DNA of 64,000 nt, taken from the NCBI RefSeq assembly GCF_040958095.1, contig NC_091209.1:8832330-8896329 (forward strand), written 5' to 3'. The DNA comes from Procambarus clarkii. Its lineage: Eukaryota; Arthropoda; Malacostraca; Decapoda; Cambaridae. This document shows, piece after piece, positions 1 to 64,000 of the stretch; position 1 is the stretch's first letter; each line of letters opens with the position of its first letter. The notes under the pieces were generated by a model. The model did not search any database, had not been told where the DNA came from, and was given only the letters and a program-made list of their open reading frames with translations. Made by a program: the position numbers and the translations under genes.

Positions 1-460
1 CCAGTTGATTGACGGTTGAGAGGCGGGACCAAAAACCCACAGCTCAACCCCCGCAAGCACAAATAGGCGAGCACACACACACACACGTCAGTGTTGGTGG
101 AGGTGGAGGAGAGTGGGGGATGGCACTCTCAAAGTCAACAGTACTCTCAAGATCAAAGGCACTACGGGCTCACCATAGCCCGTGCTACTTGGAACTTTTG
201 GTTCCCAGTAGCTGAATCTATAACAACAACATCTTGGACACGTTTGAGACTGGGGAAAATGTTAAGGGTTGTGTCAACACTTCTCTGGACACAAAGTTTC
301 GCTCCTCGACTGTGACAAGAACTAATCACGGTCAACCTGCAACAAGGTGGTGCTTATCTTTAACGTGGTGCTCGCGGCCTTCAAGATGTCCCGACGTTAA
401 TCCGTGTGACGTCTGTGTGGGGACGTCAAGCTCATCAAGGACGTCAACTTAACATACAAA
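1..460. other. No gene recognised
   Basis: Only short open frames without family resemblance are present. There is a short CA run near 73-86. Nothing here supports a coding or RNA feature. Confidence 0.5.
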
Positions 461-560
461 TCCACAAGGGCCGTAACGAGGATTCGAACCTGCGTCCGGG
501 AGCATCCCAGACACTGCCTGGGAGCTACGACTCTGCCCCTTGTGAATTTGTTCATTTGAT
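461..560 (-). mobile_element. tRNA-derived SINE fragment (family with GGCCCTTGTG tail)
   Basis: Read on the minus strand this carries a Pol III B-box (GGTTCGAATCC) followed by a GGC acceptor-like end and a CCTTGTGgATTTGTTCATTT tail. The same head and tail recur at 1511-1600, 2520-2675 and 31690-31880, which shows an interspersed family. The copy is truncated on its A-box side and scrambled after 510, so it is a remnant and not a tRNA gene. Confidence 0.6.
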
Positions 561-565
561 GCATG

Positions 566-1510
566 ACGTTAGTGTGATGTGTGTGTGTAATAAGAACAAT
601 ACCTGCAGGAGCCACAACACCTGTCTCGCACATATTCCCTGGCGCTGGTAACAATGTTGTAGATAATTCTGCTAAACGTCTTGTGAGGTGAAGAAGGGAT
701 GTTGTGTAACTTTGAGCCGTGTGCTTGGACTACTACTGTCTTACACCTGGCCACAGGTACATGCTAGCTTTAATAAAAGCTACCCCAGTGGGTCCCTTCA
801 GCTATTTACCTGTGCCAGCGTAATTTAAACAGGGCGTTAAGATGTGTACCTTCAAGCGAAGGTACACCCTTGTATAATTGGAACGGTACACACAGAATGT
901 CAAATTCTACCACGAGTGAATTCTCTACCAACCTCAGACCGTTAAGTAATAATACTACTCAACCACAATAACATCGTAATTGCTGGCTACGTCAATCTTG
1001 GTCACCACAAACTGAATATCGCAGAAATTTAGCACCTCCTTAACTTCATAACCCCGTCTATCCAGCAGCGCTCAAGCGTTAAGTTCATGAAAATTAGGCA
1101 GACAACCTCTATAAACTATTTCACTTATGCTGCCAATAATCGTGTGATCCGGCCGCCGTGTTTGCAAATAATGTTCATTTGTTACAGATTGTTGTAATCA
1201 CATGTTATGAACACATTAAGAAGTGTGAATTGCTGTGATAAATAGTTCCTCTGTGACGATGTTTGAGAGCCAATAGTGCCAGACAGATTGACATATTAAC
1301 TATAGATTTAATCCTGACCAATCACTCTAGAAAACGTGACAAGCTCAGTGAGACTGCGATGACCTTTGAACTCCTCATTTAGTACAACTGTAGACTATCT
1401 TAGAAGTTTACATTGATGTGGATATAAAGTAAAAATGGGTCATTAAGTTAATCTCAGAGTCAACTACTGAACACAAGTGTATCCAAAGTGAGCTGTTTGG
1501 AATGCCTCTT
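566..1510. other. No gene recognised
   Basis: AT-leaning unique-looking DNA. No frame with recognisable protein similarity and no clear repeat structure was seen. Confidence 0.45.
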
Positions 1511-1600
1511 GAATGCCTCAGTCGATTAAGGCAGCGTCTGAGATGCTCTCAGACGCAGGTTCGAATCCTCGTCACGGCCCTTGTGGATTTGTAAACATTT
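1511..1600 (+). mobile_element. tRNA-derived SINE fragment
   Basis: This copy begins with the A-box-like segment TCGATTAAGGCAGCG, then has a B-box (AGGTTCGAATCC), the closing acceptor-like TCACGGC and the tail CCTTGTGGATTTGT. The order A-box, B-box, tail matches the copies at 2520-2675 and 31690-31880. The 5' acceptor half is missing here. Confidence 0.6.
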
Positions 1601-1688
1601 GTGTTTTTATTTCAAAGTTATATAGTGATTGTTTCTGCCGATCGGAACACACAATATCCTCTTGTGATGAGTTAAGAGAAACGTAGGA

Positions 1689-1855
1689 CAGAGCAAGGCT
1701 TACATAGAGCAGAGCAAGGCTTACATAGAGCAGAGTAAGGCTTACATAGAGCAGAGCAAGGCTTACATAGAGCAGAGCAAGGCTTACATAGAGCAGAGTA
1801 AGGCTTACATAGAGCAGAGCAAGGCTAATGTAGGGCAGAACAAGGCTTACGTAGC
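1689..1855. repeat. 21-bp minisatellite, about 8 copies
   Basis: The unit contains CTTACATAGAGCAGAG followed by C/T-AAGG and repeats every 21 bp with few substitutions. Because 21 is a multiple of three it leaves an open frame on the minus strand (repeating LLYVSLA), which is an artefact of the repeat. Confidence 0.9.
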
Positions 1856-1974
1856 CAGCTGATCTGATTGGCAAATCTAATTTAACGTTAATATTACAAC
1901 GATGATACTCCAGGATATTACAACCTCTTCTCTCGAATAATAAGCCCCCATTCAGACGTCAAAATCCCCCAATG

Positions 1975-2110
1975 GAGAAAATATGATGTGCTATGAATCG
2001 TAGCGACTCATCACGTTTTCTATGCCTGGGTTCTTCGATGGGTTCGGGTAGCACGTCATTTTGGTCACGTTGTGCCAAGTATAGGCTGGATAATTAGTAC
2101 ACAGCGAGGG
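1975..2110. repeat. Dispersed repeat fragment shared with 31435-31545
   Basis: The words CCCCAATGG, AAAATA and a TATGAATCGTAGCGACTCA-like stretch occur here and again, diverged, at about 31435-31470, followed in both places by a GTTNGGGTTCGGGT/GGTTAGGTT-type segment. Both copies lie a few hundred bases upstream of a copy of the GGCCCTTGTG SINE. I do not recognise the family. Confidence 0.35.
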
Positions 2111-2214
2111 AAGAAGACAGCCCCTGGCGTAGAGCACCTTGTGATCACGACCAAGGCTGAACAACGGAGCAGTTTGATCTGCTAAACAACACAGTGGACG
2201 CACTCTCCAAACAG

Positions 2215-2296
2215 TAACGCTAATTTAACGTCAATTCGACGTCGTTAACGTTTATTCGACGTTAATTCTACGTTATCAACGTCGATTCAACGTTAC
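2215..2296. repeat. Degenerate AACGTCGA/TTCGACGTT motif cluster
   Basis: Seven or so imperfect copies of a roughly 10-12 bp word built from AACGT and TTCGACGTTA occur in both orientations. It looks like short palindromic satellite-like DNA. A similar AACGTT-rich stretch is at 10810-10960. Confidence 0.5.
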
Positions 2297-2424
2297 TCTT
2301 GCATTTGTAGTGACGGGCAAGAGCCCCAAGTCCGACCTTCACAGTCAACACTGACAATACTGAGGAGAATACAAGAGGTTAAGAAGGACGACTTACACTA
2401 CACAAACAACAATAGCGTGATGCA

Positions 2425-2480
2425 TCAAATGAACAAATCCACAAGGGCCGTGACGAGGATTCGAACCTACGTCCGAATAG
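2425..2480 (-). mobile_element. SINE B-box fragment, minus orientation
   Basis: CCACAAGGGCCGTGACGAGG followed by ATTCGAACCTACGTCC is the reverse complement of the SINE B-box and tail found in plus orientation 110 bp downstream. The two copies form an imperfect inverted pair. Confidence 0.6.
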
Positions 2481-2519
2481 TTCGAGTGTATGCGGGGAGT
2501 TGTGTAAAACCCTGGTTTG

Positions 2520-2675
2520 TGCCTCGGAGAGGCTGCATGATCCAGTAAGTTCACTAGAACTTCGGTTTCAACTCTTTTTGACCAATGTCGATTATGTCGA
2601 TTAAGGCAGCGTCTGGGATGATCCCGGACGTAGGTTCGAATCCTTCTCACGGCCCTTGTGCATTTGTTCAAAGGA
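2520..2675 (+). mobile_element. tRNA-derived SINE with upstream module
   Basis: The tRNA-like part has an A-box segment (TCGATTAAGGCAGCG), a B-box (AGGTTCGAATCC) and the GGCCCTTGTG tail. It is preceded by GGAGAGGCTGCATGATCCA and GGTTTCAACTCTT. The same upstream module precedes the copy at 31690-31880, so the family unit is longer than the tRNA head. Confidence 0.6.
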
Positions 2676-2758
2676 CGGCTACTTTAATTTGAGAGAAAGT
2701 ACGATAACACGACATAATTGGACGCTAACAATGCAACAAGTTGACAAATGTATACTCT

Positions 2759-4585
2759 TACCCACAGTAACCACCCACACTAACCACCACCACCCACACT
2801 AACCACCACCACCCACAGTAACCACCACCGCGCACAGTAACCACCACCACCCACACTAACCACCACCACCCACAGTAACCACCACCGCGCACAGTAACCA
2901 CCACCGCGCACAGTAACCACCACCACCCACACTAACCACCACCACCCACACTAACCACCACCACCCACACTAACCACCACCACCCACAGTAACCATCACC
3001 ACCCACACTAACCACCACCACCCATAGTAACCACCACCGCGCACAGTAACCACCACCACCCACAGTAACCACCACCGCGCACAGTAACCACCACCACCCA
3101 CAGTAACCACCACCGCGCACAGTAACCACCACCACCCACACTAACCACCACCACCCACACTAACCACCACTACCCACAGTAACCACCACCACCACCCACA
3201 CTAACCACCACCACCCACAGTAACCACCACCACCCACAGTAACCACCACCACCCACAGTAACAACCACCACCCACAGTAACCACCACTACGCACAGTAAC
3301 CACCACCACCACCCACAGTAACAACCACCACCCACACTAACCACCACCACCCACACTAACCACCACCACCCACAGTAACCACCACCGCGCACAGTAACCA
3401 CCACCTCCCACACTAACCACCACCACCCACACTAACCACCACCACCCATAGTAACCACCACCACCCACAGTAACCACCACCACCACCCACAGTAACCACC
3501 ACCACCACTCACAGTAACAACCACCACCCACAGTAACCACCACTACGCACAGTAACCACCACCACCACCCACAGTAACAACCACCACCCACAGTAACCAC
3601 CACCACCCACAGTAACCACCACCACCCACAGTAACCACCACCACCCACAGTAACCACCACCACCCACAGTAACCACCACCACCCACACTAACCACCACCA
3701 CCCACAGTAACCACCACCACCCACAGTAACCACCCACAGTAACCACCACCACCCACACTAACCACCCACAGTAACCACCACCACCCACACTAACCACCCA
3801 CAGTAACCACCACCACCCACAGTAACAACCACCACCCACAGTAACCACCACCACCCACAGTAACCACCCACAGTAACCACCACCACCCACAGTAACCACC
3901 ACCACCCACAGTAACCACCACCACCCACACTAACCACCACCACCCACAGTAACCACCCACAGTAACCACCACCACCCACAGTAACCACCACCACCCACAG
4001 TAACCACCCATAGTAACCACCACCACCCACAGTAACCACCACCACCCACAGTAACCACCCACAGTAACCACCACCACCCACAGTAACCACCACCACCCAC
4101 AGTAACCACCACCACCCACAGTAACCACCACCACCCACAGTAACCACCACCACCCACAGTAACCACCACCACCCACACTAACCACCACCACCCACACTAA
4201 CCACCACCACCCACACTAACCACCACCACCCACAGTAACCACCACCACCCACAGTAACCACCACCACCCACAGTAACCACCACCACCCACACTAACCACC
4301 ACTACCCACAGTAACCACCACCACCCACAGTAACCACCACCACCCACACTAACCACCACCACCCACACTAACCACCACCACCCACAGTAACCACCACCAC
4401 CCACACTAACCACCACCACCCACAGTAACCACCACCACCCACAGTAACCACCACCACCCACACTAACCACCACCCCCCACACTAACCACCACCACCCACA
4501 CTAACCACCACCACCCACACTAACCACCACCACCCACACTAACCACCCACACTAACCACCACCACCCACACTAACCACCCACCCT
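2759..4585. repeat. 19-bp minisatellite, about 96 copies
   Basis: The unit is ACCACCACC-CCCACAGTA with a frequent C-for-G variant (CACACTAA) and a GCGCACAGT variant near 2830-3130. Occasional units lack an ACC triplet or gain one. The strand bias is extreme: the plus strand is almost free of G apart from one per unit. All six-frame reading across it (WWWLLWVVVVTVGG and similar) is low complexity and is not coding. Confidence 0.95.
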
Positions 4586-6290
4586 ACAACGCACTCACCC
4601 ACTGAGTGCCTCACCACCTGAACATCAGCATTCCATCTTGATAACCTCTTGATAACCCACCAAGCCTCGTCAATTGCTAATTGAGTCTACTGTAACTCCT
4701 ACAATGCAGCAGAGGCAAGGTGAAGCAATATACCTTTATGCCCAGCATCGCTGAACACCCCATGGCCGCCTCGGACACAATTACCAAACCATCGAAGTAC
4801 GAGGCTTTGTGCTCGTCCAGTGGGTCTCCTAAGAGATCCCTCTAGTATACTTTTGATGATTTCTTCCTCTTTCGATAAACAAAGCCTCAATGTAGGTTCA
4901 TTTCAATGCTTGACAAGCTCTGATGACATTATAAACACGTGCTCGTATACTGGTTTCAAAGCACCGTTAACAATCTCCTGGTACACGCAAGAGTTGATAA
5001 CCCGTCGCTTACTATACTGCATATAATATTGGGCGATGTGGCCTTGTACAGCATGTGAGACATCAGCCAAGAGTGTATCAGTTTGGTTTAGTTAAGGCTA
5101 GTGGCCTTCACTGTCACAGCCATGCATAGAAAACGAGACTACGAGCTTCCACTGGTTTAAAATTCAAATTCAAATTCAAATTCAAAAAATCAGTAAATCA
5201 GGGTAAAACAGTAAAATAAAAAAATCAGTTTACATCAGTAAATCAAGGCCACTCAGTAAATTATACTTGCATGTCTGTGTAAATATAGAATTTGTACACA
5301 AGTCTGTAAACTTAATTTAGAATATTTAAGTGACCTGTAAAAATATACAGTACATGATAGACAGTTCTAGTTATGTGTCAGCTTAGGAGCGTGGCTGGTG
5401 TGTTTTATTTAGTGTGTAAGCTTATATGTGATACATTAACGCCAGTTTCATGAGTAAATACATTGGAAAATGCAATGTAATGACAAATAATGGGATATCT
5501 TATCTGTAAATTTTGTCCTCGGTGAGCATAATGAAATGTTTAACATTAGGCTATCCCACATTGAACCTGCAACAGGCAATTCAACTCTAAATAAATAAAT
5601 ATTTGCATAGTAGATTTAGCACAGATTGTAAATTAAAATATTAAGCGGATTGTGATTGGAAACGTCGTGCAAAGTTTCCAGTGAGTTCCAATAATGGGTT
5701 CCAATCATAATATTTAATTTGATCACTTCTCACGTGTAGTGTGCAAAACTGTGCATGCTGTGCAGGCTGCGTGATCAATGGTATCCTTGTAGTAGACTGA
5801 TTTACCCCCTGGCCGGAGAACATATCAAACCAAGTCATCCCTTTGTAATTTACATAGCATGATTAAAACATCAGAAATGGCAGTGAGGGTTGGAGTGTGG
5901 AGGCGCACACACTACATCTGCAAGTTCTTTGTCTCTCAACTTGTTTACTCTTTACAAAAAATGCAAATGGGTTGGTTATGCAGGGTTAATTGGTATAAAA
6001 CTATGTTGTCTTTATTATACAAGTTTGTGTACTGTAACCCATTTCCCTTTATGAGCGTGCGAGGCTAGGCTGATTGGTCTGGCGGTGCTGTTAAACTTTG
6101 TTTTGACTTTTTTTGGTTGGGGGGGGGGGGGATTAGAGTGGCATTTGCATATTTCCAATCTAGGGGATTTTTCCTTGACTTGGAAATTTTCTGAATAGGC
6201 ATTTCAGTGGTAGACACTTCATGAGCTAATTTCATGATTTTGAATATAATTCCTTCTGCTTGAAGATCTAAATTTCCTTAGTAAACGGAG
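4586..6290. other. No gene recognised; hexamer repeat at 5158-5190
   Basis: About 1.7 kb of AT-leaning DNA with no recognisable frame. Five tandem AAATTC hexamers lie at 5158-5190, followed by AT-rich text with repeated CAGTAAATCA words to 5260. A G homopolymer of about 15 bases lies at 6118-6132. Confidence 0.5.
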
Positions 6291-6294
6291 ATTT

Positions 6295-6535
6295 TCTTTA
6301 AGCTCAACAAGCCACAATGTAGGACAGAAAACAAGAGAGGCTTTTTCACCCACAGGGTTGTAAACTCGTGAAACCGCCTACCCGCCGAACCCGTAAACGC
6401 TAAAACTCTGCTGGCTTTTAAAATACAGCCGGAAAAGGTCATCAGGGTAAATGGGGGGACCTTTGACAAGCCGCCGGCTTCTTGTCCTCATTGAGGCCAT
6501 TATTATTAGTGGCCTTCAGGTAAATTATGGTACAT
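6295..6535 (+). mobile_element. LINE 3' fragment (C-terminal end of a CR1-like ORF2)
   Basis: On the plus strand the frame reads RVVNS-stop-NRLPAEPVNAKTLLAFK, which matches the C-terminal WNRLPxxVVNAKTxxxFK motif of CR1/Jockey-type reverse transcriptases. A stop has replaced the usual tryptophan. Only the last hundred or so codons remain and the rest of the element is absent. The tail after it ends near TTAGTGGCCTTCAGG. Confidence 0.55.
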
Positions 6536-6539
6536 TTTT

Positions 6540-7635
6540 CCCGATTGTTTCGCACGTTATGAGGATGTTCTTCTAATTCTTTGGTTCTGCTTCAACCTTG
6601 TGTGTGGGTGTTAGAATACTGTCTAATGTTTCTAGCATTCAGTCAGTGTTGGCTGCCTCTTTATCATCAGTCAAAACTTGCTTGGTCTCATCTTATCTTA
6701 TATTGCTCCTTGTGTATATATAAAAAAAGATTAGATCCGTCTTGATGTTTTCAGCAAGTTTTATTTCAGAGCTTCTTATGGCTGATCTGATTTCCTGGCC
6801 ATTTAATGTCCTTTTTCCATGTCATCAAGTTCTTCTTTTTCACGATACACCTTCAGCGTTCCTCGGGTGTACGTACCTACACTGACCTACCTACCTATTG
6901 AGACCACTGCTCATTTGATAAGACTGCGAACATGTTCAATGCTTTCATTTCCATTAAAACCATTCATTTTGTCCGTTTCGGTCAATACCATAAAAAATAT
7001 AGCTTCATTATGTTAGCATAGATAATCTGTCTCCACCAGAGCTATAACCGGGACCAAAGTTGTGGTACTCGCAAGTGAGAGTTAGCGTAGTTGAAGCAAC
7101 TGTGTATAGTCAGCATAGTCGCTGTACTGCCTGCCTGGTCCTGGGACTGCTCGCCTCACTGCTCCCGCTTCACAAAATGGAACTAACCCATCGTTTCAAA
7201 GTAAACATTCTACGCAAGCAAAATAAAATGACCTCCACGTTTGGGATTTTTTTGAATCCTTGCACACTGATACGAATAGCTATTTTTCCCCCCAAATTAG
7301 CCATTCCAATCGATACCTGGCTGGTTTGTCAGTGCCAAATGGCATCCTACCAGCAGTGAATGCAGATTACGAGCGCACACAAGATCGCTACACACTCATT
7401 TTGTTTAGTTTGTAAAAGCACGTGTTCTCCGAGATATGGTTTCCACTGCCAAGACCGTCGGCCCAGCCAGCAGTACTTACTGAAACAAAGCAAAGTTGAC
7501 ATTATAGTTTTCTAGGTCAAGGTAGAAGGAATGCTATTTACGATGTGGAGGTTCCTGTAGCAATTCTGCCCTCAGGAGGTAGGAAGTGGTTGAGGTGATC
7601 TGCACCTGGGTCACTGCGACCTCTACGGAGGCCAG
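6540..7635. other. No gene recognised
   Basis: No family resemblance was found in any frame. The minus-strand frame at 7534-7767 and the plus frame at 7060-7359 are short and lack splice-bounded conservation. A short purine run (GAAGAGA words) starts at about 7638. Confidence 0.45.
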
Positions 7636-7637
7636 AC

Positions 7638-7680
7638 ACAGAAGAGAAGAGAAGAGAGAAGAGATAAGAGAAGAGATCAG
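7638..7680. repeat. GA-rich purine tract
   Basis: AGAAGAGAAGAGAGAAGAGA and similar words form an all-purine run broken by one T. It is simple-sequence DNA. Confidence 0.7.
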
Positions 7681-7794
7681 CATAAAGCCGGCCTTGTCCA
7701 GATCTAAGTACGAACGTACAACTTTTCCTATTTCTAGGTTATCACCTCTTAATAAACAGAGCGACACGCTCTCCTTGCGGCGGAGGCATGCGTC

Positions 7795-8115
7795 CCCACC
7801 ACCATCCCCACCACCACCACCACCACCACCACCATCATCATCATCATCCCCACCACCACTACCCCACTACCCCCACCACTACCCTCCCACCACCACCATC
7901 ATCATCATCATCCCCACCACCACTACCCCACTACCCCCACCACTACCCTCCCCACCACCACCACCACCACCATCATCATCATCATCCCCACCACCACCAC
8001 CACCCCACTACCCCCACCACCACCATCACCACAAACACCACCCCACTATTTATTTATTTATTTATAACACCACTAACACCACCACCAACGCCACCAACAC
8101 CACCACGCCACCAAC
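7795..8115. repeat. Compound CAC/CAT/CCAC simple repeat
   Basis: Blocks of (CAC)n, (ATC)n and CCACTACCC alternate, with an internal duplication of about 75 bp around CATCATCATCATCCCCACC. A TATTTATTTATTTAT run interrupts at 8047-8065. Long open frames of proline, histidine and serine across it are artefacts. Confidence 0.9.
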
Positions 8116-8433
8116 ACCAGTGTGGAAAATTTGGCGTTAACAATCCGAGGCGAGGCTACACTGGCCTAGGCTGACCACACTAGCCTAGAAGACAACGCCT
8201 GGTTCAGTCTTGACGACAAGTGGACGTCGGAAGAGCAGCTCCGCCTGGAGTCCGGCGGATCACGCCACGCAATTCATCCCTTTGGGTCTCTATACTGCCG
8301 TCAGGCATCCCTGTTCAACGGTCCGGATTATTACGACGCCCGGCTATTTTATTGTCTGGGGGGCACAGGGAAGTTGGTAGGTCTTGACCGTTTTCTGCCT
8401 GTTCTTCGGGCGGGGGAACTGTTCGGTGCCAAC

Positions 8434-8700
8434 CTGGGGCCAGATTCACGAAAGCAGTTACGCAAGCACTTACGAACGTGTACATCTTTCCTCAATCTTT
8501 GACGGCTTTGGTTAAATTTAATAAACCATTTACAAGTATGAAAACTTGCCATTCAACTGTTGTTATTGTTATAAACAGCCTCCTGGTGCTTCGGAGCTCA
8601 TTAACTGTTTAATAATTGGAAACAATGTCTCCAAAGATTGAGAAAAGATGTACAGGTTCGTAAGTGCTTGCGTAAGTGCTTTCGTGAATCTAGCCCCTGG
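8434..8700. mobile_element. Foldback MITE, copy 1
   Basis: Inverted termini of about 85 bp are present: CTGGGGCCAGATTCACGAA at the left and its near reverse complement ending TTCGTGAATCTAGCCCC at the right. Both arms contain a CAATCTTTG/CAAAGATTG box and an ACATCTTT/AAGATGT box. The loop carries TGTTGTTATTGTTATAAACA. The same structure occurs at 50672-50898 and 59012-59365. No coding capacity is present. Confidence 0.8.
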
Positions 8701-8739
8701 CCAACAGGTGTCGGGAGTTCCCAAGGGGCTCCCAATCAT

Positions 8740-9085
8740 CTGCCTATCAGTAGGCTTTTATATTTATATATGCAAGAGTAATTATAAGGAGAAGGCGCAA
8801 AGCCATTACGACTATATACAGAGTTCTTACATTATTTTAACGCCACTAGCATGCATGGCGTTTTGGGCAGGTCCGTAATCTTAATTTTCCCTGGAATACG
8901 ACCCGCCACATCGTTTAAGAACCAGGTACCCATTCACTGCCGAGTGAACAGAGGCGTACAGTTAAGGATTGGCGCCCAATCAATCCTCCCCGGCCAGGAT
9001 ACGAACCCAGGCCAAAATGCTGGCGAAGCGCGGGGCGAGTGTGTTAGCACTGCGCCACGAGGACCCGCAAGGCGTGTTCGTTTCC
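8740..9085 (-). mobile_element. tRNA-derived SINE, full-length-looking copy
   Basis: On the minus strand it starts GGTCCTCGTGGCGCAGTGC (A-box region), has a B-box GGGTTCGTATCC, then GGCCGGGGAGGATTGATTGG, a body with GTCGTATTCCAGGGAA and GGACCTGCCC, and a tail with TATATAGTCGTAATGGCTTT. The same family is at 28372-28660. The 3' tail module resembles that of the different SINE at 34548-34745. Confidence 0.7.
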
Positions 9086-9567
9086 GCCGCCAGACGAGGC
9101 TAATGTAGGCGCCAGGCTTTATGTGTTACCCTTCAAGGGTACGCCGGGGCACGTGGGCACCGCTGCCCTCGCGGACCCTAAACCAATAACAACATTTACG
9201 TAGACTCAACCACAAAGAACTTGCCAAAAGACTTTATTAATTAATCTAACAGCATATCTTCATATTCACTAACTCGCTGTTATATCATTAGATGCGTATG
9301 TCTCTACTCACTGAACATATTCTCCATTAAGAACATTACTCGCTGATTAACTTGATGTTATCGTCCACTATAAGTGATGCAGCAGCGACGTCATGGTCAC
9401 CTCCAAACATCCCCCCCTGACACCAGTCACCTCTTGGGTCACGATTTTATTTGGGAGATTTTATTTTTATTTTGAGAAATTTTATGTAAATAATCTGATC
9501 TCTTATTGCAGCAGGTGTAGGTGACCCGAGCGCCGCGCACTGATACTCTGCGCCCTATATGGACGGC
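9086..9567. other. No gene recognised
   Basis: No recognisable coding or repeat structure between the SINE and the 29-bp array. A GC-rich segment at 9140-9175 stands out only by composition. Confidence 0.4.
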
Positions 9568-10345
9568 TACTGCCCTGGACGTGCCCAAGGTGCCCACCCA
9601 GGACTGGACGTGCCCAAGGTGCCCACCAAGGACTGGACGTGCCCAAGGTACCCACCCTGGACTGGACGTGCCCAAGGTACCCACCCAGGACTAGACGTGC
9701 CCAAGGTGCCCACCCTGGACTGGACGTGCCCAAGGTACCCACCCAGGACTGGACGTGCCCAAGGTACCCACCCAGGACTGGACGTGCCCAAGGTACCCAC
9801 CCAGGACTAGACGTGCCCAAGGTGCCCACCCTGGACTGGACGTGCCCAAGGTACCCACCCAGGACTAGACGTGTCCAAGGTGCCCACCCAGGACTAGACG
9901 TGTCCAAGGTGCCCACCCAGGACTAGACGTGTCCAAGGTGCCCACCCAGGACTAGACGTGTCCAAGGTACCCACCCAGGACTAGACGTGTCCAAGGTACC
10001 CACCCAGGACTAGACGTGTCCAAGGCACCCACCCAGGACTAGACGTGTCCAAGGCGCCCACCCTGGACTAGACGTGCCCAAGGTACCCACCCAGGACTGG
10101 ACGTGCCCAAGGTACCCACCCAGGACTGGACGTGCCCAAGGTACCCACCCTGGACTAGACGTGCCCAAGGTACCCACCCAGGACTAGACGTGCCCATGGT
10201 ACCCACCCAGGACTAGACGTGCCCAAGGTACCCACCCAGGACTAGACGTGCCCAAGGTACCCACCCAGGACCCAGGACTAGACGTGCCCAAGGTACCCAC
10301 CCAGGACTAGACGTGCCCAAGGTACCCACCCAGGACTAGACGTGC
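9568..10345. repeat. 29-bp minisatellite, about 26 copies
   Basis: The unit contains GGACTGGACGTGCCCAAGGT plus a CCACCCA segment. Variants differ at ACTGG/ACTAG, GTGCCC/GTGTCC and GGTAC/GGTGC. The GTGTCC variant is clustered at about 9865-10060, which indicates local unit spread. One partial duplication (CCAGGACCCAGGACT) is at 10265-10280. Confidence 0.95.
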
Positions 10346-11335
10346 CCCAGGATGACACACTATGGGTGATGACGGTGGACCCCCTCCCACCCCACACTCA
10401 CACCCTCCTGGTCGACACAATAAGCAGCCGTGTTATGCTACTGCTGTAGAAGGGGACTGGACAGGTACGAGTTATATGGGGGAGGAAGTGAGGAAGAGTA
10501 AGCATGGAAGAGGAGAGTAACGGGAAGGACCTGCCAGGATGCGAATGATTGCGTCAGAGACCATCATCATGTGTCGCAATATGAGGAACTTTCCTTAAGT
10601 AAGAAAGGAGTGAGTGCAAGTGGGACACACAGGGGGGGTTAAGAACCTAAGGGAACTGTGATGCAATGGTGGCAATGTTTACACCAGCGTGAGGACGGGT
10701 TGCAGGTGACGCCACGTTGCGAGGGGCGACCCAAGCACATACACCCACCCACTACTCCTCACAACACCTCCCTCATGGAGTGCCAACCCACCAAACACAC
10801 ACCGTAACTACGACGTTGGTACAACGTTCGAACAAGTTTTAACACTTCCTAACCAGTTATAACAACCAATATAGCAAGTTGTAACAACGTTCTAATACGT
10901 CATAAACACGTTAAGCCAAGATGTAACAACTTTGTTACAAGTTGTAACAAGCGGAAAATAGAGACAGTTACGGTTTGTGTTTCCAGGGAAAGATACTCGT
11001 TTCTCTTCCATCTGGACATGGTTATAAGTTTGTTTATAATGACATTAACACAGAAATTTATTACAATTAATACACTCGAAAAGTGAAGAAGTTACTAATT
11101 GAGTTTGGTTACGGGTATCTGGTTATACCCGTACAACATATTTTGTTTTTTATGACGCCAAGTATTTGTGAATTATACCTTTTGAGATCATTGTACTGTG
11201 TCATTGTTATTCACAGTGAATATGTTCTTCCCTTTTTTCACTTTCACATGTTCTTTCACTGTTGTTTTCCTCCAGGTGTGACTGTGAAGCTGTGAGTATA
11301 GATCTTGGCTTTATTTGCTACGTCATTTTCATATC
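10346..11335. other. No gene recognised; AACGTT/TTGTAAC-rich stretch at 10810-10960
   Basis: The 10810-10960 segment repeats words such as ACAACGTTC, GTTGTAACAA and CACGTTAAG with no fixed period, resembling the AACGT cluster at 2215-2296. The remainder shows no recognisable coding frame. Confidence 0.45.
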
Positions 11336-11338
11336 GTT

Positions 11339-12385
11339 TCTCTGCTGTTACACCGAGATACTCACTCCTGGCCCTCTGCTCTCTTGCGTCCTCTTGTTCC
11401 TCTCTGCTGTTACACCGAGATACTCACTCCTGGCCCTCTGTTCTCTTGCGTCCTCTTGTTCCTCTCTGCTGTTACACCGAGATACTCACTCCTGGCCCTC
11501 TGTTCTCTTGCGTCCTCTTGTTCCTCTCTGCTGTTACACCGAGATACTCACTCCTGGCCCTCTGCTCTCTTGCGTCCTCTTGTTCCTCTCTGCTGTTACA
11601 CCGAGATACTCACTCCTGGCCCTCTGTTCTCTTGCGTCCTCTTGTTCCTCTCTGCTGTTACACCGAGATACTCACTCCTGGCCCTCTGCTCTCTTGCGTC
11701 CTCTTGTTCCTCTCTGCTGTTACACCGAGATACTCACTCCTGGCCCTCTGTTCTCTTGCGTCCTCTTGTTCCTCTCTGCTGTTACACCGAGATACTCACT
11801 CCTGGCCCTCTGCTCTCTTGCGTCCTCTTGTTCCTCTCTGCTGTTACACTGAGATACTCACTCCTGGCCCTCTGCTCTCTTGCGTCCTCTTGTTCCTCTC
11901 TGCTGTTACACCGAGATACTCACTCCTGGCCCTCTGTTCTCTTGCGTCCTCTTGTTCCTCTCTGCTGTTACACCGAGATACTCACTCCTGGCCCTCTGCT
12001 CTCTTGCGTCCTCTTGTTCCTCTCTGCTGTTACACTGAGATACTCACTCCTGGCCCTCTGCTCTCTTGCGTCCTCTTGTTCCTCTCTGCTGTTACACCGA
12101 GATACTCACTCCTGGCCCTCTGTTCTCTTGCGTCCTCTTGTTCCTCTCTGCTGTTACACTGAGATACTCACTCCTGGCCCTCTGTTCTCTTGCGTCCTCT
12201 TGTTCCTCTCTGCTGTTACACCGAGATACTCACTCCTGGCCCTCTGCTCTCTTGCGTCCTCTCTGCTGTTACACTGAGATACTCACTCCTGGCCCTCTGC
12301 TCTCTTGCGTCCTCTTGTTCCTCTCTGCTGTTACACTGAGATACTCACTCCTGGCCCTCTGCTCTCTTGCGTCCTCTTGTTCCTA
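11339..12385. repeat. 62-bp minisatellite, about 17 copies
   Basis: The unit contains CTCTGCTGTTACACCGAGAT and CTCACTCCTGGCCCTCTG, followed by CTCTTGCGTCCTCTTG. Two polymorphic sites recur: ACCGAG/ACTGAG and CTGCTC/CTGTTC. One unit near 12258 is shortened by about 10 bp. Since 62 is not a multiple of three, each frame cycles through all three readings and remains open for up to 320 codons without being coding. Confidence 0.95.
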
Positions 12386-12530
12386 TAATTCCCCGTGTTC
12401 TTGTACTTCTTCGCTTCCTTACATGCTTCAGTAAACCATGGATTCGTTATTGGAATGTTTACCCTTTTACACCGGGATGAACTTGTTCACTGCCTCCTCA
12501 CACTTTTGGCTGATGAACACCATCAAGTCT

Positions 12531-12966
12531 GCCCATTGTACAACCTTTGTACATTGTGCTCTGCCCATTGTACAACCTTTATACATTGTGCTCTGCCCTT
12601 TGTACAACCTTTATACATTGTGCTCTGCCCTTTGTACAACCTTTGTACATTGTGCTCTGCCCATTGTACAACCTTTGTACATTGTGCTCTGCCCATTGTA
12701 CAACCTTTATACATTGTGCTCTGCCCATTGTACAACCTTTATACATTGTGATCTGACCATTGTACAACCTTTGTACATTGTGCTCTGCCCATTGTACAAC
12801 CTTTATACATTGTGATCTAACCATTGTACAACCTTTGTACATTGTGCTCTGCCCATTGTACAACCTTTATACATTGTGATCTGACCATTGTACAACCTTT
12901 GTACATTGTGCTCTGCCCATTGTACAACCTTTGTACATTGTGCTCTGACCATTGTACAACCTTTTC
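12531..12966. repeat. 32-bp minisatellite, about 13.5 copies
   Basis: The unit contains GCCCATTGTACAACCTTTGT followed by ACATTGTGCTCT. Internal TTGTAC and GTACA words make it partly self-complementary. Variants are ACCTTTATAC/ACCTTTGTAC, TGATCTGACC/TGCTCTGCCC and CCCTTTG/CCCATTG. Confidence 0.95.
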
Positions 12967-13622
12967 TCTCAGTTCTGTTCCCACGGGCGAGTCTGTCCAA
13001 TACTGCGCACACAGGTGACAGTGTCTAGGTGAGTCTACCCACGACCAAACAATAAAAGTAACACAATTCCCGATGAACTTTCCAATCCAAAAAAAAAAAA
13101 AAAACATTTTGCCACCTCCAATCACTTTTGTTCCTACTATATTCCCCTCACATTCCACCCCGGGCAGGAACCCTGCCTTTTAGCTTTCTGGGTCCTGGCC
13201 GGGCGCAAATTTTCCCAGAGTCCTGGCCACAAATTTCTGGGTCCTGACCGCAGTTAATTTGACCATTAATGGTAAGAAATATTGGGAAGATGGGTCCTCT
13301 CGCCCAGCCCAATCCTCAACTCCTGTAACCCAGGAAATGTGATGGGTGACTGAGTCAATCAATCAAATGACTGAACCACCTTGTAGCGAGCAACGGGACC
13401 GCCATATCTCTTACACTATATTTAGTAATATATTTATATGATATATTTATTTCCTGGCGGATATGAGGTGGGGTGGCGGGCTCCTGGAAGCCACAGATGT
13501 CACAGTCTCCGGGGAAGGTGCTGGTTTATCACCGCCTTCTCTACCCGTCTCTTATGAGACAAGTTCAACAAGGTAAGACGTAAGTGTTTTATTGGGCCAA
13601 GATCACTATTTGCATCACATTT
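12967..13622. other. No gene recognised
   Basis: An A homopolymer of about 18 lies at 13088-13105. The GTCCTGGCC/GTCCTGACC word recurs at 13190-13250. Nothing coding was recognised. Confidence 0.4.
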
Positions 13623-13624
13623 GT

Positions 13625-13772
13625 TCACCGCTTCTGTTATGCCCGAAACGCTTTACGTAATACTGGCTTTAGGCATTGTATGTACTAGCTCTATCTGTAA
13701 CTCCATCAATCTTTGTAAAATCTCTTGTATGTATGTACCTTACCTAAATAAACATTTATTTATTTATTTATA
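13625..13772 (+). mobile_element. 3' tail of a LINE or SINE with (ATTT)n end
   Basis: GCCCGAAACGCTTTACGTAA, GGCTTTAGGCATTGTATGTA, CTAGCTCTAT and ATGTACCTTACCTAAATAAA lead into TTATTTATTTATTTA. The same tail occurs at 28825-28970, which shows a dispersed family truncated to its 3' end. Confidence 0.6.
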
Positions 13773-13789
13773 AACCAGGGAACAAAACA

Positions 13790-15420
13790 ACAGCTGCAAC
13801 AAGGAAGGTGTTAACAGACAACAAGGAAGACGTTAACAGACAACAAGGAAGGTGTTAACAGGCAACAAGGAAGACGTTAACAGACAACAAGGAAGACGTT
13901 AACAGACAACAAGGAAGACGTTAACAGACAACAAGGAAGGAGTTAACAGACAACAAGGAAGGAGTTAACAGACAACAAGGAAGGTGTTAACAGACAACAA
14001 GGAAGACGTTAACAGACAACAAGGAAGGTGTTAACAGACAACAAGGAAGACGTTAACAGACAACAAGGAAGGTGTTAACAGACAACAAGGAAGACGTTAA
14101 CAGACAACAAGGAAGACGTTAACAGACAACAAGGAAGGAGTTAACAGACAACAAGGAAGACGTTAACAGACAACAAGGAAGGTGTTAACAGACAACAAGG
14201 AAGACGTTAACAGACAACAAGGAAGGTGTTAACAGGCAACAAGGAAGGAGTTAACAGACAACAAGGAAGACGTTAACAGACAACAAGGAAGACGTTAACA
14301 GACAACAAGGAAGACGTTAACAGACAACAAGGAAGACGTTAACAGACAACAAGGAAGGTGTTAACAGACAACAAGGAAGACGTTAACAGACAACAAGGAA
14401 GGTGTTAACAGACAACAAGGAAGACGTTAACAGACAACAAGGAAGACGTTAACAGACAACAAGGAAGACGTTAACAGACAACAAGGAAGACGTTAACAGA
14501 CAACAAGGAAGACGTTAACAGACAACAAGGAAGGTGTTAACAGACAACAAGGAAGGAGTTAACAGACAACAAGGAAGACGTTAACAGACAACAAGGAAGG
14601 TGTTAACAGACAACAAGGAAGGTGTTAACAGACAACAAGGAAGGTGTTAACAGACAACAAGGAAGGTGTTAACAGACAACAAGGAAGGTGTTAACAGACA
14701 ACAAGGAAGGTGTTAACAGACAACAAGGAAGGTGTTAACAGGCAACAAGGAAGGAGTTAACAGACAACAAGGAAGGTGTTAACAGACAACAAGGAAGGTG
14801 TTAACAGGCAACAAGGAAGGTGTTAACAGGCAACAAGGAAGGTGTTAACAGACAACAAGGAAGACGTTAACAGACAACAAGGAAGACGTTAACAGACAAC
14901 AAGGAAGACGTTAACAGACAACAAGGAAGGAGTTAACAGACAACAAGGAAGACGGTAACAGACAACAAGGAAGACGTTAACAGACAACAAGGAAGGAGTT
15001 AACAGACAACAAGGAAGGTGTTAACAGGCAACAAGGAAGGTGTTAACAGGCAACAAGGAAGGAGTTAACAGACAACAAGGAAGACGTTAACAGACAACAA
15101 GGAAGGTGTTAACAGACAACAAGGAAGGAGTTAACAGACAACAAGGAAGACGTTAACAGACAACAAGGAAGGTGTTAACAGACAACAAGGAAGGAGTTAA
15201 CAGACAACAAGGAAGGTGTTAACAGACAACAAGGAAGACGTTAACAGGCAACAAGGAAGGAGTTAACAGACAACAAGGAAGACGTTAACAGACAACAAGG
15301 AAGACGTTAACAGACAACAAGGAAGGTGTTAACAGGCAACAAGGAAGGAGTTAACAGACAACAAGGAAGGTGTTAACAGGCAACAAGGAAGGAGTTAACA
15401 GACAACAAGGAAGAAGTTAA
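13790..15420. repeat. 22-bp minisatellite, about 74 copies, three unit types
   Basis: The unit is ACAAGGAAG-NNN-GTTAACAG-A/G-CA with three interspersed forms at the variable site (GTG, ACG and AG forms). Each unit has an HpaI-type GTTAAC palindrome. The forms are mixed along the array, with a run of the GTG type at about 14585-14740. The array starts immediately after the LINE tail at 13772. Confidence 0.95.
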
Positions 15421-15549
15421 CACGAGGATCATATTTACAGAAAAAGATCAATGTCACACAAGTTCCCCAAAGTGCAGTATATCCAATGAAGTTTTTATGA
15501 CGAGGACTGTAGTGGGCGGAACAGGATATCCAAGCAACAAGTAATGGTG

Positions 15550-17262
15550 CCGGCAACTGTTGCTTGCACACACGGAACACTGTTGTCTAGTGCCGCTAAC
15601 TGTTGCTTGCACACACGGAACACTGTTGTCTAGTGCCGGCAACTGTTGCTTGCACACACGGAACACTGTTGTCTAGTGCCGCTAACTGTTGCTTGCATAC
15701 ACGGAACACTGTTGTCTAGTGCCGGCAACTGTTGCTTGCACACACGGAACACTGTTGTCTAGTGCCGCTAACTGTTGCTTGCACACACGGAACACTGTTG
15801 TCTAGTGCCGGCAACTGTTGCTTGCACACACGGAACACTGTTGTCTAGTGCCGCTAACTGTTGCTTGCATACACGGAACACTGTTGTCTAGTGCCGGCAA
15901 CTGTTGCTTGCACACACGGAACACTGTTGTCTAGTGCCGCTAACTGTTGCTTGCACACACGGAACACTGTTGTCTAGTGCCGGCAACTGTTGCTTGCACA
16001 CACGGAACACTGTTGTCTAGTGCCGCTAACTGTTGCTTGCATACACGGAACACTGTTGTCTAGTGCCGGCAACTGTTGCTTGCACACACGGAACACTGTT
16101 GTCTAGTGCCGCTAACTGTTGCTTGCATACACGGAACACTGTTGTCTAGTGCCGGCAACTGTTGCTTGCACACACGGAACACTGTTGTCTAGTGCCGCTA
16201 ACTGTTGCTTGCACACACGGAACACTGTTGTCTAGTGCCGCTAACTGTTGCTTGCACACACGGAACACTGTTGTCTAGTGCCGCTAACTGTTGCTTGCAC
16301 ACACGGAACATTGTTGTCTAGTGCCGCTAACTGTTGCTTGCATACACGGAACATTGTTGTCTAGTGCCGCTAACTGTTGCTTGCATACACGGAACACTGT
16401 TGTCTAGTGCCGCTAACTGTTGCTTGCATACACGGAACATTGTTGTCTAGTGCCGCTAACTGTTGCTTGCATACACGGAACATTGTTGTCTAGTGCCGCT
16501 AACTGTTGCTTGCATACACGGAACACTGTTGTCTAGTGCCGCTAACTGTTGCTTGCACACACGGAACACTGTTGTCTAGTGCCGGTAACAGTTGCTTGCA
16601 CACACGGAACACTGTTGTCTAGTGCCGCTAACTGTTGCTTGCACACACGGAACATTGTTGTCTAGTGCCGCTAACTGTTGCTTGCATACACGGAACACTG
16701 TTGTCTAGTGCCGCTAACTGTTGCTTGCACACACGGAACACTGTTGTCTAGTGCCGGCAACTGTTGCTTGCACACACGGAACACTGTTGTCTAGTGCCGC
16801 TAACTGTTGCTTGCACACACGGAACACTGTTGTCTAGTGCCGCTAACTGTTGCTTGCACACACGGAACACTGTTGTCTAGTGCCGCTAACTGTTGCTTGC
16901 ACACACGGAACACTGTTGTCTAGTGCCGCTAACTGTTGCTTGCACACACGGAACACTGTTGTCTAGTGCCGCTAACTGTTGCTTGCACACACGGAACATT
17001 GTTGTCTAGTGCCGCTAACTGTTGCTTGCATACACGGAACACTGTTGTCTAGTGCCGCTGTTGCTTGCACACACGGAACACTGTTGTCTAGTGCCGGCAA
17101 CTGTTGCTTGCACACACGGAACATTGTTGTCTAGTGCCGCTAACTGTTGCTTGCACACACGGAACATTGTTGTCTAGTGCCGCTAACTGTTGCTTGCACA
17201 CACGGAACACTGTTGTCTAGTGCCGCTAACTGTTGCTTGCACACACGGAACACTGTTGTCTA
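15550..17262. repeat. 43-bp minisatellite with higher-order structure, about 40 copies
   Basis: The unit contains CTGTTGCTTGCACACACGGA, ACACTGTTGTCTAGTGCCG and then GCAA or CTAA. In the left third the GGCAA and GCTAA forms alternate strictly, and CATACAC replaces CACACAC in every fourth unit, giving a 172-bp four-unit block repeated about three times (15557-16070). The right two thirds are mostly GCTAA units. One unit near 17058 is shortened. Confidence 0.95.
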
Positions 17263-18120
17263 GTGTAGGCTACTGCGCTTCTACACACACTCTTCTACAG
17301 AATAACGCCAACACAGCTGGTGATGGAGAAACGCCACATAATATATATATCTAGAGAAGAGAATGTTTATCTGTCCGAGGTTGGAGGCCATGCAGATGTT
17401 AGAGATTCGCCTCACCCAACTTGGACAAGAAAACGGTCAATTTAAAGTGGTCCCTCCCCTAATCTACCAAGAGGACCCACAACAGAAAGCGGGACAGGAC
17501 GTCACTTTCGCCAGCCGCTTCCATTTTCTAGTACGACGGTTTTTGGCCTTATGTGACGAATACGAGCGAAATGTGACGTTCTTTGTAAGAGGAGAGGTTG
17601 CATAGGCATGTATATACCTCCCCACTTCTACGATTTGCATGATGTCTGGACTAAATGTTGTGTTTACCGTAGAGTTATTCGGCAGTTTCAGGGCTTCGAA
17701 ATCTTAAATGTTCTGAGAGAGAGGGAGGGAAGGAGGGGGGGAGAAATGTTGGGGGAGAGGGGAGATGTTGGAGAAGAGGGGGGGGAAAGGTAGAGAGAAG
17801 GAAGAGAGGGTTTAGTGAGGGACGATAGAGATAGGGGAAAGAGACCCGGGCACAGCCGGGACCCCATCTAGTAAACAAATAAAAACCAAACCCGCACATG
17901 AAATAAGATGAAAGTGACGACTTGACAAAGAGACGGACCCAAACTATGTCACTTTCACGGCGCATGTGTGGGCTTGGTAACTGTTGTCAGTCACAATATT
18001 GACAATCTCTACGCCACCTACAACAGTTCTAGAACACATTCATCACTATAGTATCACGTCGGAGTAGTCTATACCCCAGCACATTACGATACCATAATTG
18101 AGGTCAAACAAATCACCAAG
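17263..18120. other. No gene recognised; polypurine tract at 17714-17835
   Basis: The short frame at 17363-17605 has no family resemblance. At 17714-17835 the plus strand is nearly all purine with GGGAGGGAAGGAGGGGGGGA and several further G runs, a composition that could form triplex or quadruplex DNA. Confidence 0.45.
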
Positions 18121-21100
18121 TGCTATTAGGCTGTCCTCATATATCCCAGCTCCTAGGCTGTCCTCATATATCCCAGCTCCTAGGCTGTCCTCATATATCC
18201 CAGCTCCTAGGCTGTCCTCATATATCCCAGCTCCTAGGCTGTCCTCATATATCCCAGCTCCTAGGCTGTCCTCATATATCCCAGCTCCTAGGCTGTCCTC
18301 ATATATCCCAGCTCCTAGGCTGTCCTCATATATCCCAGCTCCTAGGCTGTCCTCATATATCCCAGCTCCTAGGCTGTCCTCATATATCCCAGCTCCTAGG
18401 CTGTCCTCATATATCCCAGCTCCTAGGCTGTCCTCATATATCCCAGCTCCTAGGCTGTCCTCATATATCCCAGCTCCTAGGCTGTCCTCATATATCCCAG
18501 CTCCTAGGCTGTCCTCATATATCCCAGCTCCTAGGCTGTCCTCATATATCCCAGCTCCTAGGCTGTCCTCATATATCCCAGCTCCTAGGCTGTCCTCATA
18601 TATCCCAGCTCCTAGGCTGTCCTCATATATCCCAGCTCCTAGGCTGTCCTCATATATCCCAGCTCCTAGGCTGTCCTCATATATCCCAGCTCCTAGGCTG
18701 TCCTCATATATCCCAGCTCCTAGGCTGTCCTCATATATCCCAGCTCCTAGGCTGTCCTCATATATCCCAGCTCCTAGGCTGTCCTCATATATCCCAGCTC
18801 CTAGGCTGTCCTCATATATCCCAGCTCCTAGGCTGTCCTCATATATCCCAGCTCCTAGGCTGTCCTCATATATCCCAGCTCCTAGGCTGTCCTCATATAT
18901 CCCAGCTCCTAGGCTGTCCTCATATATCCCAGCTCCTAGGCTGTCCTCATATATCCCAGCTCCTAGGCTGTCCTCATATATCCCAGCTCCTAGGCTGTCC
19001 TCATATATCCCAGCTCCTAGGCTGTCCTCATATATCCCAGCTCCTAGGCTGTCCTCATATATCCCAGCTCCTAGGCTGTCCTCATATATCCCAGCTCCTA
19101 GGCTGTCCTCATATATCCCAGCTCCTAGGCTGTCCTCATATATCCCAGCTCCTAGGCTGTCCTCATATATCCCAGCTCCTAGGCTGTCCTCATATATCCC
19201 AGCTACTAGGCTGTCCTCATATATCCCAGCTCCTAGGCTGTCCTCATATATCCCAGCTCCTAGGCTGTCCTCATATATCCCAGCTCCTAGGCTGTCCTCA
19301 TATATCCCAGCTCCTAGGCTGTCCTCATATATCCCAGCTCCTAGGCTGTCCTCATATATCCCAGCTCCTAGGCTGTCCTCATATATCCCAGCTCCTAGGC
19401 TGTCCTCATATATCCCAGCTCCTAGGCTGTCCTCATATATCCCAGCTCCTAGGCTGTCCTCATATATCCCAGCTCCTAGGCTGTCCTCATATATCCCAGC
19501 TCCTAGGCTGTCCTCATATATCCCAGCTCCTAGGCTGTCCTCATATATCCCAGCTCCTAGGCTGTCCTCATATATCCCAGCTCCTAGGCTGTCCTCATAT
19601 ATCCCAGCTCCTAGGCTGTCCTCATATATCCCAGCTCCTAGGCTGTCCTCATATATCCCAGCTCCTAGGCTGTCCTCATATATCCCAGCTCCTAGGCTGT
19701 CCTCATATATCCCAGCTCCTAGGCTGTCCTCATATATCCCAGCTCCTAGGCTGTCCTCATATATCCCAGCTCCTAGGCTGTCCTCATATATCCCAGCTCC
19801 TAGGCTGTCCTCATATATCCCAGCTCCTAGGCTGTCCTCATATATCCCAGCTCCTAGGCTGTCCTCATATACCCCAGCTCCTAGGTTGTCCTCATATATC
19901 CCAGCTCCTAGGCTGTCCTCATACCCCAGCTCCTAGGTTGTCCTCATATATCCCAGCTCCTAGGCTGTCCTCATACCCTAGGTTGTCCTCATATATCCCA
20001 GCTCCTAGGCTGTCCTTATATCCCAGCTCCTAGGCTGTCCTCATACCCTAGGTTGTCCTCATATATCCCAGCTCCTAGGCTGTCCTCATATACCCCAGCT
20101 CCTAGGTTGTCCTCATATATCCCAGCTCCTAGGCTGTCCTCATATACCCCAGCTCCTAGGTTGTCCTCATATATCCCAGCTCCTAGGCTGTCCTCATATA
20201 CCCCAGCTCCTAGGTTGTCCTCATATATCCCAGCTCCTAGGCTGTCCTCATACCCCAGCTCCTAGGTTGTCCTCATATATCCCAGCTCCTAGGCTGTCCT
20301 CATATACCCCAGCTCCTAGGTTGTCCTCATATATCCCAGCTCCTAGGCTGTCCTCATATACCCCAGCTCCTAGGTTGTCCTCATATATCCCAGCTCCTAG
20401 GCTGTCCTCATATACCCCAGCTCCTAGGTTGTCCTCATATATCCCAGCTCCTAGGCTGTCCTCATACCCCAGCTCCTAGGTTGTCCTCATATATCCCAGC
20501 TCCTAGGCTGTCCTCATATACCCCAGCTCCTAGGTTGTCCTCATATATCCCAGCTCCTAGGCTGTCCTCATATACCCCAGCTCCTAGGTTGTCCTCATAT
20601 ATCCCAGCTCCTAGGCTGTCCTCATATACCCCAGCTCCTAGGTTGTCCTCATATATCCCAGCTCCTAGGCTGTCCTCAAATACCCCCAGCTCCTAGGTTG
20701 TCCTCATATATCCCAGCTCCTAGGCTGTCCTCATATACCCCAGCTCCTAGGCTGTCCTCATATACCCCAGCTCCTAGGTTGTCCTCATATATCCCAGCTC
20801 CTAGGCTGTCCTCATATACCCCAGCTCCTAGGCTGTCCTCATATACCCCAGCTCCTAGGTTGTCCTCATATATCCCAGCTCCTAGGCTGTCCTCATATAC
20901 CCCAGCTCCTAGGCTGTCCTCATATACCCCAGCTCCTAGGTTGTCCTCATATATCCCAGCTCCTAGGCTGTCCTCATATACCCCAGCTCCTAGGCTGTCC
21001 TCATATACCCCAGCTCCTAGGTTGTCCTCATATATCCCAGCTCCTAGGCTGTCCTCATATACCCCAGCTCCTAGGCTATCCTCATATATCCCAGCTCCTA

Positions 21101-22150
21101 GGCTGTCCTCATATACCCCAGCTCCTAGGTTGTCCTCATATATCCCAGCTCCTAGGCTGTCCTCATATACCCCAGCTCCTAGGTTGTCCTCATATATCCC
21201 AGCTCCTAGGCTGTCCTCATATACCCCAGCTCCTAGGCTGTCCTCATATATCCCAGCTCCTAGGTTGTCCTCATATATCCCAGCTCCTAGGTTGTCCTCA
21301 TATATCCCAGCTCCTAGGTTGTCCTCATATACCCCAGCTCCTAGGTTGTCCTCATATACCCCAGCTCCTAGGTTGTCCTCATATATCCCAGCTCCTAGGT
21401 TGTCCTCATATATCCCAGCTCCTAGGCTGTCCTCATATACCCCAGCTCCTAGGTTGTCCTCATATATCCCAGCTCCTAGGCTGTCCTCATATACCCCAGC
21501 TCCTAGGCTGTCCTCATATATCCCAGCTCCTAGGCTGTCCTCATATACCCCAGCTCCTAGGTTGTCCTCATATATCCCAGCTCCTAGGTTGTCCTCATAT
21601 ATCCCAGCTCCTAGGTTGTCCTCATATATCCCAGCTCCTAGGTTGTCCTCATATATCCCAGCTCCTAGGTTGTCCTCATATATCCCAGCTCCTAGGTTGT
21701 CCTCATATATCCCAGCTCCTAGGTTGTCCTCATATACCCCAGCTCCTAGGTTGTCCTCATATACCCCAGCTCCTAGGTTGTCCTCATATATCCCAGCTCC
21801 TAGGTTGTCCTCATATATCCCAGCTCCTAGGTTGTCCTCATATATCCCAGCTCCTAGGTTGTCCTCATATATCCCAGCTCCTAGGTTGTCCTCATATATC
21901 CCAGCTCCTAGGTTGTCCTCATATATCCCAGCTCCTAGGTTGTCCTCATATATCCCAGCTCCTAGGTTGTCCTCATATATCCCAGCTCCTAGGTTGTCCT
22001 CATATATCCCAGCTCCTAGGTTGTCCTCATATATCCCAGCTCCTAGGTTGTCCTCATATATCCCAGCTCCTAGGTTGTCCTCATACCCCAGATCCTAGGC
22101 TGTCTTCATATACCCCAGCTCCTAGGCTGTCCTTATATCCCAGCTCCTAG
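18121..22150. repeat. 27-bp minisatellite, about 149 copies, AvrII site in each unit
   Basis: The unit contains CCTAGGCTGTCCTCATATAT followed by CCCAGCT. From 18124 to about 19860 roughly 64 units are almost identical (one A substitution near 19206). From 19860 rightward, TATATC/TATACC and GGCTG/GGTTG variants appear in patterns: three 214-bp blocks of eight units starting at 20053, 20267 and 20481, then an 81-bp three-unit pattern from 20698. From about 21560 it is homogeneous for the GGTTG form. Because 27 is a multiple of three, frames of 612 and 637 codons stay open; these are repeat artefacts. Confidence 0.97.
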
Positions 22151-23600
22151 ACAGTTTCGACCATGGATTATTAATTTAAATAATCTCCGTTTTTGAAGAT
22201 GTTGAAATTTGGTTTAACCTGAGGGTAGCCTCGTGGTGGACCGTCGTTGTCTCTCAACAAATTTGATTCGTGGATAATATTGCCTCTAAATCATTATATG
22301 CTGAAATTCATACGATTTTGATGCACTGATTTTAATCGATACACCTGAGGTGACAATGTGTGTGGAGATAGTGATGATATATCAACAAGTTTTCACTACG
22401 AAACAAATTTTACCAAAAAGTTTATCATGATTTTTCATTGTTTCTCACTAAATTTCGGGCGCCGATTCCTCAAATGTTATTATTTTTTATCCGCAACCGT
22501 TAAAAATTACACTTATAATTATGATTTTTAGTATCTGGAAAGTCACTTTGTTGTGAACAGCACTTGCAGCTACATATCTCAAATTATTTTTATTCATATC
22601 TAATTTCTCAATTTCTTGCTTTGGATTGCTTTCTAGAGCGGTTAATCTTAACTTTTTGCAATATGGCAAATAAACAATGCAGAAATTCGTCAAATACGTT
22701 CTCCTATGTTTATGGATATTATATTTATTTATGTATTTATATATGTACAAGAAAGTACATTGGGGGTTAAGTGAGAACATAGAGTTTAAGTTGGAATTAC
22801 AATTTTGTAAAGCCACTAGCTTTATATGTTGGACCAAAGCAGATATCACATAATTGTGAAAGATGTCAAATTCTGGATAGCAAATAGACTGTACTTTGGC
22901 ATGCCTATGAGTCACCAAGACAAGCCTTAGCTCCCCTTAAGTAATATATGGAAGCTGTCAGTCTACTCCAGAATGATGGTCAAGAGGTGCGAGAAGAGAT
23001 AAGTTCTTTGCTATTTCCAGAATATAAAAACCACCCAAAACCACCACAACAACTGCTATTTATGCATGATAGATGTTTGCAAAGTGCAGGAGAGTTAAAG
23101 GAAGGCATATATAGTGGTATATATTAGTTGGACCTCAAGTAAATGCCTCTTATAGTGCCTCTTATACTCTTAAATGCCTCAAATGCGATGTTGAAGTTGA
23201 AAATTGAGCACCATGGAAGGGGAAGTATGGTAGGCATTGTGCTGTATAGTTCATGGATTTCAAGGGACTCACAAATATCCTAAATACAAGACAAGCCTTA
23301 ATGAATAAGCCTTGCCCTGTATTTACCCTAAATAAAGGGCAAGGATGACAAGGTTCATTCAAAGCTATAACAACCCTGGCTGTTACATGTTTTTAAAAAG
23401 ATTTTTTTTGTTTTTTTTTCATCTTAGTGTTTCCTGGAACAAAAAGAACAAACGTACCTTAATTGGGTGAAGACATGTCCCTCGAAGAGCTTAAACCCTA
23501 CCTGTAATGGCATGTAAACGAATTATGCAAATGCTTTACAATTTTATAAAATATTTTTTTAATATTATTAAACACAATAAATTCTTCACGTGGATTATAA
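22151..23600. other. AT-rich stretch, no gene recognised
   Basis: No coding resemblance. The segment at 22725-22880 (ATATGTACAAGAAAGTACATTG, then TTGTAAAGCCACTAG) resembles a common decapod repeat by recall. An inverted pair of GGCAAGG/CCTTGCC words lies at 23290-23345. Confidence 0.4.
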
Positions 23601-23604
23601 TCAT

Positions 23605-23628
23605 ATTATATATATATATATATATATA
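23605..23628. repeat. (TA)n microsatellite
   Basis: An uninterrupted TA run directly abutting the left end of the MITE at 23629. Confidence 0.9.
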
Positions 23629-24000
23629 TGTCGTACCTAGTAGCCAGAACGCACTCCTCAGCCTACTATGCAAGGCCCGATTTGCCTAATAAGCCAAGTT
23701 TTCCTGAATTAATATCTTTTCTCTAATTTTTTTCTTATGAAATGATAAAGCTACCCATTTCATTATGTATGAGGTAAATTTTTTTTATTGGAGTTAAAAT
23801 TAACGCAGATATATGACCGAACCTATCCAACCCTACCTAACCTAACCTAACCTATCTTTATAGGTTAGGTTAGGTAGCCGAAAATGTTAGGTTAGGTTAC
23901 GTAGGTTAGGTTGTCGAAAAACAATTCATGAAAACTAGGCTTATTAGGCAAATCGGGCCTTGCATGGTAGGCTGAGAAGTGCGTTCTGGCTACTAGGTAC

Positions 24001-24004
<4 letters not shown>
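23629..24004. mobile_element. Foldback MITE inside a TA microsatellite, with TTAGG-type loop
   Basis: The termini are inverted repeats of about 75 bp (TGTCGTACCTAGTAGCCAGA at the left; its complement TCTGGCTACTAGGTACGACA at the right). The loop has TTAGG-type telomere-like words in both orientations (CCTAACCTAACCTAACC at about 23833-23850, GGTTAGGTTAGG at 23862-23910). Both outer flanks are TA runs, which fits insertion at a TA target or into an existing microsatellite. There is no open frame of note. Confidence 0.75.

Positions 24005-24093
<89 letters not shown>
24005..24093. repeat. (TA)n microsatellite
   Basis: A near-perfect TA run of about 90 bp between the MITE and the first inverted copy of the 260-bp unit. 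A single T-for-A interruption is at 24061-24063. Confidence 0.95.
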
Positions 24094-24096
<3 letters not shown>

Positions 24097-26432
24097 AACA
24101 AGCCTGAATGGTCCCCAGGACAATATGCAACTGAAAACTCACACCCCAGAAGTGACTCGAACCCATACTCCCAGGAGCAACGCAACTGCTATGTACAAGA
24201 CGCCTTAATCCACTTGACCATCACGACCGGACATAATGAGGTGATAGCCGAAGCTATTTGAGCCACCCCACCGCCGGCACTCGGATAGTAATCTTGGGCA
24301 TAGCATTTTACCAAATCACCTCATTCTTTGGGGCACACGTGAGGAACACAAATGCGAACAAGCCTGAATGGTCCCCAGGACAATATGCAACTGAAAACTC
24401 ACACCCCAGAAGTGACTCGAACCCATACTCCCAGGAGCACTATAGAAGATTACTATCCGAGTGCCGGCGGTGGGGTGGCTCAAATAGCTTCGGCTATCAC
24501 CTCATTATGTCCGGTCGTGATGGTCAAGTGGATTAAGGCGTCTTGTACATACCAGTTGCGTTGCTCCTGGGAGTATGGGTTCGAGTCACTTCTGGGGTGT
24601 GAGTTTTCAGTTGCATATTGTCCTGGGGACCATTCAGGCTTGTTCGCATTTGTGTTCCTCACGTGTGCCCCAAAGAATGAGGTGATTTGGTAAAATGCTA
24701 TGCCCAAGATTACTATCCGAGTGCCTGCGGTGGGGTGGCTCAAATAGCTTCGGCTATCACCTCATTATGTCCGGTCGTGATGGTCAAGTGGATTAAGGCG
24801 TCTTGTACATACCAGTTGCGTTGCTCCTGGGAGTATGGGTTCGAGTCACTTCTGGGGTGTGAGTTTTCAGTTGCATATTGTCCTGGGGACCATTCAGGCT
24901 TGTTCGCATTTGTGTTCCTCACGTGTGCCCCAAAGAATGAGGTGATTTGGTAAAATGCTATGCCCAAGATTACTATCCGAGTGCCGGCGGTGGGGTGGCT
25001 CAAATAGCTTCGGCTATCACCTCATTATGTCCGGTCGTGATGGTCAAGTGGATTAAGGCGTCTTGTACATACCAGTTGCGTTGCTCCTGGGAGTATGGGT
25101 TCGAGTCACTTCTGGGGTGTGAGTTTTCAGTTGCATATTGTCCTGGGGACCATTCAGGCTTGTTCGCATTTGTGTTCCTCACGTGTGCCCCAAAGAATGA
25201 GGTGATTTGGTAAAATGCTATGCCCAAGATTACTATCCGAGTGCCGGCGGTGGGGTGGCTCAAATAGCTTCGGCTATCACCTCATTATGTCCGGTCGTGA
25301 TGGTCAAGTGGATTAAGGCGTCTTGTACATACCAGTTGCGTTGCTCCTGGGAGTATGGGTTCGAGTCACTTCTGGGGTGTGAGTTTTCAGTTGCATATTG
25401 TCCTGGGGACCATTCAGGCTTGTTCGCATTTGTGTTCCTCACGTGTCCCCCAAAAAATGAGGTGATTTGGTAAAATGCTATGCCCAAGATTACTATCCGA
25501 GTGCCGGCGGTGGGGTGGCTCAAATAGCTTCGGCTATCACCTCATTATGTCCGGTCGTGTTCTTCAAGTGGATTAAGGCGTCTTGTACATACCAGTTGCG
25601 TTGCTCCTGGGAGTATGGGTTCGAGTCACTTCTGGGGTGTGAGTTTTCAGTTGCATATTGTCCTGGGGACCATTCAGGCTTGTTCGCATTTGTGTTCCTC
25701 ACGTGTGCCCCAAAGAATGAGGTGATTTGGTAAAATGCTATGCCCAAGATTACTATCCGAGTGCCGGCGGTGGGGTGGCTCAAATAGCTTCGGCTATCAC
25801 CTCATTATGTCCGGTCGTGATGGTCAAGTGGATTAAGGCGTCTTGTACATACCAGTTGCGTTGCTCCTGGGAGTATGGGTTCGAGTCACTTCTGGGGTGT
25901 GAGTTTTCAGTTGCATATTGTCCTGGGGACCATTCAGGCTTGTTCGCATTTGTGTTCCTCACGTGTGCCCCAAAGAATGAGGTGATTTGGTAAAATGCTA
26001 TGCCCAAGATTACTATCCGAGTGCCGGCGGTGGGGTGGCTCAAATAGCTTCGGCTATCACCTCATTATGTCCGGTCGTGATGGTCAAGTGGATTAAGGCG
26101 TCTTGTACATACCAGTTGCGTTGCTCCTGGGAGTATGGGTTCGAGTCACTTCTGGGGTGTGAGTTTTCAGTTGCATATTGTCCTGGGGACCATTCAGGCT
26201 TGTTCGCATTTGTGTTCCTCACGTGTGCCCCAAAGAATGAGGTGATTTGGTAAAATGCTATGCCCAAGATTACTATCCGAGTGCCGGCGGTGGGGTGGCT
26301 CAAATAGCTTCGGCTATCACCTCATTATGTCCGGTCGTGATGGTCAAGTGGATTAAGGCGTCTTGTACATACCAGTTGCGTTGCTCCTGGGAGTATGGGT
26401 TCGAGTCACTTCTTGGGTGTGAGTTTTCAGTT
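24094..26432. repeat. 260-bp tandem array made of a tRNA-derived SINE, with an inversion
   Basis: Unit landmarks recur exactly every 260 bp on the plus strand at 24448, 24708, 24968, 25228, 25488, 25748, 26008 and 26268, the last unit being partial. To the left lie one complete unit and one partial unit in the opposite orientation (24094-24353, 24354-24443). Each unit holds an A-box-like TGGTCAAGTGGATTAAGGCG and a B-box GGGTTCGAGTC about 60 bp apart, as in a Ser/Leu-type tRNA head. Units are nearly identical, with isolated changes near 24725, 25447-25455 and 25559-25564. The array ends in (TA)n at 26433. The 87-88 codon frames on both strands are artefacts of the unit. Confidence 0.92.
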
Positions 26433-26470
26433 ATATATATATATATAAAGCATATGAGAGCGAGACTTAC

Positions 26471-26960
26471 CTTGTCTTGAAGAAGTACTGGTAGTGGCGG
26501 CGACATTCTCCCATCAAGAAACTTATATTATTTTCACTCCTCAAATATTATGCCACTAAGAGGTGTTGTCAAACCTTGACTGATCTTGTGAGACGTCACA
26601 AGCACTCAACACGAAGTGGTTGAAGGAGTTATTACATGATGATGTTGACACAGTGGTGAAGTATAGCTGGCAGAGAGCATGGCTTCCACTAGTTTATGCC
26701 TCACAAATCACTAATTTCTCCTGAGTTAGCATTTAGTTGTGCATAAGAAGAGGAGGAGCGTGTCTAGTTGCAGTGTCTGGCTACACAAGACGCCAATAAT
26801 TAGAGCACGGGCGCCGGATATAACATTTAGAAGTGAGGAGTTCCGCCACACTCACCCCCACCACCTGCTGCTGCTGCTCTCAGCCGCCAGACTCAAAACA
26901 TTGACATAATGCTTCACTCGCTTCACGTGTTCGAACTGCTCTTTTAGGAATTCTTCAATC
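26471..26960 (-). other. Possible first exon and promoter region of an unidentified minus-strand gene
   Basis: On the minus strand a strong donor, CAAG then GTAAGTC, ends a candidate exon at 26471. Two ATGs lie just upstream of it (complement of 26504-26506, giving MSPPLPVLLQDK to the donor in phase 0, and complement of 26512-26514). Further upstream is a CAG/CTG trinucleotide run (26868-26880) and GC-richer text as expected near a promoter. No downstream exon was recognised to the left, where the arrays begin. The call rests on splice-site quality alone. Confidence 0.25.
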
Positions 26961-27800
26961 ATGTACTTTTAAATGCAACGACACGTCCTCATAAACAGCG
27001 GCCAAATACTCATTAATCCGGGCGCAAAATTTTCTTGTTAACGAATGACAACACATTATACGCGGGCAAAATCTTCCTGTTAATGAATAACAACACATTA
27101 TACACGCCTCACAACTAATGCCGCTAAAATGTTCTCTTCTCGAACAGTCAGTCCTTCGCTGAATTGTTCTGCTCGAACCACATATTGTAAACAGCCCATC
27201 CTCGTGTTGAGGTGGTACTTATAGTAACGATGACCACCATCCTTCATATGTTGATGTAATAAACAATTAGAAAGTAGAAATCTGTGCTATTGAATTTAGA
27301 CAAACCGGAAAAGTTTTTGTATTGATGTTGCAAAGATACCTTAACCTATGAACAAATCCAAATAAGGATTTCCATTCCATTAAGCTAGCCTAACTTTCCT
27401 AGGCCCAATACACGCTGAGGCCTAATATAGTACGTATGGGCTATATTAGTCCTAGGAATATTTTAATTTGCTTTTTAGCTTCATTTTTTTCAGTTAATAC
27501 TACTAAATTCTACTATCTAATTGTCCAGTATGTCCATGTAAGTACTACGGTCCACATAATTTCAAAAAGTACTATCTAACAGGAGGCTGGCTTGCTGTCT
27601 CACTAATGTACGAAAAATACAAATAATTATCAACAGAATCTAAAACCTAATTAATAATAAACTAGATCTAACCAAATTCTAATAAATAAAAATATTAATT
27701 TACATTTGAGAAAAACCTGATTTTGAATCAATAATACAATTAAAACTAGTGAATGCGCCTCAATGGTCGGCCGCACCTAGATCCTTGTTCTACCAATCAG
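26961..27800. other. AT-rich stretch, no gene recognised
   Basis: An imperfect duplication of GCGGGCAAAATCTTCCTGTTAA-like words lies at 27020-27100. The rest is AT-rich with no recognisable frame. Confidence 0.4.
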
Positions 27801-27807
27801 TCCCAGT

Positions 27808-28368
27808 GATTGGGCACCAGTCCTTCCCTTTGTTCTGCCCCAGTGATTGGGCACCAGTCCTTCCCTTTTTTCTGCCCCAGTGATTGGGCACCAGTCCTTC
27901 CCTTTGTTCTGCCCCAGTGATTGGGCACCAGTCCTTCCCTTTGTTCTGCCCCAGTGATTGGGCACCAGTCCTTCCCTTTGTTCTGCCCCAGTGATTGGGC
28001 ACCAGTCCTTCCCTTTGTTCTGCCCCAGTGATTGGGCACCAGTCCTTCCCTTTGTTCTGCCCCAGTGATTGGGCACCAGTCCTTCCCTTTGTTCTGCCCC
28101 AGTGATTGGGCACCAGTCCTTCCCTTTGTTCTGCCCCAGTGATTGGGCACCAGTCCTTCCCTTTGTTCTGCCCCAGTGATTGGGCACCAGTCCTTCCCTT
28201 TGTTCTGCCCCAGTGATTGGGCACCAGTCCTTCCCTTTGTTCTGCCCCAGTGATTGGGCACCAGTCCTTCTCTCTGTTCTATCCCAGTGAATGGGCACCA
28301 GTCCTTCCCTCCGTTCTATCCCAGTGATTGGGCACCAGTCCTTCCCTCCGTTCTATCCCAGTGATTGG
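27808..28368. repeat. 37-bp minisatellite, about 15 copies, SINE-like unit
   Basis: The unit contains GATTGGGCACCAGTCCTTCC followed by CTTTGTTCTGCCCCAGT. The last three units change to CTCTGTTCTATCCC and CTCCGTTCTATCCC. The core TGGGCACCAGTCCTT closely matches TGGGCACCAATCCTTAATTG in the SINE that starts at the array's right edge, which suggests the array arose from SINE sequence. Frames of 140-173 codons on the minus strand are artefacts. Confidence 0.92.
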
Positions 28369-28371
28369 AAT

Positions 28372-28660
28372 AGAGCGGAGGTGGTGTGGTGGTAAGACAC
28401 TCGCCTGGCGTTTCGCGAGTGCTTTGGCCAGGGTTGGTATCCTCTGGCCGGAGAGGATTGACTGGGCACCAATCCTTAATTGTAGCCTCTGTTTACCCAA
28501 CAGTAAAATGGGTACTTTCTGATATGATTTGATTTGGCGGGTCGTATTCCAGGGAATATTAGGATTAAGGACCTGCCCGAAACGCTATGCGTGCTAGTGG
28601 CTGTACAAGAATGTAAAAACTCTTGTAAACATAAATAAATAAATTAATAAATAAATAAAG
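28372..28660 (+). mobile_element. tRNA-derived SINE
   Basis: GGTGTGGTGGTAAGACACTC is the A-box region, followed by a degenerate B-box (GGGTTGGTATCC), GGCCGGAGAGGATTGACTGG, a body with GTCGTATTCCAGGGAA and GGACCTGCCCGAAACGC, and a tail of AAATAAATAAATTAATAAAT. It is the same family as the minus-strand copy at 8740-9085 and directly abuts the 37-bp array. Confidence 0.7.
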
Positions 28661-28824
28661 GGATAGTGGCTCTCAGATAAATAATAATGCCAGATGTTTC
28701 AGGGATCTTCCCTATATAATTGTATTGACTATTAAAAGTACATTTTCTTAATCAATCAGTTAAATAACTTATTAAATTTTATTATATATTTTAAATTATT
28801 ATTAAGAATATATTCTAAGATACA

Positions 28825-28970
28825 TATCTTATCGCTGCCCGAAACGCTTTGCGTAATAGTGGCTTTAGGTATTGTATGTACTAGCTCTATTTATAAATCT
28901 ATCAATTTTTGTAAAATCTCTTGTATATATGTACCTTACCTGAATAAACATTTATTTATTATTTATATAG
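28825..28970 (+). mobile_element. 3' tail of the LINE or SINE family seen at 13625
   Basis: GCCCGAAACGCTTTGCGTAA, GGCTTTAGGTATTGTATGTA and ATGTACCTTACCTGAATAAA lead into TTTATTTATTATTTAT. The copy is 5'-truncated and closely matches 13625-13772. It ends only about 100 bp before the THOC5 start codon. Confidence 0.6.
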
Positions 28971-28974
28971 TTGA

Positions 28975-29071
28975 ATTGCTTTGTAGCGCGGGTCCCTGAG
29001 ATAAACACAGAGACCCTCCTCGCAGGTGGTGGTGGTAAGGCTCGTGGATCTCCAGCTCTCTTTACGGAAAT
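28975..29071 (+). promoter_or_regulatory. Candidate THOC5 5' leader and core promoter region
   Basis: Composition turns GC-richer between the LINE tail and the first coding exon, with GTGGTGGTGG at about 29025-29035. No TATA box is evident. The start context is GGAAATATGGG, with a G at +4. Whether a non-coding exon lies here cannot be decided from sequence alone. Confidence 0.35.
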
Positions 29072-29257
29072 ATGGGACGAGGGGACGAAGATGGCGACAC
29101 GGGGACTCGAGAATCAAAACGTCGACGCAAAGCCGGGCCAGAGTTGACCAAGAAGCCTGGAGCAGCCGGAGAGGCTGAGAATGCGACCCCGACGCCCCCG
29201 ACGCCGGCCCGCACCCTGGCCAAGGAGAAGACTGTCACCATCACTGATTCTTACCAG
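29072..29257 (+). CDS. THOC5: THOC5 exon 1 (residues 1-62)
   Basis: It begins MGRGDEDGDTGTRESKRRRK, giving an acidic start and a classical monopartite nuclear localisation signal, then a proline- and threonine-rich linker. The donor is CCAG-GTAGGC at 29258, phase 0. Reading on past this donor reaches an in-frame TGA at 29399, so the donor used is the first one. The N-terminus is poorly conserved in the family, so this start rests on frame, NLS and GC-rich context. Confidence 0.8.
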
Positions 29258-32200
29258 GTAGGCCAGCATGAGACTCAAGGAAACTGTAGAAGGCCTGTTG
29301 GCCCATATGTGGCAGCTCCGAATTATGTCCACCAAACTCGTTCACATAACCACTATAGTGGCATGCGTTCACCAGTTCTGCGAACACATCATGCTGATTG
29401 ATACCAGGTGAGCCAGGATGGATGCTGTCCTGTCTTCAAATAACTGTTTTGTTCACAGTACGTTTCATATCTGTGAACCTTTTTTCCGCATATATGCGCT
29501 AACTTGTTTTTTCTAGTGCTTCGTATTGCAATAAAATAGAATTATTCAATTGAAACAAGTTGTTTTTCAGATAATAAATTAAGAATATTAATAAACAGAA
29601 TTTTACTCGCAAAGTGACTAAGATATGAACGATGTAAAACCAAAAATAGTTGAGAGTGGATTTCATAAATTGTGCCTGTAGCTGATTTGTGCTGTCTTCA
29701 GATTATTATCTTTTTTAAGCTCTATATAAAGCTTAAGTACAGTATGTATTTGTTTCTTTTGAATAAAGACAATAATCTAAATCTCGCCTATTACCATGTG
29801 ATAATGTTTTACATGTTCCCAAACTGATATTTAACATTTCAAGTTTAGAAACAATTATTTTTATAATTGTGTAAGTAACTCACTTTCTCAGATACATGGA
29901 GCATCTTATCCAGGAAGATCAGAATAATGGAATGAGTTATTAAGGTGCAGTGCATAAAGTTGTTCTGAGAATGACTAAAAAATTTGTGTTACTTTCACTT
30001 CAGGAATTAATGATAAATACATTTAGTTCCTGTTTTTCACTTAAAGCAGCATGTGCCAGCAAGCTGCTAAATATTATGTTTGTAGCATTTGCTGTATATA
30101 TGTTGCAGCAATAATAATAGTTAAGAGTGGCTAGATAGCTTTTAGATTCAATGTTATCTCCTTTTCCAACTCCATTCATAAAAGCATTTGCATTTGGTCG
30201 TAAAAATACAATTGTATGCTGCAATGCCAGTTTCTACCCAACTTAGTAATTTCACTACCCGCCCACAGTTAAATAGGGGCGGTTGAGTAAACAATGTGCC
30301 TGCTTCACGTGTTCACATTCCAACTTGAGCTAACTAGATTACTAAATATGTTAAGTAAATGATATCGTTTGAGTAATGTGTTAATAGAAACTAAAAGAAT
30401 TTCATCTTGCAGGCAAGTTTGGACCATGAATGTCTGGAGGCTCAAGAGAGAACAGAGGAAGAAGACCAGAAGCTTGTGGCTGCCATTATGCAACAGATAC
30501 GATCTCTGATGAAAGAAATTCTCAAACTGAAGCTTGACAGGCCAGACCAGGTAAATACTTCTTAATAAAAAAATCTACTTTACAGTATTATGCATCATGT
30601 AACTATAATTGAATGAATTGCAATAGAACAGTACCTACAGTGGGCCAGAAATAATTGGCTACTGGACAACCTAGATACTGTACCTGTATAAAGAAACAGG
30701 GTCTTTATATGTTGACCAGACCACACACTAGAAGGTGAAGGGACGACGACATTTCGGTCCGTCCTGGACCATTCTCAAGTCGATTGTGAGAATGAACAAT
30801 CGACTTGAGAATGGTCCAGGACGGACCGAAACGTCGTCGTCCCTTCACCTTCTAGTGTGTGGTCTGGTCAACATACTTTAGCCACGTTATTGTGACTCAT
30901 CGCCTGCATAGGGTCTTTGTATGACTTAGATGATATGATACTGTATTCTGAACCAACTCAATGCAGATCCCACTTTTCTATAAATTTGTTGCCAAATCAT
31001 GCAGAGACTTAATGGATAAGAGAGGTGGACCATCTCTGACTAAATGGTGTGCATGATCATAAACCTGATCATACTCAGATTTATGGGAATGGAGTCCTGG
31101 ATATTTCTATTGTCTGTTTAATCTGAAAGTTCAGATAATCAGGGTCTCGGATTAACCATAAAATGGCTAATCCAAAATAATGTCGCTTGCTAGGTATCTG
31201 GACATCCTACTGTCGGGGCCGAAATAATGGGTAATTTACTAATTTCAAACGTAAGTTACATTGATATAAATATGTCAAGTACTGTACTAGATATTTTTCA
31301 TCCAGTGAAGATCATGAGTTGCAGATACAATTTAGTAAACTATTGTTAAATCTCTTATAATGCAGTACCTATTTACACTATAATCTGGCAACCTGTCCTT
31401 TCAAAATAGTACATCGCATTTTGACATATAATTCCCCAATGGCCAAAATACAATGTTTTATAAATCATAGCGACTCAAAATTTATGGGCTGTCATGTTTT
31501 TGGTTAGGTTAAGTTCTGGCAATTTAGCACACCATTTTTGTAATGTGGCAGCTCGCAAGGATGGGTGGAATCTGGTATGGGTATGGACCTACATACATGG
31601 GTATGTGTTAACGTGCTGATGGTGGAGAAGGAAATGAACTGAAAAGAATTTTGCAGAGGAGACAGTGTGAATGAGCGAGTGTGTGAGGATGAAGTGCAAG
31701 GGTCCTGAACCTGGTGTCGGAGAGGCTGCATGATCCAAGTAAGTTCAGTAAAATTTCTGGTTTCAACTCTTCATGCCGTAGCTCAGTCGATTAAGGCAGC
31801 GTCTGGGATGCTCTCGGACACAGGTTCAAATCCTCTTCACGGCCCTTGTGGATTTGTTCAAGAGTATTATGTGTTTGATGTGTCAGTGTGTTGAAACACT
31901 TCTTCACTGATTTAATCACCTCTCATAGATATATCAGTTGTCACACGATATTTCACTCTTCTCACATTATCAAATCTAATCATGTTCACATTAGCATCTC
32001 TTTCATCACTTCCACCCATTAGAAGAAGCCCCCACCAACTCTCCTCTTCACCATTTACCATTTTACCATTGCTATCTTGGGCATTCCCATATACCCATCA
32101 GCGTCTCCCTGCTACACTTCCTTATTATTTTCAAAAGATTTTACTGTTTTCAAAATAATTTTCTTTCATTTTCTCTTTATCTCTTCATTTACTTTTTTTT

Positions 32201-35200
32201 TTTTAGTTTAGCCATTTCATATATCTTTGGCACTTATACACTTAAGTTTTTTAATAATCTACGTTCTAATCTAATCTAAGTTAATAATTTAACGTTCTAA
32301 ATAATCTAAATAATCTTTAGTTTTCCTGCATCTATCTCATTCACTCTGTATTCATAAAATGCACTTCTTTTTGTATCATCATCAATACTCCTGCTACCAT
32401 TTTATCAACCCAACAATTTTATACTTCTACCAGTTTGTACAATTCTGTGCACACTTCCTGGGCATTCTTAACCAAACAGTTCTTGTTTACATCCCACATG
32501 ACAGACACTGAGGTTCCTTTGTACATCACTTCCACCCATTAGACTGTAAGGGTATTATTTCTCTTTCTCTTTCTATTGAGTCTCTTTCTCCAAGATCACT
32601 CTCAACTCTTTTTCTTGTGTTCATTTCATCAGTTCTCTCTCTCAACTTATCCATTTTTAGTCTTTTACCTCTGGAATCTTTATGGAGAACATTTAATCTT
32701 TTGTCACCTAGCTTTATCTTACATAGTACCAACATGTGCTCAGATAATATTGCACAGTATTAAAGAACATTTCTTCATAAAGTGCATAATTTTATAATGT
32801 ATAGTATCATAAACATAAATATAGAATAACACAATTTTTTGTTTCAGTGGGTAAACGAGGTAGAAGAGCGACGCATCCAAGTGCTGATGCTGATGCTATC
32901 ATTTCGGCGTCTTAGTCGAGTGCAAAAGGTAAGAAAGAGGAGCGTCTTTATCAAGTTTTATAACTTATGCATAATCCAACATAGTTTGTATGATGCTGTA
33001 ATTTAAGTGCAGTATTTGATCACTTCAGTCCAGCTCACCTTTTCACTATTGTATTCCTCGTTCTAGCATTGTCTTGCATTCAGTTCTTATTTTGTTCATA
33101 ATACTTTTACCTCCTTAATTTACTGAAGTTAGTAATTTTATTTTGTTAATAGATCACCTCTAAACTGCATTGAACTGCATTTTTCTCATTGCTAAATTTC
33201 ATTCACCTTTCACATTGCCTAATTTTCACACATTTAACAATAACATGTTTAACTTGGCTGTTTCCTTTCTTCACATGATTTATTCAGCACTAGGCAGGTT
33301 TATTTTCAATACAGTATTTTAATTTTGATGTTCAATATTGACTGTTAAATAAATATACTGTATCTATAAATTCATTTGAGCACCTTTAAACAGAATTCAA
33401 CCAAAATTTAGCATGATGCTAATCAACATCTACAGGGAAATTGGAGTCTATAAGCAAGCATGTTGTGGACCCCAAAAGCCATAGGAATGCCCTAAGATGC
33501 CCTAAATGTAAAAAAAAAAAATATTTAGAAAATGGCCCATGTTAAATCTCATGTAAAAATTGCATACTGTATAGTGAAGATCCATTCAGATGAATATTGT
33601 GTGTAGAAAAATTCTTCACCCTGGCATTTCCCAAGTTGAGGATCATGTGTTGTGAAGACTGTTTAAAGATGATCTTCATCCAAGTATAGCCTGGATGATA
33701 ATTACGTATAAATGATTTTCACTATATATTAATATCTATATATAGGGAAGATTATTGTGTAATGAAGATCTTTGCCCATCCATGGTTTGGATGAAGATCT
33801 GATATGAAGATGTTACAGTGATGGAGATTGTGTGAAATGAAGATGCTACAATTTGTAGTGAAGATATACCCTATAAATAACTATGCACAATTAGATTTAA
33901 TAAACAAAGTTCATGGTTGGTCAAGGAGAAAGGGAAACCTTGTTTATCACCTGAACAACAGCACATCAGTTGTATCATAATTTCACTCCTACAGGTTCGA
34001 GTACGTGACTCCCGAGAAAAAACAGCTGAAGCTCGGCAGAGTGTTGATGGCGTGACATTGCAGTTGCAGAACCTTCTCTATGAAGTGGCCCATCTGAAGA
34101 AGGAAGTTAGACGTTGTCTTGATTTTCAGTCGGCTGACCAGGAAATAGATCTTGTTCCTGTGGAGCAGTTTTATGTTGAGGCTCCCGAGTACATCAGTCG
34201 ACCAGTAAGGCATTCCAACTCATAATGTGCTTGTGTCATTAGATCTTTTGCTGTTTTACTTTTACTGTACTGTATGTAGACTACATGGGGTAATAGTAGT
34301 TTTTTTTAATATTTCCCGAAGGTTTTAAAAACAATAAATGAAAAGTGTGATTGTGACTCCTTTCTCTAGATTAAGAATAAAGGTATTTTTTATGTACATA
34401 ACAAATTTGGTTATGTGGAACACTCCTGATATTATTTAAATATCCAAATAATATTTGAATATTTCTTTTATTAAAAAATTTATTTTATTCTTTTATTAAA
34501 GATTTATATTTTGTTTATGTTCTTTAATTACATTTTTTACTTTGCTGTTGCCCAACCACTTGGGGTGGACAGTAGAGCGGCGGTCTCACTTCATGCAGGT
34601 CGGCGTTCAATCCCCGACCGTCCAAGTGGTTGGGCACCATTCATTTTCCCCTGTCCCATCCCAAATCCTTATCCTGTCTCCTTCCCAGTGTTATGTAGTC
34701 GTAAAATGGCTTGATGCTTTCTCCTGATACTTCCCTTCCCCTTGCTGTTGTCTGTATTGTTTCATTGTACCTTTCTGGTGGGTAATTCTTAAGTTATCTT
34801 GCATTTTGTGTTCCTTGTGTCTCTGAGAGAGGATCAGGGTTGGCCTCGGGTCTCCGTTAGACTCTTCAAGATTAAAAGGGCCTGGTGTGATTTAAAATGG
34901 ATGGAACTAACTTTATCATATATCACCAACTTCTTTCATGGGCTTTTCACTACCAGATGCGCAAGGACACTTTTCGGATTGAAGGGCATGTTTGCCCATG
35001 AGTATTGATTTTACACATGCATATTTAAGTAATTCCAATGCAAATTGCAATTAGGAGAAAATCCAAAGTATTATTCTTGTCAATAACACTGAGAGGGTTA
35101 ATATGGCAACTGAAAAAGCAAAATCACTGGTACAGTACCTTCTTTAATAACAAAAAATAGTGAGACCAACAATGCTTTATTACCAGGTATGAGGTACTGT

Positions 35201-38200
35201 ATATAGAAATTGTCTATAAACTGTAGGATAAATTTAAGAATGTATAAACATAAAAGCAGTAATCATGTACAGTACTGTATATGTATATGAATCCAAAGTC
35301 CATCAAACTTGATGGTAGGTGAGTACTGAGTGTCTGAGCCACCACACTACAGAGGTAGATGACAGTGATTTATGAGTGAGCCCCACTCTGTGTGTGCATC
35401 CTGGCCTGATGTATGGTGGTTTCATCATTTCCCATCTGTCTGGCAACTTAGGCTACAGGGTTACCATCCTGGAAAAGGCTTTGGATTATACATTTACAAT
35501 AGCAGTATCTGTCACACAGTTGTTCAGGTTTAATATATCTGTCTATATGCATATGTCTAATAAAATATTATTACCTGTATTTTCACTTGTGTTGCTTATT
35601 CTAGGCTGATACTGTGGAGGATCCACATGAGCAGCGCTTGGCTCGTCTTCAGTGGGAGCTGGAGCAGAGACGTGACCAAACACAGCTGTTTGACAAACTC
35701 ACTCAGGAAAAGGAGGCTGTTGCAGAAACAATAAATGAACAAGAACGTAAGCTAGCATCACTAGCTCCAAGGATTAACTCAATTTTGGAGGTAATATCTT
35801 TTATGATAAATTTGTATACATCAAATTCAGTTAATCATCAGTTATTTGCAAAAAATGCTCTTAACCATGTTAAAAATGGGTCACATGCCAGCTAAGGTCC
35901 CAGAAAGCATCTTAGATAACTAAAGATTTTGTGGAGTAAGAAAGAGGATAAATATTTAAATAGTCAATTTTTTCACCAGAATTAAAAAGTTGGAAAGTGT
36001 GTTGTGATGATGACAGAATAGCATTGATCCAAATTCATTAATTTGGATCAGCAGAGTGTTGTGAATGACAATATCATACCCATAACTTGAATGCTACAAG
36101 TACCAAGTACAGTCATTGGCAGATCCAAATATCTGTGATCCCATCCCAAGATCACATGCAAAACAAACCGTCTTCAGTAGTATTTTATTAAAGATCTCGT
36201 AGGTAAGAATAGATCCTATACAGTACTGACACACACACTCGAACACACACATGCAATTCATGCACATTCACACACTTACTACAAGCACATTCACACCATA
36301 TACGGCACAGTGCTGCATCAGCCAGGAGCTCCAGAAATATTCATTGCATAAGTATCTTATGAAGATTTGGGAGTTATTTGAATGGAGTCCCAACATGTAT
36401 GAACAGTCAGAGAATTGAAGGAATAAAAAGGAGGAAACAAATATGTTGTGTGTGTGGTATAAGTTTGGATTAAAGTAGTGAAGTTTAGTATTCATTACCA
36501 TCTGCAAAATTTTGGTTTAACCCTCAAACCGCGCATATCATATATAAATGATATCAGTGACAAAACCGAAACCGCACACATCATTTATATATGATTTCGT
36601 GTCTAGCGATATAATTTAAACGCCCCGCATGGGATAGGGGCAGCTATAGTACAGCCACGACCGATAGTTGCCAGATGCCACCTAGAAAAAAAAATCCAGG
36701 CCAACATTCTTGGGTGTTACAGCGTCAGTATTGAGCAAGCCACCAAGGCTGGCGCACGCAGCACGAGCTCACAGCACCGCTGTTCAGCTTGTGACCACAG
36801 CATCGCCTACAAATACCATAATATAAATGATACTGCTACTATTTAGCAGTGATAGTATTACTGAAGCCCCCTGACTGTGATAAAACTGACCAGGATTCTG
36901 ATAATAGCAGGATTGTGGTGATATTTAGCATTGTCTTCTGACTGTGTGTGGCCACCATTTATTGACTGCACTCACCATACCAGCTTAGTGGTTCGATATG
37001 GTGAACACAAATGTAGATACTTATATATAACGTGTGTATAGTGTGAGATAACAGCGAGAGGAGTAGGTTGGGAGCCGCCATTTTGGTGAGGGAGGAGCGT
37101 CGTCTGCATGACTTGGCATGTTGTTTACTGATGGCCACTATGGTCTTTGGGCACCATACCAGCTTATTTGTTCAGGTATAGTGAATAAAACAGGTAGATA
37201 CTTATATGTAATGTGTGTATATAGCGTAATAACACTACAAACAATATTGTTGGATGACAAATATTAGTGCGTCTCGCCTTGAGGGCGGCCGCCGATCAGC
37301 TGACTGTGTGAGTAGCTACGTCTTATGGCCTTTACTCACCATACAAGCTTAGATGTACAGTTATGGTGAACAAAACATATAAATACGTATATATAACGTC
37401 TGTGTATAGTGAATAAATACAAAAGAGTATTGTGGGAGGTGAATGAGGGTGAGTGAGGTGGTGTTGAGGGAGGGAGTGGCAGTGAGTGGCTCGCTGGTGT
37501 TTGGCGGTCACTCCTCGTTGCTTTTTGACTCACAAGACCAACTTAGTAGTTCGTTATGGTGTACAAAACATGCAAATACTTATATATAACCTGTGTATAT
37601 AGTGTAACAACAGCAAAACTATTTGTTTATTGTTTTATGAACATAATAATTGAATCACTAATATGCACACCATAATTTTGAGTACAGCGATGGTTCACAC
37701 ATTTTATAATATAAATATACCACAATTCACTGTATGGAATAATATTACTGCAAAAAAACTTAAGAAAAAATCAATCAGAGACATTGAAATAATTAGGTAA
37801 TAATATATTTGTGGCAACTGCCGTCTGACAGCTCGGGCGGAGTAGACCTCGTCTGGCGAAGGCTCTGCCAACGCCCCTTTTTTGCCACACTTCCCTACCC
37901 TATTGCGGCTAAAATATGCCACCTACGATTTTTTTGTTATTTTTTCCGTGATCAGGGAACAAAAATGAACACTTCTATAAGACGAAAGAATTTTTTGGAA
38001 TTTTTTTTTGTTGCGCCTGTGGGTGTGAATTCCATTTGGGCCCCTAGCAGTTTGAGGGTTAAAGTGAGGGAGGAAAATAATTCTAAGGCCAGTGTAATAA
38101 TGAAGAAACTCATTCCTCTGAATGTTTGATGATGATGCAAAAATTATGAGAAGGATTAAGACAAGAAGAAAAGTGGCAAGAGACTACAAGATGACCTAGA

Positions 38201-41200
38201 CAAACTGAATGAATAGTCCAACAGGTCCTTGTGTCTGGCATCAATATTCATAAAGAAATGTAAAGTACCAGTAGCGAGAGCACTCAGCGTAATATGGAGA
38301 AAGAGCCTGGATACAGGGGAGATACCAGCAGCACTTAAATCTGCAGATATAGCTCCGTTGCACAAGGGGGGGAGTAAAGCCTTGGCAAAAAATTATAGGC
38401 CAGTTGCACTAACATCACACATAATAAAAGTGTTTGAAAGAGTGATTAGGAATCAAATTTCTAGTTTTATGGAAAACAATGAATTGCACAATCCAGGACA
38501 ACATGGATTTAGAGCGGGAAGATCCTGTCTGTCACAGTTACTCAACCACTATGACAAAATCATAGAAGCCCTAGAAGAAAAGCAAAATGCAGATGTTGTA
38601 TACACAGACTTTGCAAAGGCGTTCGACAAATGTGACCATGAGGTGATAGCTCACAAAATGAGGTCAATGGGAATAACTGGAAAAGTAGGACGCTGGATAC
38701 TCAATTTCCTGTCGAACAGAACACAAAGAGTAACAGTCAATCAGATAAAATCGAGTCCAAGCGATGTTAAAAGCTCTGTACCTCAAGGTACAGTCCTTGC
38801 ACCGCTACTGTTCCTTATTCTCATATCTGATATAGACAAAAATACACGCCACAGCTTCGTGTCGTCCTTTGCAGATGACACAAAAATCAGCATGAAAATT
38901 ACCTCTGCTGAAGACATTGAAAAACTACAAGCAGATGTCAACAAAGTTTTTGATTGGGCAGCAGAAAATAACATGATGTTTAACAGTGATAAATTTCAGG
39001 TACTCAGGTACGGCAAAAATGAGGATCTGAAACATAATACAGGGTACAAAACACAATCGAATCTTCCCATAGTAGAAAAACAGCATGTCAAGGATTTGGG
39101 AATAATGATGTCCGACGATCTAACGTTTAGGGAGCATAACCAAGCAAATATCGCGTCAGCCAGAAAAATGATCGGATGGATTACGAGAACTTTCAAATCC
39201 AGGGATCCCATCACAATGGTTGTACTCTTCAAGTCACTTGTGCTGTCCCGTCTCGAGTACTGCTCAGTACTCACTTCCCCCTTCAGAGCAGGAGAGATTG
39301 CTGAAATAGAGGGAATACAGAGAACATATACGGCACGCATAGACGAGATAAAACACCTAAATTATTGGGATCGTCTCAAAGCTCTCCAAATGTACTCTCT
39401 AGAAAGGAGATGAGAGAGATACCAAATAATATACACATGGAAAATACTGGAGGGTCAGGTCCCAAATCTACACAGTAAAATAACAACGTACTGGAGTGAA
39501 CGATATGGAAGAAAATGCAAGATTGAACCAGTGAAGAGCAGAGGTGCCATAGGCACAATCAGAGAGCACTGTATAAACATCAGGGGTCCGCGGTTGTTCA
39601 ACGTCCTCCCAGCGAGCATAAGAAATATTGCCGGAACAACCGTGGACATCTTCAAGAGAAAACTGGACGGTTTTCTAAGAGAAGTTCCGGATCAGCCGGG
39701 CTGTGGTGAGTACGTGGCCCTGCGGGCCGCTCCAAGCAACAGCCTGGTGGACCAAACTCTCACAAGTCGAGCCTGGCCTCGGGCCGGGCTTGGGGAGTAG
39801 AAGAACTCCCAGAACCCCATCAACCAGGTATCAACCAGCAGTAAGGCCAGAAAATAGTGCAAGATGTGAGGCCAAGACTCGGACGTAAGAGACTCGGGTA
39901 CGACAAGATAGTAGTCCCAGTCAGCCTGACAGGAAACATAACGTGGGTAATGTAACCATGTGATTTGTCTTGTGAGGCATGTCAAGGAATAACTTGATGT
40001 AAAAGACTATTGCTTGGAACTGCCCACAGGCCCACATATCCATTACAACCCGGTTGGTCTGGCATTTCCTGTTGGAACTTGACTTAATTGTTTGTTAAAA
40101 ATATTCAATATTGTTCAGGCACTTTCTTGTGTTGAGAATATTATATGTATTTTTATTATATGAATTCTTTCAGGCTACTCGTCCACTTCAAGATGCTTTG
40201 GACTTGCCAATAGATGCCAAGAGGGAGCAGCAGAGGATAGTACAACTACTGCCAAGTCCTCTGTACACTCTTTGGGTGCAGGTCAGTTGACCACTGAAGT
40301 ATTTTCAATATGTTGAATATTGACACCTTGTTAAATTGTGGTTTATATTCTAAAATTAATGTACTGTAATATGTCATATATTGGATTATTTGTAATTCCC
40401 CATCTTGCTACTCAACATAAAATAAATGAAACCATATTTATACTGAGAAATATTACTATGAGACCTTAAAATCTGATTAGGTCCAAGATCAAAATATTTC
40501 GCTTTCGTTCCTTTTTAAGTGTAGATTTTGTTATTTGTTTTCAGTCATGTTATTGTGATTTATTCTCTGCATAAATTACCATCATTGATAATTATGTTGC
40601 ATTCATGTTTTGAGTACATAGTTTGATTGTTACTACCCATACTTAACCAGGCATCATCATATGGGGAAGCATTTGACCCCAGCATTAAGGTTGAAGTCTT
40701 TGGAGATGTTGATGCTGCCAAGAAGCTCATCGTCAAAGAGGAAGATTCCAGAACTGAAAATCTGTCTGAGTCTGAAAATGATCAGGATCAACAGGAGGTG
40801 AGTGAATGTTGGCTATAAGCTAAACAATGTTGACCCACTTGTGTTTGGAGTTCTGTAAGTGTTTATATCTAATGTTAATGCTTGGGGTCAGGTAAGTGTA
40901 TCCTGGTCACTAACTATGTAACACTATAAATAATGTAGGATAAAACCCAGACTTAGGTATTTCTGAAATTTATGTAAAGACTTACACCAAGTCTTTTGCA
41001 TTCTCCTGTGTGCTTTGTCTAGGTCTGAGTATGTGGTATGAGTACAAAGCAAGCACTTAACTGCATTGTTAAAAATTGTCACAGGAGAATCTGTCTCGAA
41101 AGAAGCGCAATCGGAAGTCACAGAAAATGGATGCCGAAGACATAGATGATGGATTGAAGCAGATACTAGGACTACATCCACTCTTTGTTAAGATCAACGT

Positions 41201-44200
41201 TAACACAAAGGGTAAAGAACTAGTGTTTTTATTTGTGTACAGTGCGAACACTTATCCAAGTTAATGCATGCTGGAGGATGTCTATACATGATGGTTGGCT
41301 ACATGTAGGATTTTGTCACATACTTTAATCAGGAATTTTGTGCGCATGCACACACACAATTATATTTTAATGTTCGATATATACAGCACATTATGGTCCT
41401 TCAATTCTAATGCATATAGAACTATATTTTTGCATCATAAATTATAATAAGTATTCCAATCTGAAGGAGATTAACACTTTGGCGTGCCCCGCCCGCCACC
41501 CCTCAACTGTGCGATTTGGGTCCCAGAGTTTCACGGGAGCGCGCGTTAATTCCGAAAAGTGTATACTCTCTTCAACTTTGTCACCTTAATTCTCGTCCTG
41601 CGAGATTAAATTTGGTATCATTGTGTTCGCAATAGAATTCTCTACAGCACTAAATGCATATAAACTTCAAAAGCCCGGCTAATTACCCGCAGCAAACGGA
41701 GAAAGTGCGAACGAGTTACCCAGGAGCGCGCAAAAGCGATAAAATGTGTTCACTCTTCACTCTCGTCACCTCAGTTTTCGTCCTAGGTCTTTCATTTTGA
41801 TATCAATGGGTTCGCAATAGAATTCTCTAGAGGAACATTAGCATATAAAATAAAAAACCTGGTCACGCTCCACCCGCCGACGAGTTGAAGACGGGCCACG
41901 CATTAACCTCAAGTGAGCGCCCAGACGCCTTCCAGCTACACTCCCAATTCCTGCCCACAAATGCTTAGTATTTAGTATATGTAGTATTATAGTTTAGTGT
42001 TTTTTGTGTAGTTGTTGTACATCACATAAGCATTGTAGATAGCCATTTGCACAAAATAGATGGTCATTTTCTTCATCCATTTGTGAGTTTTTCTTATGAA
42101 GTGATAATATTTGATCATTTGGTCAAAGTGATCAACACCTTTCATGTTTGTATTGTAGTCACAGATGCATTCGGCTTGTTGACAGTTACCAAACAGTCCC
42201 CCCAAAATCAGATAAAAACCTGATTTTTGGCAATTATTTTAGTGGATGACGCAACGCTGCGTCATCCCCGAGATTACCGAAAGTAAACGGATGACGCAAT
42301 GCTGCGTCATGACGGACTAAATTGTTAAGATAGCTTTGAACTCCACCAAGCCAAGTTAAAATTTCTGTTTGCTCATTTTTATTTATTTCTTTGAAGATGC
42401 TAGCATAAAATTGTAAATAACTTTTTAATATATTTGTAAATACAAATTAAATTTGTTGTGATAAAATACAAAACAAAATTAGTTGTTTTACTTGCGCTGT
42501 AAAAACTGAGTAACACGAACTCTCAACATAACTTTGGAGTGACCATCCTATATGATCTGAATTACTGAGTGATTACTGCATCTACTCCACTCGGAACATC
42601 CATCACCATTGTCTGAACCTGATCCAAGTCAAAGATTTAGTACTGTAAGTGCGTAAAGACAACTGCATCCACAAGAAGACGGCAGTTGGAAAGTAGGGAA
42701 TATATAAGAATTAATGCTATAATGAGTGACTGGTTTGATATTAATGTAGATGTATGTCTGTATGACTTCAGTCTGGTTGTTTAGTATATACATGAATGGG
42801 GTTGTGAGGGAGGTTAAGGTCAAATTTCCAGGATTCGGGCTACAGAGACAAACAGCCTCACAGATCAGGCAATCATCAGGAAAGGCTGTCCGCAGGCTAG
42901 ACCTGCCAGAGCAGAAGAACTCTTGAAATGAGTTAGTGGGTGAGTGATATTTTCTTTAATATCTGTCACTTCATTTCACTGTTTTGTTAGCTTGTTTCAC
43001 TAGGCTGATTCCTCCTCGCTCCATACAAGTGGGAAACACAATTCAACCCCATTATATGGCCACATTTCCTCATGTGGTAATTTCATGGCACAATAATAAT
43101 GTAATGTAACATTCTTCTTCTTTGTTGTTACTTCTGCACTCTGTAACTGTGTGTTTGTAACTAGCAATCAGCATTGATGTAAGGTTCCTGAGCCTTCCAT
43201 TTTTATTATCCCATACATTCCAATCTTGTATAAAAGCCTACATAATGCTCAGTTCATGGTTATAAATCGCAGCCATTTATCTGTTATAAGGTACGTGTAA
43301 TAGCTGGTGGTAGTTAAGATGGTCACTTTTATTCATAATTATTTCTTCATTTATGTTTGTTTTCTTTTTCCAGAGGGAAACAATGTGGTTATTGCATTTT
43401 ACTATATGCAAACCTTACGTATAGTGACTGCAAAGTGCTCAGTGCACCTTCACGAAAAAACCAAGTCTGCTATGACGTAAGAATTTTACTGTATTATTAA
43501 TTTTCCTCTTAGACTTTTACCAGAGGTAAAATCTTTTATGTTTTGTTGATAAAGAAATAATTTTGACCAACTGAATGCATCTCTATCTCTGTGCATGATT
43601 TTCCTTCCTGTAATGTAGAGTGCTGAATGACTTTGAGTCCCATCACTTGGCTTTCGGCCTTAATCACATTATTCCTACCCATGGAAGCCCTTGAAGCTCT
43701 TAAAGTAACACATCACATCCTAAAGTCCCAATTTGTAACTTGATTGTACTCAGAGTGTAGTCAGGCAACTTATACAGACAATACAGGAGTGTATCTAGTG
43801 AACAAATGGGTGTGGGTATAATAGCAGTCTGAAGTACAGTATAGTTATTTATATGTGGTGGTAGAGCCTTCAAAAAGAGGTGCAGTTTATAGTCAGTGCA
43901 AGTGGTTCACAATCAAAAGATCTAGGGTTTGATTCCCACCGGAGGACAGAGACTTTTGATCAGGCTTCCTTTCACCTAATGCCTCTGTTCACCAGCAGTA
44001 AATATGTACCTTAGAGTTAGGCAGCTGTCGTAGGGTGCATCATGGGTGAGGTCAGTGATTGGCCCATGGGAATCTTGATAGGCCTAACAGGCTTCCTGTC
44101 CTCTACAATAGCAAAGTATACCATATGGTTACCATACAGTTCTGCACAGTGGCTCCAACATATGGATTACTGTATATTGATCTAGACATATCTGGATTTA

Positions 44201-47200
44201 AGCGAAGTGTGAATTTCTGGAATTTTGCCCTTTCTAGAAATGTTTGACGGTGGCTCCCTCTTGCTAGCTGCCTGGTTGGCTCCAAGGAGGAGTGCACAGC
44301 CTCATTTTAAGGCATGCTCTTTATACTCTTGGTGTCAAAGACTAGTTTTTACCTTCAGAGTCTGATAAGCCTCTGCAGTATATGCTGTGTTATGGGATGG
44401 ATTTGCCCCACTGAGCCCAGACTTGCTGGTGCAAGTTTGTGAGTATTATAAAATATGTTAGTAAATATAACGTTTTTAACAATGATAAAGATATCTGAAC
44501 TTACTGCAAAAAGTATGCATTAAATGTAGGAGATGGTACATTAAATGAAGCACAAGAATACTGTTACAGTATAGCATTGATTATTTAATGTTACATTTTA
44601 TATTGTGCAATGATTTTTCAAAATGTTCTGCAAGAGTTATTGTAGAAATAACTGCAATATATGGATTTACAGTATACAGTAGAATGACTGTTCTGTTCAC
44701 TTTGAAAATATGCTGTTTTCAATAGTTTTGATAACAAAATGTATTCAGCAGTGTTTTCTTTAATTTACAATAATAAAAACACTAAAAGTTTAGTATAAAA
44801 TAATGAGAAATAGCTAAATTAAGATTTAGTAGAATACAGAGGAGCCTTAATTCACAAATTTAATCCATTCCGGCACCGAGCTCGTCGTTTGAAATGCTCG
44901 TCTTTCGAAACAAATTTCCCCATTTAAATTAATGGAAATAAAATTAATCAGTTCCACCATAAAAAAACATCAATATGATATTTGATTTTTAAATAATGGA
45001 GCAGCCTACCTGACATACACTGAATACAGTACACTGAACGAACCTTTATGACAATTTTTTATTTATTTTTTTTATTTATTTTTATTTATTTTTTTTATTT
45101 TTTTTTTTTATTTTTTTTTATTTTATAGAAAATGGAGCAGCCTACCTGACATATACTGAACGAACCTTTTCGACGTTTTAATTTTTTCAATTTTTTTAAT
45201 TTTTTCACTGGTTTTATTTTTTATAGAATATGGAGCAGCCTACCTGACATATACTGAATGAACCTTTTTGACATTTTCTTTCTTTCAAATTTGTTCAATT
45301 TTTTTATTTTTTATTTTTTTTTATTTTTTAGCAGCCTACCTGACATACACTGAACAAACCTTTTGACATTTGTTCTTTTTTCAAATTTTTTATTTTTTTT
45401 TAATTTCTAAAAAAAAAAATCAATGCTTTTGCAACATTACAGCAGTCACTCCTTTACATCCCTGCATCATTACCATCTTTTAATACAAAATCATTGATTT
45501 GCATTGTTGGAGGCATCTGGGAATTTGTGAGAACCAGTGGGAACGCTAGGAAGCACCACATGGTTTTCTCGTTAATGGAGCGAAAGCTCGTCAATCGAGA
45601 CAAATTTTCGGCGAGTGGCGAGCTCGTTACTCAAAATGTTGGTAGATGGAGCTTCTCATCACTCGAGGTTCCACTGTACTTGTAAGAGTGAAAAGGGTCG
45701 TGCAAATCTGTCAGCTCAAGCGAGAGTACACTGTGCTTTTATACTGCTATGTCATGCCAGTAGAGTGGATTGTCATGGAAAATTTCTCTCTTTAGAGATG
45801 TGATCAGTGGAGATACACTCTTGAACTGTCTCTTCCCTGATGATGATGGGCAGACATCACCAAATCCGGCCAACTTCTTCCAGCTGAACCGTCTGCGGAT
45901 TAATCTATCTGATCATCTCACTACGACTGGTAGACCATACAAGTGGGCTCAGACCTTGGCTGGTTTATCATTTTCAAATTCAAAACAGTCATGTGTTGGT
46001 GGTGAAGAGTCTCAAGAAATGGTAAGACAAAGTGTTTTCTTATTGTAGCATGTCTAATCTAGCATCATAATTTTGCTAGGCAATACAGTATATGTTTTCA
46101 GGGACTTGCAGAGAGTTGAGTGTTCTTGAAGGCCTGTTACCAGGATGTGAGAGATTATTCACAGGGTTGCTGCAAGGGTTACAGCTTAAAAACTCATTGG
46201 TGCACAAAGTTAATCACATTAATAATGGTAATGTAATAATAAAGATAAGTACTAATAATAATCATTTCATTTCGTAGTAAAAGTATAGTAAATTTGTTCG
46301 GTTTTATTGTGTTTTCAAAACTTGGGTCTTAATTTCTTAACATAGTTCTGGTAATAAAAATGTTGTCTGTATTGGGCCACAAGAATACAAGTTTGAAGAA
46401 TATTGCAATATTCTTTGTCGGTGTGTGATGTCAAGCAGTGGTTAGTGCGGTTGTTGAGTACACATGAATGAACCTTCTAGAGGTCATTACTAGCTGGAGT
46501 GAACATTTTCCAGTGCACCAGTATGACCCTAATGTGAGGGCTTGGAAAGTTTGTTGCTGTACTGGTGCAGGATGTTGACCTTCCCAATGTAAGCATGATC
46601 CTTTTCATGGCGCCAATGAGCTCTTGCATTGGGGAGCAACCGAGTAGGGCTTTACAATTTGTGTGCTATCATGTCTTCATTTTTCCCAATATATTAGTTG
46701 TATTACCTTTATTCTTTCTGCTAACCTCAATTTCTTATGCTTCATCATCACCCATCTCATAAGTTAGCACTATGCCTTCTCTAATTTTATGTTTTGTAAT
46801 GTATTCTACACCACTGTTATGAATTTCAATTTGGGTCTGACAAAAGCTGTAAGAAATTTTTTGGTCTATTTTCATTCTTATACACAAAGACTATATTGTC
46901 AATATTTATAAATTCTTATGTATATCGTATGTTCTTGCAGGTAGGCAGGATTACTCTCATTCTTGGAGTTTGTTCACTTTTTGTATCTAAGTAACTTACT
47001 CTCATTTTGATATGACTCATTTCTACAGTTAAAGCTGCTGAATTGGCCTCAACTACCTCTTCAAGTTTCTATGTCCTCAGGTGCTACTGATACTTATGAC
47101 TTATTGACTGGGTACCAGTCCTTAATTGTTTGCCCCTTTTCACTCAGCAGTAGTTAAGGACCTGGTTGTTAACCGATTGGTGGGGTTCATGGTCCAGGGA

Positions 47201-50200
47201 AAACTTGTAAAGTAAGGCTCAACATGAGCTATGGTAAGGAAAAGCTTTAGGCCAGCTAACAGGAGTCAGATATCATCTACTCCTGTACCCACATGTGTAA
47301 GAAAACAAAAAGCTTTGCCCGTGTCTACTTTGTCTATGTAGATATTCATATTTCTGCAGCATTGCATATCTTGGCTTATTTTATTTGAGAGATGGACATA
47401 GATAGTTCTTCATAAATGACTGAAAATGCTTCATAGCATTTAAGGGAGTTCTGGTTTTAATTGTACCATGTTTTTTGCATTTCAGGCTGCAGGAGCAGGA
47501 ATCTCTGGTGGTGACACTGAGGTTGTAGCATGGCAGGACAGTGCTGAGCAGATGCCTCACACCATTCAGGCAATTCGTCGCAGACTGCAAGCTAGACTGG
47601 CTCTACATGCACAGCTAGTCAACCTGGAAACTGTTAATTCAACTAGGTATGGTCACTTCAGTTTTCTTTATCATTATTATTGCAATCACCAGCATCAATC
47701 ATCATCGATTCTGTATACAGTACTGTAAATCACTACTCAATGAAGGTTCCCTCATATCCTTCTGCTGCCACCTTTCTTAAGCTTTGTCTATGCATTTGTG
47801 CTTGCATGTATCTTTTCTGAACAAGTCTCTCTCAATAGCTCTTTTTAATCCTGACATAAATGGCATTAGGACACTGAATATGTCAGGCTTCTGGCTCACT
47901 TTTATACCCATGGAGGACACTTACCCTTGCAAAGCTTGACAACAAGTAGAGAACATACCTCAGTCCACCCTTTATTAAGAGAAACTGCCTGCTATGCAAC
48001 ATAAATACAAAACAAACAAACTCTCTACAATGCCAAGAATCTCATAACTACAGAAGCACCTGCTATCCACCTACCCTGGCTGCCACCAGGTAGCAGCTTT
48101 ACTGACTGCAGGATCAAAGTAGGTATACACCTCACTTTTACATCTGGCACCACAATAGGTACATCGGTTGTGCAGACTGCAGTATTTTCAGTTAACACTT
48201 TCGCGCTTTATATTAGAGATAACTCGTCACTGGTTTTTCTTACGGTTCCGCATAACTGCCTACTTTTCTCGTCAATCGAAAAAATATTTCTATAAATTCC
48301 ATTTTTTAACCGAAATGGATGGGGATACTTTTGTTTTGTAGAGAATTTATTTGCGAAGTTTTTGGTACCAGAATGAATATTATATCACATAAACTTCTAT
48401 GAGTAAAAAAAAAAATACACAAAGTATGTTTGGGGGTGTGGCGAGCGTGTGGCAGTGGGTTCCCTTTAGCCGTTGATATATCCAACACGTGGGAAATATT
48501 TGTATGTGTTATGTATATGTCTGTGTAGGGAATTTTACTGCGATCACTGTCATACAAATTATAAAATGTTTCAACAAGTATAAACATGACAAACATCAAA
48601 CGAACGAAAACAACGCGTTCGTTTCTGCCGCGAACGCATACTGAGCGACGTGTTTCTATATTTGGCGCTTCTCTTACACATGCTTTGTACCAATGTTATA
48701 CAGTTCATCTTATAGAAAATTTTATTGCGAACACATTGGTATAAAAAAGAAATACGTACATAGAAAAGTAGGGTCAGGAAACGTATAAACTTTCCAAGCA
48801 TGATTTCCCCCCTGTGTTTTCGCCAGTGCGCTCGCGGCTAACTACTCTCCACTTCACACACTCTTGCGGGTGGGCAATTACCTATATTAAACATTCATAT
48901 GCATATGTCCGTGTAGAGAATTTTATTGTGATTCCAATGATACCAAAATTAGCGATGTAGGACAACTGTAGGCTTCGCAACCATTAAGAAAGTGGAAACA
49001 TTTTGTTGCTGTTTGGCGCTCTCGGCGAGTGATCTGCATAGTTTTTTATTTGGTGTTGATACTCCTTATGCTTGGGCGGCATTTTATAGGTATGCTCTTA
49101 TAGACAATTTCATTGCGAACACAGTGATACCAAATTTAAATACGTGCGCCTTCAATTATTGTCAGGACAGTCAAAAGAGTGTACACTTTTTCGGTCTTAC
49201 TGCGTAGGCGCGCGAAGTGCCGAAAGCATCTGGGGTATTGTTTTTTTTTGAGCGCCGAGAGCGCGAAAGTGTTAACTGGCCATCTTTAAAACTTTGTTGT
49301 CTCCAAGGTTTGCCTCAGTGTTATGAAAGTTTCTTTGAGTGTGTGAATGCTGGAAGATTGAGATATATGTTCCTTGATGCTGATTGTGAAAATCAACAAC
49401 CACCAAAAATACCTAAACTAAGATTGTTGTGTACCCCCTTAACTGGTCCAGCTCTTCTTGCATCCACTTGAATCCAGCATCTGCCCCAGAAATCACAAAT
49501 GAAAGAATTCCAGTTCAAAACATTTTTCCATGCAGTGTTGTAGAAAAACATGTAAAGAAATAGCCTAAGCTACTCTATCCCTTTGAGATGTATTTATTGC
49601 TTATCTCAATAAACATACTTGAACTTGAACTTATGTTGGAATGAAGTTCATACTACTATTGACCAAATTACTGTGCTTGTTGTTTCACCCATATTGGTAT
49701 CGCCCATATTTCACCGCCTGTTGGTGCCCCCATATTCCCACTCCTCCACAAATTATATTTAGAAATTAAATGTTAAATTTGTATTCCTATGAAATTATAA
49801 AAATAAAGTAGTGTGTAGATATGAAAAAATTGGGACAAACTCCGTTGCTATACAGTACTCTGGGTTTAGGAACATGAATATATGCATTTGTCACCACCAA
49901 TTCTCTGCCCTGAGAAACCACACAGCAAGGACAGGAGCTTTGATTGTGTTTTGAAGATTGTATTCTGGTCTGGTTGGAGTAGGCAATGGCTAATGTGTAG
50001 GGATCAAGAAGGCTTCTTGGGTTTCTCTTCCTCTCCACTGTGGTTTCCCAAGTGGGTCTAAGCGTGGAGCTGGGTTCCAAACCCAGTTCCTCCATTTGTT
50101 TGTGGGTGGGATTTGGTGTTTTGTCTTGGTTCTCCTTGGAGTTTACCGGATATGCTTCAGTATATTGTACTCTGTTTAAACACAAAGTTTTGTCTCCTGT

Positions 50201-53200
50201 CTATCAGTATAGTTCCCATTTTCTGTGTTTGCAAACCAGTGATGAAATAAATAAAAATTGGTTGATTTTAGTAGCCTCTTGAATGAGCAGTTGATTGTAC
50301 GGCTGCCTCTTATCATTTGCCCTGCACACACAAATGTTCCGGTAGGTGTTAGCCTCGGTGTCAGGCTGGAGTAAGTCGAGTTGAGCTACCAATAAGTGCA
50401 ATCCCAGGAATATTTTGTTGAGCATAATGAAACACCCTTTTCTGGACTGCACCTCATTAGCTTCCTGTTCCCTCCCTTGTTTTCTAATCAGCCTTGTAAG
50501 GTATGTGCTTGTCATGTGTGTTAATAGTTCACTTCCACACAGTGTTCAGGTACCCCCCAACTGCCACCTGGTGGCAGTTATGGGTAGTTGGATTAGCGGG
50601 GGATTAAGTAGTCAAGAGAGTGGTTTGATGTTTGTAAGGATTGTTAAATGCAGTTCTTCTCAGTAGTGGGCTGGGGCCGGAATCATCGAGCAGTTATGCA
50701 AGAACACTGCTGTACTTACCTGTACATATTTTCTCAATCTTTGATAAATGTAAACAAAGCCACCAAAGATTCAAACAGTTTACAAGCATCGATACTTCCC
50801 AATCAAATGTTGTTATTGTTATAAATAGCTGCCAAAGATTGGGAAAAGATGTACAGGTCCGTAAGTACTTGCATAACTACTTGTTAAATCTGGCCCCTGA
50901 TCTCTAGTCCCCACGAGCTTCCCACCATGTGGAAGGAACAAGACTGCTGGAAAAGGTAGTTGTCCATTGTGGGGAGAATTTGTCATGAGGAGCCTAACAT
51001 ATTTACTGTCTCCCCATCTGTGGCAGTGATAGGCAATGGGAACTACAATGAGGAGGAGTAGCCCAGAAAGCTGCATCTCCTTACACTCAACACTTTAAAA
51101 TAAAGTGAATATGGAGTTGCAGATGTTTCTCTACTTCAGAAATAAACAAACAACTTGTTGAAGAAGATTGAAGTATTTGCAGAGATAAATTTAAATTTAT
51201 GAATTCACTTCTGTGCAAACATGGAACAGTGAAAGGATACACAAGAGAATACAGCAGCACTGCTTGCTGTATTCTTGCTGTCACACATTTTTCCTTTAAA
51301 GGAAAAATGTCTACATCACTGTTGCCAGTGATGTAAACAAGGAATTTTTAATTATATACTTTACCTAACTTTCACCTGAAGAATCAAAACAAGTTTATCA
51401 TATAATTTAGGCTGTTGAAATTTGCTGCATAATGCTTGTGGCATTAGTTAATAAGGTAACAATAAACAGTGCAAAAGTATGGGCTGTGAGAAGGGCTTTG
51501 TAACACTGATGATGATCCAGAATTGATGGGAGTGAAGTGCAATTATTATTATTATGGAAAGGTAAAAAAATACAAATACTGTACCAGTAATGGTATAGGG
51601 TTAATACAAAATGCTAATGGAGTACATTTAACTGCTTGGATATTTTTGTAATGAGACGAGTATTCCCAAGGGGAACAAGATGCCAGATTTATAGATAGAT
51701 ACAACACACAAAATTTATGTAATGTTTATTCTAGAAATTGCAATAATTTCCATGAATATTTCATGCCGGTAAATGATTAATAACACCAACAACATTGTTA
51801 ACTTGGCATGATTTTCAGGTAGAATTGCTAACAATATTTAGTTCAGTTTGGCACCACTTGCTAATACACTTTAACACCACAGTTCGATTGCAATACCTGC
51901 TGAACTTCTACGTCAGCACTTCCCAGGAAAGGTGTGTTCTGAGCTGAAGTCGTGGCGCCCTGTCACTTGGGCCGACTATGAAGCGGCCCCGTCCACTCAG
52001 TCATTACGTGAGGCTCAAGTTGTCACGCAGCAGCATTTATTGTTCTTGGCTATATTTGAGCGGAAACATGGTAAGTTTATAAACTTAAGGTGTCAGATAA
52101 TACAGTTATACTAAATGAGTGCAATTAAAATAGGCCAAGTATCTTATTTGTGAAGTGCTTTTTTATCTATCTGTATATTTGATGCCTTGTTCCCACTGGG
52201 AACTTCCCCTCCTGGAAGAGCTGGTTATCAACAAATTTAGCATGCAGTTACACTGCATCCAGATGTTGACATTTCACTTATCACTCGAAACTTTTGCGGA
52301 AGTTTTCCACAAGAATGTACTGAAGTAACCATTTGCTTACACTAGCAAACAAAAATGTACAATACCTGCATGTCATATGACTAAGGATTGTCACGAGTAA
52401 AATACATATGAGAAATAGAAGAGGAGAATGAGTAAGGCAGGAGCATGTGAGTGTGCTGGTGCATGATAAGTGGTCATCTTGTGCATGTCTTACAATGAAC
52501 ATGTTTTGTGTGCTCCATTGACACATCAGTATATATATACAGGAGGGGGAGGGAACAGGAGGCAATTATGTAAAACAGTGAAAGAATATCTTAAAAAAGC
52601 TGGCCATTGTAGTGCCAATTAAATTATAAACCCTAATGTGGATTCTATATATATTTTTTCTGGAAGGGCTCTTATGGTGGCTTGCTGTTACTATCAACCT
52701 GGATAACAAGAATCAGTCATTTTAAGCCTATTGGGGGGCCAAAGGTTAAGAACCTGGCCACCTCTTAGGGGACAGGAAGCTGAGGGTACTAAGGGCCATC
52801 AGCAAGGTAGAGTGAAACAGAACAAACAACAGCATGGTAAACAAAACAAAATGAGGCCTGAAACTATCAACCCAATAGTCAAGTGGTTGACCCCTTAGTG
52901 GCAGCTGCACCTCCACCAGGTGGCATCACTCCCTGCTACCAGCTCCACTGAGCCAACTCGTCAGCCATTTAGCTGGTGCATATGTTCAACGTTGTTCCTG
53001 TATTTCATCCATCTTTTGAACTCTTGTCTTAAAGAAGCCAATTTCTTTGTTTTTTCTTTCCGTGTTTGCTTTACATACATGTGTTTGTGCCTCACTTTGT
53101 GTGTGGACACAAAGTGTTCACCTCGCGCTATTTGCATCCAGGGTTTTACTTCTCTAGGTGTTGCACCTGTTCTGATAGGGTTGTCTTCTCTGGTGTGTTT

Positions 53201-56200
53201 GAGAGGCTGTTCCCCTCTGGAGGGACCCTTGCCCTGGGTATACCTGGGTAGTGCAGGGTCTTTGATTCCTCTGCAAGGCTTTGAGGTTTAGGGGGCAGTT
53301 TGAGGTATTTCTTCCTTGAGGGGGTAGCACAGGGGGTTTATGGGGGTTGTTTTACAGAACACCACTTATGCTCTAGCCTGCATTTGGCATTTGTTATTCT
53401 ATACTCGGTGAGCAGCCCCCCTGTGCTCAGTGCTCATGCTTGGTCTTTACTTTTGGGTCCCAGCATGCCTGCACTCAGAGGGCTTATGTTTGAAGGATGT
53501 GCCTCAGTCTCAGTCCATCTTCCAATGGCCATTCTTACTGCCCCTGCCATGCTGCCTGTTTGGCAAGTCATACCTTCCTCCCTGAAGTCTGCGACTAGTG
53601 TAATCATGGTTTATCCTATATGGCCTGGAGCTGAACCCTCTTGCCAGGGTTTGGCTCTGGGCTCTACACTGTTTTCTTCAGAGTAGTTCCATTGGGTGCA
53701 AGCTCCACAGGCCCTTCAGCGGCTTATGATTTGCCAGTTTCATATTCCGGCTTTTCGAGGTTCCGTCTGGTGGCGTCTTCCTTTCCTTGCACTCGACCTC
53801 TTCACACACCCCAGCCAGAGCTAATCCTCAGTAGTTCAAGGTTCTCTGCTGATCTCTATGTCTGGAGTTTATAACACTCGTATCATATGGTCTGCAGGTT
53901 CCCAATCTCATGGCACGTCGCACGTGGTTTTCGTCGTGGTAACAGTACGAGGTCTCTTTCTGTCTCTTCCTAGTTTTGCTGTGGCTCCTGTTCTTATGGT
54001 CCTTTAATTTTTGACTTGGCATTTTGTTGAGAGGCTTCTCATGCCAAATGCCGTTGGCTTTTATCAGTCAGCCATGGCACAGTTGCTGTCAGTAACACAG
54101 AATGTCATGATTTTGTCAGCACTCCTTCACAACTTCTGGTCATTTGTTCACATCCAGCCTGCTCATGCTCCTGAGCCTTCTTAGTTTGTTAAAAAGGCCC
54201 TTTTTTCTCTCTCTCTTGCCCCTTTGATCCAGGATTGTTTTTATTGGCCTTGGCTTCAGAGTTTAGGGTTAGGAAGCTTCAAGTTCTCTTCTGGAAGCTG
54301 GGATTTTGTTCTTTTCGCCCAGCGGCCGTTTTCTTCATTTGCAGTCTTCTCCTTTTCTAACTAAGAATGAAATGGCTGGTTTCTGGAGTTTTTTTTTTTG
54401 TTTTGTTTTTTTTGTTTTTGGTGATTGATGCTTGGGTTAGTTCAGCCAGGGATGCATCATTTGTTAAGTTTAGTTGCAGCTATTTGATGTTACTGCCGCA
54501 CCATTAGTGGTGTGCATGGGGACGCTTTGTTTGTGCACCCTGCTTCCCTGGTCTCTTGTTCTAAGGCCCGTTTGTCTCGGGTCATCTGCAGTGTTATGAT
54601 TAGTCAGCCTGTGGTAAACCCTAAGGCCAATGATATTCACCAGTTTTATGCTCTGTCTGCAGTTTTCTTGAACATGTCCTGGCCTGATATTCAGGCTTGA
54701 GAGCTTTGGCAGTTCAACAAAGTGCTAGCGCAACGGGCTTGTGTGGTTCTAGGTGGAGCGACATTACTGATTCACTCTCTTATAAGTGTTACTGGCTTCT
54801 GCTCTCCTATGCCCCTGGTAAATTCTTCTGTTTTTCTCTCCTTGGTGAGATGGCAACAGAGAGCCTCCATAGGATGTATTGAAAGCCTCTTAATGGTGGA
54901 TCCTTGAAGATTTCCTGGACCCTCCCTTTCCCTCTCATGGGCTGTCATTTTATGTCTTCCTGGCTCAATTATGTATTAGGTGGGTTGATCCCACCTGATA
55001 CATCATTGTATCAGATAGCAAAGTGTGTGGCTGCCTGGTGGCATGCAGCTGCTACTGGTAGGGTGAACTGTCTCATGATCAGGTGGGTTGTTTTGGGTCC
55101 TCGTTTTGTGTTTTGTTTACCGTGCCGTTTTGTTTTGCTCTACTTTTCTGGACCTTTTCTTGGTCTGAGTAATACAGTATCTTCATGCTCCCTGCACCTT
55201 TATAGTGGGACCTATAATTTCCTGTAGGCTCTCAGTGACTAGCATGGAGCCATCAAGGATCTGCCAAACAGAGGTGTTTCATTTCAGTCAATTTTTTCTT
55301 TCCTTTCCAAAGGATGTAGCATTTGCAAGTTTGAGAAACTTATCCTATTTCTTCCAATTTGTCCTTATTTAAATCTTCTAATAGTTCATTAAGACAGCAG
55401 TTATATTTGCTGGTGCAAGTACACTGTACATTCAATATTTGTGCAAAAAAAAAAAAAAAAAAAAAAAAGTATTTGCTACATGACATGGAAAAATATGTCC
55501 ATTCTTTGCCGTGTCTACTTCATGATGTTAGATGAAGCATTTTCCAATATATTGGAACCATTCGATTGTGAGGAAAAGAACCTCTTATAAAATACTGTAC
55601 CTACCTAAGCTTTAAAGCTTAGAAGTGCTTTGCCATGTTGAGCTCTTACACTAGTCCAAATGCACGAGTTTATTTGCTTTTGATCATGTATCTGTCATGA
55701 ACATTTCTTGGTCACAACCAAGGAAATCACGAGACATGAAAATAAATTATATTTATAAAAACTTTAGTTACAGCTTATATGATGCACACTACATGGCAAT
55801 TACTGTTTAAAAACCTCTTCCAGCATATCTTTTAATTGATAAAAAATTCATTTTTTAAAAATAAAGTCATGGTATCTTAATATTTTCTTACATAGGAATA
55901 TATTTTTCTTTGTCACAGTACGTCTGGAAGCACTGGTAGCAGTGTCTCCAGATCATCCAAGCACAGTTCCTGTGGTGGCACTGTCTCTCTTATGGGAGGG
56001 CCACCACCAAACAACTAACAACCCACAGCTAAGGGTTAGTGTTTTGTCATGCTCACAATATAACAAGTCTTGTAGTAACATAATCTGTGACATGTTTTAT
56101 CATAGTTCAATTTCTTTTCATGCTGGATGCAAATCTAACTTTTGTATCTTTACAGCATATGGAGAAGGAGGTTAATGTACATTGGGATGAATTAGTATCA

Positions 56201-59200
56201 TCTCGCAGTGATCGCCTTCATCTCCTCCCATTGATTTTATACCGACTGGCAGTTTGTTTAGACGTATACACCGAGGCATACAGTGCCCACGCTGATGCTA
56301 GGGGACCAGATGCACAGTTTCATAAGGAAAAAATATTTTTCAGACCTGCCAGGTACGTTCAGGTGGGCGAAACCTACAGTACTCGTCAATAATATATGAC
56401 CGCCTACTCGGGGCAGTGTGTAATTATGACAAAAACAAAAAATTCTGGTCTTGAGGATGAAAGATTGTAGATGGAATGTATGTGTACTTTGCACAATGTC
56501 ACAGTGTGCACTACTTCCCTGGAGCCACACAGCTGTGATGTTTAGTTAGCCCTGGGCATTCATAGTGAGCAGTTGTGTTTCCTGCTTCGCTCTGGCACTT
56601 TGCCATGTTTTATTGCAGTTATGAGTAGTTGTGGTATGACGTTGCTCTTTTGACACCCACAAAATAAAGAAACCATTGCTCAGATCAATGCTATAAACGA
56701 AGCAGGTCACCAAATTTAATTGTTGGGTGTAGCCAAGTTTCTAGGAGGACCACACCAATGTTTCTGTGATGGAATGTCACCACAGCTTTTCCTCTTGGAA
56801 GTGTGCACAGTACTTTCTCGCGTTGACTTGGCTACACCCAACAATTAACTTTGGTGACCTGCTTCGTTTAACCCCTTAACTGCGTTGCCTCCAAATGTGA
56901 CACTCCCGCAGTGCACAGGAAATAAATTCTCTGGAAAAAATTATTTTTTCTTTTTAGTGTCAAAAACCCTTCCCTCAGTATGTGTATGTAAAAAAAAATC
57001 GAAATTGTACTTACTTTGGCTGCTATGGGGTCCGGAAGTTGGGGCGTGACGTCATCATTCCCCGTGCGCCTGTGCCATAAGCTCTCGGGGGCGGTGGGGC
57101 GCTCGGGGCGGGGCGCGCGAGTTGCCGCGAATATATTTTCGTTCATTTTTTGCGCACCTTTACAAATACATTTTCATTGTTTTTATGTGCCAATCTAATG
57201 TATAATGAACACGTACACTATAATATCGCAGTACAACATCCGTACTGTCCGTAGACACTGTGTTACGTGCATGAAACTTGTGTACACATATGCAGCACAT
57301 AATTACTATGTATCATGCTAATTTGTGTATATATACAATCTATTTACACACTATACACTGTCACACACTAAATACATTCACCATCAACACGTTCAGAGCA
57401 CCGCGAGTGAGAGCTGCCACACCCAGCCAGCCCTCCCTAACTTCTCCAACATTGTATTCGCCGACTTTGCCCCTCCCATCATACAGTTATTCACACCAAT
57501 ATTTCATGTTCATTTATGTATATTTACAACATATGTACTCACTATACACTGTCACACACTATATACATTTACCATCAACACATTCAGAACATCGCGTAGC
57601 AACTGCTTCGTATGGGCCAATAGCAGCTGCCCCGTATGGGCCAATAGCAGCTGCCCCGTATGGGCCAATAGCAGCTGCCCCGTATGGGCCAATAGCAGCT
57701 GCCTCGTATGGGCCAATAGCAGCTGCCTCGTATGGGCCAATAGCAGCTGCCTCGTATGGGCCAATAGCAGCTGCCCGTATGGGCCAATAGCAGCTGCCCG
57801 TATGGGCCAATAGCAGCTGCCTCGTATGGGCCAATAGCAGCTGCCCCATATGGGCCAGTAGCAGCTGCCCCGTATGGGCCAGTAGCAGCTGCCCCGTATG
57901 GGCCAGTAGCAGCTGCCCCGTATGGGCCAATAGCAGCTGCCCCGTATGGGCCAATAGCAGCTGCCCCGTATGGGCCAATAGCAGCTGCCCCGTATGGGCC
58001 AATAGCAGCTGCCCCGTATGGGCCAATAGCAGCTGCCGCATATGGGCCAATAAGAGCTGAAAAGGAACCTAAGAAATCATTCGAAGATTCCTAGATGAAC
58101 GAAATAATGCTGTGGTGCTGTGGCTAGCGCTGTGAACATCGTGAACAGCATTGAATCACTGATATTTGAACATTGTACCCAGTCATTATCACACTCAGGC
58201 TCTAATATAACACTATCATAGCTAAATAATACAAGTTATATATATATTTTGACATTATTAGGCGATGCTGTGGTCACATGCTGAACAGCAGTGCTGTGCG
58301 CTCATGCTGCGAGCGCCAGCCTTGGTTGCTCACACACTACTGAGGCTCCCACACCCAGGAATGTGGACCACGATTTTTTTTAAAGATGGCGTCTGTTTAC
58401 AAGAGCCCTGAGGAAGCTGATGTGAACCCCATGTAGCCGCGGGAGTTTTGAATGGAACGTGAAAAATACAAATACCCGGAGGCGCGTTGCGCAAACCAGA
58501 CGTGAGCCTGCTGGCGCGTTGCGCAGTTTAAGGGTTAAAGCATTGATCTGAGCAATGGTTTCTTTATTTTGTGGGTGTCAAAAGAGCAACGTCATACCAC
58601 AACTACTCATAACTGCAATAAAACATGGCAAGGTGCCAGAGCGAAGCAGGAAACACAACTGCTCACTATGAATGCCCAGGGCCAACTAAGCATCACAGCT
58701 GTGTGGCTCCAGGGAAGTAGTGCACACTATGACATTGTAAACAGAAGTATGTGCCAGGTACACAACCTTTCATACACAAGACCAGATTTATTTTTTGGCA
58801 TAATTTATTCACCATCCCGAGCAGAGCAACGCATACTTTTGACAAATACCAGTAACCACAATGTATGTGGTGGTGTTCCAGGAATTTACTTTTTTTTGTT
58901 TTTGTTTTTATTTTGGGGGGGGGGCACAAATGTGGAAAAAATTTAAAACTATTATATTTGTCATATACAACAGTGTACTTAAATTTACAATTTCATAAAA
59001 TCATTGAATGGCCAGGCCTGGGTCAAGATTCATCAAGCCGTTACACAAGTACCTATGAACCTGTACATCTTTGCTCAGTCTTTGGCGGCTTTGTCTGCAT
59101 TTATTATATAGGTTGCGAGCATTGAAACTTCCCGATCAAATGTCGTTATTGTTATAAATAGTTTCTTAGTGCTTTGGAGCTCATACACTGCTTACATTTA

Positions 59201-59849
59201 TTAAACAGTGTATGAGCTCCAAAGCACTAAGAGGCTGATTATAACAGTAACGACATTTAATTGGGAAGTTTCGATGCTCATAACCTATATAATAAATGCA
59301 GACAAAGCCGCCAAAGACTGTGCAAAGATGTACAGGTTTATAAGTACTTGTGTAACTGCCCTGAATGTTATGAGGGGTTAGAGTGCTGCAGTAGATGACT
59401 GTTGGATTGTGTTGATGCGCAAGATGTAACAAATGGATGGTTTTATATTAATGTTACCTTTCAATATACTGTATTTTTCACTTTTTTTCCTCCTGCCCCC
59501 ATAAAACTAGGAAATGTAATGAACTTTGTTTCATGTCCCAAACCAAATGGGCATAAATATCTTCTGAAGCAAAATAATGACTCCAGTCATTTCTCAAACC
59601 CTAATGTTTGCAATATGAAAAGTTATTCCGATTAGTTTTGACCTTGGGGGAGGGTCAAACACCGAGCTTTATATTACTATATTATTATAGCTTTATATTA
59701 GATATGAACAGTGTTCATATCTAATATTCAATAGTGCTAATTTTAGTTAAAAAAATGGTTAAATTTTTTTTTATTTATTTTGCAGAGGCCCAGACAGAGC
59801 ATTCCCTTTCAAGTACCATCCAAAACTTGGGGTCTTCTCTCAGCGTTAA
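29072..59849 (+). CDS. THOC5: THO complex subunit 5 (THOC5/FMIP), complete 15-exon gene
   Basis: THOC5 is a subunit of the nuclear THO/TREX complex, which couples transcription and processing to mRNA export; in animals it pairs with THOC7 and contacts the NXF1 export receptor. The exons at 29072, 30413, 32848, 33995, 35605, 40174, 40651, 41085, 43374, 45796, 47486, 51883, 55919, 56156 and 59786 join in phase to 745 codons plus TAA; human THOC5 is 683 residues. Landmarks in family order include a basic signal SKRRRK (15-20), EVEERRIQ (about 111-118), LQNLLYEVAHLKKEV (159-173), EEIDLV-like QEIDLVPVEQFY, DPHEQRLARLQWELEQR (211-227), LPSPLYTLWVQ, NPANFFQLNRLRINLSDH, EVNVHWDEL and the terminal FPFKYHPKLGVFSQR. 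Residues about 63-265 are rich in heptad-like charged and leucine positions, fitting the known coiled coil. All introns are GT-AG. The gene looks intact; introns total about 29 kb and are loaded with transposons. Confidence 0.93.
29258..30412 (+). other. THOC5 intron 1
   Basis: 1,155 bp, AT-rich, with no clear transposon. A second donor-like CCAGGTGAGC lies at 29405-29414 but follows an in-frame stop, so it is not used for this protein. Confidence 0.7.
30413..30550 (+). CDS. THOC5: THOC5 exon 2 (residues 63-108)
   Basis: The acceptor is CTTGCAG and the donor CCAG-GTAAAT; it is phase 0 on both sides. It encodes the start of the coiled-coil region, with EEDQKLVAAIMQQIRSLMKE aligned to the human segment around CQELQRLMAEIQDL. 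Confidence 0.85.
30711..30872. mobile_element. Near-perfect hairpin element, 76-bp arms
   Basis: GTTGACCAGACCACACACTA starts the left arm and its exact complement ends the right arm at 30872. The arms are separated by about 10 bp (30787-30796), and the only clear mismatch is in CGACATTTCGG versus CCGAAACGTCG. Such high arm identity implies recent origin or ongoing conversion. No coding capacity. Confidence 0.9.
31690..31880 (+). mobile_element. tRNA-derived SINE, most complete copy of the GGCCCTTGTG family
   Basis: GCCGTAGCTCAGTCGATTAA gives an acceptor start and A-box, followed by a B-box (AGGTTCAAATCC) and the acceptor-like closing TCACGGC, about 72 bp in all, which is the length of a tRNA. 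The module GGAGAGGCTGCATGATCC lies upstream as at 2520. The B-box has a C-to-A-type difference from consensus. Confidence 0.65.
32848..32928 (+). CDS. THOC5: THOC5 exon 3 (residues 109-135)
   Basis: The acceptor is TTGTTTCAG and the donor AAAG-GTAAGA; phase 0 at both ends. It encodes WVNEVEERRIQVLMLMLSFR, where VEERRIQ matches the human IEERRIQ exactly from E onward. This 27-codon exon is the smallest internal one. Confidence 0.9.
32929..33994 (+). other. THOC5 intron 3
   Basis: 1,066 bp of AT-rich DNA. Between 33590 and 33870 GAAGAT-containing words (GTGAAGATCC, TGAAGATCTT, TGAAGATGTT) recur irregularly. No transposon was recognised. Confidence 0.6.
33995..34204 (+). CDS. THOC5: THOC5 exon 4 (residues 136-205), family signature
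   Basis: It carries the strongest THOC5 match: LQLQNLLYEVAHLKKEV, then EIDLVPVEQFYVEAPEYIS, corresponding to LQLQNLLYEVMHLQKEI and EIDLVSLEEFYKEAPPDIS in the human protein. The acceptor is CCTACAG and the donor GACCA-GTAAGG; phase 0. Confidence 0.95.
34205..35604 (+). other. THOC5 intron 4
   Basis: 1.4 kb with one SINE at 34548-34745. The rest is AT-rich with repeated TACAGTACTGTAT-like palindromic words and no recognised frame. Confidence 0.65.
34548..34745 (+). mobile_element. tRNA-derived SINE with extended acceptor-like stem
   Basis: TGCCCAACCACTTGG at 34549-34563 pairs with CCAAGTGGTTGGGCA at 34622-34636, an extended 15-bp stem around a tRNA-like core with AGTAGAGCGGCGGTCTC (A-box) and GGCGTTCAATCCCC (B-box). 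The tail includes TTATGTAGTCGTAAAATGGC and CTTTCTCCTGATA, related to the tail of the 8740-9085 SINE. Confidence 0.75.
35605..35790 (+). CDS. THOC5: THOC5 exon 5 (residues 206-267)
   Basis: It encodes DPHEQRLARLQWELEQR, aligned to human DPHQQTLARLDWELEQR, and ends LASLAPRINSILE, aligned to LSSLQPRLNSIMQ. The acceptor is TATTCTAG and the donor GGAG-GTAATA; phase 0. It is strongly charged and coiled-coil-like. Confidence 0.95.
36517..38062. mobile_element. Non-autonomous piggyBac-like element with internal repeats
   Basis: Both ends are TTAA followed by matching inverted termini: TTAACCCTCAAAC at 36517 and GTTTGAGGGTTAA ending at 38062. TTAA duplication is the piggyBac signature. The interior has four diverged direct repeats about 185-190 bp apart (near 36970, 37155, 37340, 37530), each with an ACCATACCAGCTTAG-like word, then ATGGTGAACAAAAC and ACTTATATATAACGTGTGTA. 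No transposase frame was seen, so it would depend on an enzyme made elsewhere. Confidence 0.75.
38127..38228 (+). mobile_element. Fragment of a CR1-like LINE reverse transcriptase
   Basis: The text reads through DDDAKIMRRIKTRR and then LQDDLDKLNE followed by a stop and SN, which matches the part of CR1-like reverse transcriptases after the catalytic ADDAK motif. Because that segment normally lies far downstream in the domain, yet here precedes the RT start, it must come from a different copy than the ORF beginning at 38229. Confidence 0.45.
38229..39800 (+). mobile_element. Non-LTR retrotransposon (CR1/Jockey-type) reverse transcriptase, 5'-truncated
   Basis: The frame carries the RT motifs in order: NYRPVALTSHIIKVFERVI, QHGFRAGRSCLSQLL, YTDFAKAFDKCDHEV (first catalytic Asp), VPQGTVLAPLLFLI, SFADDTKISM (catalytic DD pair), KDLGIMMSDDLTF and LSRLEYCS. 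The frame continues past a single TGA at 39411-39413, probably a former CGA, to the family's C-terminal segment GPRLFNVLPASIRNIAGTTV and VPDQPG, ending at 39800. The endonuclease and ORF1 are missing. The 3' part (AGAACTCCCAGAACCCCATC) is the element's 3' end. The single stop in about 520 codons suggests a fairly young insertion. Confidence 0.88.
40174..40281 (+). CDS. THOC5: THOC5 exon 6 (residues 268-303)
   Basis: It encodes ATRPLQDALDLPIDAKREQQ then LLPSPLYTLWVQ, aligned to the human LPPPLYVLFVQ. The acceptor is TTCTTTCAG and the donor GCAG-GTCAGT; phase 0. It follows the 4.4-kb intron that holds a piggyBac-like element and a LINE. Confidence 0.92.
40282..40650 (+). other. THOC5 intron 6
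   Basis: 369 bp, AT-rich, without recognised repeats. Confidence 0.8.
40651..40797 (+). CDS. THOC5: THOC5 exon 7 (residues 304-352), acidic linker
   Basis: It begins ASSYGEAFDPSIKVEVFGDV, matching human ATAYGQACDKTLSVAIEG in position, and ends in an acidic, glutamine-rich run (SESENDQDQQE) like the human SDSDAEEEQ linker. The acceptor is CTTAACCAG and the donor GGAG-GTGAGT; phase 0. Confidence 0.9.
41085..41211 (+). CDS. THOC5: THOC5 exon 8 (residues 353-394 plus 1 nt)
   Basis: A basic patch RKKRNRK (about 357-363) follows the acidic linker, as KRRR does in the human protein, and may be a second nuclear signal. Then comes LKQILGLHPLFVKINV, aligned to MLKRHPLSVMLDL. The donor is AAAGG-GTAAAG and leaves one base (phase 1). 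Confidence 0.9.
41212..43373 (+). other. THOC5 intron 8
   Basis: 2.2 kb with a piggyBac-like element at 41471-42328. Beyond it, 42330-43373 is AT-rich with no recognised frame or repeat family. Confidence 0.65.
41471..42328 (-). mobile_element. piggyBac-like element carrying a transposase remnant
   Basis: It runs from TTAACACTTTGGCG at the left to a TTAA at 42325-42328; read inward the right end is TTAACAATTTAG, a partial match. On the minus strand 42205-41987 encodes ICDYNTNMKGVDHFDQMIKY and HKWMKKMTIYFVQMAIYNAY, which matches the piggyBac DDE domain near YNxxMGGVDxxDQ, where the third catalytic Asp lies. Only this C-terminal piece remains. The left part shares GTTCGCAATAGAATTCTCTA and GTATCATTGTGTT words with the element at 48192-49275. 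Confidence 0.7.
43374..43476 (+). CDS. THOC5: THOC5 exon 9 (residues 395-428)
   Basis: It encodes EGNNVVIAFYYMQTLRIVTA, aligned to human VLHLTFYYLMNLNIMTVKA. The acceptor is TTTTTCCAG and the donor TGAC-GTAAGA, leaving two bases. Confidence 0.9.
43885..44095 (+). mobile_element. tRNA-derived SINE, diverged
   Basis: A B-box-like GGGTTTGATTCCC follows AGTGGTTCACAATCAAAAGA. The body has CACCTAATGCCTCTGTTCAC, CAGCAGTAAATATGTACC and GTTAGGCAGCTG, a core that resembles SINE bodies elsewhere in the window. The element is diverged and the A-box is weak. Confidence 0.5.
44837..45676. mobile_element. Tigger/pogo-like MITE with TA duplication
   Basis: The ends are CAGAGGAGCCTTAATTCAC at the left and CACTCGAGGTTCCACTG at the right, flanked by TA on both sides (44835-44836, 45677-45678). 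The inverted ends share further words: CGAGCTCGTCGTTTG and GCTCGTCTTTCGAAACAAAT against GAGCTCGCCACTCG and AATTTGTCTCGATTGACGAG. The interior has four diverged direct repeats with GCAGCCTACCTGACATA and CTGAACGAACC (near 45000, 45135, 45235, 45330) separated by T-rich tracts. No transposase is encoded. Confidence 0.75.
45796..46021 (+). CDS. THOC5: THOC5 exon 10 (residues 429-504)
   Basis: It encodes DTLLNCLFPDDDGQTSPNPA and NFFQLNRLRINLSDH, then GRPYKWAQTLAGLSF, aligned to human [26 protein letters not shown] and GHPYLWVQKLGGLHF. The acceptor is TCTTTAG and the donor AATG-GTAAGA. It lies 117 bp after the end of a Tigger-like MITE. Confidence 0.95.
46022..47485 (+). other. THOC5 intron 10
   Basis: 1.5 kb. 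The segment 47085-47225 resembles a SINE body (GACTGGGTACCAGTCCTTAA, then CACTCAGCAGTAGTTAAGGA and GGTCCAGGGAAA). The rest is AT-rich and unrecognised. Confidence 0.6.
47085..47225 (+). mobile_element. SINE body fragment
   Basis: GACTGGGTACCAGTCCTTAA, CAGCAGTAGTTAAGGACCTG and GGGTTCATGGTCCAGGGAAA correspond in order to the body of the SINE at 28440-28560. The tRNA-like head is absent. Confidence 0.45.
47486..47646 (+). CDS. THOC5: THOC5 exon 11 (residues 505-557 plus 2 nt)
   Basis: It encodes MPHTIQAIRRRLQARLALHA then QLVNLE, aligned to human [20 protein letters not shown] and QFASLE. The acceptor is GCATTTCAG and the donor CTAG-GTATGG. Confidence 0.92.
48192..49275. mobile_element. Non-autonomous piggyBac-like element with repeated modules
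   Basis: TTAACACTTTCGCGC at 48192 and GCGCGAAAGTGTTAA ending at 49275 are perfect inverted termini with TTAA duplication. The interior repeats a module of about 165 bp four or five times in both orientations, each with GAGAATTTTATTGCGA-like and GTGATACCAAATTTA-like words (near 48345, 48525, 48715, 48910, 49095). The same words occur in the element at 41471. No transposase is encoded. Confidence 0.85.
49575..49632 (+). mobile_element. LINE-type 3' tail
   Basis: CCTTTGAGATGTATTTATTG, CTTATCTCAATAAACATACT and TGAACTTGAACTT form a short tail with an internal AATAAA and a terminal GAACTT repeat. It is recognised from decapod LINE ends by recall, so confidence is limited. Confidence 0.45.
50672..50898. 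mobile_element. Foldback MITE, copy 2
   Basis: CTGGGGCCGGAATCATCGAG opens the left arm and TTAAATCTGGCCCC closes the right. Arms share CAATCTTTG/CAAAGATTG and CTGTACAT/ATGTACAG boxes. The centre keeps AATGTTGTTATTGTTATAAA as in the other two copies. Confidence 0.75.
51883..52070 (+). CDS. THOC5: THOC5 exon 12 (residues 558-620)
   Basis: It encodes ELLRQHFPGKVCSELKSW then ADYEA and LLFLAIFERKHG, aligned to human CQYLFPAKVVSRLVKW, EDYME and LYYMALIERGTA. The acceptor is ACACCACAG, weaker in pyrimidines than the other acceptors; the donor is CATG-GTAAGT (phase 1). Confidence 0.9.
52071..55918 (+). other. THOC5 intron 12
   Basis: 3.8 kb. Most of it is the broken DIRS-like retroelement at 52806-55143. 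An A homopolymer of about 24 lies at 55446-55469. The remainder is AT-rich and unrecognised. Confidence 0.65.
52806..55143 (+). mobile_element. Broken DIRS-like retroelement (fossil)
   Basis: The element has inverted terminal repeats of roughly 110 bp (about 52806-52935 and 55025-55143), which share GTAAACAAAACAAAATGAGG-type text in complement. Near its 3' end lies a region resembling the C-terminal part of DIRS tyrosine recombinases. The interior coding regions are heavily degraded, with many breaks, and no intact frame remains. Arms differ by many substitutions, so the copy looks old. Confidence 0.45.
55919..56034 (+). CDS. THOC5: THOC5 exon 13 (residues 621-659)
   Basis: It encodes VRLEALVAVSPDHPSTVPVV and LSLLWEG, aligned to human LQAAVVLNPGYSSIPPVF and LCLNWKG. 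The acceptor is TTTGTCACAG. The donor AAGG-GTTAGT restores phase 0 and is the least consensus-like donor of the set. Confidence 0.9.
56156..56352 (+). CDS. THOC5: THOC5 exon 14 (residues 660-724 plus 2 nt)
   Basis: It encodes HMEKEVNVHWDELVSSRSD and LPLILYRLAVCLDVYTEAY, aligned to human AMEGEVNVCYKELCG and LTNQLQRLCVLLDVYLET. The acceptor is CTTTACAG and the donor CCAG-GTACGT. Confidence 0.94.
56868..58538. mobile_element. Non-autonomous piggyBac-like element inside the foldback element
   Basis: TTAACCCCTTAACTGCG at the left and CGCAGTTTAAGGGTTAA at the right are inverted termini bounded by TTAA (56868-56871, 58535-58538). The interior holds a direct duplication of text around CACTATACACTGTCACACAC (57350 and 57545) and the 24-bp array at 57603-58045. 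No transposase was seen. Its position inside the arm of the foldback element shows it is the younger of the two. Confidence 0.75.
57603..58045. repeat. 24-bp minisatellite inside the piggyBac-like element, about 18 copies
   Basis: The unit contains CGTATGGGCCAATAGCAGCT followed by GCCC. Variants include CCTCG/CCCCG and CCAGTAG/CCAATAG, and two units lack one C near 57775 and 57797. Each unit has a CAGCTG palindrome, an E-box-type word. Confidence 0.95.
59012..59365. mobile_element. Foldback MITE, copy 3, full hairpin
   Basis: Arms of about 165 bp meet at a 15-bp loop near 59189-59203: CAGTGTATGAGCTCCAAAGC is the complement of GCTTTGGAGCTCATACACTG. It shares GTTACACAAGTACCTATGAA, CTGTACATCTTTG and TTATTGTTATAAATAG with copies 1 and 2 but retains both long arms. 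This is the longest copy in the window. Confidence 0.85.
59786..59849 (+). CDS. THOC5: THOC5 exon 15, C-terminus and stop
   Basis: It encodes RGPDRAFPFKYHPKLGVFSQ, then R and TAA. The human protein ends [20 protein letters not shown] then R, which fixes the terminus. The acceptor is ATTTTGCAG after a T-rich tract. Confidence 0.95.
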
Positions 59850-59928
59850 AGGAAGGACTGATCCCTTTTTTTTTATGTAGCTTTATTTTGATCTAGGCAT
59901 TTTTTTTTTGTTTATACAATACTGTACT

Positions 59929-59934
59929 AATAAA
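59929..59934 (+). promoter_or_regulatory. Candidate THOC5 poly(A) signal
   Basis: AATAAA lies 80 bp after the TAA stop, followed by AT-rich text with GT/T runs (TTTTTGTTATCA). It is the first canonical signal after the stop, so it is the likely 3' end of the transcript. Confidence 0.55.
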
Positions 59935-60169
59935 TATACTTTTAAGGATTTTTGTTATCACTCATCCATTCTGCCTTTAGATGCAGTTCAGGCCAAAATT
60001 AATGTACACTGTACAGGTAGTTTAGTACATTATTTTTGTAATTTTTTTACGTGTATACCCAGTACTGTAGGTACAGTAGTATATCTAATTTTATATAAAA
60101 AAATATATACTGTATACATTTTTGGTAGTTTTCTCTGCTGAATATAGTATTCAAAGGTAAAAAATTATC
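59935..60169. other. Downstream flank of THOC5, nothing recognised
   Basis: AT-rich text with TACTGTA words. No gene or clear repeat. Confidence 0.4.
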
Positions 60170-62640
60170 AAAAGAAGGCAAATTGGGAAGCCTATGTAAG
60201 AATGGTAATCAAACGTTAAAATGTGACAAAAATATCCTACATTTCAAGAGGTGAATACAAGTCTGCACGTACATGCCATTTGTGGGTAATTAGGAATGAA
60301 GAAAGTGCTGAATAACAATCAAATGGCACCAATCCAGGAAGACTATGCAGTACTGTCACTGGATATTCAAAAGGCACAAAATATCACAATGCCAATACAA
60401 GAATAAGAGCACATAAGGTGAGCGATATCAAACATATTTGGTTCACCAAGGATTTTATTGATGAACGAATGACCTCCAGGTATATTAGGAAAGCACGATA
60501 TATAGCTGTGCTAAAAATCTGGACATTCTACAAGGTGAACGACTAAGTGAGACAATGCAGTTCGGACAATAAAGAGCACGGCAGCATTCCAATACGTGCG
60601 TGTATGGCCAATACTTAAGCTAGCCAAAGCCATTTCCCACTGTATTATGCCTGGTATGAGGAAGACCAAGGAGGTAGGTTACCTTTAAGAGTGAACAGTT
60701 TGTTGCCTCCAATACCAGACAATGACCCTGCCAGCAGTGTGTGTGAGAGGAATGAAAGAATGGGTAGAAATCTGAACAAGGAATACGTTTTTTGGCAAAG
60801 TGGACAAGTGCAGATAGCCTTCTTAGCAACTGTGTCTGCATGTTCATTTAGAGTAATCTCAATATGGCTGGGAACCCAACAAAACTCAACTGTCAAACCT
60901 TCTAAGAGATAAGAAAAGGCCAATATTGGATTTTAACCTCCACAGGATGTAAGGGGTTAAATGACTCCAGTCATGAGGGCAAAAGATGACCACAATGACA
61001 AAGGAATGTTGACATTGAGCATACAAAATTGTATAAAGTTCCATTGTAAAGCTGCTAATCTCCACGGGTAGGTGGCACACACAGGTTTGGACAGGAAAGA
61101 CAGTGCAGTAGCCAACATCATTGGCATATTTAGACCCACCTGAGAATAAGGCAATGGAGCATGAATGCGAAGACATGATCAAAGAAAGGGCATTTCGTAA
61201 CGGTAGGAGAGGTATAAGCCCCTACCACGTGGGTCCAGGTCTTTGAAATCTTTGCAAGTGGAACCCTCATGGTTGGGAAGGATGGAACAAGATGAGGAGT
61301 GAGATTGCTAACATGAACCGATTGGGAATCTTGAAAGTGAAGCATCTATACAGAAAAACGGAATGGGGCCCCACATGAGGGGATATCAGTCAAAGCACAG
61401 CATAAGTGAGAGTGGGAGCGTTGCAGAAACCATGCAAGGCCGTGATGGCACTAACAGTCACAATGATCCTGTAAAGACAGGATGATGGTTTCAATATACA
61501 AGCTCTGGGTAGGGAATGCACCAGTGCCGAGGCACATGGTACCATACCCATTATGGTACCAAGCATCAAGACGACAAAGGAGCAGGCAGAGCAGCCATAA
61601 TCGAGTTTTGACAGCATGAGAGAGAGAAGTGCAAATAGGGGAGTGTGCATCTATCAGCTTCCCAGGAAGTATAGGACAACACTCTAAATAAGGTAATGGT
61701 CTTAAAGCATCAACTCTGAAATGAAATATATGGGGGTGACCAAGACATACGAGTGTCGCCTCCAAAAGTTTAGCAGAAACTAGGGGCCAAAGAACAACCC
61801 ACTTCTGAAAAAGTCTTAGCTCAAGTCTTTGTTGTTGTTAACTTTTAAGCCAAGATTGGTGGCCCAGGATGACACAGCATCACTCGCAAGTTGGAGATGG
61901 AGCTGGTGTTGGAAGCACGGGGAGTCGATCACACAACAGCGGAGAGTGAGATCCTCATCACAAAGGCCCAAGAAACTACCAAAGGTAAGAAAGGAAGATC
62001 ATTAAAGGCAACTAGGAAAAGGATAATGCTCAGAATACTGCCTTGGGAAACACCTTTATTGTTGAAAAAAAAAGTCAAAGTGGTACCAAGTCTCACTTCA
62101 AATAAACGACAAGAGAGAGCTTTTAAGGAAGAGGAGATCCCCACGAAAGCCAAAAAAATGTAGTTGGGATAAAATATTATATCTCCAGGTCTCTTCCAGG
62201 CCTTTTCCAGGTCAAAAATGAATAGCAACTACAGATGTCTTTGCAGCAAATGTAGTACAAATGTAGACCTCCAAGTCTACAAATGTATCAATCGTGTGAA
62301 ACTTGTTAAAGCCAAATTGAGAGGGGAAGAGGTAGCAATAGTGTTCTAAGAACCACATTAGATGTACATTAACCATACATTCAAAAAGTTTGCAGATGTA
62401 ACTTGTCAGAGCAATTGGGTAAAAATCCTTAGGTGAAGTCCCTTGAGAACCGGGGTTCTGAACAGAACACTTGCCTCATGCCAGTCTGCAGGGACTGACG
62501 TCGTCTCTCAAATACAGATATAGATACAAGGTATTCAGTAAATACTGATAGGTGCACTGAGGGAGATGACAAAGCATTTCACAATGAATGTACTATGGTG
62601 GTGAGCTCAGGCAGCAATCTTTGAGTAGGCACAAAGATTG
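60170..62640 (-). mobile_element. Decayed non-LTR retrotransposon with RT and RNase H (I/Nimb-type)
   Basis: On the minus strand, starting from the right, the pieces are: IALTSYICKLFECMVNV then SQFGFNK (62290-62440), FDLEKAWKR (62185-62215), FEVRLGTTLT and GVSQGSILSIILFLVA (61960-62105), GAFPTQSLYIE (about 61480-61520), and FCWVPSHIEITLNEHADTVA (60815-60890), the last being the RNase H active-site region. They lie in the order of RNase H-bearing I-group LINEs but in several frames with stops. It is 5'-truncated and old. Exact ends are uncertain. Confidence 0.7.
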
Positions 62641-64000
62641 TACAAGTTAAACCCTATACTGTATGTCAATTCATGAGAAGAACTACATTTACAACTGCTG
62701 GGGTGTGTTGATGCATGAACAGCACTGTACACTTCTTATTATGAAGTGGTGGCTTGCTGCTGTGGACGACTGCTGGAGTGTGGTAGTCCTTGTTTATCCA
62801 TTATGTTGTTCACCAGTTTTCTCTGGACTGGTGCCTCCCTAAATAATGTAAGTGGGAAGAGTGTTAATAATGTATGTTCAAGCTGGGGATCTCTTGTCAT
62901 CACTCTCAAATACATCAGTCTGCCCCTTTATCGTTTGTGCCTGAAAAACTCCTGAACCAGGGACTTGTCTGTCTGTAGCCTCTCTTAAGGCACTCGACAA
63001 AGAATATAAGGACATGAAATGATACTCAAAACCTTTGGAAAGATTTGATTTTAAAACTTTCCATCACATAAATATTATTGAGTAAAGTAAAAGCTTTAAT
63101 TAAGAAACATTAAATGTACGATGAAAAGCTGCAAATATATTAATACAAGAGCCTATACAAACAGCTGTACAGGGATATAAAAAATACAAAGAGCTGTACT
63201 ACAATATGCAATAAAGCAACAGATAAATAATACCTGGTTAGACCTGGAACCGCCCCCCCCCCCCACACACACACACGCACGCCAATTTTCTGTATCAAGT
63301 TCAGAAAGTCAATAATTCTCTATGCATGAATGGTCTCCACTGACACCCTACCATCATAATACCTTAGTAGTTATTGTAGTATTGTTGATCACAATACTTG
63401 ATGTGTAGTGTAGTACTGCTTTACTCATGTTAAATGGAGCATACATTTATTTTTTAATACCGGCAGTTCCCCTCTACCACAAACAGGTTATGTTCTGAAA
63501 ATGTGTTCATTAAGTATTTGTTCAGAACAAGATTTCCCACAGGCTTAATACTATAAATTGGAAGATGAGTTCCTGGATCACCAAAAACCATCACAAAACC
63601 AATACTTTTGAGACATACAATATGATAAAGTATAACATTATTTACCTTGAATGATGGAGTTGTCCTGCTTGTCAATGTTTGCTCTTTTTGAGGAGTGAAG
63701 AGTTCCTGGAGGAGGCAGCAGCAGAAGGTAGTGATACGCGGGTATGCGCTGGCAGCGGAGGTTGGCTGTGTTTGATGGGTGGCAAACACCTGTGGGTCAT
63801 CATCAGTCACTAGCTGCTGTAGAACGTGAAGGTTTTGGGTCAACCTTTTTCTTGACGATCATAGACTATTGATTAACGCCTCTTTGAGAGGTGATTGCTG
63901 GGCTAGTCTTTTTGGGGAAAAACATTCTCAAGGTACTTTGCACTTTACATGTAAATATGCTTCTTTTCCACGTAAATATGCTTATACGCTGTATGACCAT
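62641..64000. other. Right flank, no gene recognised; poly-C/CA run at 63251-63280
   Basis: A C homopolymer followed by CA repeats lies at 63251-63280. At 63454-63843 a CAGTTCCCCTCTACCAC start near TA and a minus-strand low-complexity frame resemble Tigger-type ends and C-termini only weakly. No exon was identified. Confidence 0.35.

Follow-up and report, generated by a model that had tools for sequence, protein, structure and literature searches.

SINE-derived satellites (sSats) of squamate reptiles are tandem repeats formed from part of a SINE (PMC10702118). According to the available portion of that study, sSat arrays range from a few units upward, the unit in snakes contains a B-box, the terminal units often reach the end of the SINE, and the units sometimes include tens of base pairs of unknown origin. 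Full-length SINE multimers have also been described in jerboas, where up to eight Dip copies are joined in tandem (cited in PMC10702118). The Hy/Pol III satellite of European plethodontid salamanders and Satellite 1 of Xenopus laevis derive from SINE-like elements, as described in the accessible text of PMC6947457. In decapod genomes, SINEs are few and satellite families are many, and recent SINE peaks are given for P. monodon and two Procambarus species in the accessible part of the comparison (PMC10454600). A crayfish repeat study recorded one SINE cluster, accounting for 0.07% of the genome, and neither tRNA nor the number 260 is mentioned in its available portion (PMC7859515). No title on a decapod SINE-derived tandem array was found among the matches listed in our literature search, which is weak evidence given that subscription literature is poorly covered, and the literal sequence strings from this analysis also had no match in that search. 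Early stages of such arrays bear on the beginnings of satellites, a process described as nonrandom in the available text of the squamate study (PMC10702118).

In this study, we analysed a 64-kb window of Procambarus clarkii DNA (the whole stretch of 64,000 nucleotides) containing a single tandem array of a 260-bp unit, with a total span of approximately 2.3 kb. We consider it probable that a SINE-like sequence derived from tRNA-Leu, together with approximately 120 bp of other DNA, underwent recent amplification into a short array at an (AT)n tract upstream of THOC5. The array looks like an ordinary recent expansion of approximately nine copies with one end flipped, similar in type to expansions described before in other animals. 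That placement applies if the SINE-like source holds; otherwise, the array would be a local tandem repeat, part of which derives from tRNA-Leu. The array is placed with the known kind by its tandem form, because SINE-derived tandem repeats have been published for other animals, as far as the accessible parts of these reports extend (PMC10702118, PMC6947457). It resembles the sSats in this form and in including sequence of unknown origin, and differs from them, as they are described in the available text, in that each unit combines both boxes with approximately 120 bp of such sequence and in that one end is inverted. Its units are approximately 99% uniform, compared with mean similarities of 63 to 97% in the accessible sSat data, and the SINE families behind the sSats are known as dispersed copies, whereas the crayfish unit is known from one 64-kb window (PMC10702118). 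The Dip multimers, as cited there, join full-length copies, whereas the strict 260-bp unit of the array includes sequence of unknown origin beyond the tRNA-like part. The Hy/Pol III satellite, Satellite 1 and, probably, the present array are, as far as the available descriptions go, all tandem families related to SINE-like elements, a comparison made at the level of kind. Both of the amphibian families possess an internal Pol III promoter, which has a candidate counterpart in the boxes of the present unit. They are whole-genome satellites, whereas the array here is one short array. The label 'satellite' is too strong, because one 2.3-kb array was seen, and satellite families form long arrays at multiple chromosomal locations. 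The value of the locus lies in presenting a very young tRNA-derived element in passage from a (probably) dispersed repeat to a tandem repeat, with an inversion and private variants.

Tandem Repeats Finder reported the forward part of the array at 24446-26432 on the plus strand, with a period of 260, 7.6 copies, 99% matches and 0% indels. Unit-by-unit comparison in register resolved this part into seven full 260-bp units, starting at 24446, 24706, 24966, 25226, 25486, 25746 and 26006, and an incomplete eighth unit of 167 bp (26266-26432). The earlier note had described eight head-to-tail copies with a strict 260-bp period and two copies at the left facing the other way; the period was confirmed, the count of full copies was reduced to seven plus the partial unit, and the inversion was found to comprise approximately 1.33 units instead of two. 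This inverted part, delimited by inverted-repeat search and alignment, covers 346 bp (24094-24439, minus strand); read along its minus strand, it consists of unit positions 117-260 followed by 1-204, and complementarity between its long arms and the forward units is 98-100%. The two orientations are separated by the 6-bp filler CTATAG (24440-24445), which is its own reverse complement. The junction reads ...CCCAGGAGCA, CTATAG, AAGATTAC..., and the change of orientation is as abrupt as had been claimed. Within the 260-bp unit, an 11-bp inverted repeat was also observed (positions 51-61 and 231-241).

Compared with the reference unit, the forward units showed 0, 1, 0, 2, 3, 0, 0 and 1 differences in order. 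Seven variable sites were detected among the eight forward units, each private to one unit, and three of the seven are clustered at positions 75, 77 and 78 of the unit at 25486-25745, where they may reflect a single event. The mean pairwise difference among the seven full units was 1.71 per 260 bp, and the inverted part carries one difference from the unit that is present in no forward unit. The units are near-identical and their variants are private to single units; therefore, the amplification looks recent, and the approximately 99% identity supports the recent amplification proposed in the earlier note. As all seven variable sites are private, a nested duplication history is invisible, and the pattern fits both one quick burst and thorough recent homogenisation. 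The same variants bear on the idea that a collapsed or chimeric join during assembly or library preparation is responsible for the inversion or for the number of copies. Short reads give unreliable counts of near-identical 260-bp units, and artefactual palindromic joins are well known. However, several units possess private variants, the reverse part has its own variant, a 6-bp filler lies at the join, and the flanks are unlike each other, with a foldback element on the left and unrelated sequence on the right, and we regard such an artefact as highly improbable.

Both outer ends of the array meet (AT)n, thereby bearing out the (TA)n tracts reported at both ends in the earlier note. On the left, an (AT)45 tract with one interruption (24004-24093), identified by Tandem Repeats Finder and tract search, lies between the array and a foldback (MITE-like) element and borders both; on the right, a (TA)8 tract (26432-26447) follows unit position 167. 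The foldback element (23607-24026), identified by inverted-repeat and tract searches, has 104-bp arms that are 96% complementary, with (AT)n on both sides. TTAGG-like repeats were observed in its loop. Tracts of (AT)6 or longer occur at three places only in the 64-kb window, each edging the array or the foldback element, and for this reason a single (AT)n tract may have been the site of both events.

The array ends differ in unit position, at 204 on the left and 167 on the right, and the forward array begins at unit position 1 while the outer end of the inverted part is position 204. In register, the locus lacks approximately 56 bp and the join has gained 6 bp, so a simple flip of the left end in place does not fit and was rejected. 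At the left join, AT is common to the unit and the tract (TTCGCAT followed by ATAT...), which is what microhomology joining would predict; the right join has no clean overlap, as the unit breaks off at TT (167), whereas the ATAT of the unit itself would start three bases further on. In the reading that we prefer, the SINE-like tRNA-Leu-derived sequence and its approximately 120 bp of other DNA would have been amplified beside or inside the (AT)n tract. The copies would have arisen in one fast burst, by rolling-circle or replication-based amplification, or would have been homogenised later. The inversion would have arisen by fold-back or microhomology-mediated joining, and the likeliest route would be template switching or microhomology-mediated joining.

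Alternatively, the inverted and forward blocks could stem from a single retrotransposition in which a long array transcript entered an (AT)n target and twin priming produced the inversion. The arrangement of an antisense segment on the left and a sense segment on the right with simple repeat at both ends accords with such an event, as do the two nucleotides (AT) shared at the left join, and a LINE reverse-transcriptase open reading frame is present in the window (38217-39413, plus strand; RVT_1, E 1.4e-30), located between two exons of THOC5. However, a Pol III transcript should terminate at the T4 run of the unit, the two ends differ in where they leave the unit (positions 204 and 167), an inversion has no informative register in an array with a 260-bp period, and a target-site duplication is unreadable in the (AT)n flanks. 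We consider this origin very unlikely, and recent local amplification with microhomology-mediated joining is retained as the preferred explanation.

Strict A-box and B-box motifs, 58 bp apart, were detected in seven of the eight forward units. In the first forward unit, the A-box TGGTCAAGTGG lies at 24521-24531 and the B-box GTTCGAGTC, which starts 58 bp past the A-box start, lies at 24579-24587, both on the plus strand. The exception is the unit at 25486-25745, in which the last two of the three clustered substitutions break the A-box; the earlier claim that every copy contains both boxes thus stands for the other seven forward units and fails for this one. In the inverted part, the motif search revealed one complete A+B pair (24162-24220, minus strand; box starts 24220 and 24162) and one lone B-box (start 24422, minus strand). 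In total, the array contains ten B-boxes, eight of which are paired with an A-box. A TTTT run occurs 16 bp past the B-box in each unit (unit positions 159-162; 24604-24607, plus strand, in the first forward unit) and is a candidate Pol III terminator. The shuffle test outside the array, in which spacings of 36-75 were accepted, yielded a mean of 0.45 chance A+B pairs per shuffle (60 shuffles of 61,643 bp, both strands). The real sequence outside the array holds one strict pair (31779/31824), which is part of a different repeat, and 7 of 5000 shuffles of the unit held an A+B pair on the forward strand.

The boxes lie within a tRNA-Leu-like head, which was located by local alignment to tRNA-Leu-CAG at unit positions 69-149 (24514-24594, plus strand, in the first forward unit) and recurs every 260 bp. 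The unit was aligned with 11 human tRNA sequences, and the shuffles used for comparison preserved base composition only. Human tRNA-Leu-CAG gave the top score among these 11, at 47 against a shuffle maximum of 30; none of 500 tRNA shuffles reached 47, and 55 of 77 aligned bases were identical, with 7 gap positions. Weaker signals were given by Arg-TCG (1/500), Leu-AAG (1/500, with an alignment out of register) and Ser-AGA (4/500), and the remaining seven scored no better than shuffles (78 to 421 of 500). For the rest of the window, 982 stretches of 260 bp were scored at a step of 130 on both strands; with the 40 stretches near or in the array set aside, the maximum was 31 and none of 942 reached 47. 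The A-to-B spacing of 58 fits tRNAs with a long variable arm (Leu or Ser). The motif and alignment results support descent of the unit head from tRNA-Leu, in line with the tRNA-derived region with Pol III boxes proposed in the earlier note (score 47, boxes in register). As in a SINE, a 5' tRNA-derived head was found in which the A- and B-boxes are spaced as in a tRNA (58 bp, eight intact pairs).

Rfam gave no match in 24400-24980 up to E 10 and no known RNA in the unit when the whole window was searched at the gathering score. ARAGORN reported no tRNA at the default setting or at the 95% threshold; at thresholds of 80% or lower, it reported a low-scoring Asp with a long intron (16-154) and a Gly (148-228), and never Leu. 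Inspection of the T-stem of the tRNA-like part revealed two mismatches. By these results, the head has ceased to be a tRNA. A cluster of working tRNA-Leu genes was rejected, the units having no Rfam or default ARAGORN tRNA call. A structured RNA unit was also without support, with a folding z-score of -1.34 and 18 of 200 shuffles folding equally well.

The array could also be a local tandem repeat or satellite in which the tRNA-like part came directly from a tRNA-Leu gene or pseudogene and not from a dispersed SINE. The confinement of the tRNA-Leu alignment to positions 69-149 favours this source, as does the distribution of the unit: a search of the window with the unit revealed no further copy elsewhere. 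On the other side, the tRNA part falls far short of a functional tRNA, and the minus strand of the left-most copy ends in ...TTCGCAT and runs directly into (AT)n, which looks like the 3' end of a retroposon with a simple-repeat tail. This resemblance to a SINE tail is a hint, which a breakpoint with AT microhomology would explain equally well. We judge a direct tRNA-Leu source unlikely, and a SINE-like source is preferred. A 3' end shared with the LINE at 38217 was rejected, as a 25-bp unit stretch (at most three mismatches) is absent from the 3' region of that element; its nine matches in the window are all inside the array. Exact patterns of the unit or its pieces had no match in viral and genome contig collections, and blastn of two units had no match in plasmids and phages. 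Exact patterns from the foldback element and from two other SINE-like repeats likewise had no match in viral contigs. As described, none of the collections includes animal genomes, so the lack of a match in prokaryote, phage, plasmid and viral sequences says little and is what an animal repeat would be expected to give.

The array ends approximately 2.6 kb upstream of the ATG at 29072, the probable start of THOC5. The assignment of the THOC5 gene (29072-59846, plus strand) draws on tblastn and Pfam. With a human query, 11 of 13 tblastn rows formed a collinear series on the plus strand between 32857 and 59846 (E 6.5e-20 to 0.55), and the two out-of-order rows (12949 and 39226; E 3.9 and 4.4) were dropped. 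Pfam FmiP_Thoc5 was detected in three of the five exons tested. Taken alone, THOC5 marks the window as no more than eukaryotic, very probably animal. The first exon has no tblastn row, and the placement of the first coding exon at 29072, read from the sequence, is probable. If the boxes work, the intact units are predicted to bind TFIIIC; as TTTT lies 16 bp past the B-box, an active unit would yield an RNA of approximately 95 nt ending at T4. The array is a possible dense cluster of putative Pol III starts or TFIIIC sites, although a T4 run closely follows every B-box, and active boxes would place a local cluster of TFIIIC sites beside a gene. In other respects, the array as observed is ordinary repeat turnover. 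In mouse, B2 SINEs are able to serve as boundaries of chromatin, according to the available part of PMC8136502; therefore, by analogy, a boundary role of the array is conceivable. The stronger proposal, that the ten B-boxes upstream of THOC5 form a TFIIIC-bound boundary or Pol III cluster, a new SINE-derived insulator, with the inverted end providing dsRNA that feeds a small-RNA pathway, appears to us highly doubtful. The array most likely has no selected function. A consensus splice donor (AAG/GTAAGT) was also observed near 26471 on the minus strand, with ATG codons ahead of it and approximately 40 bp from the last unit. By our estimate, chance alone would produce approximately one donor of this type per window; 26466-26510 (minus strand) may represent the first exon of a gene in head-to-head orientation.

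Several other repeats are present in the window. A dispersed tRNA-derived SINE-like family is represented at 31740-31900 and by four partial copies at 2546-2671, 1517-1592, 456-519 and 2430-2476 (82-93% identity), weaker rows having been dropped. A second dispersed SINE-like family, which ends in an AAAT-type repeat, is represented at 28369-28680, a start chosen by the author and not found independently, and by pieces at 8820-9016, 47103-47129 and 28835-28864; three simple-repeat rows at 8047-8065 were dropped. The element at 31740-31900 resembles the array in holding a strict A+B pair, and both families occur as repeated, diverged copies at several places. A search of the window with the array unit revealed no similarity to either element. 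Directly upstream of the SINE-like copy at 28369 lies a minisatellite (27802-28368) with 15.3 copies of a 37-bp unit, which matches 17 of 19 bases within that copy (score 28, shuffle maximum 22, 0/300, as the best of 30 comparisons). This match suggests that the minisatellite may be a second SINE-derived tandem repeat. Many long minisatellite arrays, with units mostly of 19-62 bp and up to 150 copies, were also observed at 1689-22150 and 57597-58059, crowding the left third of the window. One of these, at 18127-22150, has a 27-bp unit and several open frames, as 27 is a multiple of 3.
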